A stretch of 64,000 bases of DNA, taken from an uncultured Draconibacterium sp. (lineage in GTDB: Bacteria; Bacteroidota; Bacteroidia; Bacteroidales; Prolixibacteraceae). Below the pieces are notes generated by a model. The model was given only the letters and a program-made list of their open reading frames with translations, was not told the origin of the DNA and searched no databases. The number at the start of each line of letters is the position of its first letter. Position 1 is the first letter of the stretch. The DNA is taken from assembly GCF_913060805.1 (NCBI RefSeq), contig NZ_CAJXTC010000022.1:27476-91475 (forward strand), in the 5' to 3' direction. Positions 1 to 64,000 of this stretch are shown piece after piece. Both the position numbers and the translations under genes were made by a program.

Positions 1-146
1 GTATGGCAATTTAGTAACATAACCAATGCGTTAATGCAAGAATGCTTAAATCAGTTTCGAGTCACTGGTCATTGGTTCTGAACACTGCGACTGCTCACTT
101 TTTCCTTCATTATTCTTAAATCGTTAATCATCATTCATCACTCAAT

Positions 147-1361
147 TTATATCCTCCTGTGTGCCGGAATTACAGGCGGCTGACCGTTAAACGGATTACT
201 CATTTGTCCGATTCCACGGGTTCCCATGGTTGAGGCGCGCTGCACGGCATTTTGCCCAAAACGGTTCCGAATCTTATCCATGCGCTGGTACAGGTTTATC
301 AGTTTGGTATCGTCTTCAAACAGTTTCATCTGGTAGCTTCCGCCCACCAAATGACTAAAACGCACGCCCACCAGCCGCACCAAAACCCGACGCGTGTACA
401 ACTGATCAAAAAGCTCCATGGTAGTTTGAATTAGCGTATGATCAAGCGAGGTGTACGGAATTCGCTTTTGGCGGGTGCGGGTATCAAAATCCGAATAACG
501 CACGGTTACCGTAACACACGATGTTAATTTGTTTCCGTTGCGCAGGTAAAAAGCCAGTTTTTCGGCCATGGCCAGCAACAAGTTTTTCAGCGCCTGCACA
601 TCAATGGTATCTTTCTCGAAAGTCAGCGACGACGAAATAGATTTCCGCTCGTGATAGGGTTCCACCAGCGAATTATCGATGCCCTGCGCCTTTTTCCACA
701 ACACAATGCCATTTTTACCCATCACTTTGTCCATCAACTCGATTGGCATTTCCTGAATGGTTTTCACATAACGGATTCCCATACTCAGCAGCATTTTGTA
801 AGTCTGATCGCCCACCATCGGGATTTTTTTCACCGGCAGCGGCGCCAGAAACTCTTTTTCATGCCCGAATTCAATCTGCTGAAAACCATTGGGTTTTATC
901 TCGCCAGTTGCCACTTTCGACACCGTTTTATTGGTCGATAGTCCGAACGAAATAGGCAAATGCGTTTGATCGATAATTCGCTCGCGCAATTCCTGCGCCC
1001 ATTTGTAGCAGCCGTAAAACTTATCCATTCCGCTTACATCGATATAAAACTCGTCGATGGATGATTTTTCGTAAAGCGGTGCCTCCTCTTTAATAATATC
1101 GGTTATCTCGTCGGAGAATTTGCTGTAAATAGAGCTGTTTCCTTTTACCACAATGGCCTCGGGACAAAGTCGGCGTGCCATTTGCATAGGCATGGCCGAA
1201 TGTATGCCGTATTGCCGCGCTTCGTAACTGCAGGCCGCCACCACTCCCCGTCCACTGGTACCTCCAACCAACACCGGTTTGCCGATCAACTCACGGTTCA
1301 TCAGCCTTTCACACGACACAAAAAAGGTGTCCAGATCAATATGTACAATATTTCGATTCAA
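147..1361 (-). CDS. dinB: DNA polymerase IV (Y-family, DinB)
   Basis: 404 aa; NIVHIDLDTFFVSCE, GGTSGRGVVAACSYEAR and SIDEFYIDVS motifs of Y-family polymerases. Start codon is TTG (1359-1361 on + reads caa). Confidence 0.95.
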   Translation of the reverse strand: MNRNIVHIDLDTFFVSCERLMNRELIGKPVLVGGTSGRGVVAACSYEARQYGIHSAMPMQMARRLCPEAIVVKGNSSIYSKFSDEITDIIKEEAPLYEKSSIDEFYIDVSGMDKFYGCYKWAQELRERIIDQTHLPISFGLSTNKTVSKVATGEIKPNGFQQIEFGHEKEFLAPLPVKKIPMVGDQTYKMLLSMGIRYVKTIQEMPIELMDKVMGKNGIVLWKKAQGIDNSLVEPYHERKSISSSLTFEKDTIDVQALKNLLLAMAEKLAFYLRNGNKLTSCVTVTVRYSDFDTRTRQKRIPYTSLDHTLIQTTMELFDQLYTRRVLVRLVGVRFSHLVGGSYQMKLFEDDTKLINLYQRMDKIRNRFGQNAVQRASTMGTRGIGQMSNPFNGQPPVIPAHRRI

Positions 1362-1374
1362 AATGTCGATATTT

Positions 1375-1389
1375 TCGTCAATTTTACGA
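1375..1389. promoter_or_regulatory. candidate operator dyad TCGT-N7-ACGA just upstream of dinB
   Basis: TCGTCAATTTTACGA lies about 14 bp upstream of the dinB start. A short dyad only, so weak evidence. Confidence 0.25.
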
Positions 1390-1465
1390 CTATAATTTAG
1401 TCAATTATTATTACATTTGGTAGGAAAAAAGAGAAAGACAGAAGTTTGAAAAGAGAACTTTTTTG

Positions 1466-1486
1466 CACCGCGGCTTTAGCCCGGTG
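1466..1486. repeat. REP-like hairpin, left of RAYT
   Basis: CACCGcGGC-TTTA-GCCCGGTG folds as a ~9-bp stem with one bulge. A second core GGCTTTAGCC is at 1510-1519. Confidence 0.6.
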
Positions 1487-1533
1487 ATTATGAGACACAA
1501 TAGAGAAACGGCTTTAGCCTTTAATTTTAAGTT

Positions 1534-1968
1534 ATGTCGTACGTTAAGATTTGGATTCATGCTGTCTGGGCAGTAAAAAACCGGGAGCCTATAATTTCGG
1601 AAGAGAATAGAAAGATTCTTTTTGAGCATATCCATAAAAATGCTTTGGAAAAAGAGATCCTAATAGAAGCAGTTGGAGGATATAACAACCATGTACATTG
1701 TCTTTTTCGATTGAAGAATGATCAAACCATTGAGAAAGCTATGCAATTAATAAAAGGGGAATCATCCTTCTGGTTTAACAAGAATATAACTAATCACGTA
1801 AAGCTAAGCTGGCAAAAAGAATACTTCGCTGTAAGTGTGAGTGAATCACAAATAGAGAGAGTTATAAACTATATTCAGACACAGGAAAGCCACCATAAAA
1901 AGAAAACATGGGAAGAAGAATACCAGGAGTTCATTAAGAATTATGGTTTTAACGTTTTTAAAGGCTAA
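1534..1968 (+). CDS. REP-associated tyrosine transposase (RAYT / IS200-like Y1 transposase)
   Basis: 144 aa; YNNHVHCLFRL (HUH-type His motif), IKGESSFWFNK and a C-terminal Y1-transposase-like region; flanked by REP-like hairpins. Confidence 0.88.
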   Translation: MSYVKIWIHAVWAVKNREPIISEENRKILFEHIHKNALEKEILIEAVGGYNNHVHCLFRLKNDQTIEKAMQLIKGESSFWFNKNITNHVKLSWQKEYFAVSVSESQIERVINYIQTQESHHKKKTWEEEYQEFIKNYGFNVFKG

Positions 1969-1994
1969 AGCCTGTTTTTATCATCAATTATTAT

Positions 1995-2014
1995 CGCCAA
2001 GCTAAAGCATGGCG
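1995..2014. repeat. REP-like hairpin, right of RAYT
   Basis: CGCCAaGC-TAAA-GCaTGGCG hairpin, plus inverted core GGCTAAAGCC at 1963-1972 that contains the RAYT stop codon. Confidence 0.6.
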
Positions 2015-2028
2015 CAAAACAAAAAAAT

Positions 2029-2742
2029 ATGCACTTTGCTCAAAACCTGAAATTCCTAAGAAAACGCCGCAAAAGATCGCAAATGGATCTGGCAACAGAG
2101 CTGGGACTGACGCGCACAACCCTTTCCGGCTACGAGAAAAATGTACAGCCACCTTTTCCGGTGCTGATAAAAATGTCGGAGTATTTTAATGTGTCGCTCG
2201 ACGCATTGATTAAATACCGGCTGGATGTTTTATCGGAACAGCAACTTTCGCAAATAGAAAAAGGATTTGATGTGGATGTTACCGGTCGAAAACTACGACT
2301 ACTGACAATCTCGGTGGACAAAGAGGGAAAAGAAAACATTGAAATGGTTCCGGTAAAAGCACAGGCCGGCTATACCAACAGCTACGGCGATTTGGATTTT
2401 ATTGCTTCGTTGCCCAAATTCAAACTACCATTTCTGCCGGAAGACAAAACATACCGTACTTTCCAGATTCAGGGAGATTCGATGTTGCCAATAAAAGAAG
2501 GCTCGTGGGTAACGTGTTCGTTTACAGAAGACTGGACCAACGTAAAAGATGGCAAAGCCTGCATTGTTGTAACAAAAGATGAAGGCGTAGTTTTCAAGCT
2601 GGTTTACAAACGTTTAGAAGACAAAAACTTCTTACTGGTTTCGTTAAACAGAAATTATTCGCCATATGAAATTCCGGTTTCGCAAGTGGTTGAAATATGG
2701 CAATTTGAAACCGTAAACAGTTTTGAGGTAGAAAGCGATTAA
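2029..2742 (+). CDS. XRE-type HTH regulator with S24/LexA-like peptidase domain
   Basis: N-terminal HTH (MDLATELGLTRTTLSGYEKN); C-terminal S24 fold with GDSMLPI (Ser) and VFKLVYK (Lys), and a possible Ala-Gly cleavage site (KAQAGYT). Confidence 0.88.
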   Translation: MHFAQNLKFLRKRRKRSQMDLATELGLTRTTLSGYEKNVQPPFPVLIKMSEYFNVSLDALIKYRLDVLSEQQLSQIEKGFDVDVTGRKLRLLTISVDKEGKENIEMVPVKAQAGYTNSYGDLDFIASLPKFKLPFLPEDKTYRTFQIQGDSMLPIKEGSWVTCSFTEDWTNVKDGKACIVVTKDEGVVFKLVYKRLEDKNFLLVSLNRNYSPYEIPVSQVVEIWQFETVNSFEVESD

Positions 2743-2801
2743 AACTTTAAACCTAAAAGGAGATTGGTAGTCCAACTTCAAATAAACCAAAAACTTTTAC
2801 C

Positions 2802-4088
2802 ATGAAATCTCAAATCTTTCTATTTTCTCTTCTTTTTCTTTTTGCTGTTTCAACGAGCAAAGCACAACCCAAAGCCGAAGACAATTGGATGCAATGGCGC
2901 GGTCCGCTGGGTAACGGCGTAGCTGTAAAAGCGAATCCCCCGGTTGATTTCAGCGAAACCAAAAACCTGAAATGGAAAATCGCAATACCGGGTAGAGGAA
3001 ACGCCACGCCAATTATTTACGAAGACAAGATTGTAATTTTGACTGCTGTTCCAACAGATCCGTCTGTTGATCCGCAAGTATCGCCCAATGTAGACCACGA
3101 TTTTAAAGTAATTCTGGTAAACAGAAACGATGGCAGTGTTATCTGGGAGAAAACTGTAGCCACCGATCTTCCTCAAGGCAAAATTCATGAATTAAGCAGC
3201 TGGGCCTCGAATTCTCCCTGCACCGACGGCGAAATGATTTATGCCTATTTCGGATCTTTTGGCCTGTACGGCCTCGATTTTGACGGGAACGTCATTTGGA
3301 AACGCGATTTTGGAACAATGGAAAAACGCATGAACTTTGGTGATGGTGCGTCGCCTTACCTATACAAAGACCGGCTTTTTATACAATGGGACCACGAAGG
3401 TGATTCGTACATCTATGCGTTGGACAAAAAAACAGGAGAAGATGTTTGGAAGCTCGAAAGAGATGAGCCAACCTCTTGGTCCACTCCTTTTGTAGTGGAG
3501 GCCAACGGAAAAACACAGGTAATTACCAGCGGAACCAACCAAATCATTAGTTATGATTACGAAACCGGCGAAACTATTTGGTCCGGAAAAGGACTAACAC
3601 AAAATGTAATTCCGGTTCCGGTTTACGAAAATGGTATTGTTTACCTAATGAGTGGATTTAGGGGCTCGTTTTTAAAAGCTGTCGATCTGTCGAAAGCCAG
3701 TGGCGATATTACCGATTCTGATGCAATTATTTGGAGTTATGACCAGGATACACCTTATACCCCAACTCCTCTTTTAATGGACGGAAAGCTTTATTTCTTA
3801 CGTGTAAATAATGGAGTTATGACTTGCCTTGATGCAAAAAACGGCAGCGTACATTATTCTAAAGAAAGACTGGAAGGTATAAGCACTATTTTTTCATCAC
3901 CTTCGGGAGCCGACGGCAAAATTTATATTGCAGCAAAAGGAATTTGTTTAGTTGTAAAAGCCGGTGAAAATTTTGAAATTCTGGCTTCAAACGAACTGGA
4001 TGACGATTTTCATGCATCACCAGTATTCGTTGATAACCAACTTTTTTTAAGAGGATTTGAAAATTTGTATTGTTTTGAAGAAGAATAA
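2802..4088 (+). CDS. PQQ-like beta-propeller repeat protein (exported)
   Basis: Signal peptide; NWMQWRGPLGNGV and repeated W-containing propeller blades (ETIWSGKGL, GEDVWKLERDEP). Confidence 0.85.
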   Translation: MKSQIFLFSLLFLFAVSTSKAQPKAEDNWMQWRGPLGNGVAVKANPPVDFSETKNLKWKIAIPGRGNATPIIYEDKIVILTAVPTDPSVDPQVSPNVDHDFKVILVNRNDGSVIWEKTVATDLPQGKIHELSSWASNSPCTDGEMIYAYFGSFGLYGLDFDGNVIWKRDFGTMEKRMNFGDGASPYLYKDRLFIQWDHEGDSYIYALDKKTGEDVWKLERDEPTSWSTPFVVEANGKTQVITSGTNQIISYDYETGETIWSGKGLTQNVIPVPVYENGIVYLMSGFRGSFLKAVDLSKASGDITDSDAIIWSYDQDTPYTPTPLLMDGKLYFLRVNNGVMTCLDAKNGSVHYSKERLEGISTIFSSPSGADGKIYIAAKGICLVVKAGENFEILASNELDDDFHASPVFVDNQLFLRGFENLYCFEEE

Positions 4089-4109
4089 TAAATAATCATC
4101 ACACAAAAA

Positions 4110-4145
4110 AATGGCGGAAACTTTACTAGTTCCCGCCATTTTTGT
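4110..4145. terminator. bidirectional intrinsic terminator
   Basis: AAAATGGCGGAAAC...GTTCCCGCCATTTTTG between convergent genes. Confidence 0.8.
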
Positions 4146-4161
4146 TTGAATGTTTTAATAT

Positions 4162-6102
4162 CTATTGAACCGACTCCAAAACGGCAGCATAACCACCACC
4201 GGCAACCATTTCAATTTCTATTACATCTCCTTTTTTTACCACTTTTTCTATCTCCGCTACAGCTTCACCATGAACCGGTGTTTCATCAGTATCTGAATAT
4301 ATTGTCATTTTATATTCTCCTTCCGACAGAAAATCAAGAGCCACTTCCAGTTTTCGGTCTTCACTGTTGGTCATTGCACCAATAAACCAGTCACTTTCGC
4401 TGCGGCGAGCCATTGTAATGTATTCTCCAATTTTACCGTTTAAAACATGCGTATCGTCCCAAACTGTTTTTACTTTCTTCAGGAATTCAACACCGGTTTG
4501 TCCTCTGTAATTATCAGGATGATCGCAGGCCACCTGGTAAGGACTATCGTAAATAACAAACTGCGCTAACGTGTTTGCACGGCTTCCCATAACATTGGCG
4601 GGCGTACCGTTTCTGAATTTATCGGGCATACGGTTTAAAAATCCACCGGGTGTGTAATCCATCGGACCGGCCAGCATTCGCGTAAATGGCAATGTACACA
4701 GATGCTCAGGCGTCATACACAACGACCATTTATTGTACTCATTCCCCATCACGCCTTCGCGAGTCATTAAATTCGGATAAGTCCGGCGCCATCCTGTTGG
4801 TTTATACGCTCCATGAAAATCAACCATTAACTGGTGTTTTGCCGCAGTGGTAACAATACGGTGATACCAGTTTACCATTTTCTGGTCGCTGCGGTCCATA
4901 AAATCAATTTTAATACCGGCAGCTCCCCATTTGTGATACAACGCGCAAGCGGCATCAAAAACCGAGCGATCAACGTCTGTCCAGTACATCCACAGCCAAC
5001 ATTTTACATTTTTGCTTTTTGCATATTTAAAAATGGCTGGCATATCAAGTTGCTCGGCAGGAGTTGTAATATCTGCTTTGGGCTGATTATACATTCCGTA
5101 CCACTGCCAGTCTATCAGCATATAATCCCAGCCCATTTCCGAGGCCAGATCAATGTATTGCAGAATCACATCCTGCTCCATTTTTACTTCACCGCTCCAC
5201 CAATGATCCCAGGCACTAATTCCCGGTTTAATCCACGACGGATCTTCAATTTCGCAAGGATCATTCAGGTTCTGAACGATTTCCGACTCCACCAAATCAC
5301 CGGGAGTTTCACCAAGCATAAGAACACGCCATGGCGTAAAATGCGGAAATTTGAATACCACTTTATTTCCATTTTTAGGTTGTCCGGGCAGCGGTGCTAA
5401 ATCGGAACGTAAAGCAAATTTTCCCGCTTTTGAATATGGTTTCACAAACATTCCGGCATAATCCGTCAGGTCAGCCTCTGTAAGCGCGGCATAACAATTA
5501 TCAGCCACTTCAATGGTCATCGGCAGCCCGGTTACCATTTTATCCGTAATATCCGATATTTTCTTTTTCCAGAATTCCGTTTCCTGAGAGCTTACATAGT
5601 TTTTATAATCCGCCGACCAGCATGTAAAATCATCAGCAAAATTGAACACAGATAGTTCGTCGGTCATTGTATTCTCTCTGCCAGCAAACTGTTCCGGAAA
5701 TTCAACACGGTAAGCAACACCATCGTTGTAGGCCCGGAATTCAACATTCACCAGACGTTTTGGGAAACGACTTTCCTGCGTATACAAAACCAGGCTGTTA
5801 TAATTATTTCGAATTTCGTCGTACCGTTTTAATACCGGTTTCCAGGTTTCATCAACAGTACTTTGCTTTGAATCGAGCACAGTAAATTCTTTTCCAATCG
5901 GAGCAGCTTCAACAAACTCGAAAGCGATCGTTGAAAAATCCAATACCTCATTGTTGTTGTAGGCCACTGTGTAACCCAGCTGTTCACCAACGGAAATGGC
6001 AACAACTACTTTCCCATCGGGAGATTTTAACTGATATTCACTTGCAGAAAGGCTGAGCACAGAAAAGGTCAGCAGTATTGTACAAAAAACGGCTCGAAAC
6101 AT
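4162..6102 (-). CDS. glycoside hydrolase family 97 protein (alpha-glucosidase/alpha-galactosidase type)
   Basis: 646 aa with signal peptide; GH97-type motifs WDHWWSGEV, GWDYMLIDWQWYG, GIKIDFMDRSDQ, FHGAYKPTGWRRTYPNLMTREGVMGNEYNKW. Confidence 0.93.
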   Translation of the reverse strand: MFRAVFCTILLTFSVLSLSASEYQLKSPDGKVVVAISVGEQLGYTVAYNNNEVLDFSTIAFEFVEAAPIGKEFTVLDSKQSTVDETWKPVLKRYDEIRNNYNSLVLYTQESRFPKRLVNVEFRAYNDGVAYRVEFPEQFAGRENTMTDELSVFNFADDFTCWSADYKNYVSSQETEFWKKKISDITDKMVTGLPMTIEVADNCYAALTEADLTDYAGMFVKPYSKAGKFALRSDLAPLPGQPKNGNKVVFKFPHFTPWRVLMLGETPGDLVESEIVQNLNDPCEIEDPSWIKPGISAWDHWWSGEVKMEQDVILQYIDLASEMGWDYMLIDWQWYGMYNQPKADITTPAEQLDMPAIFKYAKSKNVKCWLWMYWTDVDRSVFDAACALYHKWGAAGIKIDFMDRSDQKMVNWYHRIVTTAAKHQLMVDFHGAYKPTGWRRTYPNLMTREGVMGNEYNKWSLCMTPEHLCTLPFTRMLAGPMDYTPGGFLNRMPDKFRNGTPANVMGSRANTLAQFVIYDSPYQVACDHPDNYRGQTGVEFLKKVKTVWDDTHVLNGKIGEYITMARRSESDWFIGAMTNSEDRKLEVALDFLSEGEYKMTIYSDTDETPVHGEAVAEIEKVVKKGDVIEIEMVAGGGYAAVLESVQ

Positions 6103-6195
6103 GTTTTACTTTTTTAGTTATTGTAGGTTGTACAAATATAATATTTGAACCTTACAACTTGCCACATGAAGAGCCGAAAATCAATACCATAAAAA

Positions 6196-6227
6196 AGCCT
6201 GCTTTCGTATTTCTACTAAAACAGGCT
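6196..6227 (-). terminator. terminator downstream of Hsp20
   Basis: On the minus strand AGCCTGTTTTAG...GAAAGCAGGCT followed by TTTTTT. Confidence 0.7.
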
Positions 6228-6257
6228 CGTACTTTATAACCTTTTCTCTAAAACCAA

Positions 6258-6704
6258 TTATGACACTTTAATTTCAAGAGGCTCTTTTTCAAGCGCTTCT
6301 TCCTTTTTCGGAAGTTCGATATTCAGAATTCCATTTTCGAATTTCGCGCTAATCTTTTCAGCATCAACCGATTTTGGCAAACGATATTTCTTTTCGAAAT
6401 TTTTTGGGCCAAACTCGCGGTGTGCATATTTATAAACCTCGTTGTTTTCTTTTTCTTCTTTCTCAACCTTTACAGTCAATACATTTTTGTGAACATTCAA
6501 CTGAAGATCTTCCTTCACAAATCCTGGCAACAATACTTCAATTTTAAATTCCTTTTCTGTTTCAAAAACGTTAGTTGCCGGCGATGCAGCACTATTATTT
6601 ACATAGTTTTCGTGGTAATCGTTCTTCAGGAAATTGTTGAATAATTCATCAACTAAAGTTCTGTTTACGTTGTAACGTGGGTTTTCAAATCTTACTAAAT
6701 TCAT
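6258..6704 (-). CDS. Hsp20/alpha-crystallin small heat-shock protein
   Basis: 148 aa; VFETEKEFKIEVLLPGFVKEDLQLNV ... FENGILNIELPKKE. Confidence 0.95.
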   Translation of the reverse strand: MNLVRFENPRYNVNRTLVDELFNNFLKNDYHENYVNNSAASPATNVFETEKEFKIEVLLPGFVKEDLQLNVHKNVLTVKVEKEEKENNEVYKYAHREFGPKNFEKKYRLPKSVDAEKISAKFENGILNIELPKKEEALEKEPLEIKVS

Positions 6705-6930
6705 GACTTTTCCTCCTAATATTTTAAATTCTGTTGTTAAAATTTTGTTTTCAAATTCTGCATGCCATAAATCAATTCCTGTTCCAATAAACTTTTCCTC
6801 CTGATTTTGTCGTTTTCGCTCCTTAAAACTATGCCATATTGGCCGTTTTGCGGTTTTCTCCCTGCATATATGTCACACCTCGTGGTTTAATGGAGATATA
6901 ACCAAAAACAATCAAAGCTGAAAATATTGT

Positions 6931-6938
6931 TACCTTTG
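6931..6938 (+). promoter_or_regulatory. Bacteroidota-type -7 box (TAnnTTTG) of trmD
   Basis: TACCTTTG 20 bp before the ATG at 6958. Confidence 0.45.
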
Positions 6939-6957
6939 GCGCAAAATTTTTCCAGAA

Positions 6958-7650
6958 ATGAGGATCGATATCATAACAGTTTTGCCGGAAATTATTGAAA
7001 GTCCGTTCAGTCATTCAATCATTAAACGGGCGCAGGATAAAGGACTGGCAGAAATCCATATTCATAATCTACGCGATTTTTCGGAAGACAAACACCGACG
7101 TGTTGACGACTATTCGTTTGGCAAGGGTGCCGGCATGGTAATGGCCATTCAACCCATTGAAAAAGCCATTGAAACCTTAAAAGCCGAACGCGATTATGAT
7201 GAGATAATTTTCACTACACCCGACGGAGGAGTTTTTGATCAGCAGGAAGCCAATAAACTCTCGTTAAAGAAAAATTTGATCATTCTTTGCGGACATTATA
7301 AAGGAATCGATCAGCGAATTCGGGATACATATATTACAAAAGAAATATCGGTTGGCGATTTTGTGCTAACCGGCGGCGAACTTGCTGCGGCGATTATAAC
7401 CGATGCCGTTGTTCGCCTATTGCCAGGGGTGCTTTCCGACGAAACCTCTGCCCTCACCGATTCGTTCCAGGATCACCTGTTAAGTCCGCCGGTTTATACC
7501 CGTCCGGCTGAGTACAAAGGAATGAAAGTGCCCGAAGTTTTGCTTAGCGGTAACGATAAACTGGTTGATGACTGGAAACATGAACAGGCCATTGAAAGAA
7601 CAAAAACATTGCGTCCCGACTTGTACAAAAAGTATTTAGGAGAAGATTAA
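6958..7650 (+). CDS. trmD: tRNA (guanine-N1-)-methyltransferase
   Basis: [39 protein letters not shown]; a canonical TrmD sequence. Confidence 0.97.
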
Positions 7651-7653
7651 TTT

Positions 7654-8283
7654 ATGCCAAACACAACACCATTCAACACGATTGAAGTTATTAAAAGAGC
7701 CTCGAACCATACTGAAGCTAAAAACATTCTGATAATTGGCGTTTTTCATGGGGAGGAACCTCAGGGAGAATATGTAATCAACAGATATCTTGAAAACGGG
7801 ATTCTTTCTGACACTAAGAATCATTTGTTTTTTATTCCCTGTTTAAATCACTGGGGAAAAGAGCGCGGCGTTCGTGTAAATCAAAATGGTGTGGATTTAA
7901 ACCGAAACTACCCAACAAAAAATTGGATCGAAACAGATAAAGACGAAAACTATTCGGGGCAAAACCCTGCTTCGGAAATCGTAACCCAGCAAATGATCGA
8001 TTTACTGGAAGAAGTAAAACCTGATATAATACTTACGCTTCATGCACCATTAAAATGTGTGAATTATGATGGTCCGGCAAAAGATCTGGCGGAGAAAATC
8101 TCTGAATTTTGTGACTATCCTGTAATCGCTGATTTAGGTTACCCTACTCCGGGATCGTTTGGCACTTACTGCGGAGTTGAGCGCAATATTCCAACCATTA
8201 CATTGGAGTATGACGACAAAGAAGATTACGAAAGCATTTACAATAAAACGGAAAAGATTTTTGACTGGCTGGCCTCTTTTTAG
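7654..8283 (+). CDS. M14-family zinc carboxypeptidase (MpaA/DUF2817-like)
   Basis: IGVFHGEEPQGE (HxxE), RVNQNGVDLNRNYPTKNW, LTLHAP, TITLEYDD; starts 4 nt after the trmD stop. Confidence 0.85.
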   Translation: MPNTTPFNTIEVIKRASNHTEAKNILIIGVFHGEEPQGEYVINRYLENGILSDTKNHLFFIPCLNHWGKERGVRVNQNGVDLNRNYPTKNWIETDKDENYSGQNPASEIVTQQMIDLLEEVKPDIILTLHAPLKCVNYDGPAKDLAEKISEFCDYPVIADLGYPTPGSFGTYCGVERNIPTITLEYDDKEDYESIYNKTEKIFDWLASF

Positions 8284-8336
8284 TTAGCAGTCTCAGTAGA
8301 CAGTTATCAGTTTAGGTTACTTCCAACTTCGAGACT

Positions 8337-11186
8337 TTAAAACCTCCTGCAGATACCACGATAGGCGCAGTACTCGCACTTTTTATCGTGTTCGGTTTGT
8401 GCAAATTCATTGTCTTCTGAAAAGATTTCGGAAACCAAACCGGCCAACTCGCCTTCAAATTCTTCAGCAACTTCGTCAAAGAAAAAGTCTTTGTAATTCA
8501 TTTTCACTGCCGCGGTAAAATTCTCGGAAAACAAACTGCGCAACGGGTAAATAGCCGCCTGAATTTCTGCTGCATTGGTTTCTGTTGCCAATCCCCACGA
8601 ATAAATCAAAGCCTGCAAAATCTCCTTTTTGGGCTCTTTTGCGTCTCTTTCAAACAACTCATCAACCGTTTTAAACCGGGTCGTTTTCACATTTCCAGTT
8701 TTATAGTCGAGCACCCGGGTTACGCCTTCAGTCCGATCAACCCTGTCGATCATACCTCCAACACATATCTTTTTATCACCGGCATTTATCCAACGTTTGT
8801 AGCGCTGCTCCAGGCTAACTACCGTAAAAGGTGCCAGATCCTTATCAATTTTTAAAAGCTGTCGTAAATAGGTTATGGCATTCTCGAAAATCAGCAAAGT
8901 TTTGCCTTCCAGCTTTATTTCGCCTTTTAACGGAAGTTTCTTTTTCAAATAGTGTACAGCAATTTGTTTGGTCACCTCGTTCTCCAGCCACACACGGTCT
9001 TTCTGGATTTTTTCGATATTTTCTTTTTCTACCACACGACCAACAAACGGTTTGTACAGCTCCTCGAGTGTATCGTGAAAAATATTACCGAAAACAACAC
9101 CGTCAATTTCTTCTTTCACTTCCTCCGGCTCCGGTAAGCGCACAACATACTGATAGTAAAATTTCAACCTGCAATTCAGGTAAGTATTAATAGCACTTGG
9201 CGAAAGCGGGTGATCTTCCGAATTATTGGCCAGCAATTTCGCCACAATTTCTTTCGAACTTTTTATACGAATTTCCTCAACAGGATCATTCGAAAACGAA
9301 AAATCGAGGTTCAACATCGAAGGTTTATGCACCGAATCGTATTGCAACTGATAACCATAACGACTTAACTCACCTGTTCCGATGCCTTCTTTCACCACAC
9401 TATAGGTGGCTGTAATATTTTTTGCGCGCTGAATTAGTCGATAGAAATAATAGGCATACATGGCATCCTGCTCGTCAATTCCCGGCAACCCAAATCCCAA
9501 ACGGATATTAAAAGGAATAAATGACGGTGCTGTGAATTTTCGCGGCCATTTATTTTCGTTCAATCCTAAAATGATCAGGTTTTCAAAATCAAGACAGCGG
9601 GTTTCCAGAATTCCCATTACCTGCATTCCACTCAGCGGTTCGCCTTCAAAAGCTACTGAAACCTGTCCTAAATACTGCGAAAACAGCCTAAAATAAACGG
9701 CTTCGCTTATTTCGCGTTGCTGCTCACTAAGTACATCATCAACAACAGCCTTTAGCTTTTCAATGGCTTGATAAATGGAATAGATCAGCTCCAAAAGCAT
9801 CGCATTGTCAATTTCCGCATCTTTTAAATGACCATAAAATGCAGCAAGCACATTTAAGAAGTACGAACTGTAATCCGCAGTTTTTTCCGGCAGCGTAAAT
9901 ATTTGTTTGTGCAACGGCGAGAAGTCAATTTCGGCAAGTGGCACAGTAATTCGGTTGTAATTTTTTAAATGGTTAATGTACGCTTTACAAGCTTCATTCG
10001 CAGTGTCGCCCAATAATTGATGATTCAACACATCAGTTACATACCGATAATAAGCCACAAAATTATCACCTTCTTTTCGTTTGTTTTTCAGCAGCGTTAC
10101 CAGCAACATTAAAAAGCCGTAAACCACCGAATTTCGCACCGAATATCCCATAGTAACATTTACCTTGTCGATATTCGCCGGCACCGCCCCCATTGCTGAA
10201 AACAGTAAACTTTCGTCGGCCAACACAATTGCCGTATTGTCGAACTCTTTTTTGTATGACTTTTTCGTTTCATCCAGAAAATTAGGTACCTGCTGCGCCT
10301 GGCCAAAAACCGAAGAAACAGCAACCATCTTCATGTTTTTCCGATGGTTAAATTGCGTAGTATCCAAATCAAAACCGTCAGGCTGCGGAAATTCCAGGAG
10401 GTTTGTTCGCAGAAAATGGCCGGCTTCATTTTGCTGATCGTTCAAATATGATTCATCGTAATCCCATAAAAACTCAGCCTTTCCCAAACGTTGTAAGTGC
10501 TTAAAAAAACGTTTCTCGCAGGCATTCAAGGCATTCAAACCTACGATATAATATTTTTTGTACGGAAAACTCTTATTTTCATCATCCAGATTTTCTGCCA
10601 CTTCCCGGTCTTGCATTCCCGGATAAGCCAGTTGTTTTTCAGCCAGCTGCTTTTTAAAATCCTGATAAACGGGATACAACTTATCCCATATCGATATGTA
10701 TTTTTCCTTGAATCCCTTTTTGTCTACAACGGCCATACTTCCCCAAAACTGCTCCAGCGCTTTTTTCTGCTCGTCGGTGAGGTAGTCAAACACTGATTCA
10801 ATTTCTTTCAGATCAGAAACATTGGTGAACAGATCTTTGGCATTTACCAGGTAACGATCAATATCGTTAAAATCAGCCAGCAGAATTTCACCCCAAAAGT
10901 AGAACTCATCAAAGGTTTCAGTGGTTTTGGTGTGCTTCAGAAACACATCGTAGAGCAACGAAATCAGCTGCAGCTTCTCGCCTTTTTGCATGGACGAATA
11001 CGACGCCATTAACTCATTTATCGTCGTTGTATTGGGGCCAATTGCCGCACCATCAACCGTTTTCTGCAGATAATGCGTAAAAAATACACCGGCTCTGCGG
11101 TTAGGAAAAACCACACACAGATCTTTTAACTCGTTTTGATGTTTTTGATAAATAAATTTAGCGCATTGCGAGAGAAATCGTTCCAT
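8337..11186 (-). CDS. PD-(D/E)XK nuclease family protein, AddB-like, with predicted Fe-S cluster
   Basis: 949 aa; C-terminal RecB-type nuclease motif (GGMIDRVDRTEGVTRVLDYKTG) and cysteines LNCRLKFYYQYV ... KKCEYCAYRGIC. Confidence 0.88.
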   Translation of the reverse strand: MERFLSQCAKFIYQKHQNELKDLCVVFPNRRAGVFFTHYLQKTVDGAAIGPNTTTINELMASYSSMQKGEKLQLISLLYDVFLKHTKTTETFDEFYFWGEILLADFNDIDRYLVNAKDLFTNVSDLKEIESVFDYLTDEQKKALEQFWGSMAVVDKKGFKEKYISIWDKLYPVYQDFKKQLAEKQLAYPGMQDREVAENLDDENKSFPYKKYYIVGLNALNACEKRFFKHLQRLGKAEFLWDYDESYLNDQQNEAGHFLRTNLLEFPQPDGFDLDTTQFNHRKNMKMVAVSSVFGQAQQVPNFLDETKKSYKKEFDNTAIVLADESLLFSAMGAVPANIDKVNVTMGYSVRNSVVYGFLMLLVTLLKNKRKEGDNFVAYYRYVTDVLNHQLLGDTANEACKAYINHLKNYNRITVPLAEIDFSPLHKQIFTLPEKTADYSSYFLNVLAAFYGHLKDAEIDNAMLLELIYSIYQAIEKLKAVVDDVLSEQQREISEAVYFRLFSQYLGQVSVAFEGEPLSGMQVMGILETRCLDFENLIILGLNENKWPRKFTAPSFIPFNIRLGFGLPGIDEQDAMYAYYFYRLIQRAKNITATYSVVKEGIGTGELSRYGYQLQYDSVHKPSMLNLDFSFSNDPVEEIRIKSSKEIVAKLLANNSEDHPLSPSAINTYLNCRLKFYYQYVVRLPEPEEVKEEIDGVVFGNIFHDTLEELYKPFVGRVVEKENIEKIQKDRVWLENEVTKQIAVHYLKKKLPLKGEIKLEGKTLLIFENAITYLRQLLKIDKDLAPFTVVSLEQRYKRWINAGDKKICVGGMIDRVDRTEGVTRVLDYKTGNVKTTRFKTVDELFERDAKEPKKEILQALIYSWGLATETNAAEIQAAIYPLRSLFSENFTAAVKMNYKDFFFDEVAEEFEGELAGLVSEIFSEDNEFAQTEHDKKCEYCAYRGICRRF

Positions 11187-11314
11187 ACTTCATTTCAAAG
11201 TTCAGGGTTTAAAGTTCATAGTTTAGCCTGAATAAACAAGAATTTGATGCAATAAAATTTTCTTAAATTAGAGCTTTCGTAGTAACCTTATAGTATAAAT
11301 CATTCTTTCACAAT

Positions 11315-13000
11315 ATGAAAAAAATTGCACTGTCACTTTTCTCAATCGTTTTAGCCTTCCAAGTCTTTGCACAAGATCGTATAACAGGCCTTACTTTTGC
11401 CACACGCAGCGAGGTAATCGCACAAAACGGAATGGCATGTACCAGCCAGCCATTGGCCACACAAGCAGCGCTTGACATACTAAAAGCCGGCGGAAATGCC
11501 ATTGATGCAGCCATCGCTGCCAACGCTGTTCTGGGGTTAGTAGAACCCACGGGAAATGGCATGGGCGGCGACTTGTTCGCCATAGTTTGGGATGCCAAAA
11601 CAAAAAAGTTGTATGGCTTAAATGCAAGCGGACGCTCGCCTTACGAGTTGACTCTTGACTATTTTAAAGAAAACGGCTATGAAAAAATTCCGTCGCATGG
11701 GCCGCTTCCGGTTTCAGTTCCGGGTTGTGTTGACGGCTGGTTTGAACTCCATAATAAATTTGGCAGCCTGCCAATGAAAGAAGTGTTGTGTCCGGCCATT
11801 TCTTATGCTGAAAACGGATTTCCACTAACCGAACTTATTGCATATTACTGGGGACGCAGTGCCTTTTTAAAACAATATCCGGGATTCGAAGAAATATTTA
11901 TGCCCGATGGCAAAGCGCCTAAAAAAGGTGAAGTTTTTAAAAATCCTTATTTGGCAAACACATTTAAACTGATTGCAGAACAAGGCCGCGATGTTTTTTA
12001 CGAAGGTGAAATCGCCGAAAAAATTGTAGAATATATACGCGAACAAGGTGGATTTTTAAGCATGAAAGACTTTGAAGACCATCATTCGGAATGGGTGGAG
12101 CCAATTTCTACCAACTACCGGGGATACGATGTTTGGGAGCTTCCACCAAACGGGCAAGGAACGGCAGTGTTACAGATGTTGAACATCCTGGAGAATTACG
12201 ATATTGCAAGCATGGGATTTGGTTCACCAGAGTACATGCATCATTTTATTGAAGCGAAAAAACTGGCCTACGAAGACCGTGCGAAATACTATTCCGACAT
12301 GGATTTCAATGATCTGCCCATTGAAGAACTGATCTCAAAAGAATACGGAAAAGAACGAGCAGCATTAATAAATGAAAATCGTGCAGCCCGCTCCTATCCT
12401 GCCGGAGAACTGGAACAAGGGAACACAATCTATCTGACTACTGCTGATAAAGACGGCAACATGGTTTCGCTAATTCAAAGTAATTACCGCGGCATGGGTT
12501 CGGGAATGACTCCTGGAAAACTGGGATTTATTCTGCAAGACCGTGGAGAATTGTTTGCTTTGGAAGAAGGCCACATGAATGTTTACGAACCTCACAAACG
12601 CCCGTTTCATACAATTATTCCGGCGTTTATAACAAAAGATGACGAACCATACATCAGTTTTGGATTAATGGGCGGCGCTATGCAACCACAAGGCCATGTT
12701 CAAATTGTTTGCAACCTGATCGACTTTGGAATGAACCTGCAGGAAGCGGGTGATGCACCGCGTATAAGCCACGATGGATCGAGCCAGCCAACAGGAGAAA
12801 AAATGAATGACGGTGGCCGTGTTTCGTTGGAGAGCGGTTTTGAATACCAAACCATTCGCGAGCTAATGGGCAAAGGACACCGAATTGGATATGCACTTGG
12901 CCCGTACGGTGGCTACCAGGCCATTATGTGGGATAAAGAGAATAAAGTGTACTACGGCGCATCTGAATCGAGAAAAGACGGGCAGGCAGCCGGCTATTAA
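11315..13000 (+). CDS. ggt: gamma-glutamyltransferase
   Basis: 561 aa; GGNAIDAAIAANAVLGLVEPTGNGMGGDLFAIVWD; Thr nucleophile region NTIYLTTADKDGNMVSLIQS. Confidence 0.94.
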   Translation: MKKIALSLFSIVLAFQVFAQDRITGLTFATRSEVIAQNGMACTSQPLATQAALDILKAGGNAIDAAIAANAVLGLVEPTGNGMGGDLFAIVWDAKTKKLYGLNASGRSPYELTLDYFKENGYEKIPSHGPLPVSVPGCVDGWFELHNKFGSLPMKEVLCPAISYAENGFPLTELIAYYWGRSAFLKQYPGFEEIFMPDGKAPKKGEVFKNPYLANTFKLIAEQGRDVFYEGEIAEKIVEYIREQGGFLSMKDFEDHHSEWVEPISTNYRGYDVWELPPNGQGTAVLQMLNILENYDIASMGFGSPEYMHHFIEAKKLAYEDRAKYYSDMDFNDLPIEELISKEYGKERAALINENRAARSYPAGELEQGNTIYLTTADKDGNMVSLIQSNYRGMGSGMTPGKLGFILQDRGELFALEEGHMNVYEPHKRPFHTIIPAFITKDDEPYISFGLMGGAMQPQGHVQIVCNLIDFGMNLQEAGDAPRISHDGSSQPTGEKMNDGGRVSLESGFEYQTIRELMGKGHRIGYALGPYGGYQAIMWDKENKVYYGASESRKDGQAAGY

Positions 13001-13058
13001 AACAGCACAACACTGATAAGAAGATTGTAGTCGGAAAAACGCTACTTCAACAACTTCA

Positions 13059-13095
13059 TAAAAAGCTAATTAGTGAGTACACTAACTAGCTTTTT
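13059..13095 (+). terminator. terminator downstream of ggt
   Basis: AAAAGCTAATTAGTG-AGTA-CACTAACTAGCTTTTT. Confidence 0.75.
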
Positions 13096-13609
13096 ATATT
13101 TTATGGGAAATATGTATTACATATTTAATTTTCATATAAATTATTTATGAAATTAAAATTCACCACATTAATATTCCTCTAACATTTGTTTTACATTTAA
13201 CTAACATAGTAACCGAATACCTCTACAACCCTCTACTAGCAGTATGTTTCTGATTTTTAGGGCAAAATATAAATACCTGAACATTCAAAATTAAAGCCTC
13301 ACTACTTTAGACGTCCTGTATTTTATCATATTTATTATTCAATTAAAATTAGTATTTTTATTAACACTTATAATATATAATACAATATGATGTCATTTCT
13401 CAATATATTTCACAATATTGCATCATATTATCAATTTTTCAATCTCAGAGCTTGAATATTGACATTATTCAAAACCAAAAGCTATTAAAACAAGAAATCA
13501 ATAAACAATTAGTTAATCAACAATTTCTAAAAATTCAGAAAGATCAATTCGAAAACACAGGAAATCCAACAGAAAATCAATTTACTTTTTATAACACAAA
13601 TAATTCTCT

Positions 13610-16600
13610 ATGAAAAGATTCTTATTCACAATCTTCTTGATGAGCGCGGTTACAATATTTGCAACGGCGCAGAAACGCACCATAAATGGTGTCGTGCGAG
13701 AACAATCTACCAATGATTTACTCCCCGGAGTAACAGTACTGGAAAAAGGGACTTCAAATGGAACGGTGACGAATGTCGACGGTGAATTTTCCCTTTCTGT
13801 GGAACAAGGGGCAACTCTTGTGGTATCTTACATCGGACTTGAATCGAAAGATGTCGTTGTGGGCACCTCTTCTACTCTTGAAGTTTTCCTTGCTCCATCT
13901 TCTGAACAGGTTGATGAAGTAGTGGTAACTGCAATGGGTATTCGTAAAGAAACCAAGGCCCTGGGTTATGCCGTTCAGGCAATTGAAGGCGATGAGCTTG
14001 TAAAAGTTAAGCAGCCCAACCTGGTAAACTCGTTAAACGGTAAAATTGCCGGTGTTAACGTTACCAACTCAGGTGGTGGTGCAGGTACATCGTCGCAAAT
14101 TATTATTCGTGGTAGCACCTCACTTTCGGGTGATAACCAACCACTGTTTATTGTAGACGGAATTCCAATCGACAACAGTACAGTAAGTGCTGACTACGGC
14201 GCCGGGTTGAGTGCAACTTCAACCTACAGTGGAAACCGTGGTATGGATATCAACTCGGATGATATTGAGTCGATTTCGGTACTTAAAGGCCCTGCTGCTG
14301 CTGCATTATACGGTTTGAAAGCAGCTGCCGGAGCGATTGTAATTACCACTAAAAAAGGTGAAGCCGGAACAATGCAGGTAAATGTTAGCTCGAAATTTAA
14401 AGTTGACACCTACAACAAATTGCCTGAACAACAAGCCATGTACGGACAAGGTAACGACGGTGCTTTTGATGATGGAACAACATCATCGTGGGGAGCTCCA
14501 CTTACCGGAACAGTTTACAACAACCTGGAAGATTTCTTTGAGCCAGCATTCTCATACGATGTAACCGGTAGTATTTCGGGTGGTACTGAAAACGGAAGCT
14601 ACTTTATGTCGGTTCACCGTTTGGATCAGAACGGTATTGTGCCAACTACTGAATATGCAACCAACTCTATTCGTTTTAACGGCGAGCATAAAAAAGGCTG
14701 GTTTACAATCGGAATGAATACCAACTATATTTATTCGCAAACTACCAAAACACTTACCGGTTCGGGATTATACGGCTCGGGAGGAACAGGTGCAATGCTT
14801 AGTTTGCTGAGATGGCCACGATCGAACGACATGAGCCATTGGATTGAAGGTGGACAACGTGTTCCGCTTCTGCCAAATGTTGATCCGGAAGACGATGTTG
14901 ACAACCCTTACTGGACAGCACACAAAAATCCGGTAACCGACGATGTACACCGTTTTATCGGATCGGGGTATGTTACTATGCAACCAACAGAATGGTTGAG
15001 CGCCACTTACCGTGCGGGTATCGACCATTACAATACCTTCTCACGCAACCTTGTAACTCCTGGTTCTGCAGTGGCTCCTCCATACGACGAAGGTGCTGTA
15101 ACCGAGTCGCAAAGAGAGAACAACATCCTTACATCAAACTTAACGGTTTCGGCCAACAAAAAAGTTGATGATTTTGATTTAGGTCTGATGTTGGGACACA
15201 ACTACGAGCAAACAACTTATTTCAGCCAACGCCAAAGTGCAATTGGTTTGCTTTCTGATTTTATGAGCGTAAACAACGCTGACCGCGAAAATAAATCATT
15301 CAGCAACTACCAATCGAAAAAGAGATTGTACAGTGCTTTTGGTGAATTTAGTGCCAGCTACAAAAACACAATATTTATGAGTGTTACCGGCCGTAACGAC
15401 TGGTCGTCAACACTGGCTGAAGAGAACCGTTCGTTCTTCTACCCTTCTGTTAGCGGTAGTTTTGTTTTCTCTGAATTATTCGGCGAAGACCTGAAAGAAA
15501 CCTTCTCGTTTGGTAAAATTCGCGCTTCGTGGTCGCAAGTTGGTAAAGATGCTCCTGTGTACCAAACAGCAACTTACATCGAAACAGTTAACACAATCGG
15601 TGGAGGTTATAACAACAGCTACACCGGCGGTAACCCATACCTGGCTCCTGAAACTACTGAGTCGACTGAACTTGGTTTAGACCTTCGTTTCTTTAACGGC
15701 CGCTTGGGTGCCGACTTTACATACTACGATACCCGAAGTAAAGACCAAATCATTTCGCCAAGGGTAAGTATGGCAACCGGTTATATTTTCCAGTATACCA
15801 ACTTCGGAACCGTTACCAACAAAGGTTTTGAGTTTACCTTAACCGGAAAACCAATCCAGAACCGCAACTGGAACTGGGAAACAACATTAAACATTTCGCA
15901 TAACAACGGAACTGTATCTGATCTTCCTGAAGGTGTTCAGTTGCTTTACGTAACCGACGTTCAGGTTGGACCTGCAACACCGGCCTCAATTGGCGACGAT
16001 ATTTTCCTTGGTTTAATTGGTACGCGTTGGGAAAGAACCGACGATGGTGAATTGATCCTGGATTCTGACACCGGACGCCCGATTACTTCAACTGATGCAA
16101 CAAACGTTGTTGGCGACCGTGAACCAGACATGCTTTTTGGTTGGAACAACAGCATTACACATAAAAACTGGAACCTTTCCTTCTTGGTTGATGTAAGAGT
16201 TGGTGGCGATGTTTATAACGCTACTGAATATGCGATGACTTACTCAGGAATGAGCAAAATCACCGAAAACCGTGGTGGGACTCAAACCTTTGAAGGAGTG
16301 ATGATCAACAGCGAAACAGGTGAATACGAACCGGCAACAAGCACTATCACACTTGATCAGGATTACTACCAAAACTACTACACCCGAGAAGCTGAGCCAT
16401 TTATTACCAGTGTAAACTGGTTCCGTTTGCGTTCTGCATCGTTGAGCTACACTGTGCCTGCAGAGTTTTGCAATCGCATTGGTTTTGTAAAAGGAATTGA
16501 TCTTTCGTTAACAGGAACCAACTTGCTTCTGTTCACCAACTACGACGGAATGGATCCTGAAGTTAGTGCCGGTGGTTCTGGTGTATTAGGAGCCGGATCA

Positions 16601-16669
16601 TCAGGTATTGATTATGCCGGAGTACCTGCTACTACAAGTGTTTCATTCGGCTTAAATGTTAAGTTTTAA
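13610..16669 (+). CDS. SusC/RagA-family TonB-linked outer membrane protein
   Basis: 1019 aa; carboxypeptidase-like N-domain (GVVREQSTNDLLPGVTVLEKGTSNGTVTNVDGEF), plug motif PLFIVDGIPID, ITTKKG. Confidence 0.97.
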   Translation: MKRFLFTIFLMSAVTIFATAQKRTINGVVREQSTNDLLPGVTVLEKGTSNGTVTNVDGEFSLSVEQGATLVVSYIGLESKDVVVGTSSTLEVFLAPSSEQVDEVVVTAMGIRKETKALGYAVQAIEGDELVKVKQPNLVNSLNGKIAGVNVTNSGGGAGTSSQIIIRGSTSLSGDNQPLFIVDGIPIDNSTVSADYGAGLSATSTYSGNRGMDINSDDIESISVLKGPAAAALYGLKAAAGAIVITTKKGEAGTMQVNVSSKFKVDTYNKLPEQQAMYGQGNDGAFDDGTTSSWGAPLTGTVYNNLEDFFEPAFSYDVTGSISGGTENGSYFMSVHRLDQNGIVPTTEYATNSIRFNGEHKKGWFTIGMNTNYIYSQTTKTLTGSGLYGSGGTGAMLSLLRWPRSNDMSHWIEGGQRVPLLPNVDPEDDVDNPYWTAHKNPVTDDVHRFIGSGYVTMQPTEWLSATYRAGIDHYNTFSRNLVTPGSAVAPPYDEGAVTESQRENNILTSNLTVSANKKVDDFDLGLMLGHNYEQTTYFSQRQSAIGLLSDFMSVNNADRENKSFSNYQSKKRLYSAFGEFSASYKNTIFMSVTGRNDWSSTLAEENRSFFYPSVSGSFVFSELFGEDLKETFSFGKIRASWSQVGKDAPVYQTATYIETVNTIGGGYNNSYTGGNPYLAPETTESTELGLDLRFFNGRLGADFTYYDTRSKDQIISPRVSMATGYIFQYTNFGTVTNKGFEFTLTGKPIQNRNWNWETTLNISHNNGTVSDLPEGVQLLYVTDVQVGPATPASIGDDIFLGLIGTRWERTDDGELILDSDTGRPITSTDATNVVGDREPDMLFGWNNSITHKNWNLSFLVDVRVGGDVYNATEYAMTYSGMSKITENRGGTQTFEGVMINSETGEYEPATSTITLDQDYYQNYYTREAEPFITSVNWFRLRSASLSYTVPAEFCNRIGFVKGIDLSLTGTNLLLFTNYDGMDPEVSAGGSGVLGAGSSGIDYAGVPATTSVSFGLNVKF

Positions 16670-16681
16670 AAAGGATTAGAT

Positions 16682-18262
16682 ATGAAGAAGATAACATTAA
16701 TAATATTGCTTTTTACAGGAGTATTTTTCACCTCTTGCGAATACGACCTCGACATAAACAACTCTCCCAACGCGCCTCAAGAGGCAGGTCCGGAACAGCG
16801 CCTTCCATACGTACTGGCCGAAACGGTTGACTTTTACGGTAGCCACGGAACACGTACTGCAAACCTTACTCAGCAGTTAGGTTACGCTTATCGTCCCGGC
16901 TACCGCTATTATATGTTTCAGAACTGGCAGTTTGCCAACAATGCTGACGCATGGGTATGGCAGTGTTGGTACGGTTATGCATGGGTAAACATTGAAGAAA
17001 TGTTGAAAGATGCCGAAGATATTGAAGCATGGCATTATACCGGTGTTGGAAAAATCCTAAAGGCATTTGGAAACGGCTCGTTGGTTGATGCTTATGGTTA
17101 TATTGCCTACCAGGATGGTATTGCCGGAAACATTCAGCCCGATTACGACGATGCTGAATACGTTTACAGCCAAATTCTTCCGTTAATCGACGAAGGTATT
17201 GCTGATCTTCAAAAAGCACAAGGCGAAAATGCCCCTGACCTATCGGTTGGCGATGTAATGTATAATGGCGATGTTGACAAGTGGATTAAGTTTGCCTACG
17301 GTGTAAAAGCCCGTTTTATGAGCCACCTGTCGAAAAAAGCTGAAGGAACCGACCTGTTGGCTTACAATCCTGCAGGAATCCTTTCAAATATCTCACAGTC
17401 TTTCAGTTCTAATAACGACGATGCAGAATATATTGGTGAAGATGGCGACATTTCAGCAAGATGGTGTATTCAGCGTCAGAATATTGGCAGCTCGAATAAA
17501 CCCGGTAAATTATGGAAAGACTACCTGATGAATACTGTTGATACTATTAACGGTGCCGGCGAAAGTTGGAACAGCGGCGTGGTTGACCCACGTACGGAAG
17601 TGCTGATCCCAAGAATTCTGGAAGGTGAGAATGCAGGCGAATTCTCGTTTGCTGTTGATTTGGGCGAAACAGATCATGCACCCACCACCGACGATGTAAA
17701 CTATGTTGGAATGCGTTCTTCGGAAGAGAATCCATTGTTTTACACTGAAAAGAATTCACCTTATTTCTTACTTTCTTATTCTGAGTTGAAATTTATTGAA
17801 GCAGAGGTTTATTTCCGCCAGGGAAATACTTCAAGCGCTTTGTCATCATATCAAGATGCTATTCAGGCGAACATGGATAAACTGGGAATTCCGGCTGAAG
17901 AAAGTGCTGCATTTATGGCAAGCGAAGCTGTTGCTCAAACCGCATCGGAATTGACATTGAGCCACATTATGATGCAAAAATACATTGCATGTACATACAG
18001 TCCTGAAGTTTGGACCGATATGCGTCGTTGCGATTACTGTATCGGTCCTGATGGAACATACGACTATGCAGCCGGTGTTTACAAAGGGTTTGATCGTCCG
18101 CCGTTTGTATACGAAACTGCATTTCCACAGGATGACGACTACATTCGTCGTTACCAAATGGCTTATTACGAGCGTTATTACAATGCTTCGAAAGTAGAAG
18201 CACTGGGCGTTTTTGAAAATGAATATATGACTACACCAGTTTGGTGGGACATTGAAGAATAG
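16682..18262 (+). CDS. SusD/RagB-family nutrient-binding outer membrane lipoprotein
   Basis: 526 aa; lipobox FTSCEYDLDINNSPNAP; follows susC by 12 bp; YSELKFIEAEVYFRQGN and QKYIACTYSPEVWTDMRRCDY. Confidence 0.95.
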   Translation: MKKITLIILLFTGVFFTSCEYDLDINNSPNAPQEAGPEQRLPYVLAETVDFYGSHGTRTANLTQQLGYAYRPGYRYYMFQNWQFANNADAWVWQCWYGYAWVNIEEMLKDAEDIEAWHYTGVGKILKAFGNGSLVDAYGYIAYQDGIAGNIQPDYDDAEYVYSQILPLIDEGIADLQKAQGENAPDLSVGDVMYNGDVDKWIKFAYGVKARFMSHLSKKAEGTDLLAYNPAGILSNISQSFSSNNDDAEYIGEDGDISARWCIQRQNIGSSNKPGKLWKDYLMNTVDTINGAGESWNSGVVDPRTEVLIPRILEGENAGEFSFAVDLGETDHAPTTDDVNYVGMRSSEENPLFYTEKNSPYFLLSYSELKFIEAEVYFRQGNTSSALSSYQDAIQANMDKLGIPAEESAAFMASEAVAQTASELTLSHIMMQKYIACTYSPEVWTDMRRCDYCIGPDGTYDYAAGVYKGFDRPPFVYETAFPQDDDYIRRYQMAYYERYYNASKVEALGVFENEYMTTPVWWDIEE

Positions 18263-18290
18263 TTATTTTAAGTCTAGAGTTAAGCTGTAA

Positions 18291-18328
18291 CGGCTTGCCC
18301 GATTCCATTTCGGGCAGGCCGTTTTTTT
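18291..18328 (+). terminator. terminator of the susCD operon
   Basis: CGGCTTGCCCGA-TTCCATT-TCGGGCAGGCCG followed by a T run. Confidence 0.85.
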
Positions 18329-18352
18329 TATGCCTAAAAAAAATTCCGGAAA

Positions 18353-18541
18353 GGTAATAATGATAATTACCGAGGTAAGAAGATATATACCCAAGGGTAG
18401 AATGATTTTTACCAAGGTAAGAAGAGCTATACCCAAGGGTAACAAGGTTATTACCAAGGGTAGAAAGCTTTTACCCAAGGGTAGAATAATTATTACCAAG
18501 GTTCGAAGCCTCCTAACCAAGGTAAGGATGATAATTACCGA
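18353..18541. repeat. 9 x 21-bp tandem array of GGTA...TACC dyads
   Basis: Units start at 18353, 18374, 18395, 18416, 18437, 18458, 18479, 18500 and 18521. Approximate consensus: (G)GGTARNANnnnnnTACCMA. Confidence 0.92.
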
Positions 18542-18562
18542 AGTAATATTTAAAATTCCCTA

Positions 18563-19096
18563 CTACTGCTCAATCTCCCTGACCAGATCAAGAATCTTAT
18601 CGCGCAAGGGTTTGTATTTGAAATACCAGATCACAAGCCCAATTATCACTCCAAAGAGTATTGCCCCGAGAAAAAAGACCTGCGAATCGAGCACCGATTT
18701 GCCTTCCCTAATCCAGTCGAAAGTTAATCCCACATCCATTAATAGAAGGCCCGGAATAATCCACACTCCCCTTTTCTGAAATGGCTGGTAACGATAGGTG
18801 GCTTTTTTCAGCATTTCGAGTGTGGGCAACGAATAATCAACATACTGGTAGTCCTTATAATATTTACGAAAAGTGAGCGCAATGATCAGAAATCCCAATA
18901 TAAGCGCAACACCGCCAATTAAATCGTTAATGCTCTGCGAATCGGAGTATTGTCGGGCAGTTTTTACAATAAACACAGGTATAAAAATCCAGTAAAATAT
19001 CTGAATTGCTTTTACAATTGTGGCATACTGTCTGTCTTCCTTTTTCAGTTTCCCGGTTAATTTACTCAGGTTGGTATCGAATTCGTGTGCGGTCAT
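18563..19096 (-). CDS. membrane protein, putative anti-sigma partner of the adjacent ECF sigma factor
   Basis: 177 aa with several hydrophobic segments; start overlaps the sigma-factor stop by 4 bp. Confidence 0.7.
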   Translation of the reverse strand: MTAHEFDTNLSKLTGKLKKEDRQYATIVKAIQIFYWIFIPVFIVKTARQYSDSQSINDLIGGVALILGFLIIALTFRKYYKDYQYVDYSLPTLEMLKKATYRYQPFQKRGVWIIPGLLLMDVGLTFDWIREGKSVLDSQVFFLGAILFGVIIGLVIWYFKYKPLRDKILDLVREIEQ

Positions 19097-19605
19097 AATT
19101 GTTCTCCTTTCAGCTTTTCTTTTAATTGCGATTTAATACGATGAATCTTCACCTTTACATTGGCCTCGGTAATACCAATAACCTCGGCAATCTCTTTCAT
19201 CGACAGCCCTTCGAGCATCAACGAGATCAATGCTTTATCGATTACCGACAGCTGATTTAGCTCAAGTTGCATTCGATCAAACAGCTTTTCCTCAGCCAGT
19301 TTTTGTTTCAGGTTTTCATCATCCAATATCGAATTCAGGTTTGTTGTGTCGCTGTTTACCATCAGTTTCATGTGTCTGAAAGCCTTTCCGGTAAATGTTA
19401 ATGACGTATTTACAGCCACCCGGTACACCCAGGTACTCATGGCCGAATCGCCCCTGAAACTGTCGAGACTTTTCCAGATATTTACCAGCACTTCCTGGTA
19501 CATATCTTTCTGGTCTTCGACGTTAGAATTGTAGTACCTGCAAATGTTGCGGATCCGCTCGCCATTGTCAGATACAATCGTTTTAAATTTCTCTTCTTTC
19601 GTCAC
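19093..19605 (-). CDS. ECF-type RNA polymerase sigma factor
   Basis: 170 aa; region 2 (RNICRYYNSNVEDQKDMYQEVLVNIWKSLDSFRGDSAMSTWVYRVAVN) and region 4 (SMKEIAEVIGITEANVKVKIHRIKSQLKEKL). Confidence 0.95.
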   Translation of the reverse strand: MTKEEKFKTIVSDNGERIRNICRYYNSNVEDQKDMYQEVLVNIWKSLDSFRGDSAMSTWVYRVAVNTSLTFTGKAFRHMKLMVNSDTTNLNSILDDENLKQKLAEEKLFDRMQLELNQLSVIDKALISLMLEGLSMKEIAEVIGITEANVKVKIHRIKSQLKEKLKGEQL

Positions 19606-19950
19606 TTTTCAGTGTTTTTTCCTATTTAGTAAAGCTGAAAAAGGATAGTTACATTTTTTCCTGAAAATATTTAAAAAAGATTCAATGAAATAGATTTTCG
19701 AGGTTTCAAATCAGAAAGTTAACGCATTAAAAAAGTTGGGTAATAAATTGGTTAATGAGGGAAATAGTGATTGGGTTAATGAGTAATTGTGGGATGATTA
19801 AAGAGGCAGCTTCAATATTTTCGTTCTCTACCACAGAGATACACAAAGAAAGCACAGAGTTTCACAGAGAAAAGATTAACGATTTAGAATTACAATTTAC
19901 CAATTTTGCAATCTAATTCAATCTTTCTCAATCTTAAAATCAATCTAGTT

Positions 19951-20565
19951 CTATTTCTCCTTTCCGCCTTTAACAAGCAACCAAACCGTAAACGCCATTT
20001 CACCAAAAATACTTGGTACAGCAACCAGAGCAAGAAATATTCCGGCAAATTCGGCATAGTTGGGCAAAAGGAAATGTGCAGCAGTATCAACCATATACAT
20101 TACACCTGCAGCGGTTAGAAATGCTGCGATCCACTTTGGTTTTTTAATAATATTGGAGAGTAAAATTAAGTGTGCGCCAAAAAAGAATAAACCAATCAGC
20201 CAGATAATTTCAAATACATTTACCTGGTACAAAATCTCATCTGCCGAATCCAGATTCAAAATAAGAACCAAAGCAAAAACAGCAACTCCCATTATTGCAG
20301 CATGCATTAATCGAAAATATGTACTTAATCGTGTAAGCTTATTTTTCCGGTATAACCCAAAAAGTCCCCACGCAACAACTACATCGAACAGTACGGTGAT
20401 TAAAAAAGCTAAAATGCCAAACCGCACAGACATATGATTGAGTCTGATCGTTCCGAGCGGATTTTGCTTGATCGACTCAAGCATAACAAAATTGGCAAAA
20501 ATGGCCGCAAAAAATATGATCAGGTAGCTAATTCCGGTAATGATCGAGAGTTTTCTTTTATCCAT
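19951..20565 (-). CDS. DUF4386-like multi-pass membrane protein
   Basis: 204 aa; RKLSIITGISYLIIFFAAIFANF ... RLMHAAIMGVAVFAL ... GAHLILLSNIIKKP. Confidence 0.8.
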   Translation of the reverse strand: MDKRKLSIITGISYLIIFFAAIFANFVMLESIKQNPLGTIRLNHMSVRFGILAFLITVLFDVVVAWGLFGLYRKNKLTRLSTYFRLMHAAIMGVAVFALVLILNLDSADEILYQVNVFEIIWLIGLFFFGAHLILLSNIIKKPKWIAAFLTAAGVMYMVDTAAHFLLPNYAEFAGIFLALVAVPSIFGEMAFTVWLLVKGGKEK

Positions 20566-20650
20566 ATCAATTGTTTGTTCCGCAAACGGAGTTTAAATAC
20601 GGAATAATAACCACAACCGTCTGTCAAATGTTTACAAGCAGCCATAAAAA

Positions 20651-20682
20651 AAGGTTCCGTTCGTATCAACAAACGGAACCTT
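20651..20682 (-). terminator. terminator downstream of the 1157-aa gene
   Basis: On the minus strand AAGGTTCCGTTT-GTTGATACG-AACGGAACCTT followed by TTTTT. Confidence 0.8.
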
Positions 20683-20709
20683 CTATATTTTGTACAGAGA
20701 ATCTATCTC

Positions 20710-23700
20710 CTACTTACACAGCGGATCAACCCCAATTGTGCCAACCAACTCTTTTAGATATTGTTTCGATTCAACGTTTTTCAAACGTTCTTTTGCCAGT
20801 GCCAAACGGCCATTGATATCCATTTCGGCAACCAACGCAGCATTGTTTTCGTTGTCAATAAAATCCTCCAGATAACCAATCTGCTCCACAAGGAAAGCAA
20901 TATCCTTTTCTTGCTTCAGTTTCAGGCGGGCTTTATACCAGTCGCTTTTTAGCACCTCTTCCCTGTCGAAAAGTTTACGCAGCTCCGGATCGCTGATATC
21001 CTTGCCTTCGTAATGGCCGTAAGCCATAACATGCAGCAGCACTTTCAGCGGCGGAATGGCAGATTCAACACTTCCATCCTCGAAAAATGGTTGAGCAGCG
21101 CGCTGCATGGCTTCTGTAATATTATTTATACCATCAACATAATCATCCATGTTTTGCAGTTCCGGCTTCAGCATGCGCTCGTTAAACACTGCCAGCGGCT
21201 CATCAAATAAGCGGTTCATACAACGGAACGCAAAGTTTTTGGTTATTCGGTAGCCCAAACGGCTGGCCAGTACTTTTTGTCCTTTGTATTCAAAGTCCTC
21301 CAGTTTTTCCAAACAGCCATTTTCAATCAGCTTCTTCGGATCGCGATCTTCAGGAACCAAACGTGCCCAAATTTCAGGAATAAGAATACTGATATCGTGG
21401 TCGAAACGGTTTTCCGACCCAATGTATCCGGCAGCCGAACTAAATCCCTGGTATTCTGTCAGAATGTACGACAGCAAGGCATTATTCAAATCGGTAGTTG
21501 GCACCAACATGTTAAAAGGCCCTTTGGTAAGCGCACCTTCCAGTCCGGCACCGGTTGTTGATGGAGACTTTCCGGTGATACTTGCCACAAAATCCATGAA
21601 CAACTCAGGTAACTCCTGATAGTGAATTGGATTGTAAACCGCTAATGGGCGAATTCCGGCTTCTTTGTCGGCAGGATTGTTTCTTCGTCCGGGCAGGACG
21701 GCATTTACAGGCCAAACCACTGGATCTTTGTCTTTTATCTTGCGGAACAAACGCACACCAATTTCTCCGAGGTATGAGTCTTGTGTTTCGTCCTTAAATA
21801 TATTGCACTGCAGGTAACGCGGGTTCTTTGTTGGCTCACCGTCAACAATACGTGGATGCGACGGTGTAACAAAGTAATTATCGCTATCGCCTTCAGCCAC
21901 TTCCTTAATAAAGTTTTTTACCGGCTTGGTATATTTCTCAAAGCTAATGGCGTCTTCAATCAGTTCAACTGCATTCTCGCGCGTTAACGGCTCGTAATTC
22001 GTCAGGAATGTGTTATTGTCCACAATTTCCTTTTCAGCTTCTTTATCGTAGCCTCTGATTACGGCTTCATCAGGGCGTTGGAACAGGTAACTTTCGCAGT
22101 TAGCAACCAGTTTTACACTCGGATTATCGTACTCCCTATTCAGATCCTTCAGGCGATTTGACGGAACTGTAATCGTAGCCGAAATATCATCCTCTGTTTG
22201 GATTTTCATCGACGGAACAAAATCCGAACGTAGTTTATGCAAATACCAACGTCCTTCTTCGTTAAATCCAATACGCACATAACTTGCAGCAATCGGGTTG
22301 TGTTTGTAGCGCAACACATTTCCGGGGCGGCCATTTACAATTTCAACATTGAATAACTCGCGCCATTTCAATCCTTTTTCTTCGTTGCCACGGTAGTGAC
22401 GTTTTACGAAAAAGGCCAGTGTGCGAACATTGTCTGGCAGGTCTTTCAGGAATTTATTATACTCGTCGCTGTATTGATCCGACGGTGTTAACAATTTTAC
22501 AGCCGAACCTAAAGTACGTTCTTTACTCAGGAATGAACGTGACGGATCAGCATCGGGACGCACTTCTTTCCATCGGTCAGAATAATCTTTATTAATGATT
22601 TCATCCACCATATTCTCCACCAACTCCAGGTTTTCGATGTAGAAAGACCCGAATTTAATGGCGTTTTGCATCGATTTTGAGATCTCTGATTTTCCACCAC
22701 CGGAAACGGTACTTGGTTTATGGCAGAACATTCCTTCCGGAGCCGTGTCGATAATACGCCACATAGCTTGTGTTGGGTGTTTTACCAACTGAAATTTATG
22801 TCCGGTAGGATGAACGTATACTTTGTTTGGCGAAAGTTTCAGGCTGTAATCTTTGTTTTTGTATTTCCAGCTAACCGAACTTTTCTCCACATCAATATCA
22901 GCGTTTTCAGGAATGTAAACTACCTCCGGAAATTTCTTATCGATTGCGTAATTTCCTTCCTGCACCTCAATGCGGTTGCCCAGCAACTTTTTCACTTCAT
23001 CGAAAGAGTACGGCTGGTCGAACTTTTTAGTAAAATTGGTTCCAAAAACGCTGTCGCTCATGTTTCCACGTGGGAAAGCAATGGCGCCACCGGCATGTTC
23101 TTCTTCAACCAAACCAAAAAGGTTAGCCGAATAGCTGATTTGAGTTTTTATCTCTTTTTTGGAATAACCGTAATAATTATCGGCAATAATGGTAACCACT
23201 ACCCCGCGTTCATCGCGACAGGTAAGTTTAAAAGCAGAACCATCATTGTAAAGCTCATTTTCGTCTTTCCAACACATGCCGTCGCGTTTCTGTCGCTCCG
23301 ATGCATCATCGTAATGTGGCAAGCCAACATCTTTCTTTTTGAGTTGAGTTAAGTGTGGTGCCAGAATAATACATCCGGTGTGGCCGGTCCAGTGCTCCAC
23401 ATCCAATGCGGCATCGTTAACAGCCAGGTTCGGATCGCCGGCATTACCAAAAATGGTTTCCACAAAGTCGAGGTTACTAACCAGACTTCCCGGTGCAAAA
23501 AAGCGTACTTCCATACTCTTTTGACTAACAATACCGGGCACTTCAGGACAAACCACAGGGCGCAGCAACAGCGATACCATTACTTTTGCTTTTTCATCCT
23601 GTGCCGATGTAAATGGCAATGTCATTAATTCATCGGTTGGTTTTAAGGCTGCGCTCAACAGATGCGCGAAAGTAATTTTCGGCACTTCTTTTTTGTCGGC

Positions 23701-24183
23701 AGGTACCGGAAGTCCGCCACGTACAATATGGAAAGTTCCTTTTGTTGTTCGCTTATCTTTGGCCGGATTGTTCAGAATACCCTGCTTTAAGCGGTAAGAA
23801 CTTAACAAATCGCTTTTAAACTCGTTGCCATTTGGTGGCAAACTCAGCTCACGCGCCATTTTTTTCTGGTTCAAAACCAACGTATTATTTGGCAAACGAT
23901 AAGGCTTTTTGAATTCCAGCTCTTTTAAATAGTCATCGATAAAATGCTGAATTCGCGCATCGGCTGGAGACATGTGCTCGCTAAGCAAGCGCGATTTCTC
24001 CTGGAAGCTTTTTACCAGACCTTCGGTTAGTTCCTGAAATTTTGAATTGGCGTATTTTGTGCCCGAATCCGAATCGTCATTAAACGTAGGCTGACCTAAG
24101 GAAGCCAACTGCAGGTTAATGTATTGAATCATATCGCGGCGATCTCGTCTCGTCTGTTTTGAGGGAGTGGATTTTTTACTCAT
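20710..24183 (-). CDS. putative PPi-type phosphoenolpyruvate carboxykinase (1157 aa)
   Basis: Very large single-ORF enzyme; STVSGGGKSEISKSM (P-loop-like), EEHAGGAIAFPRGNMSDSVFG, EHWTGHTGCIILAPHLTQL. Assignment rests on remembered family features and was not searched. Confidence 0.58.
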   Translation of the reverse strand: MSKKSTPSKQTRRDRRDMIQYINLQLASLGQPTFNDDSDSGTKYANSKFQELTEGLVKSFQEKSRLLSEHMSPADARIQHFIDDYLKELEFKKPYRLPNNTLVLNQKKMARELSLPPNGNEFKSDLLSSYRLKQGILNNPAKDKRTTKGTFHIVRGGLPVPADKKEVPKITFAHLLSAALKPTDELMTLPFTSAQDEKAKVMVSLLLRPVVCPEVPGIVSQKSMEVRFFAPGSLVSNLDFVETIFGNAGDPNLAVNDAALDVEHWTGHTGCIILAPHLTQLKKKDVGLPHYDDASERQKRDGMCWKDENELYNDGSAFKLTCRDERGVVVTIIADNYYGYSKKEIKTQISYSANLFGLVEEEHAGGAIAFPRGNMSDSVFGTNFTKKFDQPYSFDEVKKLLGNRIEVQEGNYAIDKKFPEVVYIPENADIDVEKSSVSWKYKNKDYSLKLSPNKVYVHPTGHKFQLVKHPTQAMWRIIDTAPEGMFCHKPSTVSGGGKSEISKSMQNAIKFGSFYIENLELVENMVDEIINKDYSDRWKEVRPDADPSRSFLSKERTLGSAVKLLTPSDQYSDEYNKFLKDLPDNVRTLAFFVKRHYRGNEEKGLKWRELFNVEIVNGRPGNVLRYKHNPIAASYVRIGFNEEGRWYLHKLRSDFVPSMKIQTEDDISATITVPSNRLKDLNREYDNPSVKLVANCESYLFQRPDEAVIRGYDKEAEKEIVDNNTFLTNYEPLTRENAVELIEDAISFEKYTKPVKNFIKEVAEGDSDNYFVTPSHPRIVDGEPTKNPRYLQCNIFKDETQDSYLGEIGVRLFRKIKDKDPVVWPVNAVLPGRRNNPADKEAGIRPLAVYNPIHYQELPELFMDFVASITGKSPSTTGAGLEGALTKGPFNMLVPTTDLNNALLSYILTEYQGFSSAAGYIGSENRFDHDISILIPEIWARLVPEDRDPKKLIENGCLEKLEDFEYKGQKVLASRLGYRITKNFAFRCMNRLFDEPLAVFNERMLKPELQNMDDYVDGINNITEAMQRAAQPFFEDGSVESAIPPLKVLLHVMAYGHYEGKDISDPELRKLFDREEVLKSDWYKARLKLKQEKDIAFLVEQIGYLEDFIDNENNAALVAEMDINGRLALAKERLKNVESKQYLKELVGTIGVDPLCK

Positions 24184-24373
24184 AATAATTATATTTCTAG
24201 TCCATAAACAAAAATACAGAATTGAAGTTTTACCAATCTCATGAAATTTCTTAATTAACCATAAAACAGCAATTCTTTATTGTTTTGTTAACCCTAAGGG
24301 GACTTATGGTATCAAAATGTAAATGATTTAGTCTTTCATCCGATATACGTGACTTTCTCGTCAATGTTACCCA

Positions 24374-24389
24374 TATGATAAGTATCATA
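24374..24389. promoter_or_regulatory. dyad TATGATA-AG-TATCATA in a divergent intergenic region
   Basis: 7-bp perfect arms with a 2-bp spacer between the 1157-aa gene (-) and fadL-like gene (+). Confidence 0.4.
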
Positions 24390-24554
24390 AGCGCTTATTA
24401 ATTGTAAAATAATTTCAGGAATATCTTTGGGCTTTTATTGTATTAAATTAAATAGGTAAAGCCGAATCATTCATAAACATATGATCATCTGAACTATAAT
24501 TGATTGTTACTAACAACCTGATTCTGTTATGCCGAAACCAAAAAATTATTACAA

Positions 24555-25817
24555 ATGAAACACTTAAAACTAAAGGCTTTGCTGGTCTTAATGGCTGGTC
24601 TTTTTATTTCTTCACAAACATTCGCAACCGATGGTTATTTTAGCGTTGGCTATGGTACAGTAAACAAAGGTTTAGCGGGTGCCGGAATTGCATTTTACCA
24701 GGGATCGTTGATAAACGGAAACCCTGCTGGAAATGTGTTCCTTGGAACAAAATATCAACTGGGAGTTAACTTTTTTAATCCGAACAGAAAGTACACTGTA
24801 ACAGGAAATCCATCAGGTATGGAAGGTACATTTGGTTTAATGCCGGGTACAATTGAAAGCGACAGCAAAATGTTTTTGATGCCATCGGCAGGTGCAAACT
24901 GGATGGTTAGCGACAACTCAAGTATTTCTGCTGCCCTATTCGGAAACGGCGGAATGAACACTGATTATCCTACTGCAACATTCTACGATCCGATGTCGGA
25001 AACTACAGGTGTTAATCTTGCCCAGATGTACGGTAACATTACCTACTCACAGAAATTGGGTGAAAAACACAGTGTTGGTGTAACAGGTGTGTTGGCTTAC
25101 CAATATTTCGAAGCAAAAGGTTTAACTGCTTTTGGCGCGTTCTCTTCTGATCCAACAGCAATTTCAGGAAACGGAACCGACAGTGGTTTTGGATACGGTT
25201 TTAAAATTGGTTACCTGGGACAATTAACAGATAACTTTTCAATTGGTGTTACATACCAGTCGAAAGTTTGGATGAGTGAATTTGATGATTACGCAGGATT
25301 GTTTGCCGAGCAGGGTGATTTTGATATCCCATCAAGCTGGACAGCTGGTATTGCCTGGGAAGTTGCCAGCGATTTCACAGTAATGGCCGATGTAAAACAA
25401 ATAATGTACAACGATGTAAAATCAATTGGCAACCCAATGCTACCTAACCTGATGACTTCGCCTCTTGGAACTGACGAAGGTGCCGGTTTCGGTTGGGATA
25501 ATATTATGGTTTACAAACTTGGTTTTAACTATGCAGGTGTTGACACTTGGGAATTCCGTGCCGGACTTTCAATTGGCGACAACCCAATTCCTTCATCAGA
25601 AGTAATGTTTAACATTCTTGCTCCTGGTGTAATCGAAAACCAAATTGCGCTAGGTTTCTCAAAAGAAGTTGGAAATTCCGGAAATCAATTCCACGTTGCA
25701 TTTAATTATGCAATGAACAGTAGCGTAGAAGGTGTAAATCCAATGGATCCTCCATCAGGACAAACCATTGAAATTGAAATGAATCAGTTCGAACTGGAAC
25801 TGGGATTCTCGTTCTAA
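24555..25817 (+). CDS. OmpP1/FadL-family outer membrane transporter
   Basis: 420 aa; signal peptide; AGAGIAFYQGSLINGNPAGNVFLGTKYQLGVNFFNPNRKY; C-terminal beta-barrel ending ELELGFSF. Confidence 0.88.
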   Translation: MKHLKLKALLVLMAGLFISSQTFATDGYFSVGYGTVNKGLAGAGIAFYQGSLINGNPAGNVFLGTKYQLGVNFFNPNRKYTVTGNPSGMEGTFGLMPGTIESDSKMFLMPSAGANWMVSDNSSISAALFGNGGMNTDYPTATFYDPMSETTGVNLAQMYGNITYSQKLGEKHSVGVTGVLAYQYFEAKGLTAFGAFSSDPTAISGNGTDSGFGYGFKIGYLGQLTDNFSIGVTYQSKVWMSEFDDYAGLFAEQGDFDIPSSWTAGIAWEVASDFTVMADVKQIMYNDVKSIGNPMLPNLMTSPLGTDEGAGFGWDNIMVYKLGFNYAGVDTWEFRAGLSIGDNPIPSSEVMFNILAPGVIENQIALGFSKEVGNSGNQFHVAFNYAMNSSVEGVNPMDPPSGQTIEIEMNQFELELGFSF

Positions 25818-25864
25818 AATACAATTTAGCATACTCCAAAAAATAAGAAATAGTATAATTTCTG

Positions 25865-25890
25865 ACCCGGGCTTTCGTCCGGGTTTTTTA
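25865..25890 (+). terminator. terminator of the FadL-like gene
   Basis: ACCCGG-GCTTTCGT-CCGGGT followed by TTTTT. Confidence 0.85.
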
Positions 25891-25969
25891 TTGGTTTTTA
25901 TTTTGAACTCTTCCTCGATTTAACTGTAATTATTATTTTAACCGCTTATATTAATTTGAAAGAATAAAA

Positions 25970-26737
25970 ATGAAACTTATATCGTGGAATGTAAACGGAA
26001 TACGTGCCGTTGCCAAAAAGAACTTTTTTGAAGATTTTAAACAGTTGGATGCCGACATCCTTTGCTTGCAGGAAACCAAAGCGCAAGATGACCAGGTTAC
26101 TGAAACACTGGCTCCAATAAACAGTTATCACATTTATTCCAATTCGGCCGAAAAGAAAGGTTACTCGGGAACAGCCATCCTTTCAAAAACAGAACCGGTA
26201 AGCGTTTCGCGCGATATGGGAATTGAGGTCCATGATACTGAAGGCCGTGTTTTGTGCCTCGAATACGAAAAGTTTTATTTGGTAAATGTTTATGTACCGA
26301 ACTCGGGAAGCGAATTAAAACGCCTTGATTACCGTCAGGAATGGGATCGCGCATTTTTCAACTACCTGAAAGAAATGGAAAAAACGAAGCCGGTTGTGGT
26401 GTGTGGCGATTTTAATGTAGCCCACCGCCCTATCGATTTGGCACGACCAAAGCCAAACTACAATAAATCGGCCGGATTTATGCAGGAAGAGATTGACGGA
26501 ATGGACCGCTTTACACAAGGTGGATTGGTTGATACTTTCCGCCATTTTTACCCCGATGCCACCGATAAATACTCCTGGTGGAGCTACCGGGCCGGAGCGC
26601 GCGGCAAGAACGTAGGCTGGAGAATCGATTATTTTCTTGTTTCTGAAAGTTTTATTCCACAGGTAGAAAAAGCCTATATTTTAAACGAAGTTATGGGTTC
26701 CGACCATTGCCCGGTGGGAATTGATATAGCTAATTAA
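25970..26737 (+). CDS. xth: exodeoxyribonuclease III
   Basis: 255 aa; MKLISWNVNGIRAV, CLQETKAQ, VVCGDFNVAH, GWRIDYFLVS, SDHCPVGIDI. Confidence 0.96.
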   Translation: MKLISWNVNGIRAVAKKNFFEDFKQLDADILCLQETKAQDDQVTETLAPINSYHIYSNSAEKKGYSGTAILSKTEPVSVSRDMGIEVHDTEGRVLCLEYEKFYLVNVYVPNSGSELKRLDYRQEWDRAFFNYLKEMEKTKPVVVCGDFNVAHRPIDLARPKPNYNKSAGFMQEEIDGMDRFTQGGLVDTFRHFYPDATDKYSWWSYRAGARGKNVGWRIDYFLVSESFIPQVEKAYILNEVMGSDHCPVGIDIAN

Positions 26738-26758
26738 TTAGTAATACATAAAATATTT

Positions 26759-26793
26759 TCAGCGGGTGAATTAAGTTTTTCCCGCTGTTTTTA
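26759..26793 (+). terminator. terminator of xth
   Basis: CAGCGGG...CCCGCTG followed by TTTTTAT. Confidence 0.7.
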
Positions 26794-26806
26794 TATAAAA
26801 TCGATC

Positions 26807-26814
26807 TACTTTTG
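26807..26814 (+). promoter_or_regulatory. Bacteroidota-type -7 box (TAnnTTTG) of hrpB
   Basis: TACTTTTG overlapping the ORF-track start, implying a downstream true start. Confidence 0.45.
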
Positions 26815-26832
26815 CATTTTAAACAGAATATA

Positions 26833-29319
26833 TTGAGTTTCGATCCACATACAACCAATTTACCCATCGTTGACGTAATCAACGAGGTAAAACATCACCT
26901 GCAAAAGGAAAATACATTAATCGTACATGCGCCTCCGGGAGCCGGTAAAAGTACCGTAATCCCACTTGTTCTTCTTGAAGAAAATTGGTTGAATGGGCAA
27001 AAGATTATCATGCTGGAGCCGCGTCGTCTTGCAGCTAAAAGTATTGCCACTCGTCTGGCAGAACTTTTGGGGGAACCGGTTGGAAAACGTGTTGGGTATC
27101 GCATTCGTTTTGACAATTGTGTAAGTGAATCTACACAACTTGAAGTGGTTACCGAAGGAATCCTGACCCGCATGCTACAAAGCGACAATGCGTTGGAAGG
27201 CATCGGAATGGTAATTTTTGATGAGTTTCACGAACGCAGTCTTTTTGCCGATGTGGCTTTGGCTTTGTCGCGCGAAGCACAGCAGATTTTGCGTCCTGAT
27301 TTGCGAATCATGATTATGTCGGCCACGCTGAATATGCCCCAACTTACGCAGCTCCTTAATGCTCCGTCGGTGGTTAGCGAAGGTCGTCAGTATCCCGTTG
27401 AAATTCATTACGAAGGAGACAACGATCTCAAGCTTCTTCCGGAATTAACAAGCCGTGTAATTACAAAAGCGGTTCAAAATCATGATGGCGACATTTTGGT
27501 GTTTTTGCCTGGTGAAGCAGAAATCAAAAATACAGAGGCCATTATTCGAAGCAAACACAAAGGAATTGCCATTCATCCGCTTTACGGCCAGCTGTCGCCA
27601 CAAAAACAGTTTGCTGCTATTATGCCCGGCCGCGAAGGACAGCGTAAAATTATACTTGCTACATCCATTGCCGAAACCAGCTTAACGATTGAAGGCGTTA
27701 AAGTTGTGGTTGACTGCGGTTTTAGCCGGACACTTAAATTTAATCCAAACACAGGCTTGTCGCGCCTCGAAACAGTTGAAATAACTTTAGATTCAGCCGA
27801 TCAAAGAGCCGGACGTGCTGGTCGACTTGGCCCCGGCGCCTGTTACCGCATGTGGACAAAAGCCACACATCATCGTTTAATTAAACACCGCACTCCCGAA
27901 ATTGAAGAAGCTGATCTCGCGTCACTGGCTCTGGAAATGGCCAAATGGGGTGTCGACGATATCAATAAACTGACCTGGCTAACTCCACCACCAAAAGGAC
28001 ATGTTTTGCAAGCCAACGAACTGCTGGAGCAACTGGATGCCATTGACGATGGAAAAATTACTGAACACGGAAAAGCGATTCATCGTCTCCCTTGTCATCC
28101 GCGATTGGCGCACATGTTGCTGTTGGCGCAAAACGAGGATGTTACAGCACTGGCATGCGATATTGCAGCTATTTTGGAAGAACGCGATCCCTTAAACCGC
28201 GATGCCGGAATCGATATTAATTTACGCATTGAAGCTTTGCGCCGTTATCGTACCGGAACATTAAAAAACAAGCGATTAAAACATATTGCAAAGATTTCGG
28301 GGCAATACCAGAAAATGCTCAATATTGATGAAGACAATTCATCTGTTGATCCATTTGAAACCGGTTTATTGCTGGCCTATGCTTACCCGGAACGTATTGC
28401 TCATGCTACTCCGGGCAACAATGCCCAATTTAAACTGGCAAACGGGAATATCGCGGCTGCCGGGCACGAAGACGACCTTGCACATGAAGATTGGCTGTCG
28501 ATCGCAAGTGTAAATGCCCGGGATGGTGTTGGCCGAATATTTTTGGCATCGCCACTAAATCCTCGCGACCTTGCACCGATGGTTAAAAATGTTGAATCCA
28601 TCAGTTGGGATACAAAAAGAGGTGGTTTTTCTGCTTTTTCAGAGTTAAGAATTGGCAGCATTATTCTTCAACAAAAACCATTACAGGAGTATAACATCGA
28701 CCAGAAAATTAAGGCAATTTCAGATGCCATAAAAAAGGAAGGTGCCTGGCTGCTTGATTTTAATGCGGAAGTTGAACAATGGCAAAACCGGATAATCAGT
28801 TTGAGACAATGGGATGCAACTAATGACTGGCCTGATGTGAGTACCAGCCACTTGTTGGCAACTAACCATGAATGGCTTTCACCTTATCTTTCCGATGTAA
28901 AAAAGCCCGAAGACCTGAAGAAAATCAAACTAAAAGAAGTACTTCAACACTACTTGAATTACGACCTTCAACAATTATTGGATAAGCTGGCACCTGAGCG
29001 TTTGCAAGTGCCCAGCGACTCGAACATTAAACTTAAATATGGTTCAGGCGGCGAAGCACCGATTTTGGCTGTGCGTTTGCAGGAAGTATTTGGGATGCTC
29101 GACACGCCAACCGTTAATAATGGAAGTGTAAAAGTTTTACTGCACCTTTTATCGCCGGGATTTAAGCCCGTGCAAGTAACCGATGATTTGAACAGCTTTT
29201 GGGCCACTACCTATTTCGAGGTAAAAAAGGAATTAAAAGCACGCTATCCGAAACATCACTGGCCTGACAATCCGTTGGAGGCTGAGCCATTGAGAGGAGT
29301 TAAACGGAAAAAGAATTAG
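26833..29319 (+). CDS. hrpB: ATP-dependent helicase HrpB
   Basis: APPGAGKSTVIPL, EPRRLAA, DEFHER, SATLN, QRAGRAGRLGPGACYR; HrpB C-terminal domain. Start moved to the second TTG (26833) because a promoter-like box overlaps 26812. Confidence 0.93.
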   Translation: MSFDPHTTNLPIVDVINEVKHHLQKENTLIVHAPPGAGKSTVIPLVLLEENWLNGQKIIMLEPRRLAAKSIATRLAELLGEPVGKRVGYRIRFDNCVSESTQLEVVTEGILTRMLQSDNALEGIGMVIFDEFHERSLFADVALALSREAQQILRPDLRIMIMSATLNMPQLTQLLNAPSVVSEGRQYPVEIHYEGDNDLKLLPELTSRVITKAVQNHDGDILVFLPGEAEIKNTEAIIRSKHKGIAIHPLYGQLSPQKQFAAIMPGREGQRKIILATSIAETSLTIEGVKVVVDCGFSRTLKFNPNTGLSRLETVEITLDSADQRAGRAGRLGPGACYRMWTKATHHRLIKHRTPEIEEADLASLALEMAKWGVDDINKLTWLTPPPKGHVLQANELLEQLDAIDDGKITEHGKAIHRLPCHPRLAHMLLLAQNEDVTALACDIAAILEERDPLNRDAGIDINLRIEALRRYRTGTLKNKRLKHIAKISGQYQKMLNIDEDNSSVDPFETGLLLAYAYPERIAHATPGNNAQFKLANGNIAAAGHEDDLAHEDWLSIASVNARDGVGRIFLASPLNPRDLAPMVKNVESISWDTKRGGFSAFSELRIGSIILQQKPLQEYNIDQKIKAISDAIKKEGAWLLDFNAEVEQWQNRIISLRQWDATNDWPDVSTSHLLATNHEWLSPYLSDVKKPEDLKKIKLKEVLQHYLNYDLQQLLDKLAPERLQVPSDSNIKLKYGSGGEAPILAVRLQEVFGMLDTPTVNNGSVKVLLHLLSPGFKPVQVTDDLNSFWATTYFEVKKELKARYPKHHWPDNPLEAEPLRGVKRKKN

Positions 29320-29335
29320 CCGAAACGAATATTGC

Positions 29336-29875
29336 TTATCGTTTGCGTCTGTATTTAACCTGTGTGATGGCATTTAGAAATACTTCTGATGAAATCAATT
29401 CGAATTCGAATACTTGAGAAAGATCTCCAAACAATGGAATACCTCCTCCCAAAATAACAGGGATTGTGGAAATTATTAGCTCGTCGATTCTGTCTTCTTT
29501 TAGATATCGCTGAATTGTAGTTCCTCCGTCAACGTATATATTGGCAAATCCTTTTTCGTTTAATTCTTGAGTAATTTCTGACGGAGTTCCATTTACAATG
29601 TCCACCTTGCCAATCAAATTATCAGGAACTGATTTCAAGGTTGAACTAACCACAAATACAGGCACCTGGTAAGGCCACGGAATGTTGAAGCCCAGCACCG
29701 TTTCGAAAGTCCCCCGCCCCATAACAATAGCATCAATCTTATCAATAAAAGTATTGTATCCAAGATCTTTATGCTCCGGATTGGGCACACTGTTCAAAAA
29801 TTCGAGTCCACCATTTTTGTCAGCAATAAAACCGTCTAAACTTGTGGCTATAAATACGTGATTTTTTGTTTTCAT
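29336..29875 (-). CDS. dihydrofolate reductase family protein (RibD C-terminal-like)
   Basis: MKTKNHVFIATSLDGFIADKNGGLEFL ... VMGRGTFETVLGF ... IYVDGGTTIQRYL; an AAGGAAT RBS-like sequence precedes the ATG at 29875. Confidence 0.9.
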   Translation of the reverse strand: MKTKNHVFIATSLDGFIADKNGGLEFLNSVPNPEHKDLGYNTFIDKIDAIVMGRGTFETVLGFNIPWPYQVPVFVVSSTLKSVPDNLIGKVDIVNGTPSEITQELNEKGFANIYVDGGTTIQRYLKEDRIDELIISTIPVILGGGIPLFGDLSQVFEFELISSEVFLNAITQVKYRRKR

Positions 29876-29934
29876 ATTCCTTTCAAAATAAATGTTGTGG
29901 GAAATAATAAATATGAATACTATAATGTTTCTTT

Positions 29935-30016
29935 CGTCATGCTGAACTTGTTTTAGCATCTATCACTAGATTGATTAAATCAATTAAAAATGATCCTGAA
30001 ACAAGTTCAGGATGAC
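29935..30016. repeat. long imperfect palindrome (interspersed-repeat type), 26-bp arms
   Basis: CGTCATGCTGAACTTGTTTTAGCATC (29935-29960) versus the reverse complement of 29991-30016 (CGTCATCCTGAACTTGTTTCAGGATC): 23/26 match. Confidence 0.85.
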
Positions 30017-30087
30017 GTTCTACTATTTATGTAAGAAATCTACAAAACTCAATACTACCATCAATTATGGAAAAATACAAAAGAAAA

Positions 30088-30115
30088 GAGGCTGCTCCTC
30101 TGAGCTAGCCTCTCA
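30088..30115 (-). terminator. terminator downstream of the 1573-aa gene
   Basis: On the minus strand AGAGGCTAGCTCAGAGGAGCAGCCTCT followed by TTTCTTTT. Confidence 0.6.
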
Positions 30116-30194
30116 TCTTACTTTTAGTAGAACCTCCCGAAATCAATTACTGTTTTTCAGTAAAGTTGTAATTTATTGATTCTGAAAAAGTATT

Positions 30195-33100
30195 TTATTT
30201 ATTTCGGTATATAAGTTTTCCAATACGGATGTCTCCGTCAATATCCAGTTTGTAGAGGTACATTCCTGAAATTTCTGTTTCAGGTCTGAATTCTACGCGC
30301 TGCAATTCACCTGCTTCAACCGGTTTGTCGAGTAAACGAACAATCCGTTGTCCAAGCATATTATGAATTTCAAGAACAGCATGACCACTAACTGCAGGTA
30401 CAAACTCGAAGTTCACTACCTCGTCGAATGGGTTCGGGAAGGCTTTGAATTCGCTCTCCAGCAAGTCAAGATCTTCTGTTTCAACTTTCTTCTTACCATT
30501 GCCTTTACCTTTATCCTGAGCAATCATTACGCTTCCGGATAATGATGCTTGCTGATTGAAGTAGTCTATATCACAAACACATTGAGGAATACAGGTTACG
30601 GCATGAATAATGATGAAAACAGATTTCGGTGCTCCCGTTAATTCCAGATCAAAGCCATCTAATGGTTGAGCTCCTTCATAAACTATATTATATTGTCCCG
30701 GAGCAACCGTTGGTTTACCATTTTTCATGCTTGGATACATATCTTCACCCGCATAGATATGAGCTTCTGATAAGATCCAGCCATCAAATAAGTCATAGTA
30801 TACAGTGATAACTCCTTCGCTCTCAAAGTTAACAACAGCAGTGCCAACATGCGTGCCTTTGCTCTCATCACATTGAGCTGCACCGGCATATATAGGCATA
30901 TAGTAAGTTTTACCTTCTTGAATTAAGTTCGTCCAACCCCATCGGCTATATCCATCTTCAAGGAAACACCTTGCACCTAAGGTATCATTTGTTTCTGATA
31001 ATTCTTCATCCAGTCGGGCAAATGCAGTTTCGCAACCACCATATTGATTGATCATCCATGTAATGGTCTGTTCGCATGTCTCTCTGTTGCCGCAATAGTC
31101 AACTGCCCAGTGTGTATGAACAACTTCGTAGTAACAACCGTCGTCTGATACTGTTGGAGTACCTTCGATAACACCTTTATCCGCCACACCGCAATTATCA
31201 CTCCAAGTAACAGTATCCATAGGCATCCAGTCTACATATTCCGGATCACATCCTATATCAACAGGTTCTGGACAATTATCTGCTGTTGGTTTTTCAGTAT
31301 CAGCGGCTACTCCAAACGTTGCACTAGCGGTCGTTTCATCACACAGATCCTCGATAGTCCATGTTACTGTGATCGTATCGCCTTCACAAAGTACCGGGTA
31401 AACTTCATCCCAGTCATTCTCTGTTACCTGAGGATCACAACCCTGACCTACAAGCTCTGTTTGTATTGCGGTCAACGATGCTGACATCCACGCATCAAAT
31501 GCTGCACTCAGCTGTTCCTGACTATCATAGTCACATGAGCTGTTGTCATCATCATCGCTCGGATCAGTCACTACAAGATCATCTACGCCGGCTACTCCAA
31601 ACGTTGCACTAGCGGTCGTTTCATCACACAGATCCTCGATAGTCCATGTTACTGTGATCGTATCGCCTTCACAAAGTACCGGGTAAACTTCATCCCAGTC
31701 ATTCTCTGTTACCTGAGGATCACAACCCTGACCTACAAGCTCTGTTTGTATTGCGGTCAACGATGCTGACATCCACGCATCAAATGCTGCACTCAGCTGT
31801 TCCTGACTATCATAGTCACATGAGCTGTTGTCATCATCATCGCTCGGATCAGTCACTACAAGATCAGCTGGTGCTGGCAACCTAAATGTTGCTGAACAAG
31901 TATTCGGATTAGCACATTCATCATGTAATGTCCACGTTACAGTTACAGTATCACCACAAGCATCAGGATAAGTTACACTATCCCAATCAGTAGTAAGTAT
32001 AGAGTCACTTCCAATTACTGTTACTCTTGCCATCCATTCATCAAATGCTGTTTCAATTTCAGCAGAGGTCAAACAAGTTGTAACAGTAGTGTCATTTGGA
32101 CAAGTCAAAATCACTGGATCGCGGTCACCAACAGTTCCTGTACAATTCACTGATTGCGGCACAGTTAAGGACGTATCAGTAATTACAAGTTTATAATCAC
32201 CTGAATCTAATCCGGTAATCATAGTGTCGTTACTAATTACTGTCACATCATCTGGTAAGGCATACCATTCAAACAAATAGTTAGTATAATTTGTAGGTAC
32301 GGTTGCTATTTTAGCCCAACCATCTGAAGCCCCGTCGCATGTTGCATCCTCTGTATCAACTGTACATGGTGGTGTTGTATAGGTCGGTGCTGAAATTCTT
32401 ACCATACAAGTTACCTCACATCCATTTACATCCACTAAATCAACATAATATGCTATACCTCCTACACTACCTTCTATTCCCCATATGGAGTCTGTACCTT
32501 GCCCGCCACCAATAGTACCATCAGTGGTATACCAGTAATAGGACACTATATCCGGAGTATTTACTTTAGCAGAACCATCATATAGAAACTGATTGGATGC
32601 TGCATGAGCCGTTGTATTACAAATTGGGTTTGGATATACAGTTACTAGTACATCTGCAATATCCTCACAATTGTTGTGATTTATTGTTTTTATCCAGAAT
32701 GTGGAATCGCCTACAGAAACAGTTACTGAAGGGCTTATTGAATTTGTTCCTGCTAATGCATCTGCCTCACTGGCAAAGTAACTTACAGTACCTCCACCAT
32801 CGTCAGTTATAGCGGTAGACAAATCAAAAGATTTTGCTCCTGTTTCTCCATTTTCACAACTGTCAAGATTCGTTACTTCCAACACAGGGTTCGGATATAC
32901 AGTCAACTGTACTTCTGCAATATCCTCACAATAATTAGCATTTATCGTCTTAATCCAGAATGTGGAATCTCCTACGGACACAATTACTGAAGGGCTTATT
33001 GAATTTGTTCCAGTTATTGCATCTGCCTCACTGGCAAAGTAACTTAGAGTACCTCCACCATCGTCAGTCACAGCGGTAAACAGATCAAAAGACTTTGCTC

Positions 33101-34916
33101 CTGTTTCGCCATTTCCACAGCTGTCAAGATTCATAACTTCCAACACAGGATTCGGATATACAGTAACTAGTACATCTGCAATACTGTCGCAGCCGTTAGT
33201 ACTAACTGTTTTAACCCAAAAAGTTGAATCGCCAACAGAAACAGTAACCAGTGGAGAAATAGTTGGAGAACCATTATTCGCGTTCGCATAACTCGAATAA
33301 TAAGTTGGACTACTTCCACCATAAGATACTACAGCTGTTGAAAGATCGAAAAGTTTTTCACCTGTTTCGCCATTTTCACAACTATCCAAATTCATAACTT
33401 CCAAATCAGGATTCGGATAAAATCCAATGATAAAACTGTCTACAACGTAACATTCAACATCCTGCGGATTAGAAGCCCTGACATATATTGTTTTAGGCAT
33501 TTCATTAGCAGGAATATTGTGCGATAAAGAATCGTCTATTACTCCTAAGAATTTATCAGCATCTTCAAAAGTATTATGATATGTTATAATATTGCCAAAT
33601 GTAGTATCAACATTAGCTGTTAAATCAATATCATAAGACACTTCATCCTGGCATTCTTCCGAATTATGAACAGCCACATCTGTAGTTAATTCATAACCGA
33701 AAAGAAATGGCCCTGCAAAGTCTTTTAACTCAGCAGTAAACGAAGCAGAAGCACGTGTTTTAACCATCAAACTACCTAAAGTTTTATTACATGCATCATC
33801 GCCTCCAAAACTACCGAGACCAATTTCCGTTAAATTAATTGCAAATTCGGCATATTGAAGTGCCTGAATTTCCTCATACCAAGCTTTTGCTTCCAAACTT
33901 CCCCATGGTGCGCCCAACACAGCATCATTTACATTTACAATAGCCCAAGCTACTGCAAACGATCCTGTGGCTTCAATTCCGGCATAACCAAAACCGTCAG
34001 CATCTTCACCACTATCGAATTCACCGGTTAAAGTAAAGTCAACAGAATCTGGCATTGCTATGGAAAGCGCAGCAAAGGTGGCGTCAGACATCCATAATCT
34101 AACTGAAGCTGCAGGATCTGTACCTCCATTTTCAAAATCTATACTCACAATCAAATCTCCTGCCTGCGTAACGTCCTTAGGTCCAAACTCCCATGCCGTA
34201 TGACCTGCATCATCATCGAGATTTGTTAATGCAGTACCACTAAAATCAAGCTGGTTTCTAAAAAATTCAAAATCGGCATGTGAATTACCATCTGATGAAA
34301 TGGTAGTAAAAGCACCTATTCCATAAATATCACCATTGGTATCTTCCCTCATATGACCCATTACATCAACTAGATCATTTTTCTGAGGCGTACCTCCTGT
34401 TCCTAAACTCCAGGTAGCGGGATTACCTCCGTTTTTATCCTGACCACCAGTAAATACACTTTCGTCATTAAAACCACCCTGAGAGTTCCAGTCACGAAAA
34501 TAAACACCATCAATCCACAGATAACCACCATTTAGAGTATTTCTTGGCACACTCATTCTTAATTCAAAAGAAGTATTGTAGTCGGCAAGAACATCTTGGA
34601 GTAATGCAGCGGCATTTGTTTGGTCAATAACCCCTGATCCAGACCCTGAATACAGAGTTGTATCAAACCAATCGTCTGTATTATATACATAACTCCCTTC
34701 ATATACTGTAAGAGTATCAGCATAAATATCAGAATCAATACCAAAATTTGCCTTGACAGTGGCTCCCTCTGTTACAATTTGTCCATAACTAACAGGAGCC
34801 GTAAAAATGGCTAAAAGAAGTAATGTTACACCACTGCACCAACATCGAAATAGCCATTTTTTCATTTCAGACAACGAGAAATCTGTTCTCGAAGGTTCTA
34901 CGTAATTTTGTTTCAT
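30195..34916 (-). CDS. large secreted protein with internal repeats and type A T9SS sorting domain
   Basis: 1573 aa; signal region; 3 tandem ~85-aa VYPNP...LDSCENGETGAKSFDLSTA modules; two identical 95-aa DLVVTDPSDDDDNSSC modules; C-terminal FPNPFDEVVNFEF...GMYLYKLDIDG...KLIYRNK. Confidence 0.9.
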   Translation of the reverse strand: MKQNYVEPSRTDFSLSEMKKWLFRCWCSGVTLLLLAIFTAPVSYGQIVTEGATVKANFGIDSDIYADTLTVYEGSYVYNTDDWFDTTLYSGSGSGVIDQTNAAALLQDVLADYNTSFELRMSVPRNTLNGGYLWIDGVYFRDWNSQGGFNDESVFTGGQDKNGGNPATWSLGTGGTPQKNDLVDVMGHMREDTNGDIYGIGAFTTISSDGNSHADFEFFRNQLDFSGTALTNLDDDAGHTAWEFGPKDVTQAGDLIVSIDFENGGTDPAASVRLWMSDATFAALSIAMPDSVDFTLTGEFDSGEDADGFGYAGIEATGSFAVAWAIVNVNDAVLGAPWGSLEAKAWYEEIQALQYAEFAINLTEIGLGSFGGDDACNKTLGSLMVKTRASASFTAELKDFAGPFLFGYELTTDVAVHNSEECQDEVSYDIDLTANVDTTFGNIITYHNTFEDADKFLGVIDDSLSHNIPANEMPKTIYVRASNPQDVECYVVDSFIIGFYPNPDLEVMNLDSCENGETGEKLFDLSTAVVSYGGSSPTYYSSYANANNGSPTISPLVTVSVGDSTFWVKTVSTNGCDSIADVLVTVYPNPVLEVMNLDSCGNGETGAKSFDLFTAVTDDGGGTLSYFASEADAITGTNSISPSVIVSVGDSTFWIKTINANYCEDIAEVQLTVYPNPVLEVTNLDSCENGETGAKSFDLSTAITDDGGGTVSYFASEADALAGTNSISPSVTVSVGDSTFWIKTINHNNCEDIADVLVTVYPNPICNTTAHAASNQFLYDGSAKVNTPDIVSYYWYTTDGTIGGGQGTDSIWGIEGSVGGIAYYVDLVDVNGCEVTCMVRISAPTYTTPPCTVDTEDATCDGASDGWAKIATVPTNYTNYLFEWYALPDDVTVISNDTMITGLDSGDYKLVITDTSLTVPQSVNCTGTVGDRDPVILTCPNDTTVTTCLTSAEIETAFDEWMARVTVIGSDSILTTDWDSVTYPDACGDTVTVTWTLHDECANPNTCSATFRLPAPADLVVTDPSDDDDNSSCDYDSQEQLSAAFDAWMSASLTAIQTELVGQGCDPQVTENDWDEVYPVLCEGDTITVTWTIEDLCDETTASATFGVAGVDDLVVTDPSDDDDNSSCDYDSQEQLSAAFDAWMSASLTAIQTELVGQGCDPQVTENDWDEVYPVLCEGDTITVTWTIEDLCDETTASATFGVAADTEKPTADNCPEPVDIGCDPEYVDWMPMDTVTWSDNCGVADKGVIEGTPTVSDDGCYYEVVHTHWAVDYCGNRETCEQTITWMINQYGGCETAFARLDEELSETNDTLGARCFLEDGYSRWGWTNLIQEGKTYYMPIYAGAAQCDESKGTHVGTAVVNFESEGVITVYYDLFDGWILSEAHIYAGEDMYPSMKNGKPTVAPGQYNIVYEGAQPLDGFDLELTGAPKSVFIIIHAVTCIPQCVCDIDYFNQQASLSGSVMIAQDKGKGNGKKKVETEDLDLLESEFKAFPNPFDEVVNFEFVPAVSGHAVLEIHNMLGQRIVRLLDKPVEAGELQRVEFRPETEISGMYLYKLDIDGDIRIGKLIYRNK
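31304..31866. repeat. tandem direct repeat, two copies, period 285 bp, apparently identical
   Basis: Copy 1 31304-31581 and copy 2 31589-31866 read identically by eye; they encode two identical 95-residue-spaced modules. Confidence 0.92.
32625..33410. repeat. three diverged tandem repeats, ~260-bp period
   Basis: Repeated ggrttcggatatacagt...atctgcaatatcctcaca...ccagaatgtggaatc blocks encoding VLEVxNLDSCxNGETGAKSFDLxTA modules. Confidence 0.8.
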
Positions 34917-35205
34917 ACATGTAATTTTGAAGAGTTAAAATAATTTTGTAAACCAAGTTTGTTTTAGTCTCTGTTTTACTCAATTACCTTCATCTTCAAA
35001 AGGAGAAGTTTCCTTCTAGGCGTCCGGATGTATTCGTCATGATTTTTTGAAATTACATCTGGGGCAAGATGCAATTTCCACCCTTATTTATCATTTCATG
35101 ACAACCTTTTCAGAATTGCAGATACAAGTTACCATAAGATAAAATTCGATTCAATCGGGAATTTTCCTGAATTTTTTTGTGCTTATTGGGTATGAAATTA
35201 AGGTA

Positions 35206-35844
35206 TTAATGTAGGTTATTTTGATAGGCAAATTCGATCATTTCTGCAGTAGACCTTACACTTAATTTTGTTTGTATATTTTTTTTGTGCGACTCTACTG
35301 TTCGTGGGCTTATATTCAATTTAACACCTATCTCTTTATAAGTGTAGCCTTTACAGAAAAGTTTCAGAATAGAGAGTTCTCTGTTGGTTAGAATCCTTTT
35401 ATCCTCGAAGGTTACAGAAACCTTCTTACTTCTTAAATATTTTTTAAGTAATTGCCATACTCGTGGAGGGAAATGATCATCTCCGTTTTTCACAGTTTTA
35501 ATAGCATTTACCAACATATCGTTTCCGGCATCGTTAAAGATAAAACCATTAACTCCCAGGCTAATATACTCCTCGAAAAAGTCAGAATAATCGGTACTTA
35601 ATACCAGTAAAACCGGAGTTCGCGAAGTTTTTCGTCTGATTTTTTTTATACTACTGATTCCTTCATCCAAACAATGAATGATATCAATTAGAATTACATC
35701 GGGCTTTTGGACCTTCAGTTTGCTTATAAACTCGTTGATAGTTTTCGATTCAAAAACTATTTTACACTCTCCTGAATCTTCCAGTACCGACTTTATGCCG
35801 GAACAAAAAAGTGAATAGTTTTCCAATATGGCAACATTGCACAT
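35206..35844 (-). CDS. LuxR-family response-regulator-like protein (degenerate receiver)
   Basis: C-terminal LuxR HTH (LTNRELSILKLFCKGYTYKEIGVKLNISPRTVESHKKNIQTKL); start set at MCNVAIL with GGGGGA upstream. Confidence 0.9.
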   Translation of the reverse strand: MCNVAILENYSLFCSGIKSVLEDSGECKIVFESKTINEFISKLKVQKPDVILIDIIHCLDEGISSIKKIRRKTSRTPVLLVLSTDYSDFFEEYISLGVNGFIFNDAGNDMLVNAIKTVKNGDDHFPPRVWQLLKKYLRSKKVSVTFEDKRILTNRELSILKLFCKGYTYKEIGVKLNISPRTVESHKKNIQTKLSVRSTAEMIEFAYQNNLH

Positions 35845-35992
35845 AATCCCCCCATTTTTTATCATTATACACTTACAAAGTCGGAATAAATCCAACTGCG
35901 CAAGGGATTCCACTATTGCTAATTTAAGGGTGGGGCTTGGAATTACGTGAATTCAAGATACAATATACCACTTTTTACGTAGCCAGTCAATC

Positions 35993-36027
35993 CGTAATTT
36001 TCCGTAAAATATTTCCGTAAAATTACG
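35993..36027. promoter_or_regulatory. dyad CGTAATTTT...AAAATTACG with internal TTCCGTAAAAT direct repeats
   Basis: 9-bp arms at 35993-36001 and 36019-36027, upstream of the 35206-35844 regulator. Confidence 0.45.
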
Positions 36028-36248
36028 CAATAAAATACCTATTAGTATTCTATATGTTTTCCATTTAAAACTCATATTTCATTTAAATGCACAATTAAAT
36101 TGTAGTAAAATAGCTATTAAATAAGAAATTGAAGGTTCTTAATTTTTATAAGGGAATCTTCGGCCATGCCAATGATCGCACTCTGCAGCTCTTTTTCTTA
36201 AATATTCAAGTCCTTTATTCTGGGTGAGCGAATTGCATATAAATTAAC

Positions 36249-36896
36249 TCAGACGATATTATTTTTGACAGCATAACCAATAAGTTCTTTCAACGAACCG
36301 ATTCCAAGTTTAACAAGAATATTATTCTTATGCGACTCCACTGTTCGTGGACTAATGGAAAGCTCCTCACCAATTTGTTTGTACGAATAACCTTTGGCGA
36401 ACAATTTCAACACGGTTAATTCTCTCGTCGAAATCTTATCTAGATATTCTTTATTGGTCTTTAGCTTAGCGGTATCCGATTTTAAGTCCCTTTCATTAAT
36501 TCTCAGATATCGATCGCCATTTAAGATTTTATTACAGGCATAAAGTAACTCTCCTGTTGAATCCGATTTCCAGATAATCCCTTTAATACCATTCATTATA
36601 CCTTGCAAAACCACGTTATCAGCTTTGCCAACGTTTATTAAAATGGCAGGAATATCCGTGTATCTTTTCTTCAACCAATCGGCAACTGGTATCAAGTCTT
36701 CAAAAGGCAATGTATAACTCAATAAAAAAAGTTCGCCTGAATCTAAATCCTCGGCATTTTTTATCTCATCTAATGAAGTATAACACGCCACAACCTGAAA
36801 ACCACTGGCCTCGTTGAAAAGTAATTTTAAGGCCTCACGACAAATGGTATTATCATCAACCAATATTATTTTTTTTCTTTCCGACTGATTCATCAC
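36249..36896 (-). CDS. LuxR-family response-regulator-like protein (degenerate receiver)
   Basis: 215 aa; REC-like N-terminus (KKIILVDDNTICREAL) and LuxR HTH (STRELTVLKLFAKGYSYKQIGEELSISPRTVESHKNNILVKL). Confidence 0.92.
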   Translation of the reverse strand: MMNQSERKKIILVDDNTICREALKLLFNEASGFQVVACYTSLDEIKNAEDLDSGELFLLSYTLPFEDLIPVADWLKKRYTDIPAILINVGKADNVVLQGIMNGIKGIIWKSDSTGELLYACNKILNGDRYLRINERDLKSDTAKLKTNKEYLDKISTRELTVLKLFAKGYSYKQIGEELSISPRTVESHKNNILVKLGIGSLKELIGYAVKNNIV

Positions 36897-37116
36897 AACT
36901 TTTAAAACGAAAAGAAAACATAAAAGTTCCAGGTCTCTGAAGATTAGCTAGTTAAAAAAGAAGACATTTTGTATTAATTACTGATAAATGAATAGGATAT
37001 AAACTGACTGAGAGTGTTTGTTATACTGGTTAATTTAGGCAAAAAAACTTTACATAACAATCCGAATGTTCACAATATCAAACACTTACAATTCCTTCGA
37101 TAAATTTTTTATCTAT

Positions 37117-37137
37117 TTTTTGTAGTACCTACAAAAA
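37117..37137. promoter_or_regulatory. perfect dyad TTTTTGTAG-TAC-CTACAAAAA
   Basis: 9-bp perfect arms with a 3-bp spacer in the divergent region between the regulator (-) and protease (+). Confidence 0.5.
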
Positions 37138-37460
37138 GCTGAACATATAGAAAACACTGGTACTTTGATATGAAATTAACATCCAAGAATTTTTCTAAAT
37201 AGCGTGCTGTTAAGAAAATCTATTGCATGTTAATAATCAGTGATTTAGATTTACATCGCAAACCTTTTTAAAGAGAACTGATTAAAGACGCTTTTGTTCC
37301 CATGTATTTCTAATTTCAGAAAGGATCAAAAAAAGTCTAGCTATGTGAAATAAAGTTGTAATAATGATTCTATCCATTAGAATTTTTATAACACGTTGAG
37401 AGATTTATCAATGTTAATCATTGATACAGGAGAAGTATGGACCACTAGATTAAAACAAAA

Positions 37461-40400
37461 ATGAGAAAACCAGAGTTAGTGTTGCTAATGCTATTTATAG
37501 CATTTATTGGGAAAAGTACGTTTGCCCAAAACCCACATTTCAAGTTGGAAAGTAAAGATCATCAATCAATTACCATTGATGAAACCTATTCAAAAACAGT
37601 AGAGATCAACCCTTTTAAAGGACAGGGCAAAAAGATCTATGGACTTGCGGCCAGCGCGGATATTGAATTTTCATCGGCAGATGGCTGGGTACGTTTGGTA
37701 TTACTCGATCAGGATTTTAACGAACACCTTTTATTAGAGAGCTCCCCAATCTTAAACGGAACAAATCATGTTTCGCTAATTGATTATGCCGAAGAAACTG
37801 CTTTATTGGACGGCGTTGTTCCTTATGCCATAAGCGTGGAGGTGAATAACGCTTCAGTTGCAATAAAAAACTTCTCCTACTCATCGAAAGGAGATGTAAT
37901 TTCAGATTACAACAAGCAGAAAAAGGAAAAACGTTCGGCTCAGAATAAAGACAAAATTGAGAAGCTGAACAAGAACCTAAAAGCCAGAGGACAGCATTGG
38001 GTAGCAGGTGAAACTGGTGTTTCGCAAATGAGCTATGGAGAACGCAAAAAGCTCTTTGGACAAAGCACCTTCCCTGCAGGATTTGAGTTTTATGTGGGGG
38101 GAGTATTTTCTGCAAGCTCTTCACAAGATGACGGTTCAACAATTTTAAAATCAGCCACTTCAACAAGCCCATATATTGATAATTGGGATTGGCGTGATCG
38201 ACATGGGAAAAACTGGATTTCCCCCATTACGAATCAAGAATTTTGTGGGTCTTGTTGGGCTTTTGCTAGCGTTGGTGCCACAGAAGCAATAACCAACTTA
38301 TATTTCAATCAACTTTTAAACTTAGACTTGTCTGAACAAGATTTGATTTCATGCAGTAATGCGGGAGGATGTGATGGAGGTTATCCTTATTATGCTGTCG
38401 ATTATATTACAAAAACAGGTGTCGTAGATGAAGTTACATTTCCTTATAGTGCTTCTAATGAATCCTGTGCTAATAAATCCAGCAATCCTAACGAATTTAT
38501 TAAAATCAGTGGATTTGAAGAATTTGGATGGTCTGATAAATATGCTGCTCATAATGAGGATGTATTGAAATCAATGCTTATAGAGTTGGGGCCATTAAGT
38601 GGAGCTGTAGTAGATTGGAGTCACTCAATGGTTTTAGTTGGATACAAGATTGTAAAAGAAGGAGATGTATTTTTTTACAGAGACTTAAACCTAGATAGAT
38701 ATTGGAAAACCGTAGAGAGTAGTGATCCACTGATCGGAAAAACAGTGTGGATATTTAAAAACAGCTGGGGAGATAGTTTTGGGGATCAAGGATATGTGTA
38801 CATTGAAACTCCTATCGATAATATTCAAGCAACTTTTGGACTTAAAACTCCTGTGGTAAGTTCGGTTAAAAATTATAATATTGTATGTGAAGATCGCGAC
38901 GGCGACGGATACTACTGGTGGGGACTGGGTGAAAAACCAGCCAACTGTCCTCCATGTCCTGATCTCGCAGACGGTGATGATTCTGATCCAACTAAAGGGC
39001 CACTGGATGAATATGGTTACTGTATGCCACTAAATGGAGCTCCAACTCCGGTTGCGAACTTTACTTCAACCAACACTGCAATTAATAAAGGACAGAGTGT
39101 GAGTTTTACCGACCTTACTACAAATACACCAACATCGTGGAACTGGACTTTTAACGGCGGTACTCCATCAACATCTACCGAGCAAAACCCAACTGTAACG
39201 TATAATACAACTGGCACATTTAGTGTTAGTTTAGAAGTCAGCAATGCTGACGGAACTGATACCAAAACTGAAACAGCTTATATTAACGTAACAGAACCGG
39301 TTTATGCCCCTGTTGCAAGCTTTTCGGCTACACCAGCCTCTATTAACGAAGGTTCTGAAGTTTCGTTTACCGATTTAACCACTAACGAACCAACTGCATG
39401 GAGCTGGACTTTTGAAGGTGGTACTCCGTCAACATCAAATGTTCAAAATCCAAAAGTAGTTTATGCTACTCCCGGAACATATGATGTTACGCTTACGGTT
39501 ACCAATTCCGGCGGTACAAATACAAAAACAATAACAAACTGTGTTCAGGTAATTGATACGATTGAGGCTCCTGTTGCTGCTTTTACAGCTGACAACACAG
39601 TAATTTCAGAAGGTCAATCTGTCTCGTTTACCGACCAGTCTGTCAATACTCCAACCGCATGGAACTGGACATTTGAAGGCGGATCACCAGCGTCGTCTAC
39701 CAATCAAAACCCAACGGTTGTTTATGCCACTCCTGGTGTATATACCGTTACACTTTCTGCCACAAATGACGGAGGTTCGAATACAGTAACAAAAAGTACT
39801 TACATTACCGTTCAGGATACACTGGAAGCTCCTGTAGCAGATTTTATTGCTGATAACACAGCAGTAATAGAAGGTGCAGAAATTACTTTCACTGATAAGT
39901 CGAAAAATACACCGGCATCTTGGAAATGGGTATTCGAAGGTGGTAATCCATCGACATCTAACGAAAAGAATCCAAAAGTAACTTATAGTTCGCCAAACAG
40001 TTATAAAGTTTCGCTGACTGTTACCAACGCAGCCGGAAACAATACTAAAACCGTTGAAAATTACATTACAGTTGAAAAAGCTCCTGATCCGGAGTATTGT
40101 ATTCCTGCACCTGACGCAACAGATGAATGGATCGCTGAAGTGCACATGGGAGACAACAGCTACACTTCAGGTTCAGAAGGATATGCTGACAACACAACAA
40201 CGAGTTTCAACCTTACTGCTAACAGCAACAACAGTTTTACACTGGTTCCTGGTTTTAACGGAAAAAGCAGTTTTGAATATTGGGGCATTTGGATTGATTT
40301 TAATTCTGACAAAGAATTTACGGAAGATGAAAAGGTCTTTACATCATCAAAATCCAAGTCAGCAGTTAACGGAACAATTTATATCCCGCAAACCAATATT

Positions 40401-41495
40401 ACCACTCGCATGAGGGTTGCAATGGGAAGCAGCAACCCAACGGCTTGCGATTTCGCAGGCTCAGGAGAGGTGGAAGATTACACCATTACAATTGCAGAAC
40501 CGGCTCCTGTGCCACCAGTAGCGGCATTTAGTGCCAATTCAACAACTATTGATGCCGGACAAACTGTTCAGTTCTCGAATTTATCGGAGAACGAACCAAC
40601 CAGTTATCAATGGTATTTCCCCGGTGGAACGCCATCGGCAAGTACTGAACCAAATCCAACGGTTAGTTATGCAACCGGAGGCACATACGATGTTACGCTG
40701 ATCGCCTACAAAACAGGTTTCACAGCATCGGAACTAACTTTAACAAGTTACATTGATGTTACTGATAACGAAGCTACACCAACACCTACTCCATCAACTT
40801 ATTGCGAACCTGCTTTAATCAGCAGTGCCAATTATTACATTCAAAGCGTGAATATTGGAAATGAGTTGACTGTTAACAGTTATGGCGATGGTTACTCGCT
40901 TGATACAAATCCATTTACGCTGAATGCAGGTGGCTCGTATTCCGTTAATTTGGAGCCAAATAATTCTTCAAGCCGTAATTTCTGGAGAATTTGGATTGAC
41001 TTTAACAACGATGGTGATTTTGATGATGCCGACGAAACAGTGCTGGCCTTGAACAACAAAAAAGGTTCAGTTGCTGAAACGATTGCCATTCCTTCGTATG
41101 TTACGGGGACAACACGTGTTCGTATTTCAATGAAAGTTGGAAAAGCACCGGCATCGTGCGATGATGATTTTGAAGGAGAAGTTGAAGATTACCTGGTTTC
41201 GTTTGATCCACCTATGATGAAAGCGTCAGCACCAGAAACGGATGCACAGTCACTTTACAAGATGGATTTAAATTTATATCCAAATCCGACAACTGACCAG
41301 CTGAATCTGAAACTGTCACACTTTTCAGCAGAAGCTTCTTATTCAATATATAATACAGTTGGTAAAAAAGTTACGGAACAGCCAATCATTGCACCTTTAA
41401 CAACAATTGATATGAGCGATAAAGCTCCCGGCATTTACCTGGTGGTTGTAAAAACCGATGCGCATACATTTAATGAGAAAGTGATAAAAAGATAA
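37461..41495 (+). CDS. secreted papain-family (C1A) cysteine protease with PKD and GEVED-like domains and T9SS sorting tail
   Basis: NQEFCGSCWAFASVGATEA, WSHSMVLVGY, WIFKNSWGDSFGDQGYV (Cys/His/Asn); 5 PKD-type repeats (SFTDLTTNTPTSWNWTF); two GEVED-like modules (GSGEVEDYTI, FEGEVEDYLV); C-terminal LYPNPTTDQLNLKL...GIYLVVV. Confidence 0.95.
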   Translation: MRKPELVLLMLFIAFIGKSTFAQNPHFKLESKDHQSITIDETYSKTVEINPFKGQGKKIYGLAASADIEFSSADGWVRLVLLDQDFNEHLLLESSPILNGTNHVSLIDYAEETALLDGVVPYAISVEVNNASVAIKNFSYSSKGDVISDYNKQKKEKRSAQNKDKIEKLNKNLKARGQHWVAGETGVSQMSYGERKKLFGQSTFPAGFEFYVGGVFSASSSQDDGSTILKSATSTSPYIDNWDWRDRHGKNWISPITNQEFCGSCWAFASVGATEAITNLYFNQLLNLDLSEQDLISCSNAGGCDGGYPYYAVDYITKTGVVDEVTFPYSASNESCANKSSNPNEFIKISGFEEFGWSDKYAAHNEDVLKSMLIELGPLSGAVVDWSHSMVLVGYKIVKEGDVFFYRDLNLDRYWKTVESSDPLIGKTVWIFKNSWGDSFGDQGYVYIETPIDNIQATFGLKTPVVSSVKNYNIVCEDRDGDGYYWWGLGEKPANCPPCPDLADGDDSDPTKGPLDEYGYCMPLNGAPTPVANFTSTNTAINKGQSVSFTDLTTNTPTSWNWTFNGGTPSTSTEQNPTVTYNTTGTFSVSLEVSNADGTDTKTETAYINVTEPVYAPVASFSATPASINEGSEVSFTDLTTNEPTAWSWTFEGGTPSTSNVQNPKVVYATPGTYDVTLTVTNSGGTNTKTITNCVQVIDTIEAPVAAFTADNTVISEGQSVSFTDQSVNTPTAWNWTFEGGSPASSTNQNPTVVYATPGVYTVTLSATNDGGSNTVTKSTYITVQDTLEAPVADFIADNTAVIEGAEITFTDKSKNTPASWKWVFEGGNPSTSNEKNPKVTYSSPNSYKVSLTVTNAAGNNTKTVENYITVEKAPDPEYCIPAPDATDEWIAEVHMGDNSYTSGSEGYADNTTTSFNLTANSNNSFTLVPGFNGKSSFEYWGIWIDFNSDKEFTEDEKVFTSSKSKSAVNGTIYIPQTNITTRMRVAMGSSNPTACDFAGSGEVEDYTITIAEPAPVPPVAAFSANSTTIDAGQTVQFSNLSENEPTSYQWYFPGGTPSASTEPNPTVSYATGGTYDVTLIAYKTGFTASELTLTSYIDVTDNEATPTPTPSTYCEPALISSANYYIQSVNIGNELTVNSYGDGYSLDTNPFTLNAGGSYSVNLEPNNSSSRNFWRIWIDFNNDGDFDDADETVLALNNKKGSVAETIAIPSYVTGTTRVRISMKVGKAPASCDDDFEGEVEDYLVSFDPPMMKASAPETDAQSLYKMDLNLYPNPTTDQLNLKLSHFSAEASYSIYNTVGKKVTEQPIIAPLTTIDMSDKAPGIYLVVVKTDAHTFNEKVIKR

Positions 41496-41518
41496 GTACT
41501 AGCAACACGTACAACTCT

Positions 41519-41565
41519 GAGAAGGCGGGATACTATGGAGACAGAAGTTAGCCCGCCTTTCTTTT
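41519..41565. terminator. terminator between convergent genes
   Basis: AAGGCGGG...CCCGCCTTTCTTTTT. Confidence 0.65.
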
Positions 41566-43146
41566 TAACCGCCTTGCCAACGCGTGAATTCGCCGGATTC
41601 CCTCGAGTACTTCCGATTCAAAACGATAGATCTCAATGCGGTTTTCATCGGTTACAGAGAGTCGGTCGATAAGGTACAAACGAACGTCCTGAAGTGTTTG
41701 TTTAAAACGTTCTTTGGCCAGTGAATCATCAACCGAAGTGTCATCTACAAGATACGATTGTACCGCTTTATCAAAAGCATCCAGGGCCATATTATGGGCA
41801 ACAGCAATTTGCCGTACCGTATCAATGCTTACATCAAAACCCTTTTCAATCCGGTGTTCGGCGGCTTCAACCAAAGCTGTTGTAACAACATCGGCTGCCG
41901 ACTCAAGCACATTCACTGCTTCTATTTGCCGCTCCAAAATATGGGTTTGTTCCTTGCTTATCGATTGACTTTGTATGTTCTGCAGGAACGTTAAAATTTC
42001 GGCATGTCCCCTATCGATTATGGCATCCTTATTCCTCAGCGCAACCAATTCATTTTCTTTGCCGGTTAAAGCCATCGGAATGCCTGCTTTTAAAATCTCA
42101 AACACCTTTTCGCCCAGTTTAGCGATGGAATTCTGCGACAAATCCAAAGCAAGACTAACATCTTCCAAGTAGAAATCGTGCAACTCCGGAAATAATCTTT
42201 CCTCTTTCTTTTTCTTCTCGGGAACCAACCAAACCACCAGTTTTGAAATCGGATTAACCAACCAAATAAACAAGAAAGTATTAGCTACATTAAATAGTGT
42301 ATGCGCATTTGCCACTTGTCGTGATTCACTTCCGGGTGAAATATCTTCCACAAGATGGGCCAGCTGTGCAATAAAACCATACCAAATTACTACACCCAAA
42401 ACATTAAAAAGAATATGCGAAACGGCTACTCTCATCGCAGCTTTTGGTTTTCCCAATGCCGACAAAATTGCCGTAACACAAGTTCCCACATTGGCTCCCA
42501 TAATAATGGCAATGGCCGGCTCAATATCAATTAATCCCTGCGAAGCCATAATAATTACAATTCCGGTAGTGGCCGAAGAACTTTGCACCAACGCCGTAAA
42601 TAATGCCCCGATCAAAATCCCATAAACGTAATTATCGAGGCCCTCCATTAACGCTAAAAATGGTTCATAGCTTTTTAATGGTGCTGTTGCTTCGCTCATA
42701 ACACTCATTCCCAGGAAAACCAAGCCTAAACCTAAAATTATTGTGCCTACATTTTTAACGATCTTTTTTTTGAATAGAAATCCGGCGAGAAATCCCACGG
42801 CAATCATTATCCACGAGGCTTTCGTAATTTTAAAAGCAATAATTTGCGCCGTAATTGTGGTACCAATATTGGCGCCGAGAATAATTCCCAACGTACTTTG
42901 AAAAGAGATCAGACCTGCCGAAACAAATCCTACAGCCAAAACCGTGGTTACCGACGACGATTGTATAACTGCTGTGATTCCGGTTCCGGCCACCAGCGAA
43001 GTCCAGCGGTTGCGGGTCATTCCTTGCAAGAAGGCCTTCATTTTACTTCCGGCAGCGGCTTTTAAACCGTCAGTCATTACATTCATTCCATGCAGGAACA
43101 ATGCCAGTCCGCCCAATAGAAGTATTATTTGCGCAGTGAAATTCAT
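41548..43146 (-). CDS. Na/Pi cotransporter family protein with PhoU-like C-terminus
   Basis: 532 aa; LFLHGMNVMTDGLKAAAG, GTGITAVIQSSSVTT, GALFTALVQSSSATTG. Confidence 0.95.
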   Translation of the reverse strand: MNFTAQIILLLGGLALFLHGMNVMTDGLKAAAGSKMKAFLQGMTRNRWTSLVAGTGITAVIQSSSVTTVLAVGFVSAGLISFQSTLGIILGANIGTTITAQIIAFKITKASWIMIAVGFLAGFLFKKKIVKNVGTIILGLGLVFLGMSVMSEATAPLKSYEPFLALMEGLDNYVYGILIGALFTALVQSSSATTGIVIIMASQGLIDIEPAIAIIMGANVGTCVTAILSALGKPKAAMRVAVSHILFNVLGVVIWYGFIAQLAHLVEDISPGSESRQVANAHTLFNVANTFLFIWLVNPISKLVVWLVPEKKKKEERLFPELHDFYLEDVSLALDLSQNSIAKLGEKVFEILKAGIPMALTGKENELVALRNKDAIIDRGHAEILTFLQNIQSQSISKEQTHILERQIEAVNVLESAADVVTTALVEAAEHRIEKGFDVSIDTVRQIAVAHNMALDAFDKAVQSYLVDDTSVDDSLAKERFKQTLQDVRLYLIDRLSVTDENRIEIYRFESEVLEGIRRIHALARRLKRKAG

Positions 43147-43249
43147 TCAAAAACTTTCTACTAATTTAAAAAACTTAGCCAACTCTTCGAACTGTCATTT
43201 TGCTACTTTCAATTTAATGCTATTTTAGCCGATATTAAATTTTATAATA

Positions 43250-44635
43250 ATGAACTTACAGCAACTTTTTTGCCTGGCCGTTTTGGCTCTGTTTCTAAAT
43301 TCGTGTTCCAACAATTCTCAGGAAACCAAACAACCCAACGTTGTAATTATTTTTCTCGACGACTCGGGATACTCTGATTTCTCCCCTTTTGGGCAAACCC
43401 GTATTGAAACGCCCAACGTAACAAAGCTGGCAGAAGAAGGTATAATGTTCAAGAATTTTTATGTACCACAGGCAGTTTGTTCGGCATCGCGCTCGGCACT
43501 TATTTCGGGCTGTTACCCTGGGAGAACAAAGGTTTTTGGGGCACACGGTCCTAACGGTCGCGGGCTGGAAACCACTTTTCCAACCATTGGCGAAGTATTT
43601 AAAAATGCAGGATATAAAACAGCACTTTTCGGGAAGTGGCATTGTGGCGACCAACCGGAAACGCGTCCACAAAGCCGTGGTTTTGACGAAACCTGCGGAC
43701 TGATGTATTCGAACGACATGTGGAGACACCATCCTGAAAGCCCGGACTACTGGGGACAGTGGCCACTAAAATTCTGGGAGAATGGTGAAGTTACAATCGA
43801 AGATGTGGATTCGACCGACCAAAAAATGCTGACTAAATGGTACACCGAACACGCCGTTGATTTTATTTCGAAACACAAAGATGAACCGTTTTTATTGTAC
43901 GTTCCACACGCTATGTCGCACGTTCCGTTGTTTTGCAGCCCCGAGTTTGAAGGAATCACCGGCAAAGGATTATATGCTGATGTTTTAACGGAGTTAGACT
44001 GGTCGGTTGGGCAAATAAACCAGGCGCTAAAAGATAATGGAATTGAGGACAACACTATTGTAATATTTTCATCGGATAACGGCCCGTGGATTGCCTATGG
44101 CAACCACGCCGGTACAACACCGTTTCGTGAGGCCAAAGGAACAACATTTGATGGCGGAACCCGCTCGGCAACTATTATCAAATTTCCTGCAAAATTAAAA
44201 GGGAACCAGCAGTCAACTCAGGCTTTAATGACAATCGACTTGCTGCCAACACTTTGCGAGGTGGCAAATATTCCGCTTCCAGAAACAGAAATTGATGGGA
44301 AAAACGTTTGGGACATTATTTCCGGCAAACCGGATGCCACAAACCCACACGATTATTATGCTTTTACCAACGACAAACAATTTCAGGCAGTACTATCGGG
44401 CGACGGAAAATGGAAGTTACACCTTCCGCATAATTACCGCACGATGACGGATATAAAAGGAAAAGACGGAATGCCCGGAAAGTATGATTATTCGGCGAAA
44501 ATTGAGCTTTCATTGTTTGATATGGAAAATGATCCGTACGAAACCACAAACGTAATTCTTGAGCATCCTGAAATTGCCGAGAAATTAATGGGGTATGCAG
44601 AAATGCATAAGAAAAAGTTCTTTAGCGAAAACTAA
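43250..44635 (+). CDS. sulfatase (formylglycine-dependent S1 type), predicted lipoprotein
   Basis: 461 aa; lipobox LNSCSNN; NVVIIFLDDSGYSDFSPFG; CSASRSALISGCYPGRTKVFG; GYKTALFGKWHCG; FSSDNGPW. Confidence 0.95.
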   Translation: MNLQQLFCLAVLALFLNSCSNNSQETKQPNVVIIFLDDSGYSDFSPFGQTRIETPNVTKLAEEGIMFKNFYVPQAVCSASRSALISGCYPGRTKVFGAHGPNGRGLETTFPTIGEVFKNAGYKTALFGKWHCGDQPETRPQSRGFDETCGLMYSNDMWRHHPESPDYWGQWPLKFWENGEVTIEDVDSTDQKMLTKWYTEHAVDFISKHKDEPFLLYVPHAMSHVPLFCSPEFEGITGKGLYADVLTELDWSVGQINQALKDNGIEDNTIVIFSSDNGPWIAYGNHAGTTPFREAKGTTFDGGTRSATIIKFPAKLKGNQQSTQALMTIDLLPTLCEVANIPLPETEIDGKNVWDIISGKPDATNPHDYYAFTNDKQFQAVLSGDGKWKLHLPHNYRTMTDIKGKDGMPGKYDYSAKIELSLFDMENDPYETTNVILEHPEIAEKLMGYAEMHKKKFFSEN

Positions 44636-44673
44636 AGAACTATACTATTCGATTGCGATTAACGATGCCCTGA

Positions 44674-45177
44674 TTAATGTTTAAAGCTTAAGAAACGGTC
44701 GGGATTCGAGATGTCAATTTGATTATTTAGAATTTCAGGACTGATTTCGCCTTTAACGTAAATCAGGGCATTGTCGTCGCCACCAACCAAAATCACCATT
44801 TCTTTAATCACCGATTCATCCATTCGTCCGAAAATAGTCACATTCTGGTCTTCCTCGCGAACAACCATTAACTGTTCATAATCCTTTTTCTCACTGATTT
44901 TCTTGTAAAATTCTTCGTGCAGATCAATTCGGGCATTCAAATTATCGTCATCAACGGCAATAACTTTAACTCCATCGATGCTCTCCAGCAAATCCTTTTC
45001 ACTCTCTTCCAAATCACCAATCCCGGCTGCAAGATGAATTACCCAACCCGGCACTGATACCGTGGTTACACCGTCTTTAAAACGATACTTGGAATAAGCT
45101 TCTGATACTCCCGATTCGTAAACACAAGAGGTCATTAGAAAAAGACCTACCGATAAAATTAAAGCTATACGTTTCAT
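44674..45177 (-). CDS. DUF4252-like lipoprotein
   Basis: 167 aa; lipobox MTSCVYES; SVPGWVIHLAAGI; general DUF4252-like pattern. Confidence 0.7.
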   Translation of the reverse strand: MKRIALILSVGLFLMTSCVYESGVSEAYSKYRFKDGVTTVSVPGWVIHLAAGIGDLEESEKDLLESIDGVKVIAVDDDNLNARIDLHEEFYKKISEKKDYEQLMVVREEDQNVTIFGRMDESVIKEMVILVGGDDNALIYVKGEISPEILNNQIDISNPDRFLSFKH

Positions 45178-45266
45178 GTCTCTGTTTTTGAATAAGACGT
45201 ACTCCTTTAAATATCGTTACACTAAAACTTACAACTAATCAGAAAAACTTTGTAATATGAAATAAT

Positions 45267-45950
45267 CTAGGAATCATAAAAGTTAAGCAACCGATCAAAT
45301 TCTTCGGGAACAGGTGATTCAAAAGAAACCAGTTCTCCTGTTACAGGATGTTTAAATTCCAGTTTACCGGCATGTAGGAAAAGTCGCCGGATATCGGTAT
45401 CAGCAAGAATTATTTTATTCAAGGTAAAATCTCCGTGATGCGTGTCGCCAATTATATCAAACCTGTTTTTGGCAAAATGTTGGCGCAACTGGTGCCAGCG
45501 TCCTGTTTCCGGGTTAATCTCCACCAAACTCAGTTCAATATCAGTTTTGTCTTTTGAAGTCAACTTGGTTTGAACGGTGCGCAATGTTTTATAATGTGTT
45601 ACAGCCGGCTTTTTAAACTTCGATTTCTTTTTCACCAACACTTTCGAGTCAAAAGTCCCCTCGCCCGGATTGCCCTGCACAATGGCGAAGTAGGTTTTCT
45701 TCACTTCCTTTTGCTCAAACTGTTTGGTTAAAACATTGGCCACTTCCGACGAGAATGCCAAAACCATCACTCCCGAAGTTTTCGAGTCTAAACGATGCAC
45801 ATTGTAAATCCACTTCCCCGTTTCATCGCCAATTAACTTGGTTAAATACGGCGCATCGTTGGGCATAAAATCGTTTTTATGAACCGGAAGCTCAATTGGT
45901 TTCTCCACAACAATGATCGCTTCGTCTTGATATAATACTGGAATATTCAT
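45267..45950 (-). CDS. RluA-family pseudouridine synthase
   Basis: 227 aa; VHRLDSKTSGVMVLAF, ETGRWHQLRQHFA, GDTHHGD, LFLHAGKLEFKHPVTGE. Confidence 0.95.
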   Translation of the reverse strand: MNIPVLYQDEAIIVVEKPIELPVHKNDFMPNDAPYLTKLIGDETGKWIYNVHRLDSKTSGVMVLAFSSEVANVLTKQFEQKEVKKTYFAIVQGNPGEGTFDSKVLVKKKSKFKKPAVTHYKTLRTVQTKLTSKDKTDIELSLVEINPETGRWHQLRQHFAKNRFDIIGDTHHGDFTLNKIILADTDIRRLFLHAGKLEFKHPVTGELVSFESPVPEEFDRLLNFYDS

Positions 45951-46051
45951 GTTCTAATTAAATGCCCAAAGGTAGCATTATTCATATTTGTTCTTTACAT
46001 TTCTTAACGAGTGGCAGTAAACCACCACGATTTCCGGTTGTTATAAGTGGT

Positions 46052-46525
46052 ATGAAAACAATTGTATTATTATTTATTCTTGGTTTGAGTTTTGGTAGTT
46101 ACGCCCAAAATGTAAACCAAGAAAAAGACACTAAAAAAATGGAATACAACAAATTAAATGAATTTGAGCGATACGTAATTTTAGAAAAAGGAACAGAACG
46201 GCCGTTTACCGGAAAGTATACTGATTATAAAGAAAGTGGCACTTATGTGTGTAAACAGTGTGGCGCTGCTTTGTATAAATCGACCGATAAATTTGATTCG
46301 CATTGCGGTTGGCCAAGTTTTGATGATGAAATTGACGGTGCAGTTAATCGTACAGTAGATGCCGATGGACGACGTACCGAAATTACCTGTGCCAATTGTG
46401 GCGGTCATCTGGGCCATGTGTTTTTTGGTGAAGGATTTACAGATAAAAACACCAGGCACTGCGTTAATTCTGTTTCGCTCGATTTTATTCCGGCAAATGA
46501 AGACACAAAAAAAGGAAAACAGTAA
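46052..46525 (+). CDS. msrB: peptide-methionine (R)-S-oxide reductase, exported
   Basis: GTYVCKQCGAALYKS, HCGWPSFDDEI, CANCGGHLGHVFFGEGFTDKNTRHCVNSVSLDF; signal peptide after the internal start at 46052. Confidence 0.93.
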   Translation: MKTIVLLFILGLSFGSYAQNVNQEKDTKKMEYNKLNEFERYVILEKGTERPFTGKYTDYKESGTYVCKQCGAALYKSTDKFDSHCGWPSFDDEIDGAVNRTVDADGRRTEITCANCGGHLGHVFFGEGFTDKNTRHCVNSVSLDFIPANEDTKKGKQ

Positions 46526-46541
46526 CTGTTTTCCTTTTTTT
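46509..46541 (+). terminator. terminator overlapping the msrB stop codon
   Basis: AAAAGGAAAACAGT-AACTGTTTTCCTTTTTTT; stop TAA 46523-46525 lies at the stem centre. Confidence 0.8.
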
Positions 46542-46559
46542 GTATTTAGTAGAACCTGA

Positions 46560-47060
46560 CTACTCTGTCATTTCTTTCACCTTCATTCCTTCAATAAAAA
46601 ACACACGCTCTGCTGCTGCTTGATTGTCAGCTAGAACTTCATGCGCTGCGGCTGTTTCGGCGTCTTCAACTTCGCCTTCTTCTTCACCATGTTCTTTACC
46701 TGGATTGTGTGCATCTGCTTCAGTTAAAACTTCCTTCAGAATACCTGTAATTTCCAATTCGCTTCCCATTTGCTCCTGGGTAAAAGCACCCAATTTTTCA
46801 CCGGCTTCAACGCGTATTGAGATATCTTCGGTGCTTCCCATAAGAAAACAGCGCTCGCCACCTTGTTGACACACGTGAAATACGGTTCCTTTTACAACCA
46901 CTTCATTATCGGCTAATTCAGGTGCCTTTTGTAGCAAGTCGTCAACGCTTAATACTTCAGCCGATTTTTCAGCTTCAACTGTAGTCTCCTGCGTTTTTGG
47001 TTGTTGACCACAGGCAAACAGAATTACCGCTAACAAACTAATTAATGCAATTTTTTTCAT
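46560..47060 (-). CDS. hypothetical lipoprotein, possible OB-fold-like domain
   Basis: 167 aa from the internal start at 47060; lipobox LFACGQQP; VVVKGTVFHVCQQGGERCFLMGS ... SELEITGILKEV. Confidence 0.7.
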   Translation of the reverse strand: MKKIALISLLAVILFACGQQPKTQETTVEAEKSAEVLSVDDLLQKAPELADNEVVVKGTVFHVCQQGGERCFLMGSTEDISIRVEAGEKLGAFTQEQMGSELEITGILKEVLTEADAHNPGKEHGEEEGEVEDAETAAAHEVLADNQAAAERVFFIEGMKVKEMTE

Positions 47061-47089
47061 TTTTTTGATGTTTTGGATTTTTATTCTGG

Positions 47090-47641
47090 TTAAAGATATA
47101 AAATTACAAATATTAAAGGAACAATAAAACCGGCAACCGTCAGCCACCAGCCCCAACGTTTAAATCCTCTTTTTCCTTTTAAAATAAAAAGGCCAGAAAC
47201 GGCTACAAACAAGAGAATTACAGCCATTGCATCACTCACCCACTTCCACGCGGTTCCCAGCGTTGCACGGTGTAGTTTGTTCATACTAAACACCAATGGC
47301 CGACGCTGTAGATAACGCATTCTTCCCTCACCTGAACCGGGAAAGAGAATTACCTCTCCGTTCGCAATAAACACCTTTATATCGCCATCATTATCAACGT
47401 AGTGCTTCTTATATACCACATCGGGCTGAACAGACTCCACAATTTCCTGAATTTCATCATCGGGATACGATTGTTGAGGTTGTAAATTGTGGGTAAAATC
47501 CGTGATTATTATTTTGTAATCAGGGTTGAAATCGTGACGATGGTTCAAATAGATTCCCGACACGGCATAAACGATTGTCATGGCCACAATAAAGTATCCA
47601 AAATCGCGGTGTAAAATGCGTAGAAGTTTCCGAATTTTCAT
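47090..47641 (-). CDS. PepSY-associated TM helix protein
   Basis: 183 aa; LLRILHRDFGYFIVAMTIVYAVSGIYLNHRHDFNPDYKI; HRATLGTAWKWVSDAMAVILLFVAVSGLFILKGKRGFKRWG. Confidence 0.85.
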   Translation of the reverse strand: MKIRKLLRILHRDFGYFIVAMTIVYAVSGIYLNHRHDFNPDYKIIITDFTHNLQPQQSYPDDEIQEIVESVQPDVVYKKHYVDNDGDIKVFIANGEVILFPGSGEGRMRYLQRRPLVFSMNKLHRATLGTAWKWVSDAMAVILLFVAVSGLFILKGKRGFKRWGWWLTVAGFIVPLIFVILYL

Positions 47642-47877
47642 CTTATTAAAATTGTTTATTTAATTGGTATAAGATGTAACTCCCGATGAATTTTAAAATG
47701 TTAAAATTCAAGGTCGTTTCATAGATAAATTCTTTTGAGGGTAAATATATGATAAATGGCTTGATTAGCAGTTTAACAAAAAATATTAAATATTAACATT
47801 ATTGGAAAATGTTGATAATCAATATAAACCGCATGAGGTTTACGATTTGAGCGTTTAATTCGGGTATTTTTGTCTTT

Positions 47878-48003
47878 ATAAGAGAAATCAAGTATTGACA
47901 CGAAAAACATATAGTTGTATATTGCAGTCATCCTAGTGTACTAGGGCTCTGGTTTTATCACAACTTAATTGGGTACCTCCGGCTATTGAGCCGGAGGTTT
48001 TTT
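47878..48003 (+). ncRNA. candidate orphan small RNA
   Basis: TATTTTTG (TAnnTTTG box) at 47865-47872, CCTAG-TGTA-CTAGG hairpin at 47932-47945, strong terminator at 47976-48003; no ORF between. Confidence 0.4.
47976..48003 (+). terminator. strong orphan terminator
   Basis: CCTCCGGC-TATTGA-GCCGGAGG followed by TTTTTT on +; both flanking genes are on -. Confidence 0.88.
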
Positions 48004-48040
48004 CATGTCTTTTTTATAGTAAATGCTTACTAAAAAGCTC

Positions 48041-48457
48041 TTATTTATCCATATAAAAATCGTTTAGCGAAACCAGGTCTTCGGAGTTACAAACCGGGCA
48101 TTTCTCTTTGTTTTCAGAATAATCGCTAAAACTTGCTTTACAACTGTTACATCTGAACCAGTTTTTATCGAAATAAACGTCACCACCTCTGAAAATTAGG
48201 TCTCTTCCCTCAACAAACGCCGTAGCTACTTTATTTCGTGCTTCTTCGTAAATACGGGTTAATGTTGGGCGCGAAACATCCATGTAAACAGCTGCTTCTT
48301 CCTGGGTAAGATTTTGGTAATCTAACAAGCGGATCGCTTCATATTCTTCGAGGTGCAAAACAACTTCATTTGTTTTCCGTCCACGAACACCATAAACCGA
48401 CATACCTTTAATTACCGGAGGTACCTGAATCCTTCTGTTTCTTTTTCTTCTTGGCAT
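48041..48457 (-). CDS. DUF134 HTH protein with C-terminal zinc-ribbon
   Basis: 138 aa; MPRRKRNRRI, LHLEEYEAIRLLDYQNLTQEEAAVYMDVSRPTLTRIYEEAR; CNSCKASF ... CPVCNSED. Confidence 0.92.
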   Translation of the reverse strand: MPRRKRNRRIQVPPVIKGMSVYGVRGRKTNEVVLHLEEYEAIRLLDYQNLTQEEAAVYMDVSRPTLTRIYEEARNKVATAFVEGRDLIFRGGDVYFDKNWFRCNSCKASFSDYSENKEKCPVCNSEDLVSLNDFYMDK

Positions 48458-48458
48458 A

Positions 48459-49532
48459 TTAAATCGTGTTAAGTTTATTTAGTAAAAAGTGGTCAACTAA
48501 AACCAATGCAGCCATTGCCTCAACGATGGGAACAGCACGTGGAAGCACGCAAGGATCGTGTCTTCCTTTCGGATGAATTTTTATACTTTTCTCATCCTTG
48601 TCGAGTGTTTGTTGCTCTTTTAATAAGGTAGCGATGGGCTTAAATGCAACATTAAAATAAATGTCTTCGCCATTGGAAATACCTCCCTGAATGCCACCTG
48701 AGTTATTCGTTTTTGTACGAACGCCTTCGTCTGTTTTTATGAAAATGTCGTTGTGCTCCGAGCCGCTGAGTTTAGTTCCTTCGAAACCCGAACCGTATTC
48801 AAATCCTTTTACGGCATTAATTCCGAGCATTGCAAAACCCATGTCGGCATGCAGTTTATTAAAAACGGGTTCTCCCCATCCTGCCGGCACACCTGTAGCA
48901 ACACCGGTAATTACACCACCAACTGTATCGTGTTCGCGTCCGGCTTTTTCAATCCGCGCGATCATATGGTCGGCTACTTCCTGATCGGGGCAACGTACAA
49001 TGTTATCCTCGGTTGCAGCAAGATCGAGTTCTTTGTAGCTTTTCTGCAATTTAATTTCGCCCACCTGCGATACAAAAGCCTGAATAGAAACACCGGCTTT
49101 TGCCAGTATTTGTTTGGCAATTGCACCGGCTACAACACGCGCAATGGTTTCGCGTGCCGATGATCTGCCGCCTCCGCGATGATCGCGCGTACCGTATTTT
49201 TTAGTGTAAGTAAAATCGGCATGCGACGGACGATATACATCTTTGAGGTCGTTGTAATCGTTTGAGTGTTGGTCTTTGTTCCAAATAGCAAAAGCTATCG
49301 GAGTTCCCTGTGTTTTTCCTTCAAATACTCCGGACAGAAACTCCACCTGATCGGGCTCTTTACGTTGTGTAGTAATTTTCGACTGTCCTGGTTTTCTGCG
49401 GGCCAGGTCTTTTTGAATTAAATCTATATCGAGCTCAACCCCGGCAGGACAACCATCGATAATACCTCCGATTCCTCGTCCGTGAGATTCGCCAAATGAG
49501 GTTAAGCGAAATATCTTTCCAAAAGTGTTCAT
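48459..49532 (-). CDS. aroC: chorismate synthase
   Basis: [45 protein letters not shown]-like [29 protein letters not shown]; start moved to MNTFG. Confidence 0.97.
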
Positions 49533-49635
49533 CTGTAAAATATTGTTTGTTACTTTTTGTAACAATTAGATCTCGTGTAAATGGTAGCTACAATGAAGTA
49601 GTTGATTTTCACACAATCAGTTCTATAATGTGAGA

Positions 49636-49668
49636 AACCCCGTTTCCATTACCAAATGAAAACAGGGT
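49636..49668 (-). terminator. terminator downstream of the SlyD-like gene
   Basis: Imperfect stem AACCCTGTTTTCATTTGGTAATGGAAACGGGGTTT on the minus strand. Confidence 0.55.
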
Positions 49669-49703
49669 TAAAATAATTAAATTGAACTTATTATCAAAAT
49701 TTA

Positions 49704-50300
49704 TTAGCAGCCGCAGCCACAGCCACCACCGCTTTCAGTTCCGCAAGAACCATCATTGCATCCACCATCGTTACAACCACCGTCGCTGCTTCCACAGCCA
49801 CAGCCGCCGCCACCTCCTGAAAGGATCTGTGCAACTTCTTCGTCTGATGCTTCGCGAACGTCAACAACTTTACCTGCAAAAAATAAATCTTCGCCCGCCA
49901 GTGGGTGGTTGAAGTCCATTTTTACAATTTCGTCGTTAACCTCTAATACCAATCCGTTTAAACGCTGGCCGTTACTGCTCATCATTGGTACAGTATTGCC
50001 AACTTTAATCAATTCTGCGTCGAATTCACCATTCACCAAAAACACATTTTTTGGCAACTCAACAACTGCTTCGTTGTTTACTGCGCCATATGCATCGGTG
50101 CTGGCAATTTTAATTGTGAAAGGATCGTCTTGTTTCAAACCGATCAATTCAGATTCGAACTTTGGTAGCATCATTCCTGCTCCGTAAAGGAACTCTAAAG
50201 GTTGTTCAGTTGTTGCCTGTTCAACCAATTCTCCTTGCTCGTTGTCGATACGAAGATCGTACGTCAACTTCACCATTTTATATTTTCCAATCTCTAACAT
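49704..50300 (-). CDS. slyD: FKBP-type peptidyl-prolyl isomerase, SlyD-like, with Cys/Gly-rich tail
   Basis: PLEFLYGAGMMLPKFESELIGLKQDD, MDFNHPLAGEDLFFAGKVVDVREA; tail GGGGGCGCGSSDGGCNDGGCNDGSCGTESGGGCGCGC. Exact start uncertain (50300 or 50276). Confidence 0.92.
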   Translation of the reverse strand: MLEIGKYKMVKLTYDLRIDNEQGELVEQATTEQPLEFLYGAGMMLPKFESELIGLKQDDPFTIKIASTDAYGAVNNEAVVELPKNVFLVNGEFDAELIKVGNTVPMMSSNGQRLNGLVLEVNDEIVKMDFNHPLAGEDLFFAGKVVDVREASDEEVAQILSGGGGGCGCGSSDGGCNDGGCNDGSCGTESGGGCGCGC

Positions 50301-50385
50301 ATTCTTTAATTCTTGATAATCCGCAAAATAAGTTATTTTCAAATCTCTAACAAAATACTTGCAGATCCTCTATTCAGTTTTAACA

Positions 50386-51216
50386 TTAATTTTTACTATT
50401 CTTAAAAACCACCTCGGGTTTCTTTATGGCTCTGTAAACCAATAATGCGCCAATAAGTACAAATGGAACACTTAACCACTGCCCCATGTTCAATGCCATA
50501 CCGGCTTCAAAAGCTTCCTGGTCTTCTTTTATAAACTCGATAAAGAAACGAGCTGTGAAGATGAAAACGAAGAAGGCGCCCAGCAATAAGCCCGGACGAT
50601 TTTTAGCACTTGTTTTCCAATATAAATACGTTAACACACCAAACGAAACCAGGTATGATAACGCTTCATATATCTGTGTAGGATGTTTTGCTACCGTTTC
50701 GCCGTTTCTTTCGAAAATTACGCCCCAAGGCAATGCTGTTTGAATTCCGTAGATTTCAGAGTTCATCAGGTTTCCGGTGCGAATAAACGCTGCAACCAAA
50801 GCCGTGGGAACTACAATTCGGTCGAGTGTCCAAAGCATGGTACGTTTGGTTACCCATTTTGAATGCAGGTACATGGCAATTAAAATACCCAATGCCCCGC
50901 CATGACTGGCCAGTCCGCCGTGCCAAACCTTTATAATTTCGCCCGGGTTTTGCGAGTAATAATCCCAGCCATAAAAGAAAACGTGGCCAAGACGAGCACC
51001 AACAACAGTTGCTATTATAATGTAAAAGAACAGGCTGTCGATCCATTTCTGATCTACATTCTCCGACTTTAGCATTTTCTCGCCAATGTAGTAGCCAATT
51101 AAAAATCCTGAGGCAAACAATAAACCATACCATCGAATTGACAGTGGCCCAAGGCTAAATATTTCAGGATCGACATTCCAGTGAATGAAGCTCAGTAAAC
51201 TGATCATATTCATCAT
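50386..51216 (-). CDS. lgt: prolipoprotein diacylglyceryl transferase
   Basis: 276 aa; IRWYGLLFASGFLIGYYIGEKML, VVGARLGHVFFYGWDYY, HGGLASHGGALGILIAMY, GNLMNSEIYG, HPTQIYEAL. Confidence 0.97.
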   Translation of the reverse strand: MMNMISLLSFIHWNVDPEIFSLGPLSIRWYGLLFASGFLIGYYIGEKMLKSENVDQKWIDSLFFYIIIATVVGARLGHVFFYGWDYYSQNPGEIIKVWHGGLASHGGALGILIAMYLHSKWVTKRTMLWTLDRIVVPTALVAAFIRTGNLMNSEIYGIQTALPWGVIFERNGETVAKHPTQIYEALSYLVSFGVLTYLYWKTSAKNRPGLLLGAFFVFIFTARFFIEFIKEDQEAFEAGMALNMGQWLSVPFVLIGALLVYRAIKKPEVVFKNSKN

Positions 51217-51225
51217 GTAGTTTGA

Positions 51226-54200
51226 TTATAAATCACCACCTCTTCCGTGGCATTGTTTGTATTTTTTGCCGCTTCCGCAAGGACAAGGATCGTTACGTCC
51301 AACACGTTTTTCAACTTTAACCGGTTGTGGTTTCGCCTTTTCAGCCGTATTTGTATTGGCACCTTCCATAGCATTTTCAGCCGATGGCAGTTCCGATTTT
51401 TGCGTTTTATAACGACTCATATCGGTTCTGCGTCGTGCTTCTGCTTCACGCACCTGTTCCGGGCTCTGAATAGGAATCTGACCTTTCATTAAGGTTGAAA
51501 CAACGTCCTTATTCACCTTGGCAACCATTACCTTAAACAGGTTAAACGACTCGAACTTGTAAATCAATAACGGGTCCTTTTGCTCGTAAGTAGCATTTTG
51601 TACCGATTGTTTTAAGTCGTCCATCTCGCGAAGTTGCTCTTTCCACGATTCATCGATGGTGTTCAGAACAATTTGTTTCTGGTACGATTTTACCAATTCC
51701 TTACCTTTATTATCGTAGGCCTTTTCAAGGTTACAGATAATCTGGAAAACACGTTTTCCATCGGTAATCGGAACAACAATATTTTTGTAAACCTCTTTTT
51801 TGGTTTCGTATACATTTTTAATAACCGGATAAGCTTGCTGTGCAATGGTTTCAACTTTGCGGTTATAGTTGTTGATCATTTTTTCGTAAATGCGCTGGGT
51901 TACCTCCGCGGCATTCAAACTTTTGAATTCGTCCTGATTTACAGGTGTTTCTAACGAAAGTAAACGCATCAGTTCCATGTTGAAATCTTCAAACATATCA
52001 GAACCGTGGTATTCATTAACCAACTCTTCAACCGAGTCGTACATCATGTTCAGCACATCAACTTCCAAACGTTCGCCGTATAAAGCGTGACGACGTTTTT
52101 TGTAGATCACTTCACGCTGCGAGTTCATCACATCATCGTATTCCAGCAAACGCTTACGAATACCGAAGTTGTTCTCCTCAACTTTTTTCTGTGCACGTTC
52201 AATCGATTTAGAGATCATTGAGTGTTGAATCACCTCTCCGTCTTCCAAACCGAGTTTGTCCATCACTCCGGAAATACGATCGGAGCCGAACAAACGCATC
52301 AGGTTGTCTTCCAACGACACATAGAACTGCGAAGAACCCGGGTCTCCCTGACGTCCTGCACGTCCTCGCAGCTGTCTGTCAACACGTCTCGAGTCGTGAC
52401 GCTCGGTACCAATAATTGCCAAACCGCCGGCTTTTTTCACCTCGTCAGTAAGCTTAATATCGGTACCACGACCTGCCATGTTGGTTGCAATTGTTACTGC
52501 TCCCGGCTGACCGGCTTCGGCAACAATGTCGGCCTCACGAGCGTGTAACTTCGCATTCAAAACGTTGTGCTTAATACCTTTTATTTTCAGCATTCGGCTG
52601 AGTAATTCCGATATTTCAACCGATGTAGTACCCACCAATACCGGACGACCTTTTTTGTTGAGTTCAACAATTTCGTCGCTAACTGCATTGTATTTTTCGC
52701 GCTTGGTTTTGAAAACCAGGTCTTCCCTATCGTCGCGAACAATCGGACGGTTGGTAGGAATTACCACAACTTCCAATTCGTAGATATCCCAGAATTCGCC
52801 TGCTTCTGTTTCCGCAGTACCGGTCATACCGGAAAGTTTGTGGTACATTCTGAAATAGTTCTGAAGCGTAATAGTTGCAAAAGTTTGCGTTGCCGCTTCA
52901 ACTTTCACCTGTTCTTTGGCTTCAATTGCCTGGTGTAAACCATCAGAATAACGACGACCTTCCATAATACGTCCGGTCTGCTCGTCAACAATTTTCACCT
53001 TGTTGTCGATAACCACATATTCCACATCTTTTTCGAACATGGCGTATGCTTTTAACAACTGGTTTATAGTATGAACACGCTCTGATTTAACAGCGTAGTC
53101 CTGCAATAACTTGTCTTTTTCAACCTGAATGTCTTCCGGTGCTTTTTCGCTGTTTTCCAGCTCAGCCATTTTTCCACCCATATCAGGCAGAACGAAGAAT
53201 TCAGCATCTTCAAAACCGGCAGAAATCAAATCGATACCTTTATCGGTAAGCTCAACCGAGTTTTGCTTCTCTTCGATAACAAAAAACAATGGGTCGGTTA
53301 CAATATGCATGTTTTTGCTGTTCTCCTGCATGTACAGATTTTCTGTTTTCTGCATAACAGCTTTCATACCTTCCTCACTCAAAAACTTAATGATGGATTT
53401 GTTTTTAGGCATCCCTTTGTGGGCACGCAATAAAAGCAAACCACCTTCTTTTTTCTCTTCTGAAGTTGCATCGGGTTTGGTAAGCAGGCGTTTGGCATCG
53501 ATAAATACTTTATTTACCAGTTCGCGCTGCGCACGGTATAATTTTTCTACGTAAACTTTCAGTTCTTCAAACTGCTGATTATCGCCTTTTGGCACCGGAC
53601 CGGAAATAATAAGTGGTGTACGGGCATCATCAACCAATACCGAGTCAACCTCGTCGACGATGGCGTAGTGATGTTTGCGCTGCACCAAATCCTCAGGATT
53701 AATGGCCATGTTATCGCGCAGATAATCGAAACCAAATTCGTTGTTGGTACCAAAAGTAATATCCGAGTTGTATGCTTTTCTTCGGGCTTCAGAGTTTGGC
53801 TGGTGTTTGTCGATACAATCAACCGATAATCCGTGGAACTCGTAAATTGGCCCCATCCACTCGGCATCACGTTTCGACAGGTAGTCGTTAACCGTTACGA
53901 TGTGCACCCCTTTTCCGGTAAGTGCATTCAAAAATACAGGCAATGTTGCCACAAGCGTTTTACCTTCACCGGTTGCCATCTCGGCAATGTTACCCTGATG
54001 AAGTACCACACCACCAATCAGCTGCACATCGTAGTGAACCATGTTCCAGGTTACCCGGTTTCCGCCGGCCAACCAGCTGTTCTCCCAAATGGCTTTGTCT
54101 CCGCTAATTTTAATGCTGTCGCGGGTTGCCGACAAATCGCGGTCGAAATCGTTGGCAGTAACTTCAACGCTTTCGTTTTCGAAAAACCGTCGTGCTGTAT

Positions 54201-54549
54201 CTTTTACTACCGCAAATGCTGTTGGAAGAATTTCGTTGAGAACTTCTTCTATTTTCTCATCAATTTTTTCTTCCAGCTTGTCGATACGTTCGTATATCTT
54301 TTCGCTTTCCTGAATTTCAACTTCTTCAACTTCTACTTTTAAAGCAGCAATTTCGTCCTCTTCAGGTTTAATACGATCGGCAATAATTTGCTTTAATTTC
54401 GCCGATTCGGCCCTAAGACCATCATGAGATAATTTGGAGATTCTTTCGTATTCCTCTTTTATTTTATTGACGATAGGAGTTATTTCTTTAATATCCCGCT
54501 CCGATTTGTTTCCCAGAAGTTTTCCCAGGATCTTATTTACAAATGCCAT
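51226..54549 (-). CDS. secA: preprotein translocase ATPase subunit SecA
   Basis: 1107 aa; [55 protein letters not shown]-terminal zinc motif [17 protein letters not shown]. Confidence 0.98.
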
Positions 54550-54780
54550 CTGTGCAACTTATATTTAAATTATATAAAACCTGTGCAAATGTAATTAATT
54601 GTACAGGCTAAAAAAACAATCGTTTTACTTATTACTAATAATTATGCCAAATAGTTTTGAGCACTTTTTCCCGACACATTTACAGTCTCGGGAACAATTA
54701 TCTGCCACCACAACTGCCATATGCGCATAAGTTTATTCAACTTTCAAAAAGGCGACGCTGCGGTAATCGGCCAATTTTAA

Positions 54781-54788
54781 TACTTTTG
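54781..54788 (+). promoter_or_regulatory. Bacteroidota-type -7 box (TAnnTTTG)
   Basis: TACTTTTG 16 bp before the small-protein ATG at 54804. Confidence 0.45.
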
Positions 54789-54803
54789 ACGCAAATATTT
54801 CGA

Positions 54804-54986
54804 ATGGGAGATTTAAAAAATACCTGTTTTGTTTGTAAGAAACCTGTCACTTCTGAGAACTCGGAAATGAATACAACGGTTAATTTGCCGGTCTGTGCAG
54901 ATTGTAAAGGAACCGATGCAGAGAAAAAGGCAGAAAAAGAAGCCCTCGACAGCTTGGCCGACGGTTTTGTTTGCGGCTGTATATAA
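54804..54986 (+). CDS. small CXXC zinc-ribbon-like protein (60 aa)
   Basis: MGDLKNTCFVCKKPVTSENSEMNTTVNLPVCADCKGTDAEKKAEKEALDSLADGFVCGCI; promoter box immediately upstream supports the internal start. Confidence 0.6.
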   Translation: MGDLKNTCFVCKKPVTSENSEMNTTVNLPVCADCKGTDAEKKAEKEALDSLADGFVCGCI

Positions 54987-55012
54987 AAAAACCGCGATCG
55001 CTCGCGGTTCCT
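54986..55012. terminator. terminator shared by convergent genes
   Basis: AACCGCGA-TCGC-TCGCGGTT; T run on the minus strand. Confidence 0.7.
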
Positions 55013-55045
55013 TCAAAATTGCTTTCTATGAAATAAATTTGTGGT

Positions 55046-55516
55046 TTAATTTAAAAGGTGTGTGTAACCATCGTTAATCAGGTCGGGCAAATAACTTGCA
55101 ATTAATCCCAGTGCTGTTTCATCATCAACTTTATTAGGAGTGATAATGCGCTGGCGTTCCATTTCTTCCTGACTAATAACGGCTCTTGAAATTCTTTTCG
55201 GAACATCGCTCCATGCTTTTCTGGTTTCTTTAACACCAAATCCTTCGCTGGTTGCAGCGTAACTTACCTGGAAATGTTTTGAATGTACAACATACTCAAC
55301 ACCTTCAAGTGTTTTACGTTTTACAACTGTAACAGGATCTTCTTCTGCGCTGTAACTTACCGTCCAAAGTGCTTTTACCGATTTTCCCATGTAAAGATTA
55401 TCGACTTCTTCGATTTCGAACGATTTAAACTGAGTGCGTACGCCTGTTGCCGATGCACTTACTGAAACTAATACGAATGCTAAAACCAATACGGATAATA
55501 AATTTAATTTTTTCAT
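55046..55516 (-). CDS. exported protein, 156 aa, paralog A of a tandem pair
   Basis: Start at MKKLNLLSVLVLAF; signal peptide SASA|TGVRT; C-terminus TPNKVDDETALGLIASYLPDLINDGYTHLLN. Confidence 0.8.
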   Translation of the reverse strand: MKKLNLLSVLVLAFVLVSVSASATGVRTQFKSFEIEEVDNLYMGKSVKALWTVSYSAEEDPVTVVKRKTLEGVEYVVHSKHFQVSYAATSEGFGVKETRKAWSDVPKRISRAVISQEEMERQRIITPNKVDDETALGLIASYLPDLINDGYTHLLN

Positions 55517-55858
55517 GACTCTAAATTTTTGTTTTCTGACTGTAATTGTTTTCGTAATTATTTGTATTGGAGAGACGCACGAATTACATTTTGGTGACAT
55601 CCAAAAGCCTTGCTGTAAAACAGATTCCGTTCACAGAAAAAGATTGCTTTTTACATATTTAAAGATTTTACCCTATTTTATTTTCAATTTAAAATTAAAA
55701 GACACATTTGTATTTTAAATTTAAATCACTTTCCCCAAAAAGCGATTACCCCTACTCTTTCAGCAAAAATATTTCTGTAGACGAACGACAGATTTTATCG
55801 ACAAAATTTTTGTGCTTTTTTTAGTTATTTTTCATCCGAACCAACAAAAACAAAAAAA

Positions 55859-55883
55859 GCCATCCGTCATTTGACGGATGGCT
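55859..55883 (-). terminator. terminator between the two paralogs
   Basis: AGCCATCCGTCA-AA-TGACGGATGGCT followed by TTTTTT on the minus strand. Confidence 0.8.
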
Positions 55884-55918
55884 TCGAATTAAAATTACTT
55901 CTATTCTAATTATTGCGA

Positions 55919-56389
55919 TTAATTGAGTAAGTGCGTGTATCCGTCGTTTAATAAGTCAGGAAGATAGCAGGCAATTAGTCCTAAAGCCATTTTATCATCC
56001 ACCTTATTTGGCGAGATAATCTCCTGATTTTTCAATTGGTTCTGATTGATAACTGCATGGTTGATTTTGTTATCAACGTTACACCATGATTTACGAACTT
56101 GTTTTGCACCAAAACCTGCTGCAGAAGCTACGTAACGAACAGAAAAGAACTCTGAGCTCACTACATATTCAGTTCCTTCAATAGTGTTTCGTTTAACTAC
56201 TGTAACCGGTTTTTCCGAGTTGTCGTAGCTCAAGGTCCAAATTGCATCAACCTTTTTGCCCATGTACAAATCATCAACCAGGGTAAATTCAAATTCATTA
56301 AATTCGGTACGTATTCCGGTAGCATTGGCAACAGATGTGGCCATTACAAAAAATGTAACAATTGCGATTATAAAATTTACTTTTCTCAT
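55919..56389 (-). CDS. exported protein, 156 aa, paralog B of a tandem pair
   Basis: Signal peptide ...VANA|TGIRTEF; C-terminus SPNKVDDKMALGLIACYLPDLLNDGYTHLLN. Confidence 0.82.
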   Translation of the reverse strand: MRKVNFIIAIVTFFVMATSVANATGIRTEFNEFEFTLVDDLYMGKKVDAIWTLSYDNSEKPVTVVKRNTIEGTEYVVSSEFFSVRYVASAAGFGAKQVRKSWCNVDNKINHAVINQNQLKNQEIISPNKVDDKMALGLIACYLPDLLNDGYTHLLN

Positions 56390-56775
56390 GACATTAAAAT
56401 TTAAGGTTCAACTCTAAACTTTGTTATTGTTTAATTTCCGTGCAAATGAAAGACAAATTTTAATGCTGCAACAAGAAAAACTAATGCTCTAAAACACATT
56501 TCAATTGCGATTAAATCGTTGAAAATAAAAGACTTTAAGCGCAAATCATTTTCCGCTTACACTCTGATCTTTTAAAATTGAAAAACGGATTAAAAATTGA
56601 CAGAAAACCATATTTTTGCTTACACTTTAAAAACTTAAAAAAGTTTATATTTACATATTAAAAGTGCAGATTTTATCAAAAATCCCCGTGAAACACCTGC
56701 TATACGGCAGAAATGATAAAATGAAAGTTGCACACGCCGGTTGGCGAACAGTTAAAAACAAACAAGAAATGGCCT

Positions 56776-57294
56776 ATGAATTTGTCAGATATTATAAAAA
56801 ACCGTTATTCTGTTAGAAGTTACAAAGACACCGCGGTAGAAAAGGAACAACTTTTAGAAATATTGGAGGCCGGCAGGCTGGCTCCGTCGGCGGTTAATTT
56901 TCAGCCCTGGCACTTTATAGTTGTACAAGACAAAGAAATCCTGACACAATTATATAATTGTTACGACCGAAGTTGGTTTCGTTCAGCGCCGGTAATTATT
57001 GTGGCTTGTGCCGATCATTTACAATCGTGGAAACGGGCTTCGGACGGAAAAGATTCGGCCGATATCGACCTGGCAATTGCCATCGACCATATCACATTAA
57101 AAGCTACCGAATTGGGATTGGGAACTTGCTGGGTGTGTAATTTTGATGTTAACGCTTGCTCCGAAGTATTACAACTTCCGCACAATATCGAGCCTGTTGC
57201 AATGATTCCAGTGGGCTACCCCAGCAGCAAGAGACCCGACAAAAAGCGCAAACCTATTGACGAGATCGTTCATTTCGACCGCTTTAATCCCTAG
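56776..57294 (+). CDS. nitroreductase family protein
   Basis: MNLSDIIKNRYSVRSYKD, AGRLAPSAVNFQPWHFIVV, ELGLGTCWVCNF; start moved to MNLSD. Confidence 0.92.
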   Translation: MNLSDIIKNRYSVRSYKDTAVEKEQLLEILEAGRLAPSAVNFQPWHFIVVQDKEILTQLYNCYDRSWFRSAPVIIVACADHLQSWKRASDGKDSADIDLAIAIDHITLKATELGLGTCWVCNFDVNACSEVLQLPHNIEPVAMIPVGYPSSKRPDKKRKPIDEIVHFDRFNP

Positions 57295-58441
57295 TTAAAT
57301 TGTGATATTTCGCCAGGTAGTTCTGCAAGCGATTCATGCCTTCCTCGATATTCTCGATGGAGTTGGCATACGAAAAACGCAGAAAGCCTTCGCCGTTATC
57401 GCCAAAATCAATTCCGGGAGTTACTCCAACATGTGCTTTTTCCAGTATATCAAAAGCCAGCTTGTAACTGTCGTTCGAAAGATGTTTGGCATTCACCAAT
57501 ACATAAAAAGCTCCTGTAGGTTTTACTTTAATATCGAAACCAAGCCTAGTTAAACGATCGATTAAATACCGGCGTCTTTTATCGTAGGTTAAGCGCATCT
57601 CTTCCACTTCTTCACCTGCATTTTTTAAAGCTTCAATTCCGGCGCGCTGCGTAGTCGATCCTGCACAAATGAATAGGTTCTGCTGCATTTTCTGCATACA
57701 CCTTACATATTCCTGCGGGGCAATTACATAACCCAAACGAAGCCCGGTCATGGCATAACGTTTCGAAAAGCCGTTTAAAACAAAGGCTTTGTCGCTTACT
57801 TCCAAAATGGAATGTGCACGATCTTCGTAAACCAAACCGTGGTAGATTTCGTCAGAAACAATGGGGATATCAAATGTCGTCAGATCTTTCATCAATTCAA
57901 CCGACAAAAGGTTTCCGGTTGGATTCATGGGGCTGTTTATCATTATTGCACGCGTTCTGTCGGTGATGCGTTTTTTGATTTCCTCGTAACGATACTGAAA
58001 ACCATCTTCCTCGTAAACCGGCACTTTTATTGCTTTTGCACCAATAAAACGTATAAAATTCTCGTAACAGGCATAGCCCGGATCGGAAATGATCACTTCA
58101 TCTCCGGCATCGCACAATACGCCCAGCGTTAGTAAAATGGCCGGCGAACTCCCCGACGTAACAATAATCTGTTCCGGAGAAACCGAAACATTATATTCTT
58201 CTTTGTACTTTTCAGCAATTTGTTTGCGGAGTTCTGGGTCGCCAAGGCTGTGCGTATAATGCGTTCGGCCTTCGTCAAATGCTTTTTGTTCGGCAACCGA
58301 AACACATTTTGGAACATCAAAGTCAGGTTCCCCTACTTCGAGGTGAATCACATTAATCCCCCGCTGCTCCATTTCGGCAGCCTTTTCAAGAACTTCCATT
58401 ACAATAAACGGGGTAATTTCCTTAGCCTTTTGTGCGATCAT
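57284..58441 (-). CDS. PLP-dependent aminotransferase (class I/II, aspartate-aminotransferase-like)
   Basis: EVGEPDFDVP, VTSGSSPAILLTLGVLCDAGDEVIISDPGYACYENF, NSPMNPTGNLL, VLNGFSKRYAMTGLRLGYV (PLP Lys). Confidence 0.95.
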   Translation of the reverse strand: MIAQKAKEITPFIVMEVLEKAAEMEQRGINVIHLEVGEPDFDVPKCVSVAEQKAFDEGRTHYTHSLGDPELRKQIAEKYKEEYNVSVSPEQIIVTSGSSPAILLTLGVLCDAGDEVIISDPGYACYENFIRFIGAKAIKVPVYEEDGFQYRYEEIKKRITDRTRAIMINSPMNPTGNLLSVELMKDLTTFDIPIVSDEIYHGLVYEDRAHSILEVSDKAFVLNGFSKRYAMTGLRLGYVIAPQEYVRCMQKMQQNLFICAGSTTQRAGIEALKNAGEEVEEMRLTYDKRRRYLIDRLTRLGFDIKVKPTGAFYVLVNAKHLSNDSYKLAFDILEKAHVGVTPGIDFGDNGEGFLRFSYANSIENIEEGMNRLQNYLAKYHNLTRD

Positions 58442-58500
58442 TAAAATCGGATTTGGTTTTGGGGCTAATTTAATCAATAACCAAACCGGCAACAATGGCT

Positions 58501-59436
58501 TTACTCATAATTTTTATCGATGGTAACTTTGCTTACCACTTTGTCGCCCACCTCGAAAAGTGTTTTTACTTTTAGTTTTTGCGACAAATATTCGGCAGCA
58601 AAATAAAATGGAATGGGCAAAGTTATCGGACTAAAAATGCTTTCCACATATTTATTCGATAATTCATAGGTTTCGGCACCAGCGATATTTACCTTTTTAA
58701 GCAGCCTTTTGGTACGGTTATGTTCACGCCCTTCGTGGTTTATAGCAATAACCATCGAGTCCTTGGCCGTTTCAATAAAACCATGTTCATACTGCGAAAC
58801 CGACATACTTAAAACCGGCATTCGCATCACCTGACTAAGCACAAGAGCAGCAACATTTGCAGTAGCAACATTTGGTCCGTTACCAAGAATGTACAAACAA
58901 CAGCGTTTTTTTCGCTGCGTTTTCGTGTATATTCTTGCGCCAATATCGGTGCCTAACGTTTCAAATTCTGTCTGATGTTTTTTTAGTGCTTCAACAGCTT
59001 CAACCGGATCAAAACCAAATCCCAGGTACAATACCAATAAAGTATTAATGTATGTTTTTGTGGCAATATGATCTTCAACGCCTGAATACAACAACACTTT
59101 CTTAGTGCAGTTCTGATGGTTTCCCAACGGACTGTTCTCGTCGTTTACAATTGCGGTGAACGACTTAAAATAGTCGGCACACCAAATCGTTTCCGAACTT
59201 TGTCCCGATTGCGAAATAAGCACTCCTTTATCAGGCTCTTTATATTTTAGCAGGTAATTAAAATATTCGGCTGCTTTCTCCGGGAAAAAGTTTATTCCCA
59301 TAAAACGAAAAGCTTCTGTTGCGATATGCGAAGCTCCCATACCAATATAAGGCACCTCCTCCGGCAATATCAACCCCTTATTCTTTTTGTAACACAGCTC
59401 TGCCCTGTACGGTATTTCAAAAACTTCATCTTTCAT
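58501..59436 (-). CDS. SIS-domain sugar isomerase/deglycase-like protein
   Basis: 311 aa; two SIS-like halves: PYIGMGASHIATEAF / LISQSGQSSETIWCADYF and LYILGNGPNVATANVAALVLSQVMRMP. Confidence 0.85.
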   Translation of the reverse strand: MKDEVFEIPYRAELCYKKNKGLILPEEVPYIGMGASHIATEAFRFMGINFFPEKAAEYFNYLLKYKEPDKGVLISQSGQSSETIWCADYFKSFTAIVNDENSPLGNHQNCTKKVLLYSGVEDHIATKTYINTLLVLYLGFGFDPVEAVEALKKHQTEFETLGTDIGARIYTKTQRKKRCCLYILGNGPNVATANVAALVLSQVMRMPVLSMSVSQYEHGFIETAKDSMVIAINHEGREHNRTKRLLKKVNIAGAETYELSNKYVESIFSPITLPIPFYFAAEYLSQKLKVKTLFEVGDKVVSKVTIDKNYE

Positions 59437-59512
59437 CGCTGTAACCTTTTGTATTATAACTATAAGTTACAAAAACAAAACGTACAAATACAAGTAATTG
59501 CGCGAAAGAAAT

Positions 59513-60403
59513 TTATAAATAGCGTTTCGCGATGGATACTGCTTGTTGCAGATATCCGCCTCCAAATAAATAATAATGATTAAGCACATGATACAACTGA
59601 TAAAGCTGATTTCTGTCGCGCCATCCTGCATCGAGCGGAAATTCTTCGTTGTAAGCAGCAAAAAATCGCGAAGAGAAACCTCCGAACATGGTAACAATCC
59701 CAAATTCCATTTCGCGGTGCGAATAGCTGGCTGCCGGATCGATCAACGCCGGACCATTTTTCGTTAACATGTAATTTCCCGACCATAAATCGCCATGAAT
59801 CAATGAAGCCTTTTCTTCATTCGGAATCAACAACTCCAAGCGGTCGAGTAACTTTTCAAACAAACGCAAATAAGAACTGTCCAGTCCCCTGCTTTCACGA
59901 ATCATGTTTATTAAAAAGGATAATCTTTTATCACGATAAAACGAAATCCAGCTTTTTCCCCAGTTATTATTTTGCGTTGTTGCGCCACAATAATTATCCG
60001 AATAGAATCCAAAATCATCTTGCTGATATTTATGAATTTTTGCCAATCCTCTCCCCAATCGCTCCGACTGATCGGTACCTCCCGGCTCCAGGTATTCCAT
60101 CATCAGAAAAGCGGGCGTTTCGTCAACTTCTTTTGCATACAATACTTTTGGTATACAAACTGTTCCGTCGGACGCCTTGCTGAGTTCTTTTAAACTCTCG
60201 GCCTCGCGGGTAAAAATGTCGCTTTCGCAATTCGAATTCCACTTCAGAAAAAAACTGCCACAATTGGTATCTATTTTTGATGCATGGTTTATACACCCGC
60301 CAGACAAAGCACTGGATGACGCCACTTTTACCAGTTCTCCAAACACTTCAGATAACCGCTCTTCAACCACTTGTAAAATACGATCTTGACTGTTTATAAT
60401 CAT
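59513..60403 (-). CDS. fructosamine kinase family protein
   Basis: 296 aa; SGGCINHASKIDTNCGSFFLKWN, FLMMEYLEPG, SLIHGDLWSGNYMLTKNGPALIDPAASYSHREMEFGIVTMFGGF. Confidence 0.93.
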   Translation of the reverse strand: MIINSQDRILQVVEERLSEVFGELVKVASSSALSGGCINHASKIDTNCGSFFLKWNSNCESDIFTREAESLKELSKASDGTVCIPKVLYAKEVDETPAFLMMEYLEPGGTDQSERLGRGLAKIHKYQQDDFGFYSDNYCGATTQNNNWGKSWISFYRDKRLSFLINMIRESRGLDSSYLRLFEKLLDRLELLIPNEEKASLIHGDLWSGNYMLTKNGPALIDPAASYSHREMEFGIVTMFGGFSSRFFAAYNEEFPLDAGWRDRNQLYQLYHVLNHYYLFGGGYLQQAVSIAKRYL

Positions 60404-60499
60404 TTTATTTGCCTATTTTCTTAATTCAAGAATATGTTTAAATTTAGCAGGAATTTAATTTCAAAAAAACTTTTTAGATTTGTTTTAAAATAACCCGGT

Positions 60500-62560
60500 A
60501 TGCGAATTTTCTTAATTTGCGTAATAGTACTTACTAATTGCTATTACCTAAATGCTCAATATAAAATTAAGGCAAGTAATGATTACCCTCCGTTTAATTA
60601 CACCGATGAGAATGGTAATCTTGTTGGCTTTAATATCGATCTGGTAAAAGCCATAAACAGGCTTTACAATAATCAGATTGAAATTTCGGGAGCAGACTGG
60701 CAAACTATTAATAAGATGCTGGAAAACGGCCAGATTGACGGGATTGCCGGAGCCCACTACCCCGGCTACCCCGACAATGAACACCTGTATACCCGGTCGG
60801 TGATAAACACTTCGCATTGTTTTTTTTACAATAAAAATTTCCACAAAAACATTACGCCCGAATTGTTGCGTACCATTAAAAAACCGGTAGTTGCTTTATG
60901 GAAGAACGATGTGTTGGTGCGCTACGTTTTAAGTATAAATCCGGCTGCAAAATTTGTTTATGCAACCGATTACGATCAGTTAATTGAACTTCTGGAAGAC
61001 GAGCAGGTAACTTGTGCTATTGCCCAACGAATTGGGGGGATGTATTATGTAACAAAACATCAAAAAGATTACATAAAAACAACCAACCACCGCATACTGG
61101 AGCGAAATATGGGTTTTATGCTTTCGCCAAATTCGGTTGAATTGGCAGCAATTATTAATAATGCCACCGAAGTTTTATTATCCAATGGAGAATACCAGCG
61201 CATATACAACAAGTGGCTTGCCGAGTACGATAAAGAATCGAACGGCTTACGAGATTATTTGCGATACATTATTCTTATTAGCGCAATTGTTGGCCTTATA
61301 ATTCTGCTGCTAATTGTTATCAACCGCATACTTCAGGCAAAAGTGAGAAACAAAACGCAGGATCTTCAGCATCAACTCGATCTGAATTCGGAGATTATGA
61401 AAGAACTGTCGCGCCAGAAAAACAAGGCAGAACAAAGTGACAAAATGAAGTCTGCTTTTTTGGCGAACATGAGCCACGAAATACGAACTCCGATGAATGG
61501 TATTTTGGGCTTTGCCGAACTTCTAAAAACCCAGGCCTATTCAAAAGAGGAAGAATTGCAGTTTATAAATATCATTCAGCAGAGCGGCGACCGAATGCTG
61601 AATACCATTAACAACATTATTGATATTTCGAAAATTGAATCAGGAAACGAAGAGGCGCAGATAAAAAAAGTGGACATTGCCAAAATCGTATCCGAGCTGA
61701 AAGACTTTTTTGTGGTTGAAGCCAATGAAAAGGGAATTGATTTGATTGTTGAGCCAGAAGTTACAGCGCCGTCGCCAAACTTTTACAGCGACACCTATAA
61801 ACTAACTTCCATTTTAACCAACCTCATAAAAAATGCTATAAAATTCACCAACGAGGGCTATGTAAAAGTTCATTATTCGCTTAGCGCTACAGAGTTAAAA
61901 ATTACGATTTGTGACACGGGTATTGGAATTGCTCCCGAAAAACAAAAAGCAATATTCGATTACTTTGTTCAGGCCGATCATTCGCATTCGAGCGGATACG
62001 AAGGATCGGGACTTGGACTTTCAATTACGCGAGGTTATATAAAACTATTAAATGGCGAGATCAGTGTTTCGTCAACTCCGGGAAAAGGCACATCATTTAC
62101 TTTTGTTCTGCCAACTTTAAAGGTTGAAAGCACGCAATCAGATTTGCCTTCAACAGAAACTATAACGGAACAAGTTGATGATATCCGTAATGACGATTTA
62201 AATATTATCATCGCTGAAGATGACGAAATATCTTATAACTTTTTAAGCCATATTCTATCGGATATGCCGGGTACTTTAAAGCGGGTTAAAAACGGAGCCG
62301 ACGTGATTAAACTTGTGAAAAAACATCCGGACACTGATGTTATTTTAATGGACATAAAACTGCCAAAAGTAAATGGATTTGAAGCAACTAAGCGAATCAG
62401 GGCATTTAACAAAGACGTGTATATTATTGCACAAACGGCGTATGCACAAGAAAACTACAAACAAGAAGCAATGGCCGCAGGATGTAACAATTTCATTGTA
62501 AAGCCGATTGATAAAAACCAGCTGAAAAAGATCCTCTCGAACCTAAAACAACCAGCCTGA
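60500..62560 (+). CDS. hybrid sensor histidine kinase with periplasmic SBP_bac_3-type sensor and C-terminal receiver
   Basis: YKIKASNDYPPFNYTDENGNLVGFNIDLVKAINRL; TM; SHEIRTPMNGILGFAELL (H-box); GSGLGLSITRGYIKLL; REC with DVILMDIKLPKVNG and VKPIDK. Confidence 0.95.
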   Translation: MRIFLICVIVLTNCYYLNAQYKIKASNDYPPFNYTDENGNLVGFNIDLVKAINRLYNNQIEISGADWQTINKMLENGQIDGIAGAHYPGYPDNEHLYTRSVINTSHCFFYNKNFHKNITPELLRTIKKPVVALWKNDVLVRYVLSINPAAKFVYATDYDQLIELLEDEQVTCAIAQRIGGMYYVTKHQKDYIKTTNHRILERNMGFMLSPNSVELAAIINNATEVLLSNGEYQRIYNKWLAEYDKESNGLRDYLRYIILISAIVGLIILLLIVINRILQAKVRNKTQDLQHQLDLNSEIMKELSRQKNKAEQSDKMKSAFLANMSHEIRTPMNGILGFAELLKTQAYSKEEELQFINIIQQSGDRMLNTINNIIDISKIESGNEEAQIKKVDIAKIVSELKDFFVVEANEKGIDLIVEPEVTAPSPNFYSDTYKLTSILTNLIKNAIKFTNEGYVKVHYSLSATELKITICDTGIGIAPEKQKAIFDYFVQADHSHSSGYEGSGLGLSITRGYIKLLNGEISVSSTPGKGTSFTFVLPTLKVESTQSDLPSTETITEQVDDIRNDDLNIIIAEDDEISYNFLSHILSDMPGTLKRVKNGADVIKLVKKHPDTDVILMDIKLPKVNGFEATKRIRAFNKDVYIIAQTAYAQENYKQEAMAAGCNNFIVKPIDKNQLKKILSNLKQPA

Positions 62561-62571
62561 TCTGAATCTTT

Positions 62572-62904
62572 TTAACGAGAACAATTTATACAGGTACGCG
62601 CTTGAGGCATAATTAAAACACGCCCCAGGGGAATTGGCTTTTTACATTTTATACAAAGGCCAAAATCATCGTCATCAACTTTCGACAGGGCCAATTTCAA
62701 CTTCTCCAGTTTGTCTTTTGATTTGCGTAAAGCGGCCTCGGTAACACTTTTGTTATTAATGGCATCCATCCGTGAAATCCGGCCAATAGCATTTTCAGGC
62801 GCTACAGGTTTTGTAAGCTCCTTATATTCCTGAATAAGCTTCTCCGTTTTTTCAATTTCGGAAGTAATTTGAACTTTTATTTCAGCCTTATTCAGTTCAG
62901 CCAT
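62572..62904 (-). CDS. TraR/DksA-type C4 zinc finger protein
   Basis: 110 aa; FGLCIKCKKPIPLGRVLIMPQARTCINCSR. Confidence 0.92.
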   Translation of the reverse strand: MAELNKAEIKVQITSEIEKTEKLIQEYKELTKPVAPENAIGRISRMDAINNKSVTEAALRKSKDKLEKLKLALSKVDDDDFGLCIKCKKPIPLGRVLIMPQARTCINCSR

Positions 62905-62919
62905 AATAACAAAATAGGA

Positions 62920-63870
62920 TTATGAGAACAGCGAATCGACAAACTCACGGCGACGGAAAATTTGCAAATGCTCCATTTTCTCGCCAATACCAATGTATTT
63001 TACCGGAATTTTAAACTGGTCGGAAATACCAATTACAACACCACCTTTAGCAGTACCATCGAGTTTGGTAAGTGCCAGCGCAGTTACTTCGGTAGCTTTT
63101 GTAAATTGTTTTGCTTGCTCGAATGCATTTTGCCCGGTTGAACCGTCAAGGATAAGCAAAACCTCGTTTGGTGCGTCGGGAACAATCTTCTGCATAACTT
63201 TTTTAATCTTGCTCAGCTCGTTCATTAAACCAACTTTGTTATGCAGTCGGCCGGCAGTATCAATAATTACCACATCGGCATTGGTTGCTTTTGCCGATGC
63301 CAAAGTATCGTAAGCTACCGATGCCGGGTCTGATCCCATTTTTTGTTTTACAATAGGAACGTCTACCCTTTCGGCCCAAACCTCGAGTTGCTCAATTGCA
63401 GCAGCCCGGAATGTGTCGGCAGCTCCCAATACAACCGATTTTCCGGCTTGTTTAAAATTGTAAGCCAATTTACCGATGGTAGTGGTTTTCCCCACTCCAT
63501 TTACACCAACAACCATAATTACGTAAGGCCCGTCTTTTTCCGGAAGATCAAAGTCAGATACATCGGTAGTGTTATTCTCCTCCAACAAATCAGATATCTC
63601 ATCTTTAAGAATGTTGTTCAGTTCGCTAACACCCATGTATTTGTCGCGGGAAACACGTTCTTCGATACGCTCAATAATTTTTAGCGTTGTGTCAACACCA
63701 ACGTCCGATGTGATGAGTACCTCTTCCAGGTTGTCTAAAACTTCGTCGTCAACTTTCGATTTTCCGACTACCGCACGACTCAGTTTTTTAAAAACACTCT
63801 CTTTGGTTTTCGACAATCCTTCGTCAAGACTTTCTTTCTTCTTTCTGCTAAAACTTCCGAATATGGCCAT
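62920..63870 (-). CDS. ftsY: signal recognition particle receptor FtsY
   Basis: GVNGVGKTTTIGKLA, ADTFRAAAIEQLEVWAER, DTAGRLHNKVGLMNEL, LTKLDGTAKGGVV; start moved to MAIFGSFSRKKKES at 63870. Confidence 0.97.
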   Translation of the reverse strand: MAIFGSFSRKKKESLDEGLSKTKESVFKKLSRAVVGKSKVDDEVLDNLEEVLITSDVGVDTTLKIIERIEERVSRDKYMGVSELNNILKDEISDLLEENNTTDVSDFDLPEKDGPYVIMVVGVNGVGKTTTIGKLAYNFKQAGKSVVLGAADTFRAAAIEQLEVWAERVDVPIVKQKMGSDPASVAYDTLASAKATNADVVIIDTAGRLHNKVGLMNELSKIKKVMQKIVPDAPNEVLLILDGSTGQNAFEQAKQFTKATEVTALALTKLDGTAKGGVVIGISDQFKIPVKYIGIGEKMEHLQIFRRREFVDSLFS

Positions 63871-63965
63871 ATAAATACGATTTGCAGGTCCTAAAATAGT
63901 ACAAAATTTGGTTACAGTAAATATGTGGTACAAAAAATACCAAATCGTTCATATAAACAAAAAAA

Positions 63966-63990
63966 GCTTTCATCTTACATGAAAGCTTTT
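63966..63990 (-). terminator. hairpin at window edge, probable terminator of the gene upstream of ftsY
   Basis: AAGCTTTCAT-CTTAC-ATGAAAGCTT; T run on the minus strand. Confidence 0.6.
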
Positions 63991-64000
63991 CCTGTTATAC

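Follow-up and report, generated by a model that had tools for sequence, protein, structure and literature searches.

PPi-dependent phosphoenolpyruvate carboxykinases (PPi-PEPCKs), or PEP carboxytransphosphorylases, form a family of homodimers (PMC10441589). Two of them have solved structures: the actinobacterial enzyme of P. freudenreichii (8e1u) and the enzyme named AiPEPCK (6k31). According to a 2020 review, most organisms with a PPi-PEPCK have a canonical PEPCK as well, and E. histolytica is named as the exception (PMC8100219). Both the reaction and the structures of the family had been described previously, and the protein reported here is a new, ordinary full-length member of it. Its gene lies in a 64,000-nt stretch of DNA from an uncultured Draconibacterium sp., which we call the window.

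The original prediction placed a single ORF of 1157 aa at 20710-24183, gave no strand, and read its product as a probable PPi-PEPCK. We found the ORF on the minus strand, where it runs unbroken for 1157 codons from an ATG at 24183 to a stop at 20710; the plus-strand reading of the same interval is broken by 27 stops. Its GC content by codon position, 53/34/45%, is consistent with a coding gene, and the three motifs cited in that prediction all occur in the minus-strand ORF. The gene and its associated features are as follows.

20710..24183, minus strand: PPi-dependent phosphoenolpyruvate carboxykinase (EC 4.1.1.38), 1157 aa, an almost certain assignment from sequence matches, invariant residues and AF2/Foldseek
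22675..22710, minus strand: P-loop-like motif TVSGGGKSEISK, residues 492-503, invariant in 32/32 aligned members; coordinates calculated from residue numbers
21529..21576, minus strand: nearly invariant stretch TGKSPSTTGAGLEGAL, residues 870-885, present also in 8e1u and 6k31; a low-confidence loop in the model
20646..20683, minus strand: intrinsic terminator directly 3' of the PPi-PEPCK stop codon (RNAfold, -22.7 kcal/mol, plus T run)
24209..24236, minus strand: possible Bacteroidota-type promoter, TTG-N17-TATTTTTG, by consensus match only

Searched against all PDB chains, the protein gave two significant matches, 8e1u (1099 bits) and 6k31 (1087 bits). Both are full length: residues 5-1128 of 8e1u and 45-1150 of 6k31 align with it end to end, each at more than 1080 bits. 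A profile of 32 family members recovered the same two entries and nothing further up to E = 10. Candidate catalytic residues were judged by their invariance among the 32 members and 8e1u. Over the first 900 aligned columns, 162 positions are invariant among the members, and 152 of these are identical in 8e1u, as are 49 of the 52 charged ones; TVSGGGKSEISK is among the invariant residues that the members and 8e1u have in common. The protein resembles both known enzymes in length, with 45-48% identity to 8e1u over the chain and 45% to 6k31, and contains the two family-conserved stretches SGGGKS (P-loop-like) and TGKSPSTTGAG. It differs from 8e1u in its origin from a member of the Bacteroidota and in short insertions around residues 34-44 and 378-382; its differences from 6k31 amount to ordinary sequence divergence, and the conserved motifs show no visible difference. 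The remark that proteins of this class are easily left as hypothetical was a fair one, as no Pfam or NCBIfam model covers the protein. The one NCBIfam line that it gave, for allophycocyanin (E 0.12), is a chance match.

An AlphaFold2 monomer model built from the 32-member alignment (pLDDT 84.3, pTM 0.83) was compared with known structures by Foldseek, a structure search having been proposed as a check. The ten chains of 8e1u and 6k31 came first, with TMq 0.88-0.93 overall (0.91-0.93 for 8e1u and 0.88-0.89 for 6k31), followed by a series of ATP-PEPCKs at TMt of about 0.55-0.67 and E of about 1e-6 to 5e-4 and, weakly, by one GTP-PEPCK (2zci, E 1e-3). That the PPi enzymes are remotely related to the nucleotide PEPCKs thus shows in the predicted fold; in sequence only the P-loop seems to line up. 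When hhalign was run against the family profile of the genome's own ATP-PEPCK, TVSGGGKSEIS was paired with the ATP-PEPCK P-loop GLSGTGKTTLS, over 15 P-loop columns only and at 4% probability. Even at this low probability, the pairing agrees with the earlier P-loop-like reading of the motif. In the interior of the chain, model confidence is lowest at residues 493-496 and 876-889, which fall in two of the most conserved stretches, the P-loop and TGKSPSTTGAG; this would be expected if, as we infer, these loops become ordered on substrate binding.

The distant fold in common with ATP-PEPCKs, together with the P-loop-like motif, could be taken as the mark of an ATP- or GTP-dependent PEPCK that is long and has diverged. 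However, neither PEPCK_ATP nor any other Pfam model matches the protein, its length and sequence follow the PPi enzymes throughout, and the true ATP-PEPCK of the genome is a separate gene, so that we put the chance of this reading close to nil. Membership in the ATP-PEPCK families (PF01293 / TIGR00224) was likewise rejected, with no Pfam match, no significant NCBIfam match and the hhalign value given above. The genome's ATP-PEPCK (PF01293; L011) has in common with the protein a similar P-loop and, distantly, the core fold (Foldseek E about 1e-6), but it is half as long and uses ATP, and outside the P-loop no sequence homology between the two is detectable.

It could also be asked whether the protein is a family homologue that is no longer a PEPCK, or that has a mainly regulatory or a different phosphotransfer role. 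Because an ATP-PEPCK is encoded in the same genome, this second, canonical enzyme could relax selection on the PPi-PEPCK gene, and its function could drift. The conserved residues argue against such drift, with 152 of the 162 invariant positions retained. Identity is also high in the closest relatives among the matches listed, Draconibacterium orientale (95%) and then Maribellus (85%), both Prolixibacteraceae, and in several relatives a PPi-PEPCK is the sole PEPCK found. By these identities, the window would most likely belong to Draconibacterium or a near relative of it. We regard a change of role as very unlikely. The original prediction had named two findings that would speak against its assignment, a lack of detectable similarity to PPi-PEPCKs and a predicted fold without a PEPCK-like active site, and we observed neither. 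Given full-length similarity to two solved PPi-PEPCKs, TM scores of 0.88-0.93 and the invariant residues, we conclude that the 1157-aa protein is almost certainly a PPi-PEPCK catalysing oxaloacetate + PPi <-> PEP + Pi + CO2, with activity and phosphoryl donor assigned by homology.

The gene had been credited with its own terminator and a promoter region. Directly 3' of the stop codon lies a strong hairpin with a perfect 16-bp stem and a 4-nt loop, followed by a T run, which bears out the terminator; a simple consensus scanner made no call for this element. As for the promoter, a single Bacteroidota-type -7 box, TATTTTTG, is located 33 nt ahead of the ATG, and a TTG lies 17 nt further upstream; by this consensus match it is a plausible candidate. 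A search of the upstream region for known RNA families found none. The next minus-strand gene, which encodes a DUF4386 membrane protein (19951-20565), begins past the terminator, and the upstream neighbour, a gene for a FadL-type outer membrane protein, is divergent; by this layout the PPi-PEPCK gene is monocistronic. The DUF4386 gene adjoins the PPi-PEPCK gene in D. orientale and Maribellus too. Among relatives beyond Draconibacterium and Maribellus the neighbours vary, and no common gene context is seen. Recurrent neighbours in Flavobacteriaceae, which by eye resemble RimM, ribosomal protein S16 and an acyl-CoA dehydrogenase, appear to be ordinary family synteny. Elsewhere in the window, at 18563-19605 on the minus strand, a gene for an ECF-type sigma-70 family sigma factor has directly behind it a gene for a small membrane protein, which may be the cognate anti-sigma factor.

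We examined the metabolic setting by family searches of the window's genome, which is 99.5% complete. These detected an ATP-PEPCK (above the TIGR00224 cut-off), a PEP carboxylase (PEPC), a PPDK (above the TIGR01828 cut-off), a membrane pyrophosphatase (H_PPase) and three PFKs, two of ATP type and one PPi-PFK (above the TIGR02477 cut-off); a GTP-PEPCK was searched for in the same genome and not found. Both genes that were to be looked for as a check, pckA and that for PPi-PFK, are thus present. The PPi-using set of PPi-PFK, PPDK and H_PPase fits the PPi-PEPCK assignment. The suggestion that this bacterium could interconvert oxaloacetate and PEP using PPi instead of a nucleotide holds as far as the enzyme is concerned, but with an ATP-PEPCK also encoded, PPi is an extra option rather than a replacement, and the cell would have a choice of phosphoryl donor.

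In the reaction we propose, metal-bound oxaloacetate would be decarboxylated to the enolate, as in other PEPCKs, and the enolate would then receive a phosphoryl group from the donor at the P-loop, here PPi. Since the genome also encodes PPi-PFK, PPDK and a membrane pyrophosphatase, PPi from biosynthesis or from PPDK could be spent at this step. The reaction would be near equilibrium and could supply gluconeogenesis from C4 acids; alternatively, it could fix CO2 onto PEP for a succinate- or propionate-type fermentation.

PPi-PEPCK relatives are encoded by at least 563 confirmed stretches from GTDB representatives, the best 80 of which belong to Bacteroidota, Pseudomonadota, Spirochaetota, Omnitrophota and Planctomycetota. 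In even samples, a PPi-PEPCK occurred in 10 of 396 genomes of the phylum and in 25 of 295 genomes of the order, one of the latter being a fragment. ATP-PEPCK was above cut-off in 246 of the 295 order-sample genomes (83%), and was distributed unevenly: it was present in 9 of the 24 carriers, defined as genomes whose PPi-PEPCK is complete or almost complete, versus 237 of the 271 other genomes (Fisher p = 1e-7, uncorrected for relatedness). G575, G589 and G673 were scored as lacking it since they do not appear in the list of genomes with a match. A single genus, g205, contains both patterns, with PPi-PEPCK alone in two genomes and ATP-PEPCK alone in one. Thirteen carriers without ATP-PEPCK, twelve from the order and a single one from a different class, all at least 96% complete, were tested for GTP-PEPCK; it was found in 3 of them, and the other 10 have neither enzyme. 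Breznakibacter xylanolyticus would be an example of a PPi-only lineage: genome G424, in which both PF01293 and PF00821 are missing, encodes the identical PPi-PEPCK. Because ATP-PEPCK is rarer in carriers and most of those tested also lack GTP-PEPCK, replacement of the canonical enzymes is suggested. We consider it fairly probable that in several Bacteroidota lineages PPi-PEPCK has wholly replaced the nucleotide PEPCKs, so that the carboxykinase step between oxaloacetate and PEP would have PPi as its only donor. The window's own genome, with PPi-PEPCK and ATP-PEPCK both present, is no such case.

A central-metabolism family that has no Pfam or NCBIfam model and whose bacterial carriers number in the hundreds, with many marine Bacteroidota among them, is likely a blind spot, and PPi-PEPCK can be missed when metabolic models are built. 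For genomes with neither ATP- nor GTP-PEPCK, a model that omits it would wrongly leave oxaloacetate and PEP unconnected by any carboxykinase.

Two PPi-PEPCK lineages occur inside the window's own family, one about 70-95% identical to the window protein and the other about 55%, a pattern that suggests either transfer or an old paralogy followed by loss. They are the G000/G568 lineage and the distant G466/G659 lineage (L028, L029), and G466/G659 have a GTP-PEPCK in place of ATP-PEPCK. The sole plasmid record with a relative is a 632-kb Persicobacter replicon, and with just this one the gene appears to be mostly chromosomal. In a betaproteobacterial record, Rhodoferax sp. U11-2br (L061:1638-5066), the PPi-PEPCK falls within the Flavobacteriaceae clade at 66% identity to the window protein, reflecting either recent transfer or contamination.
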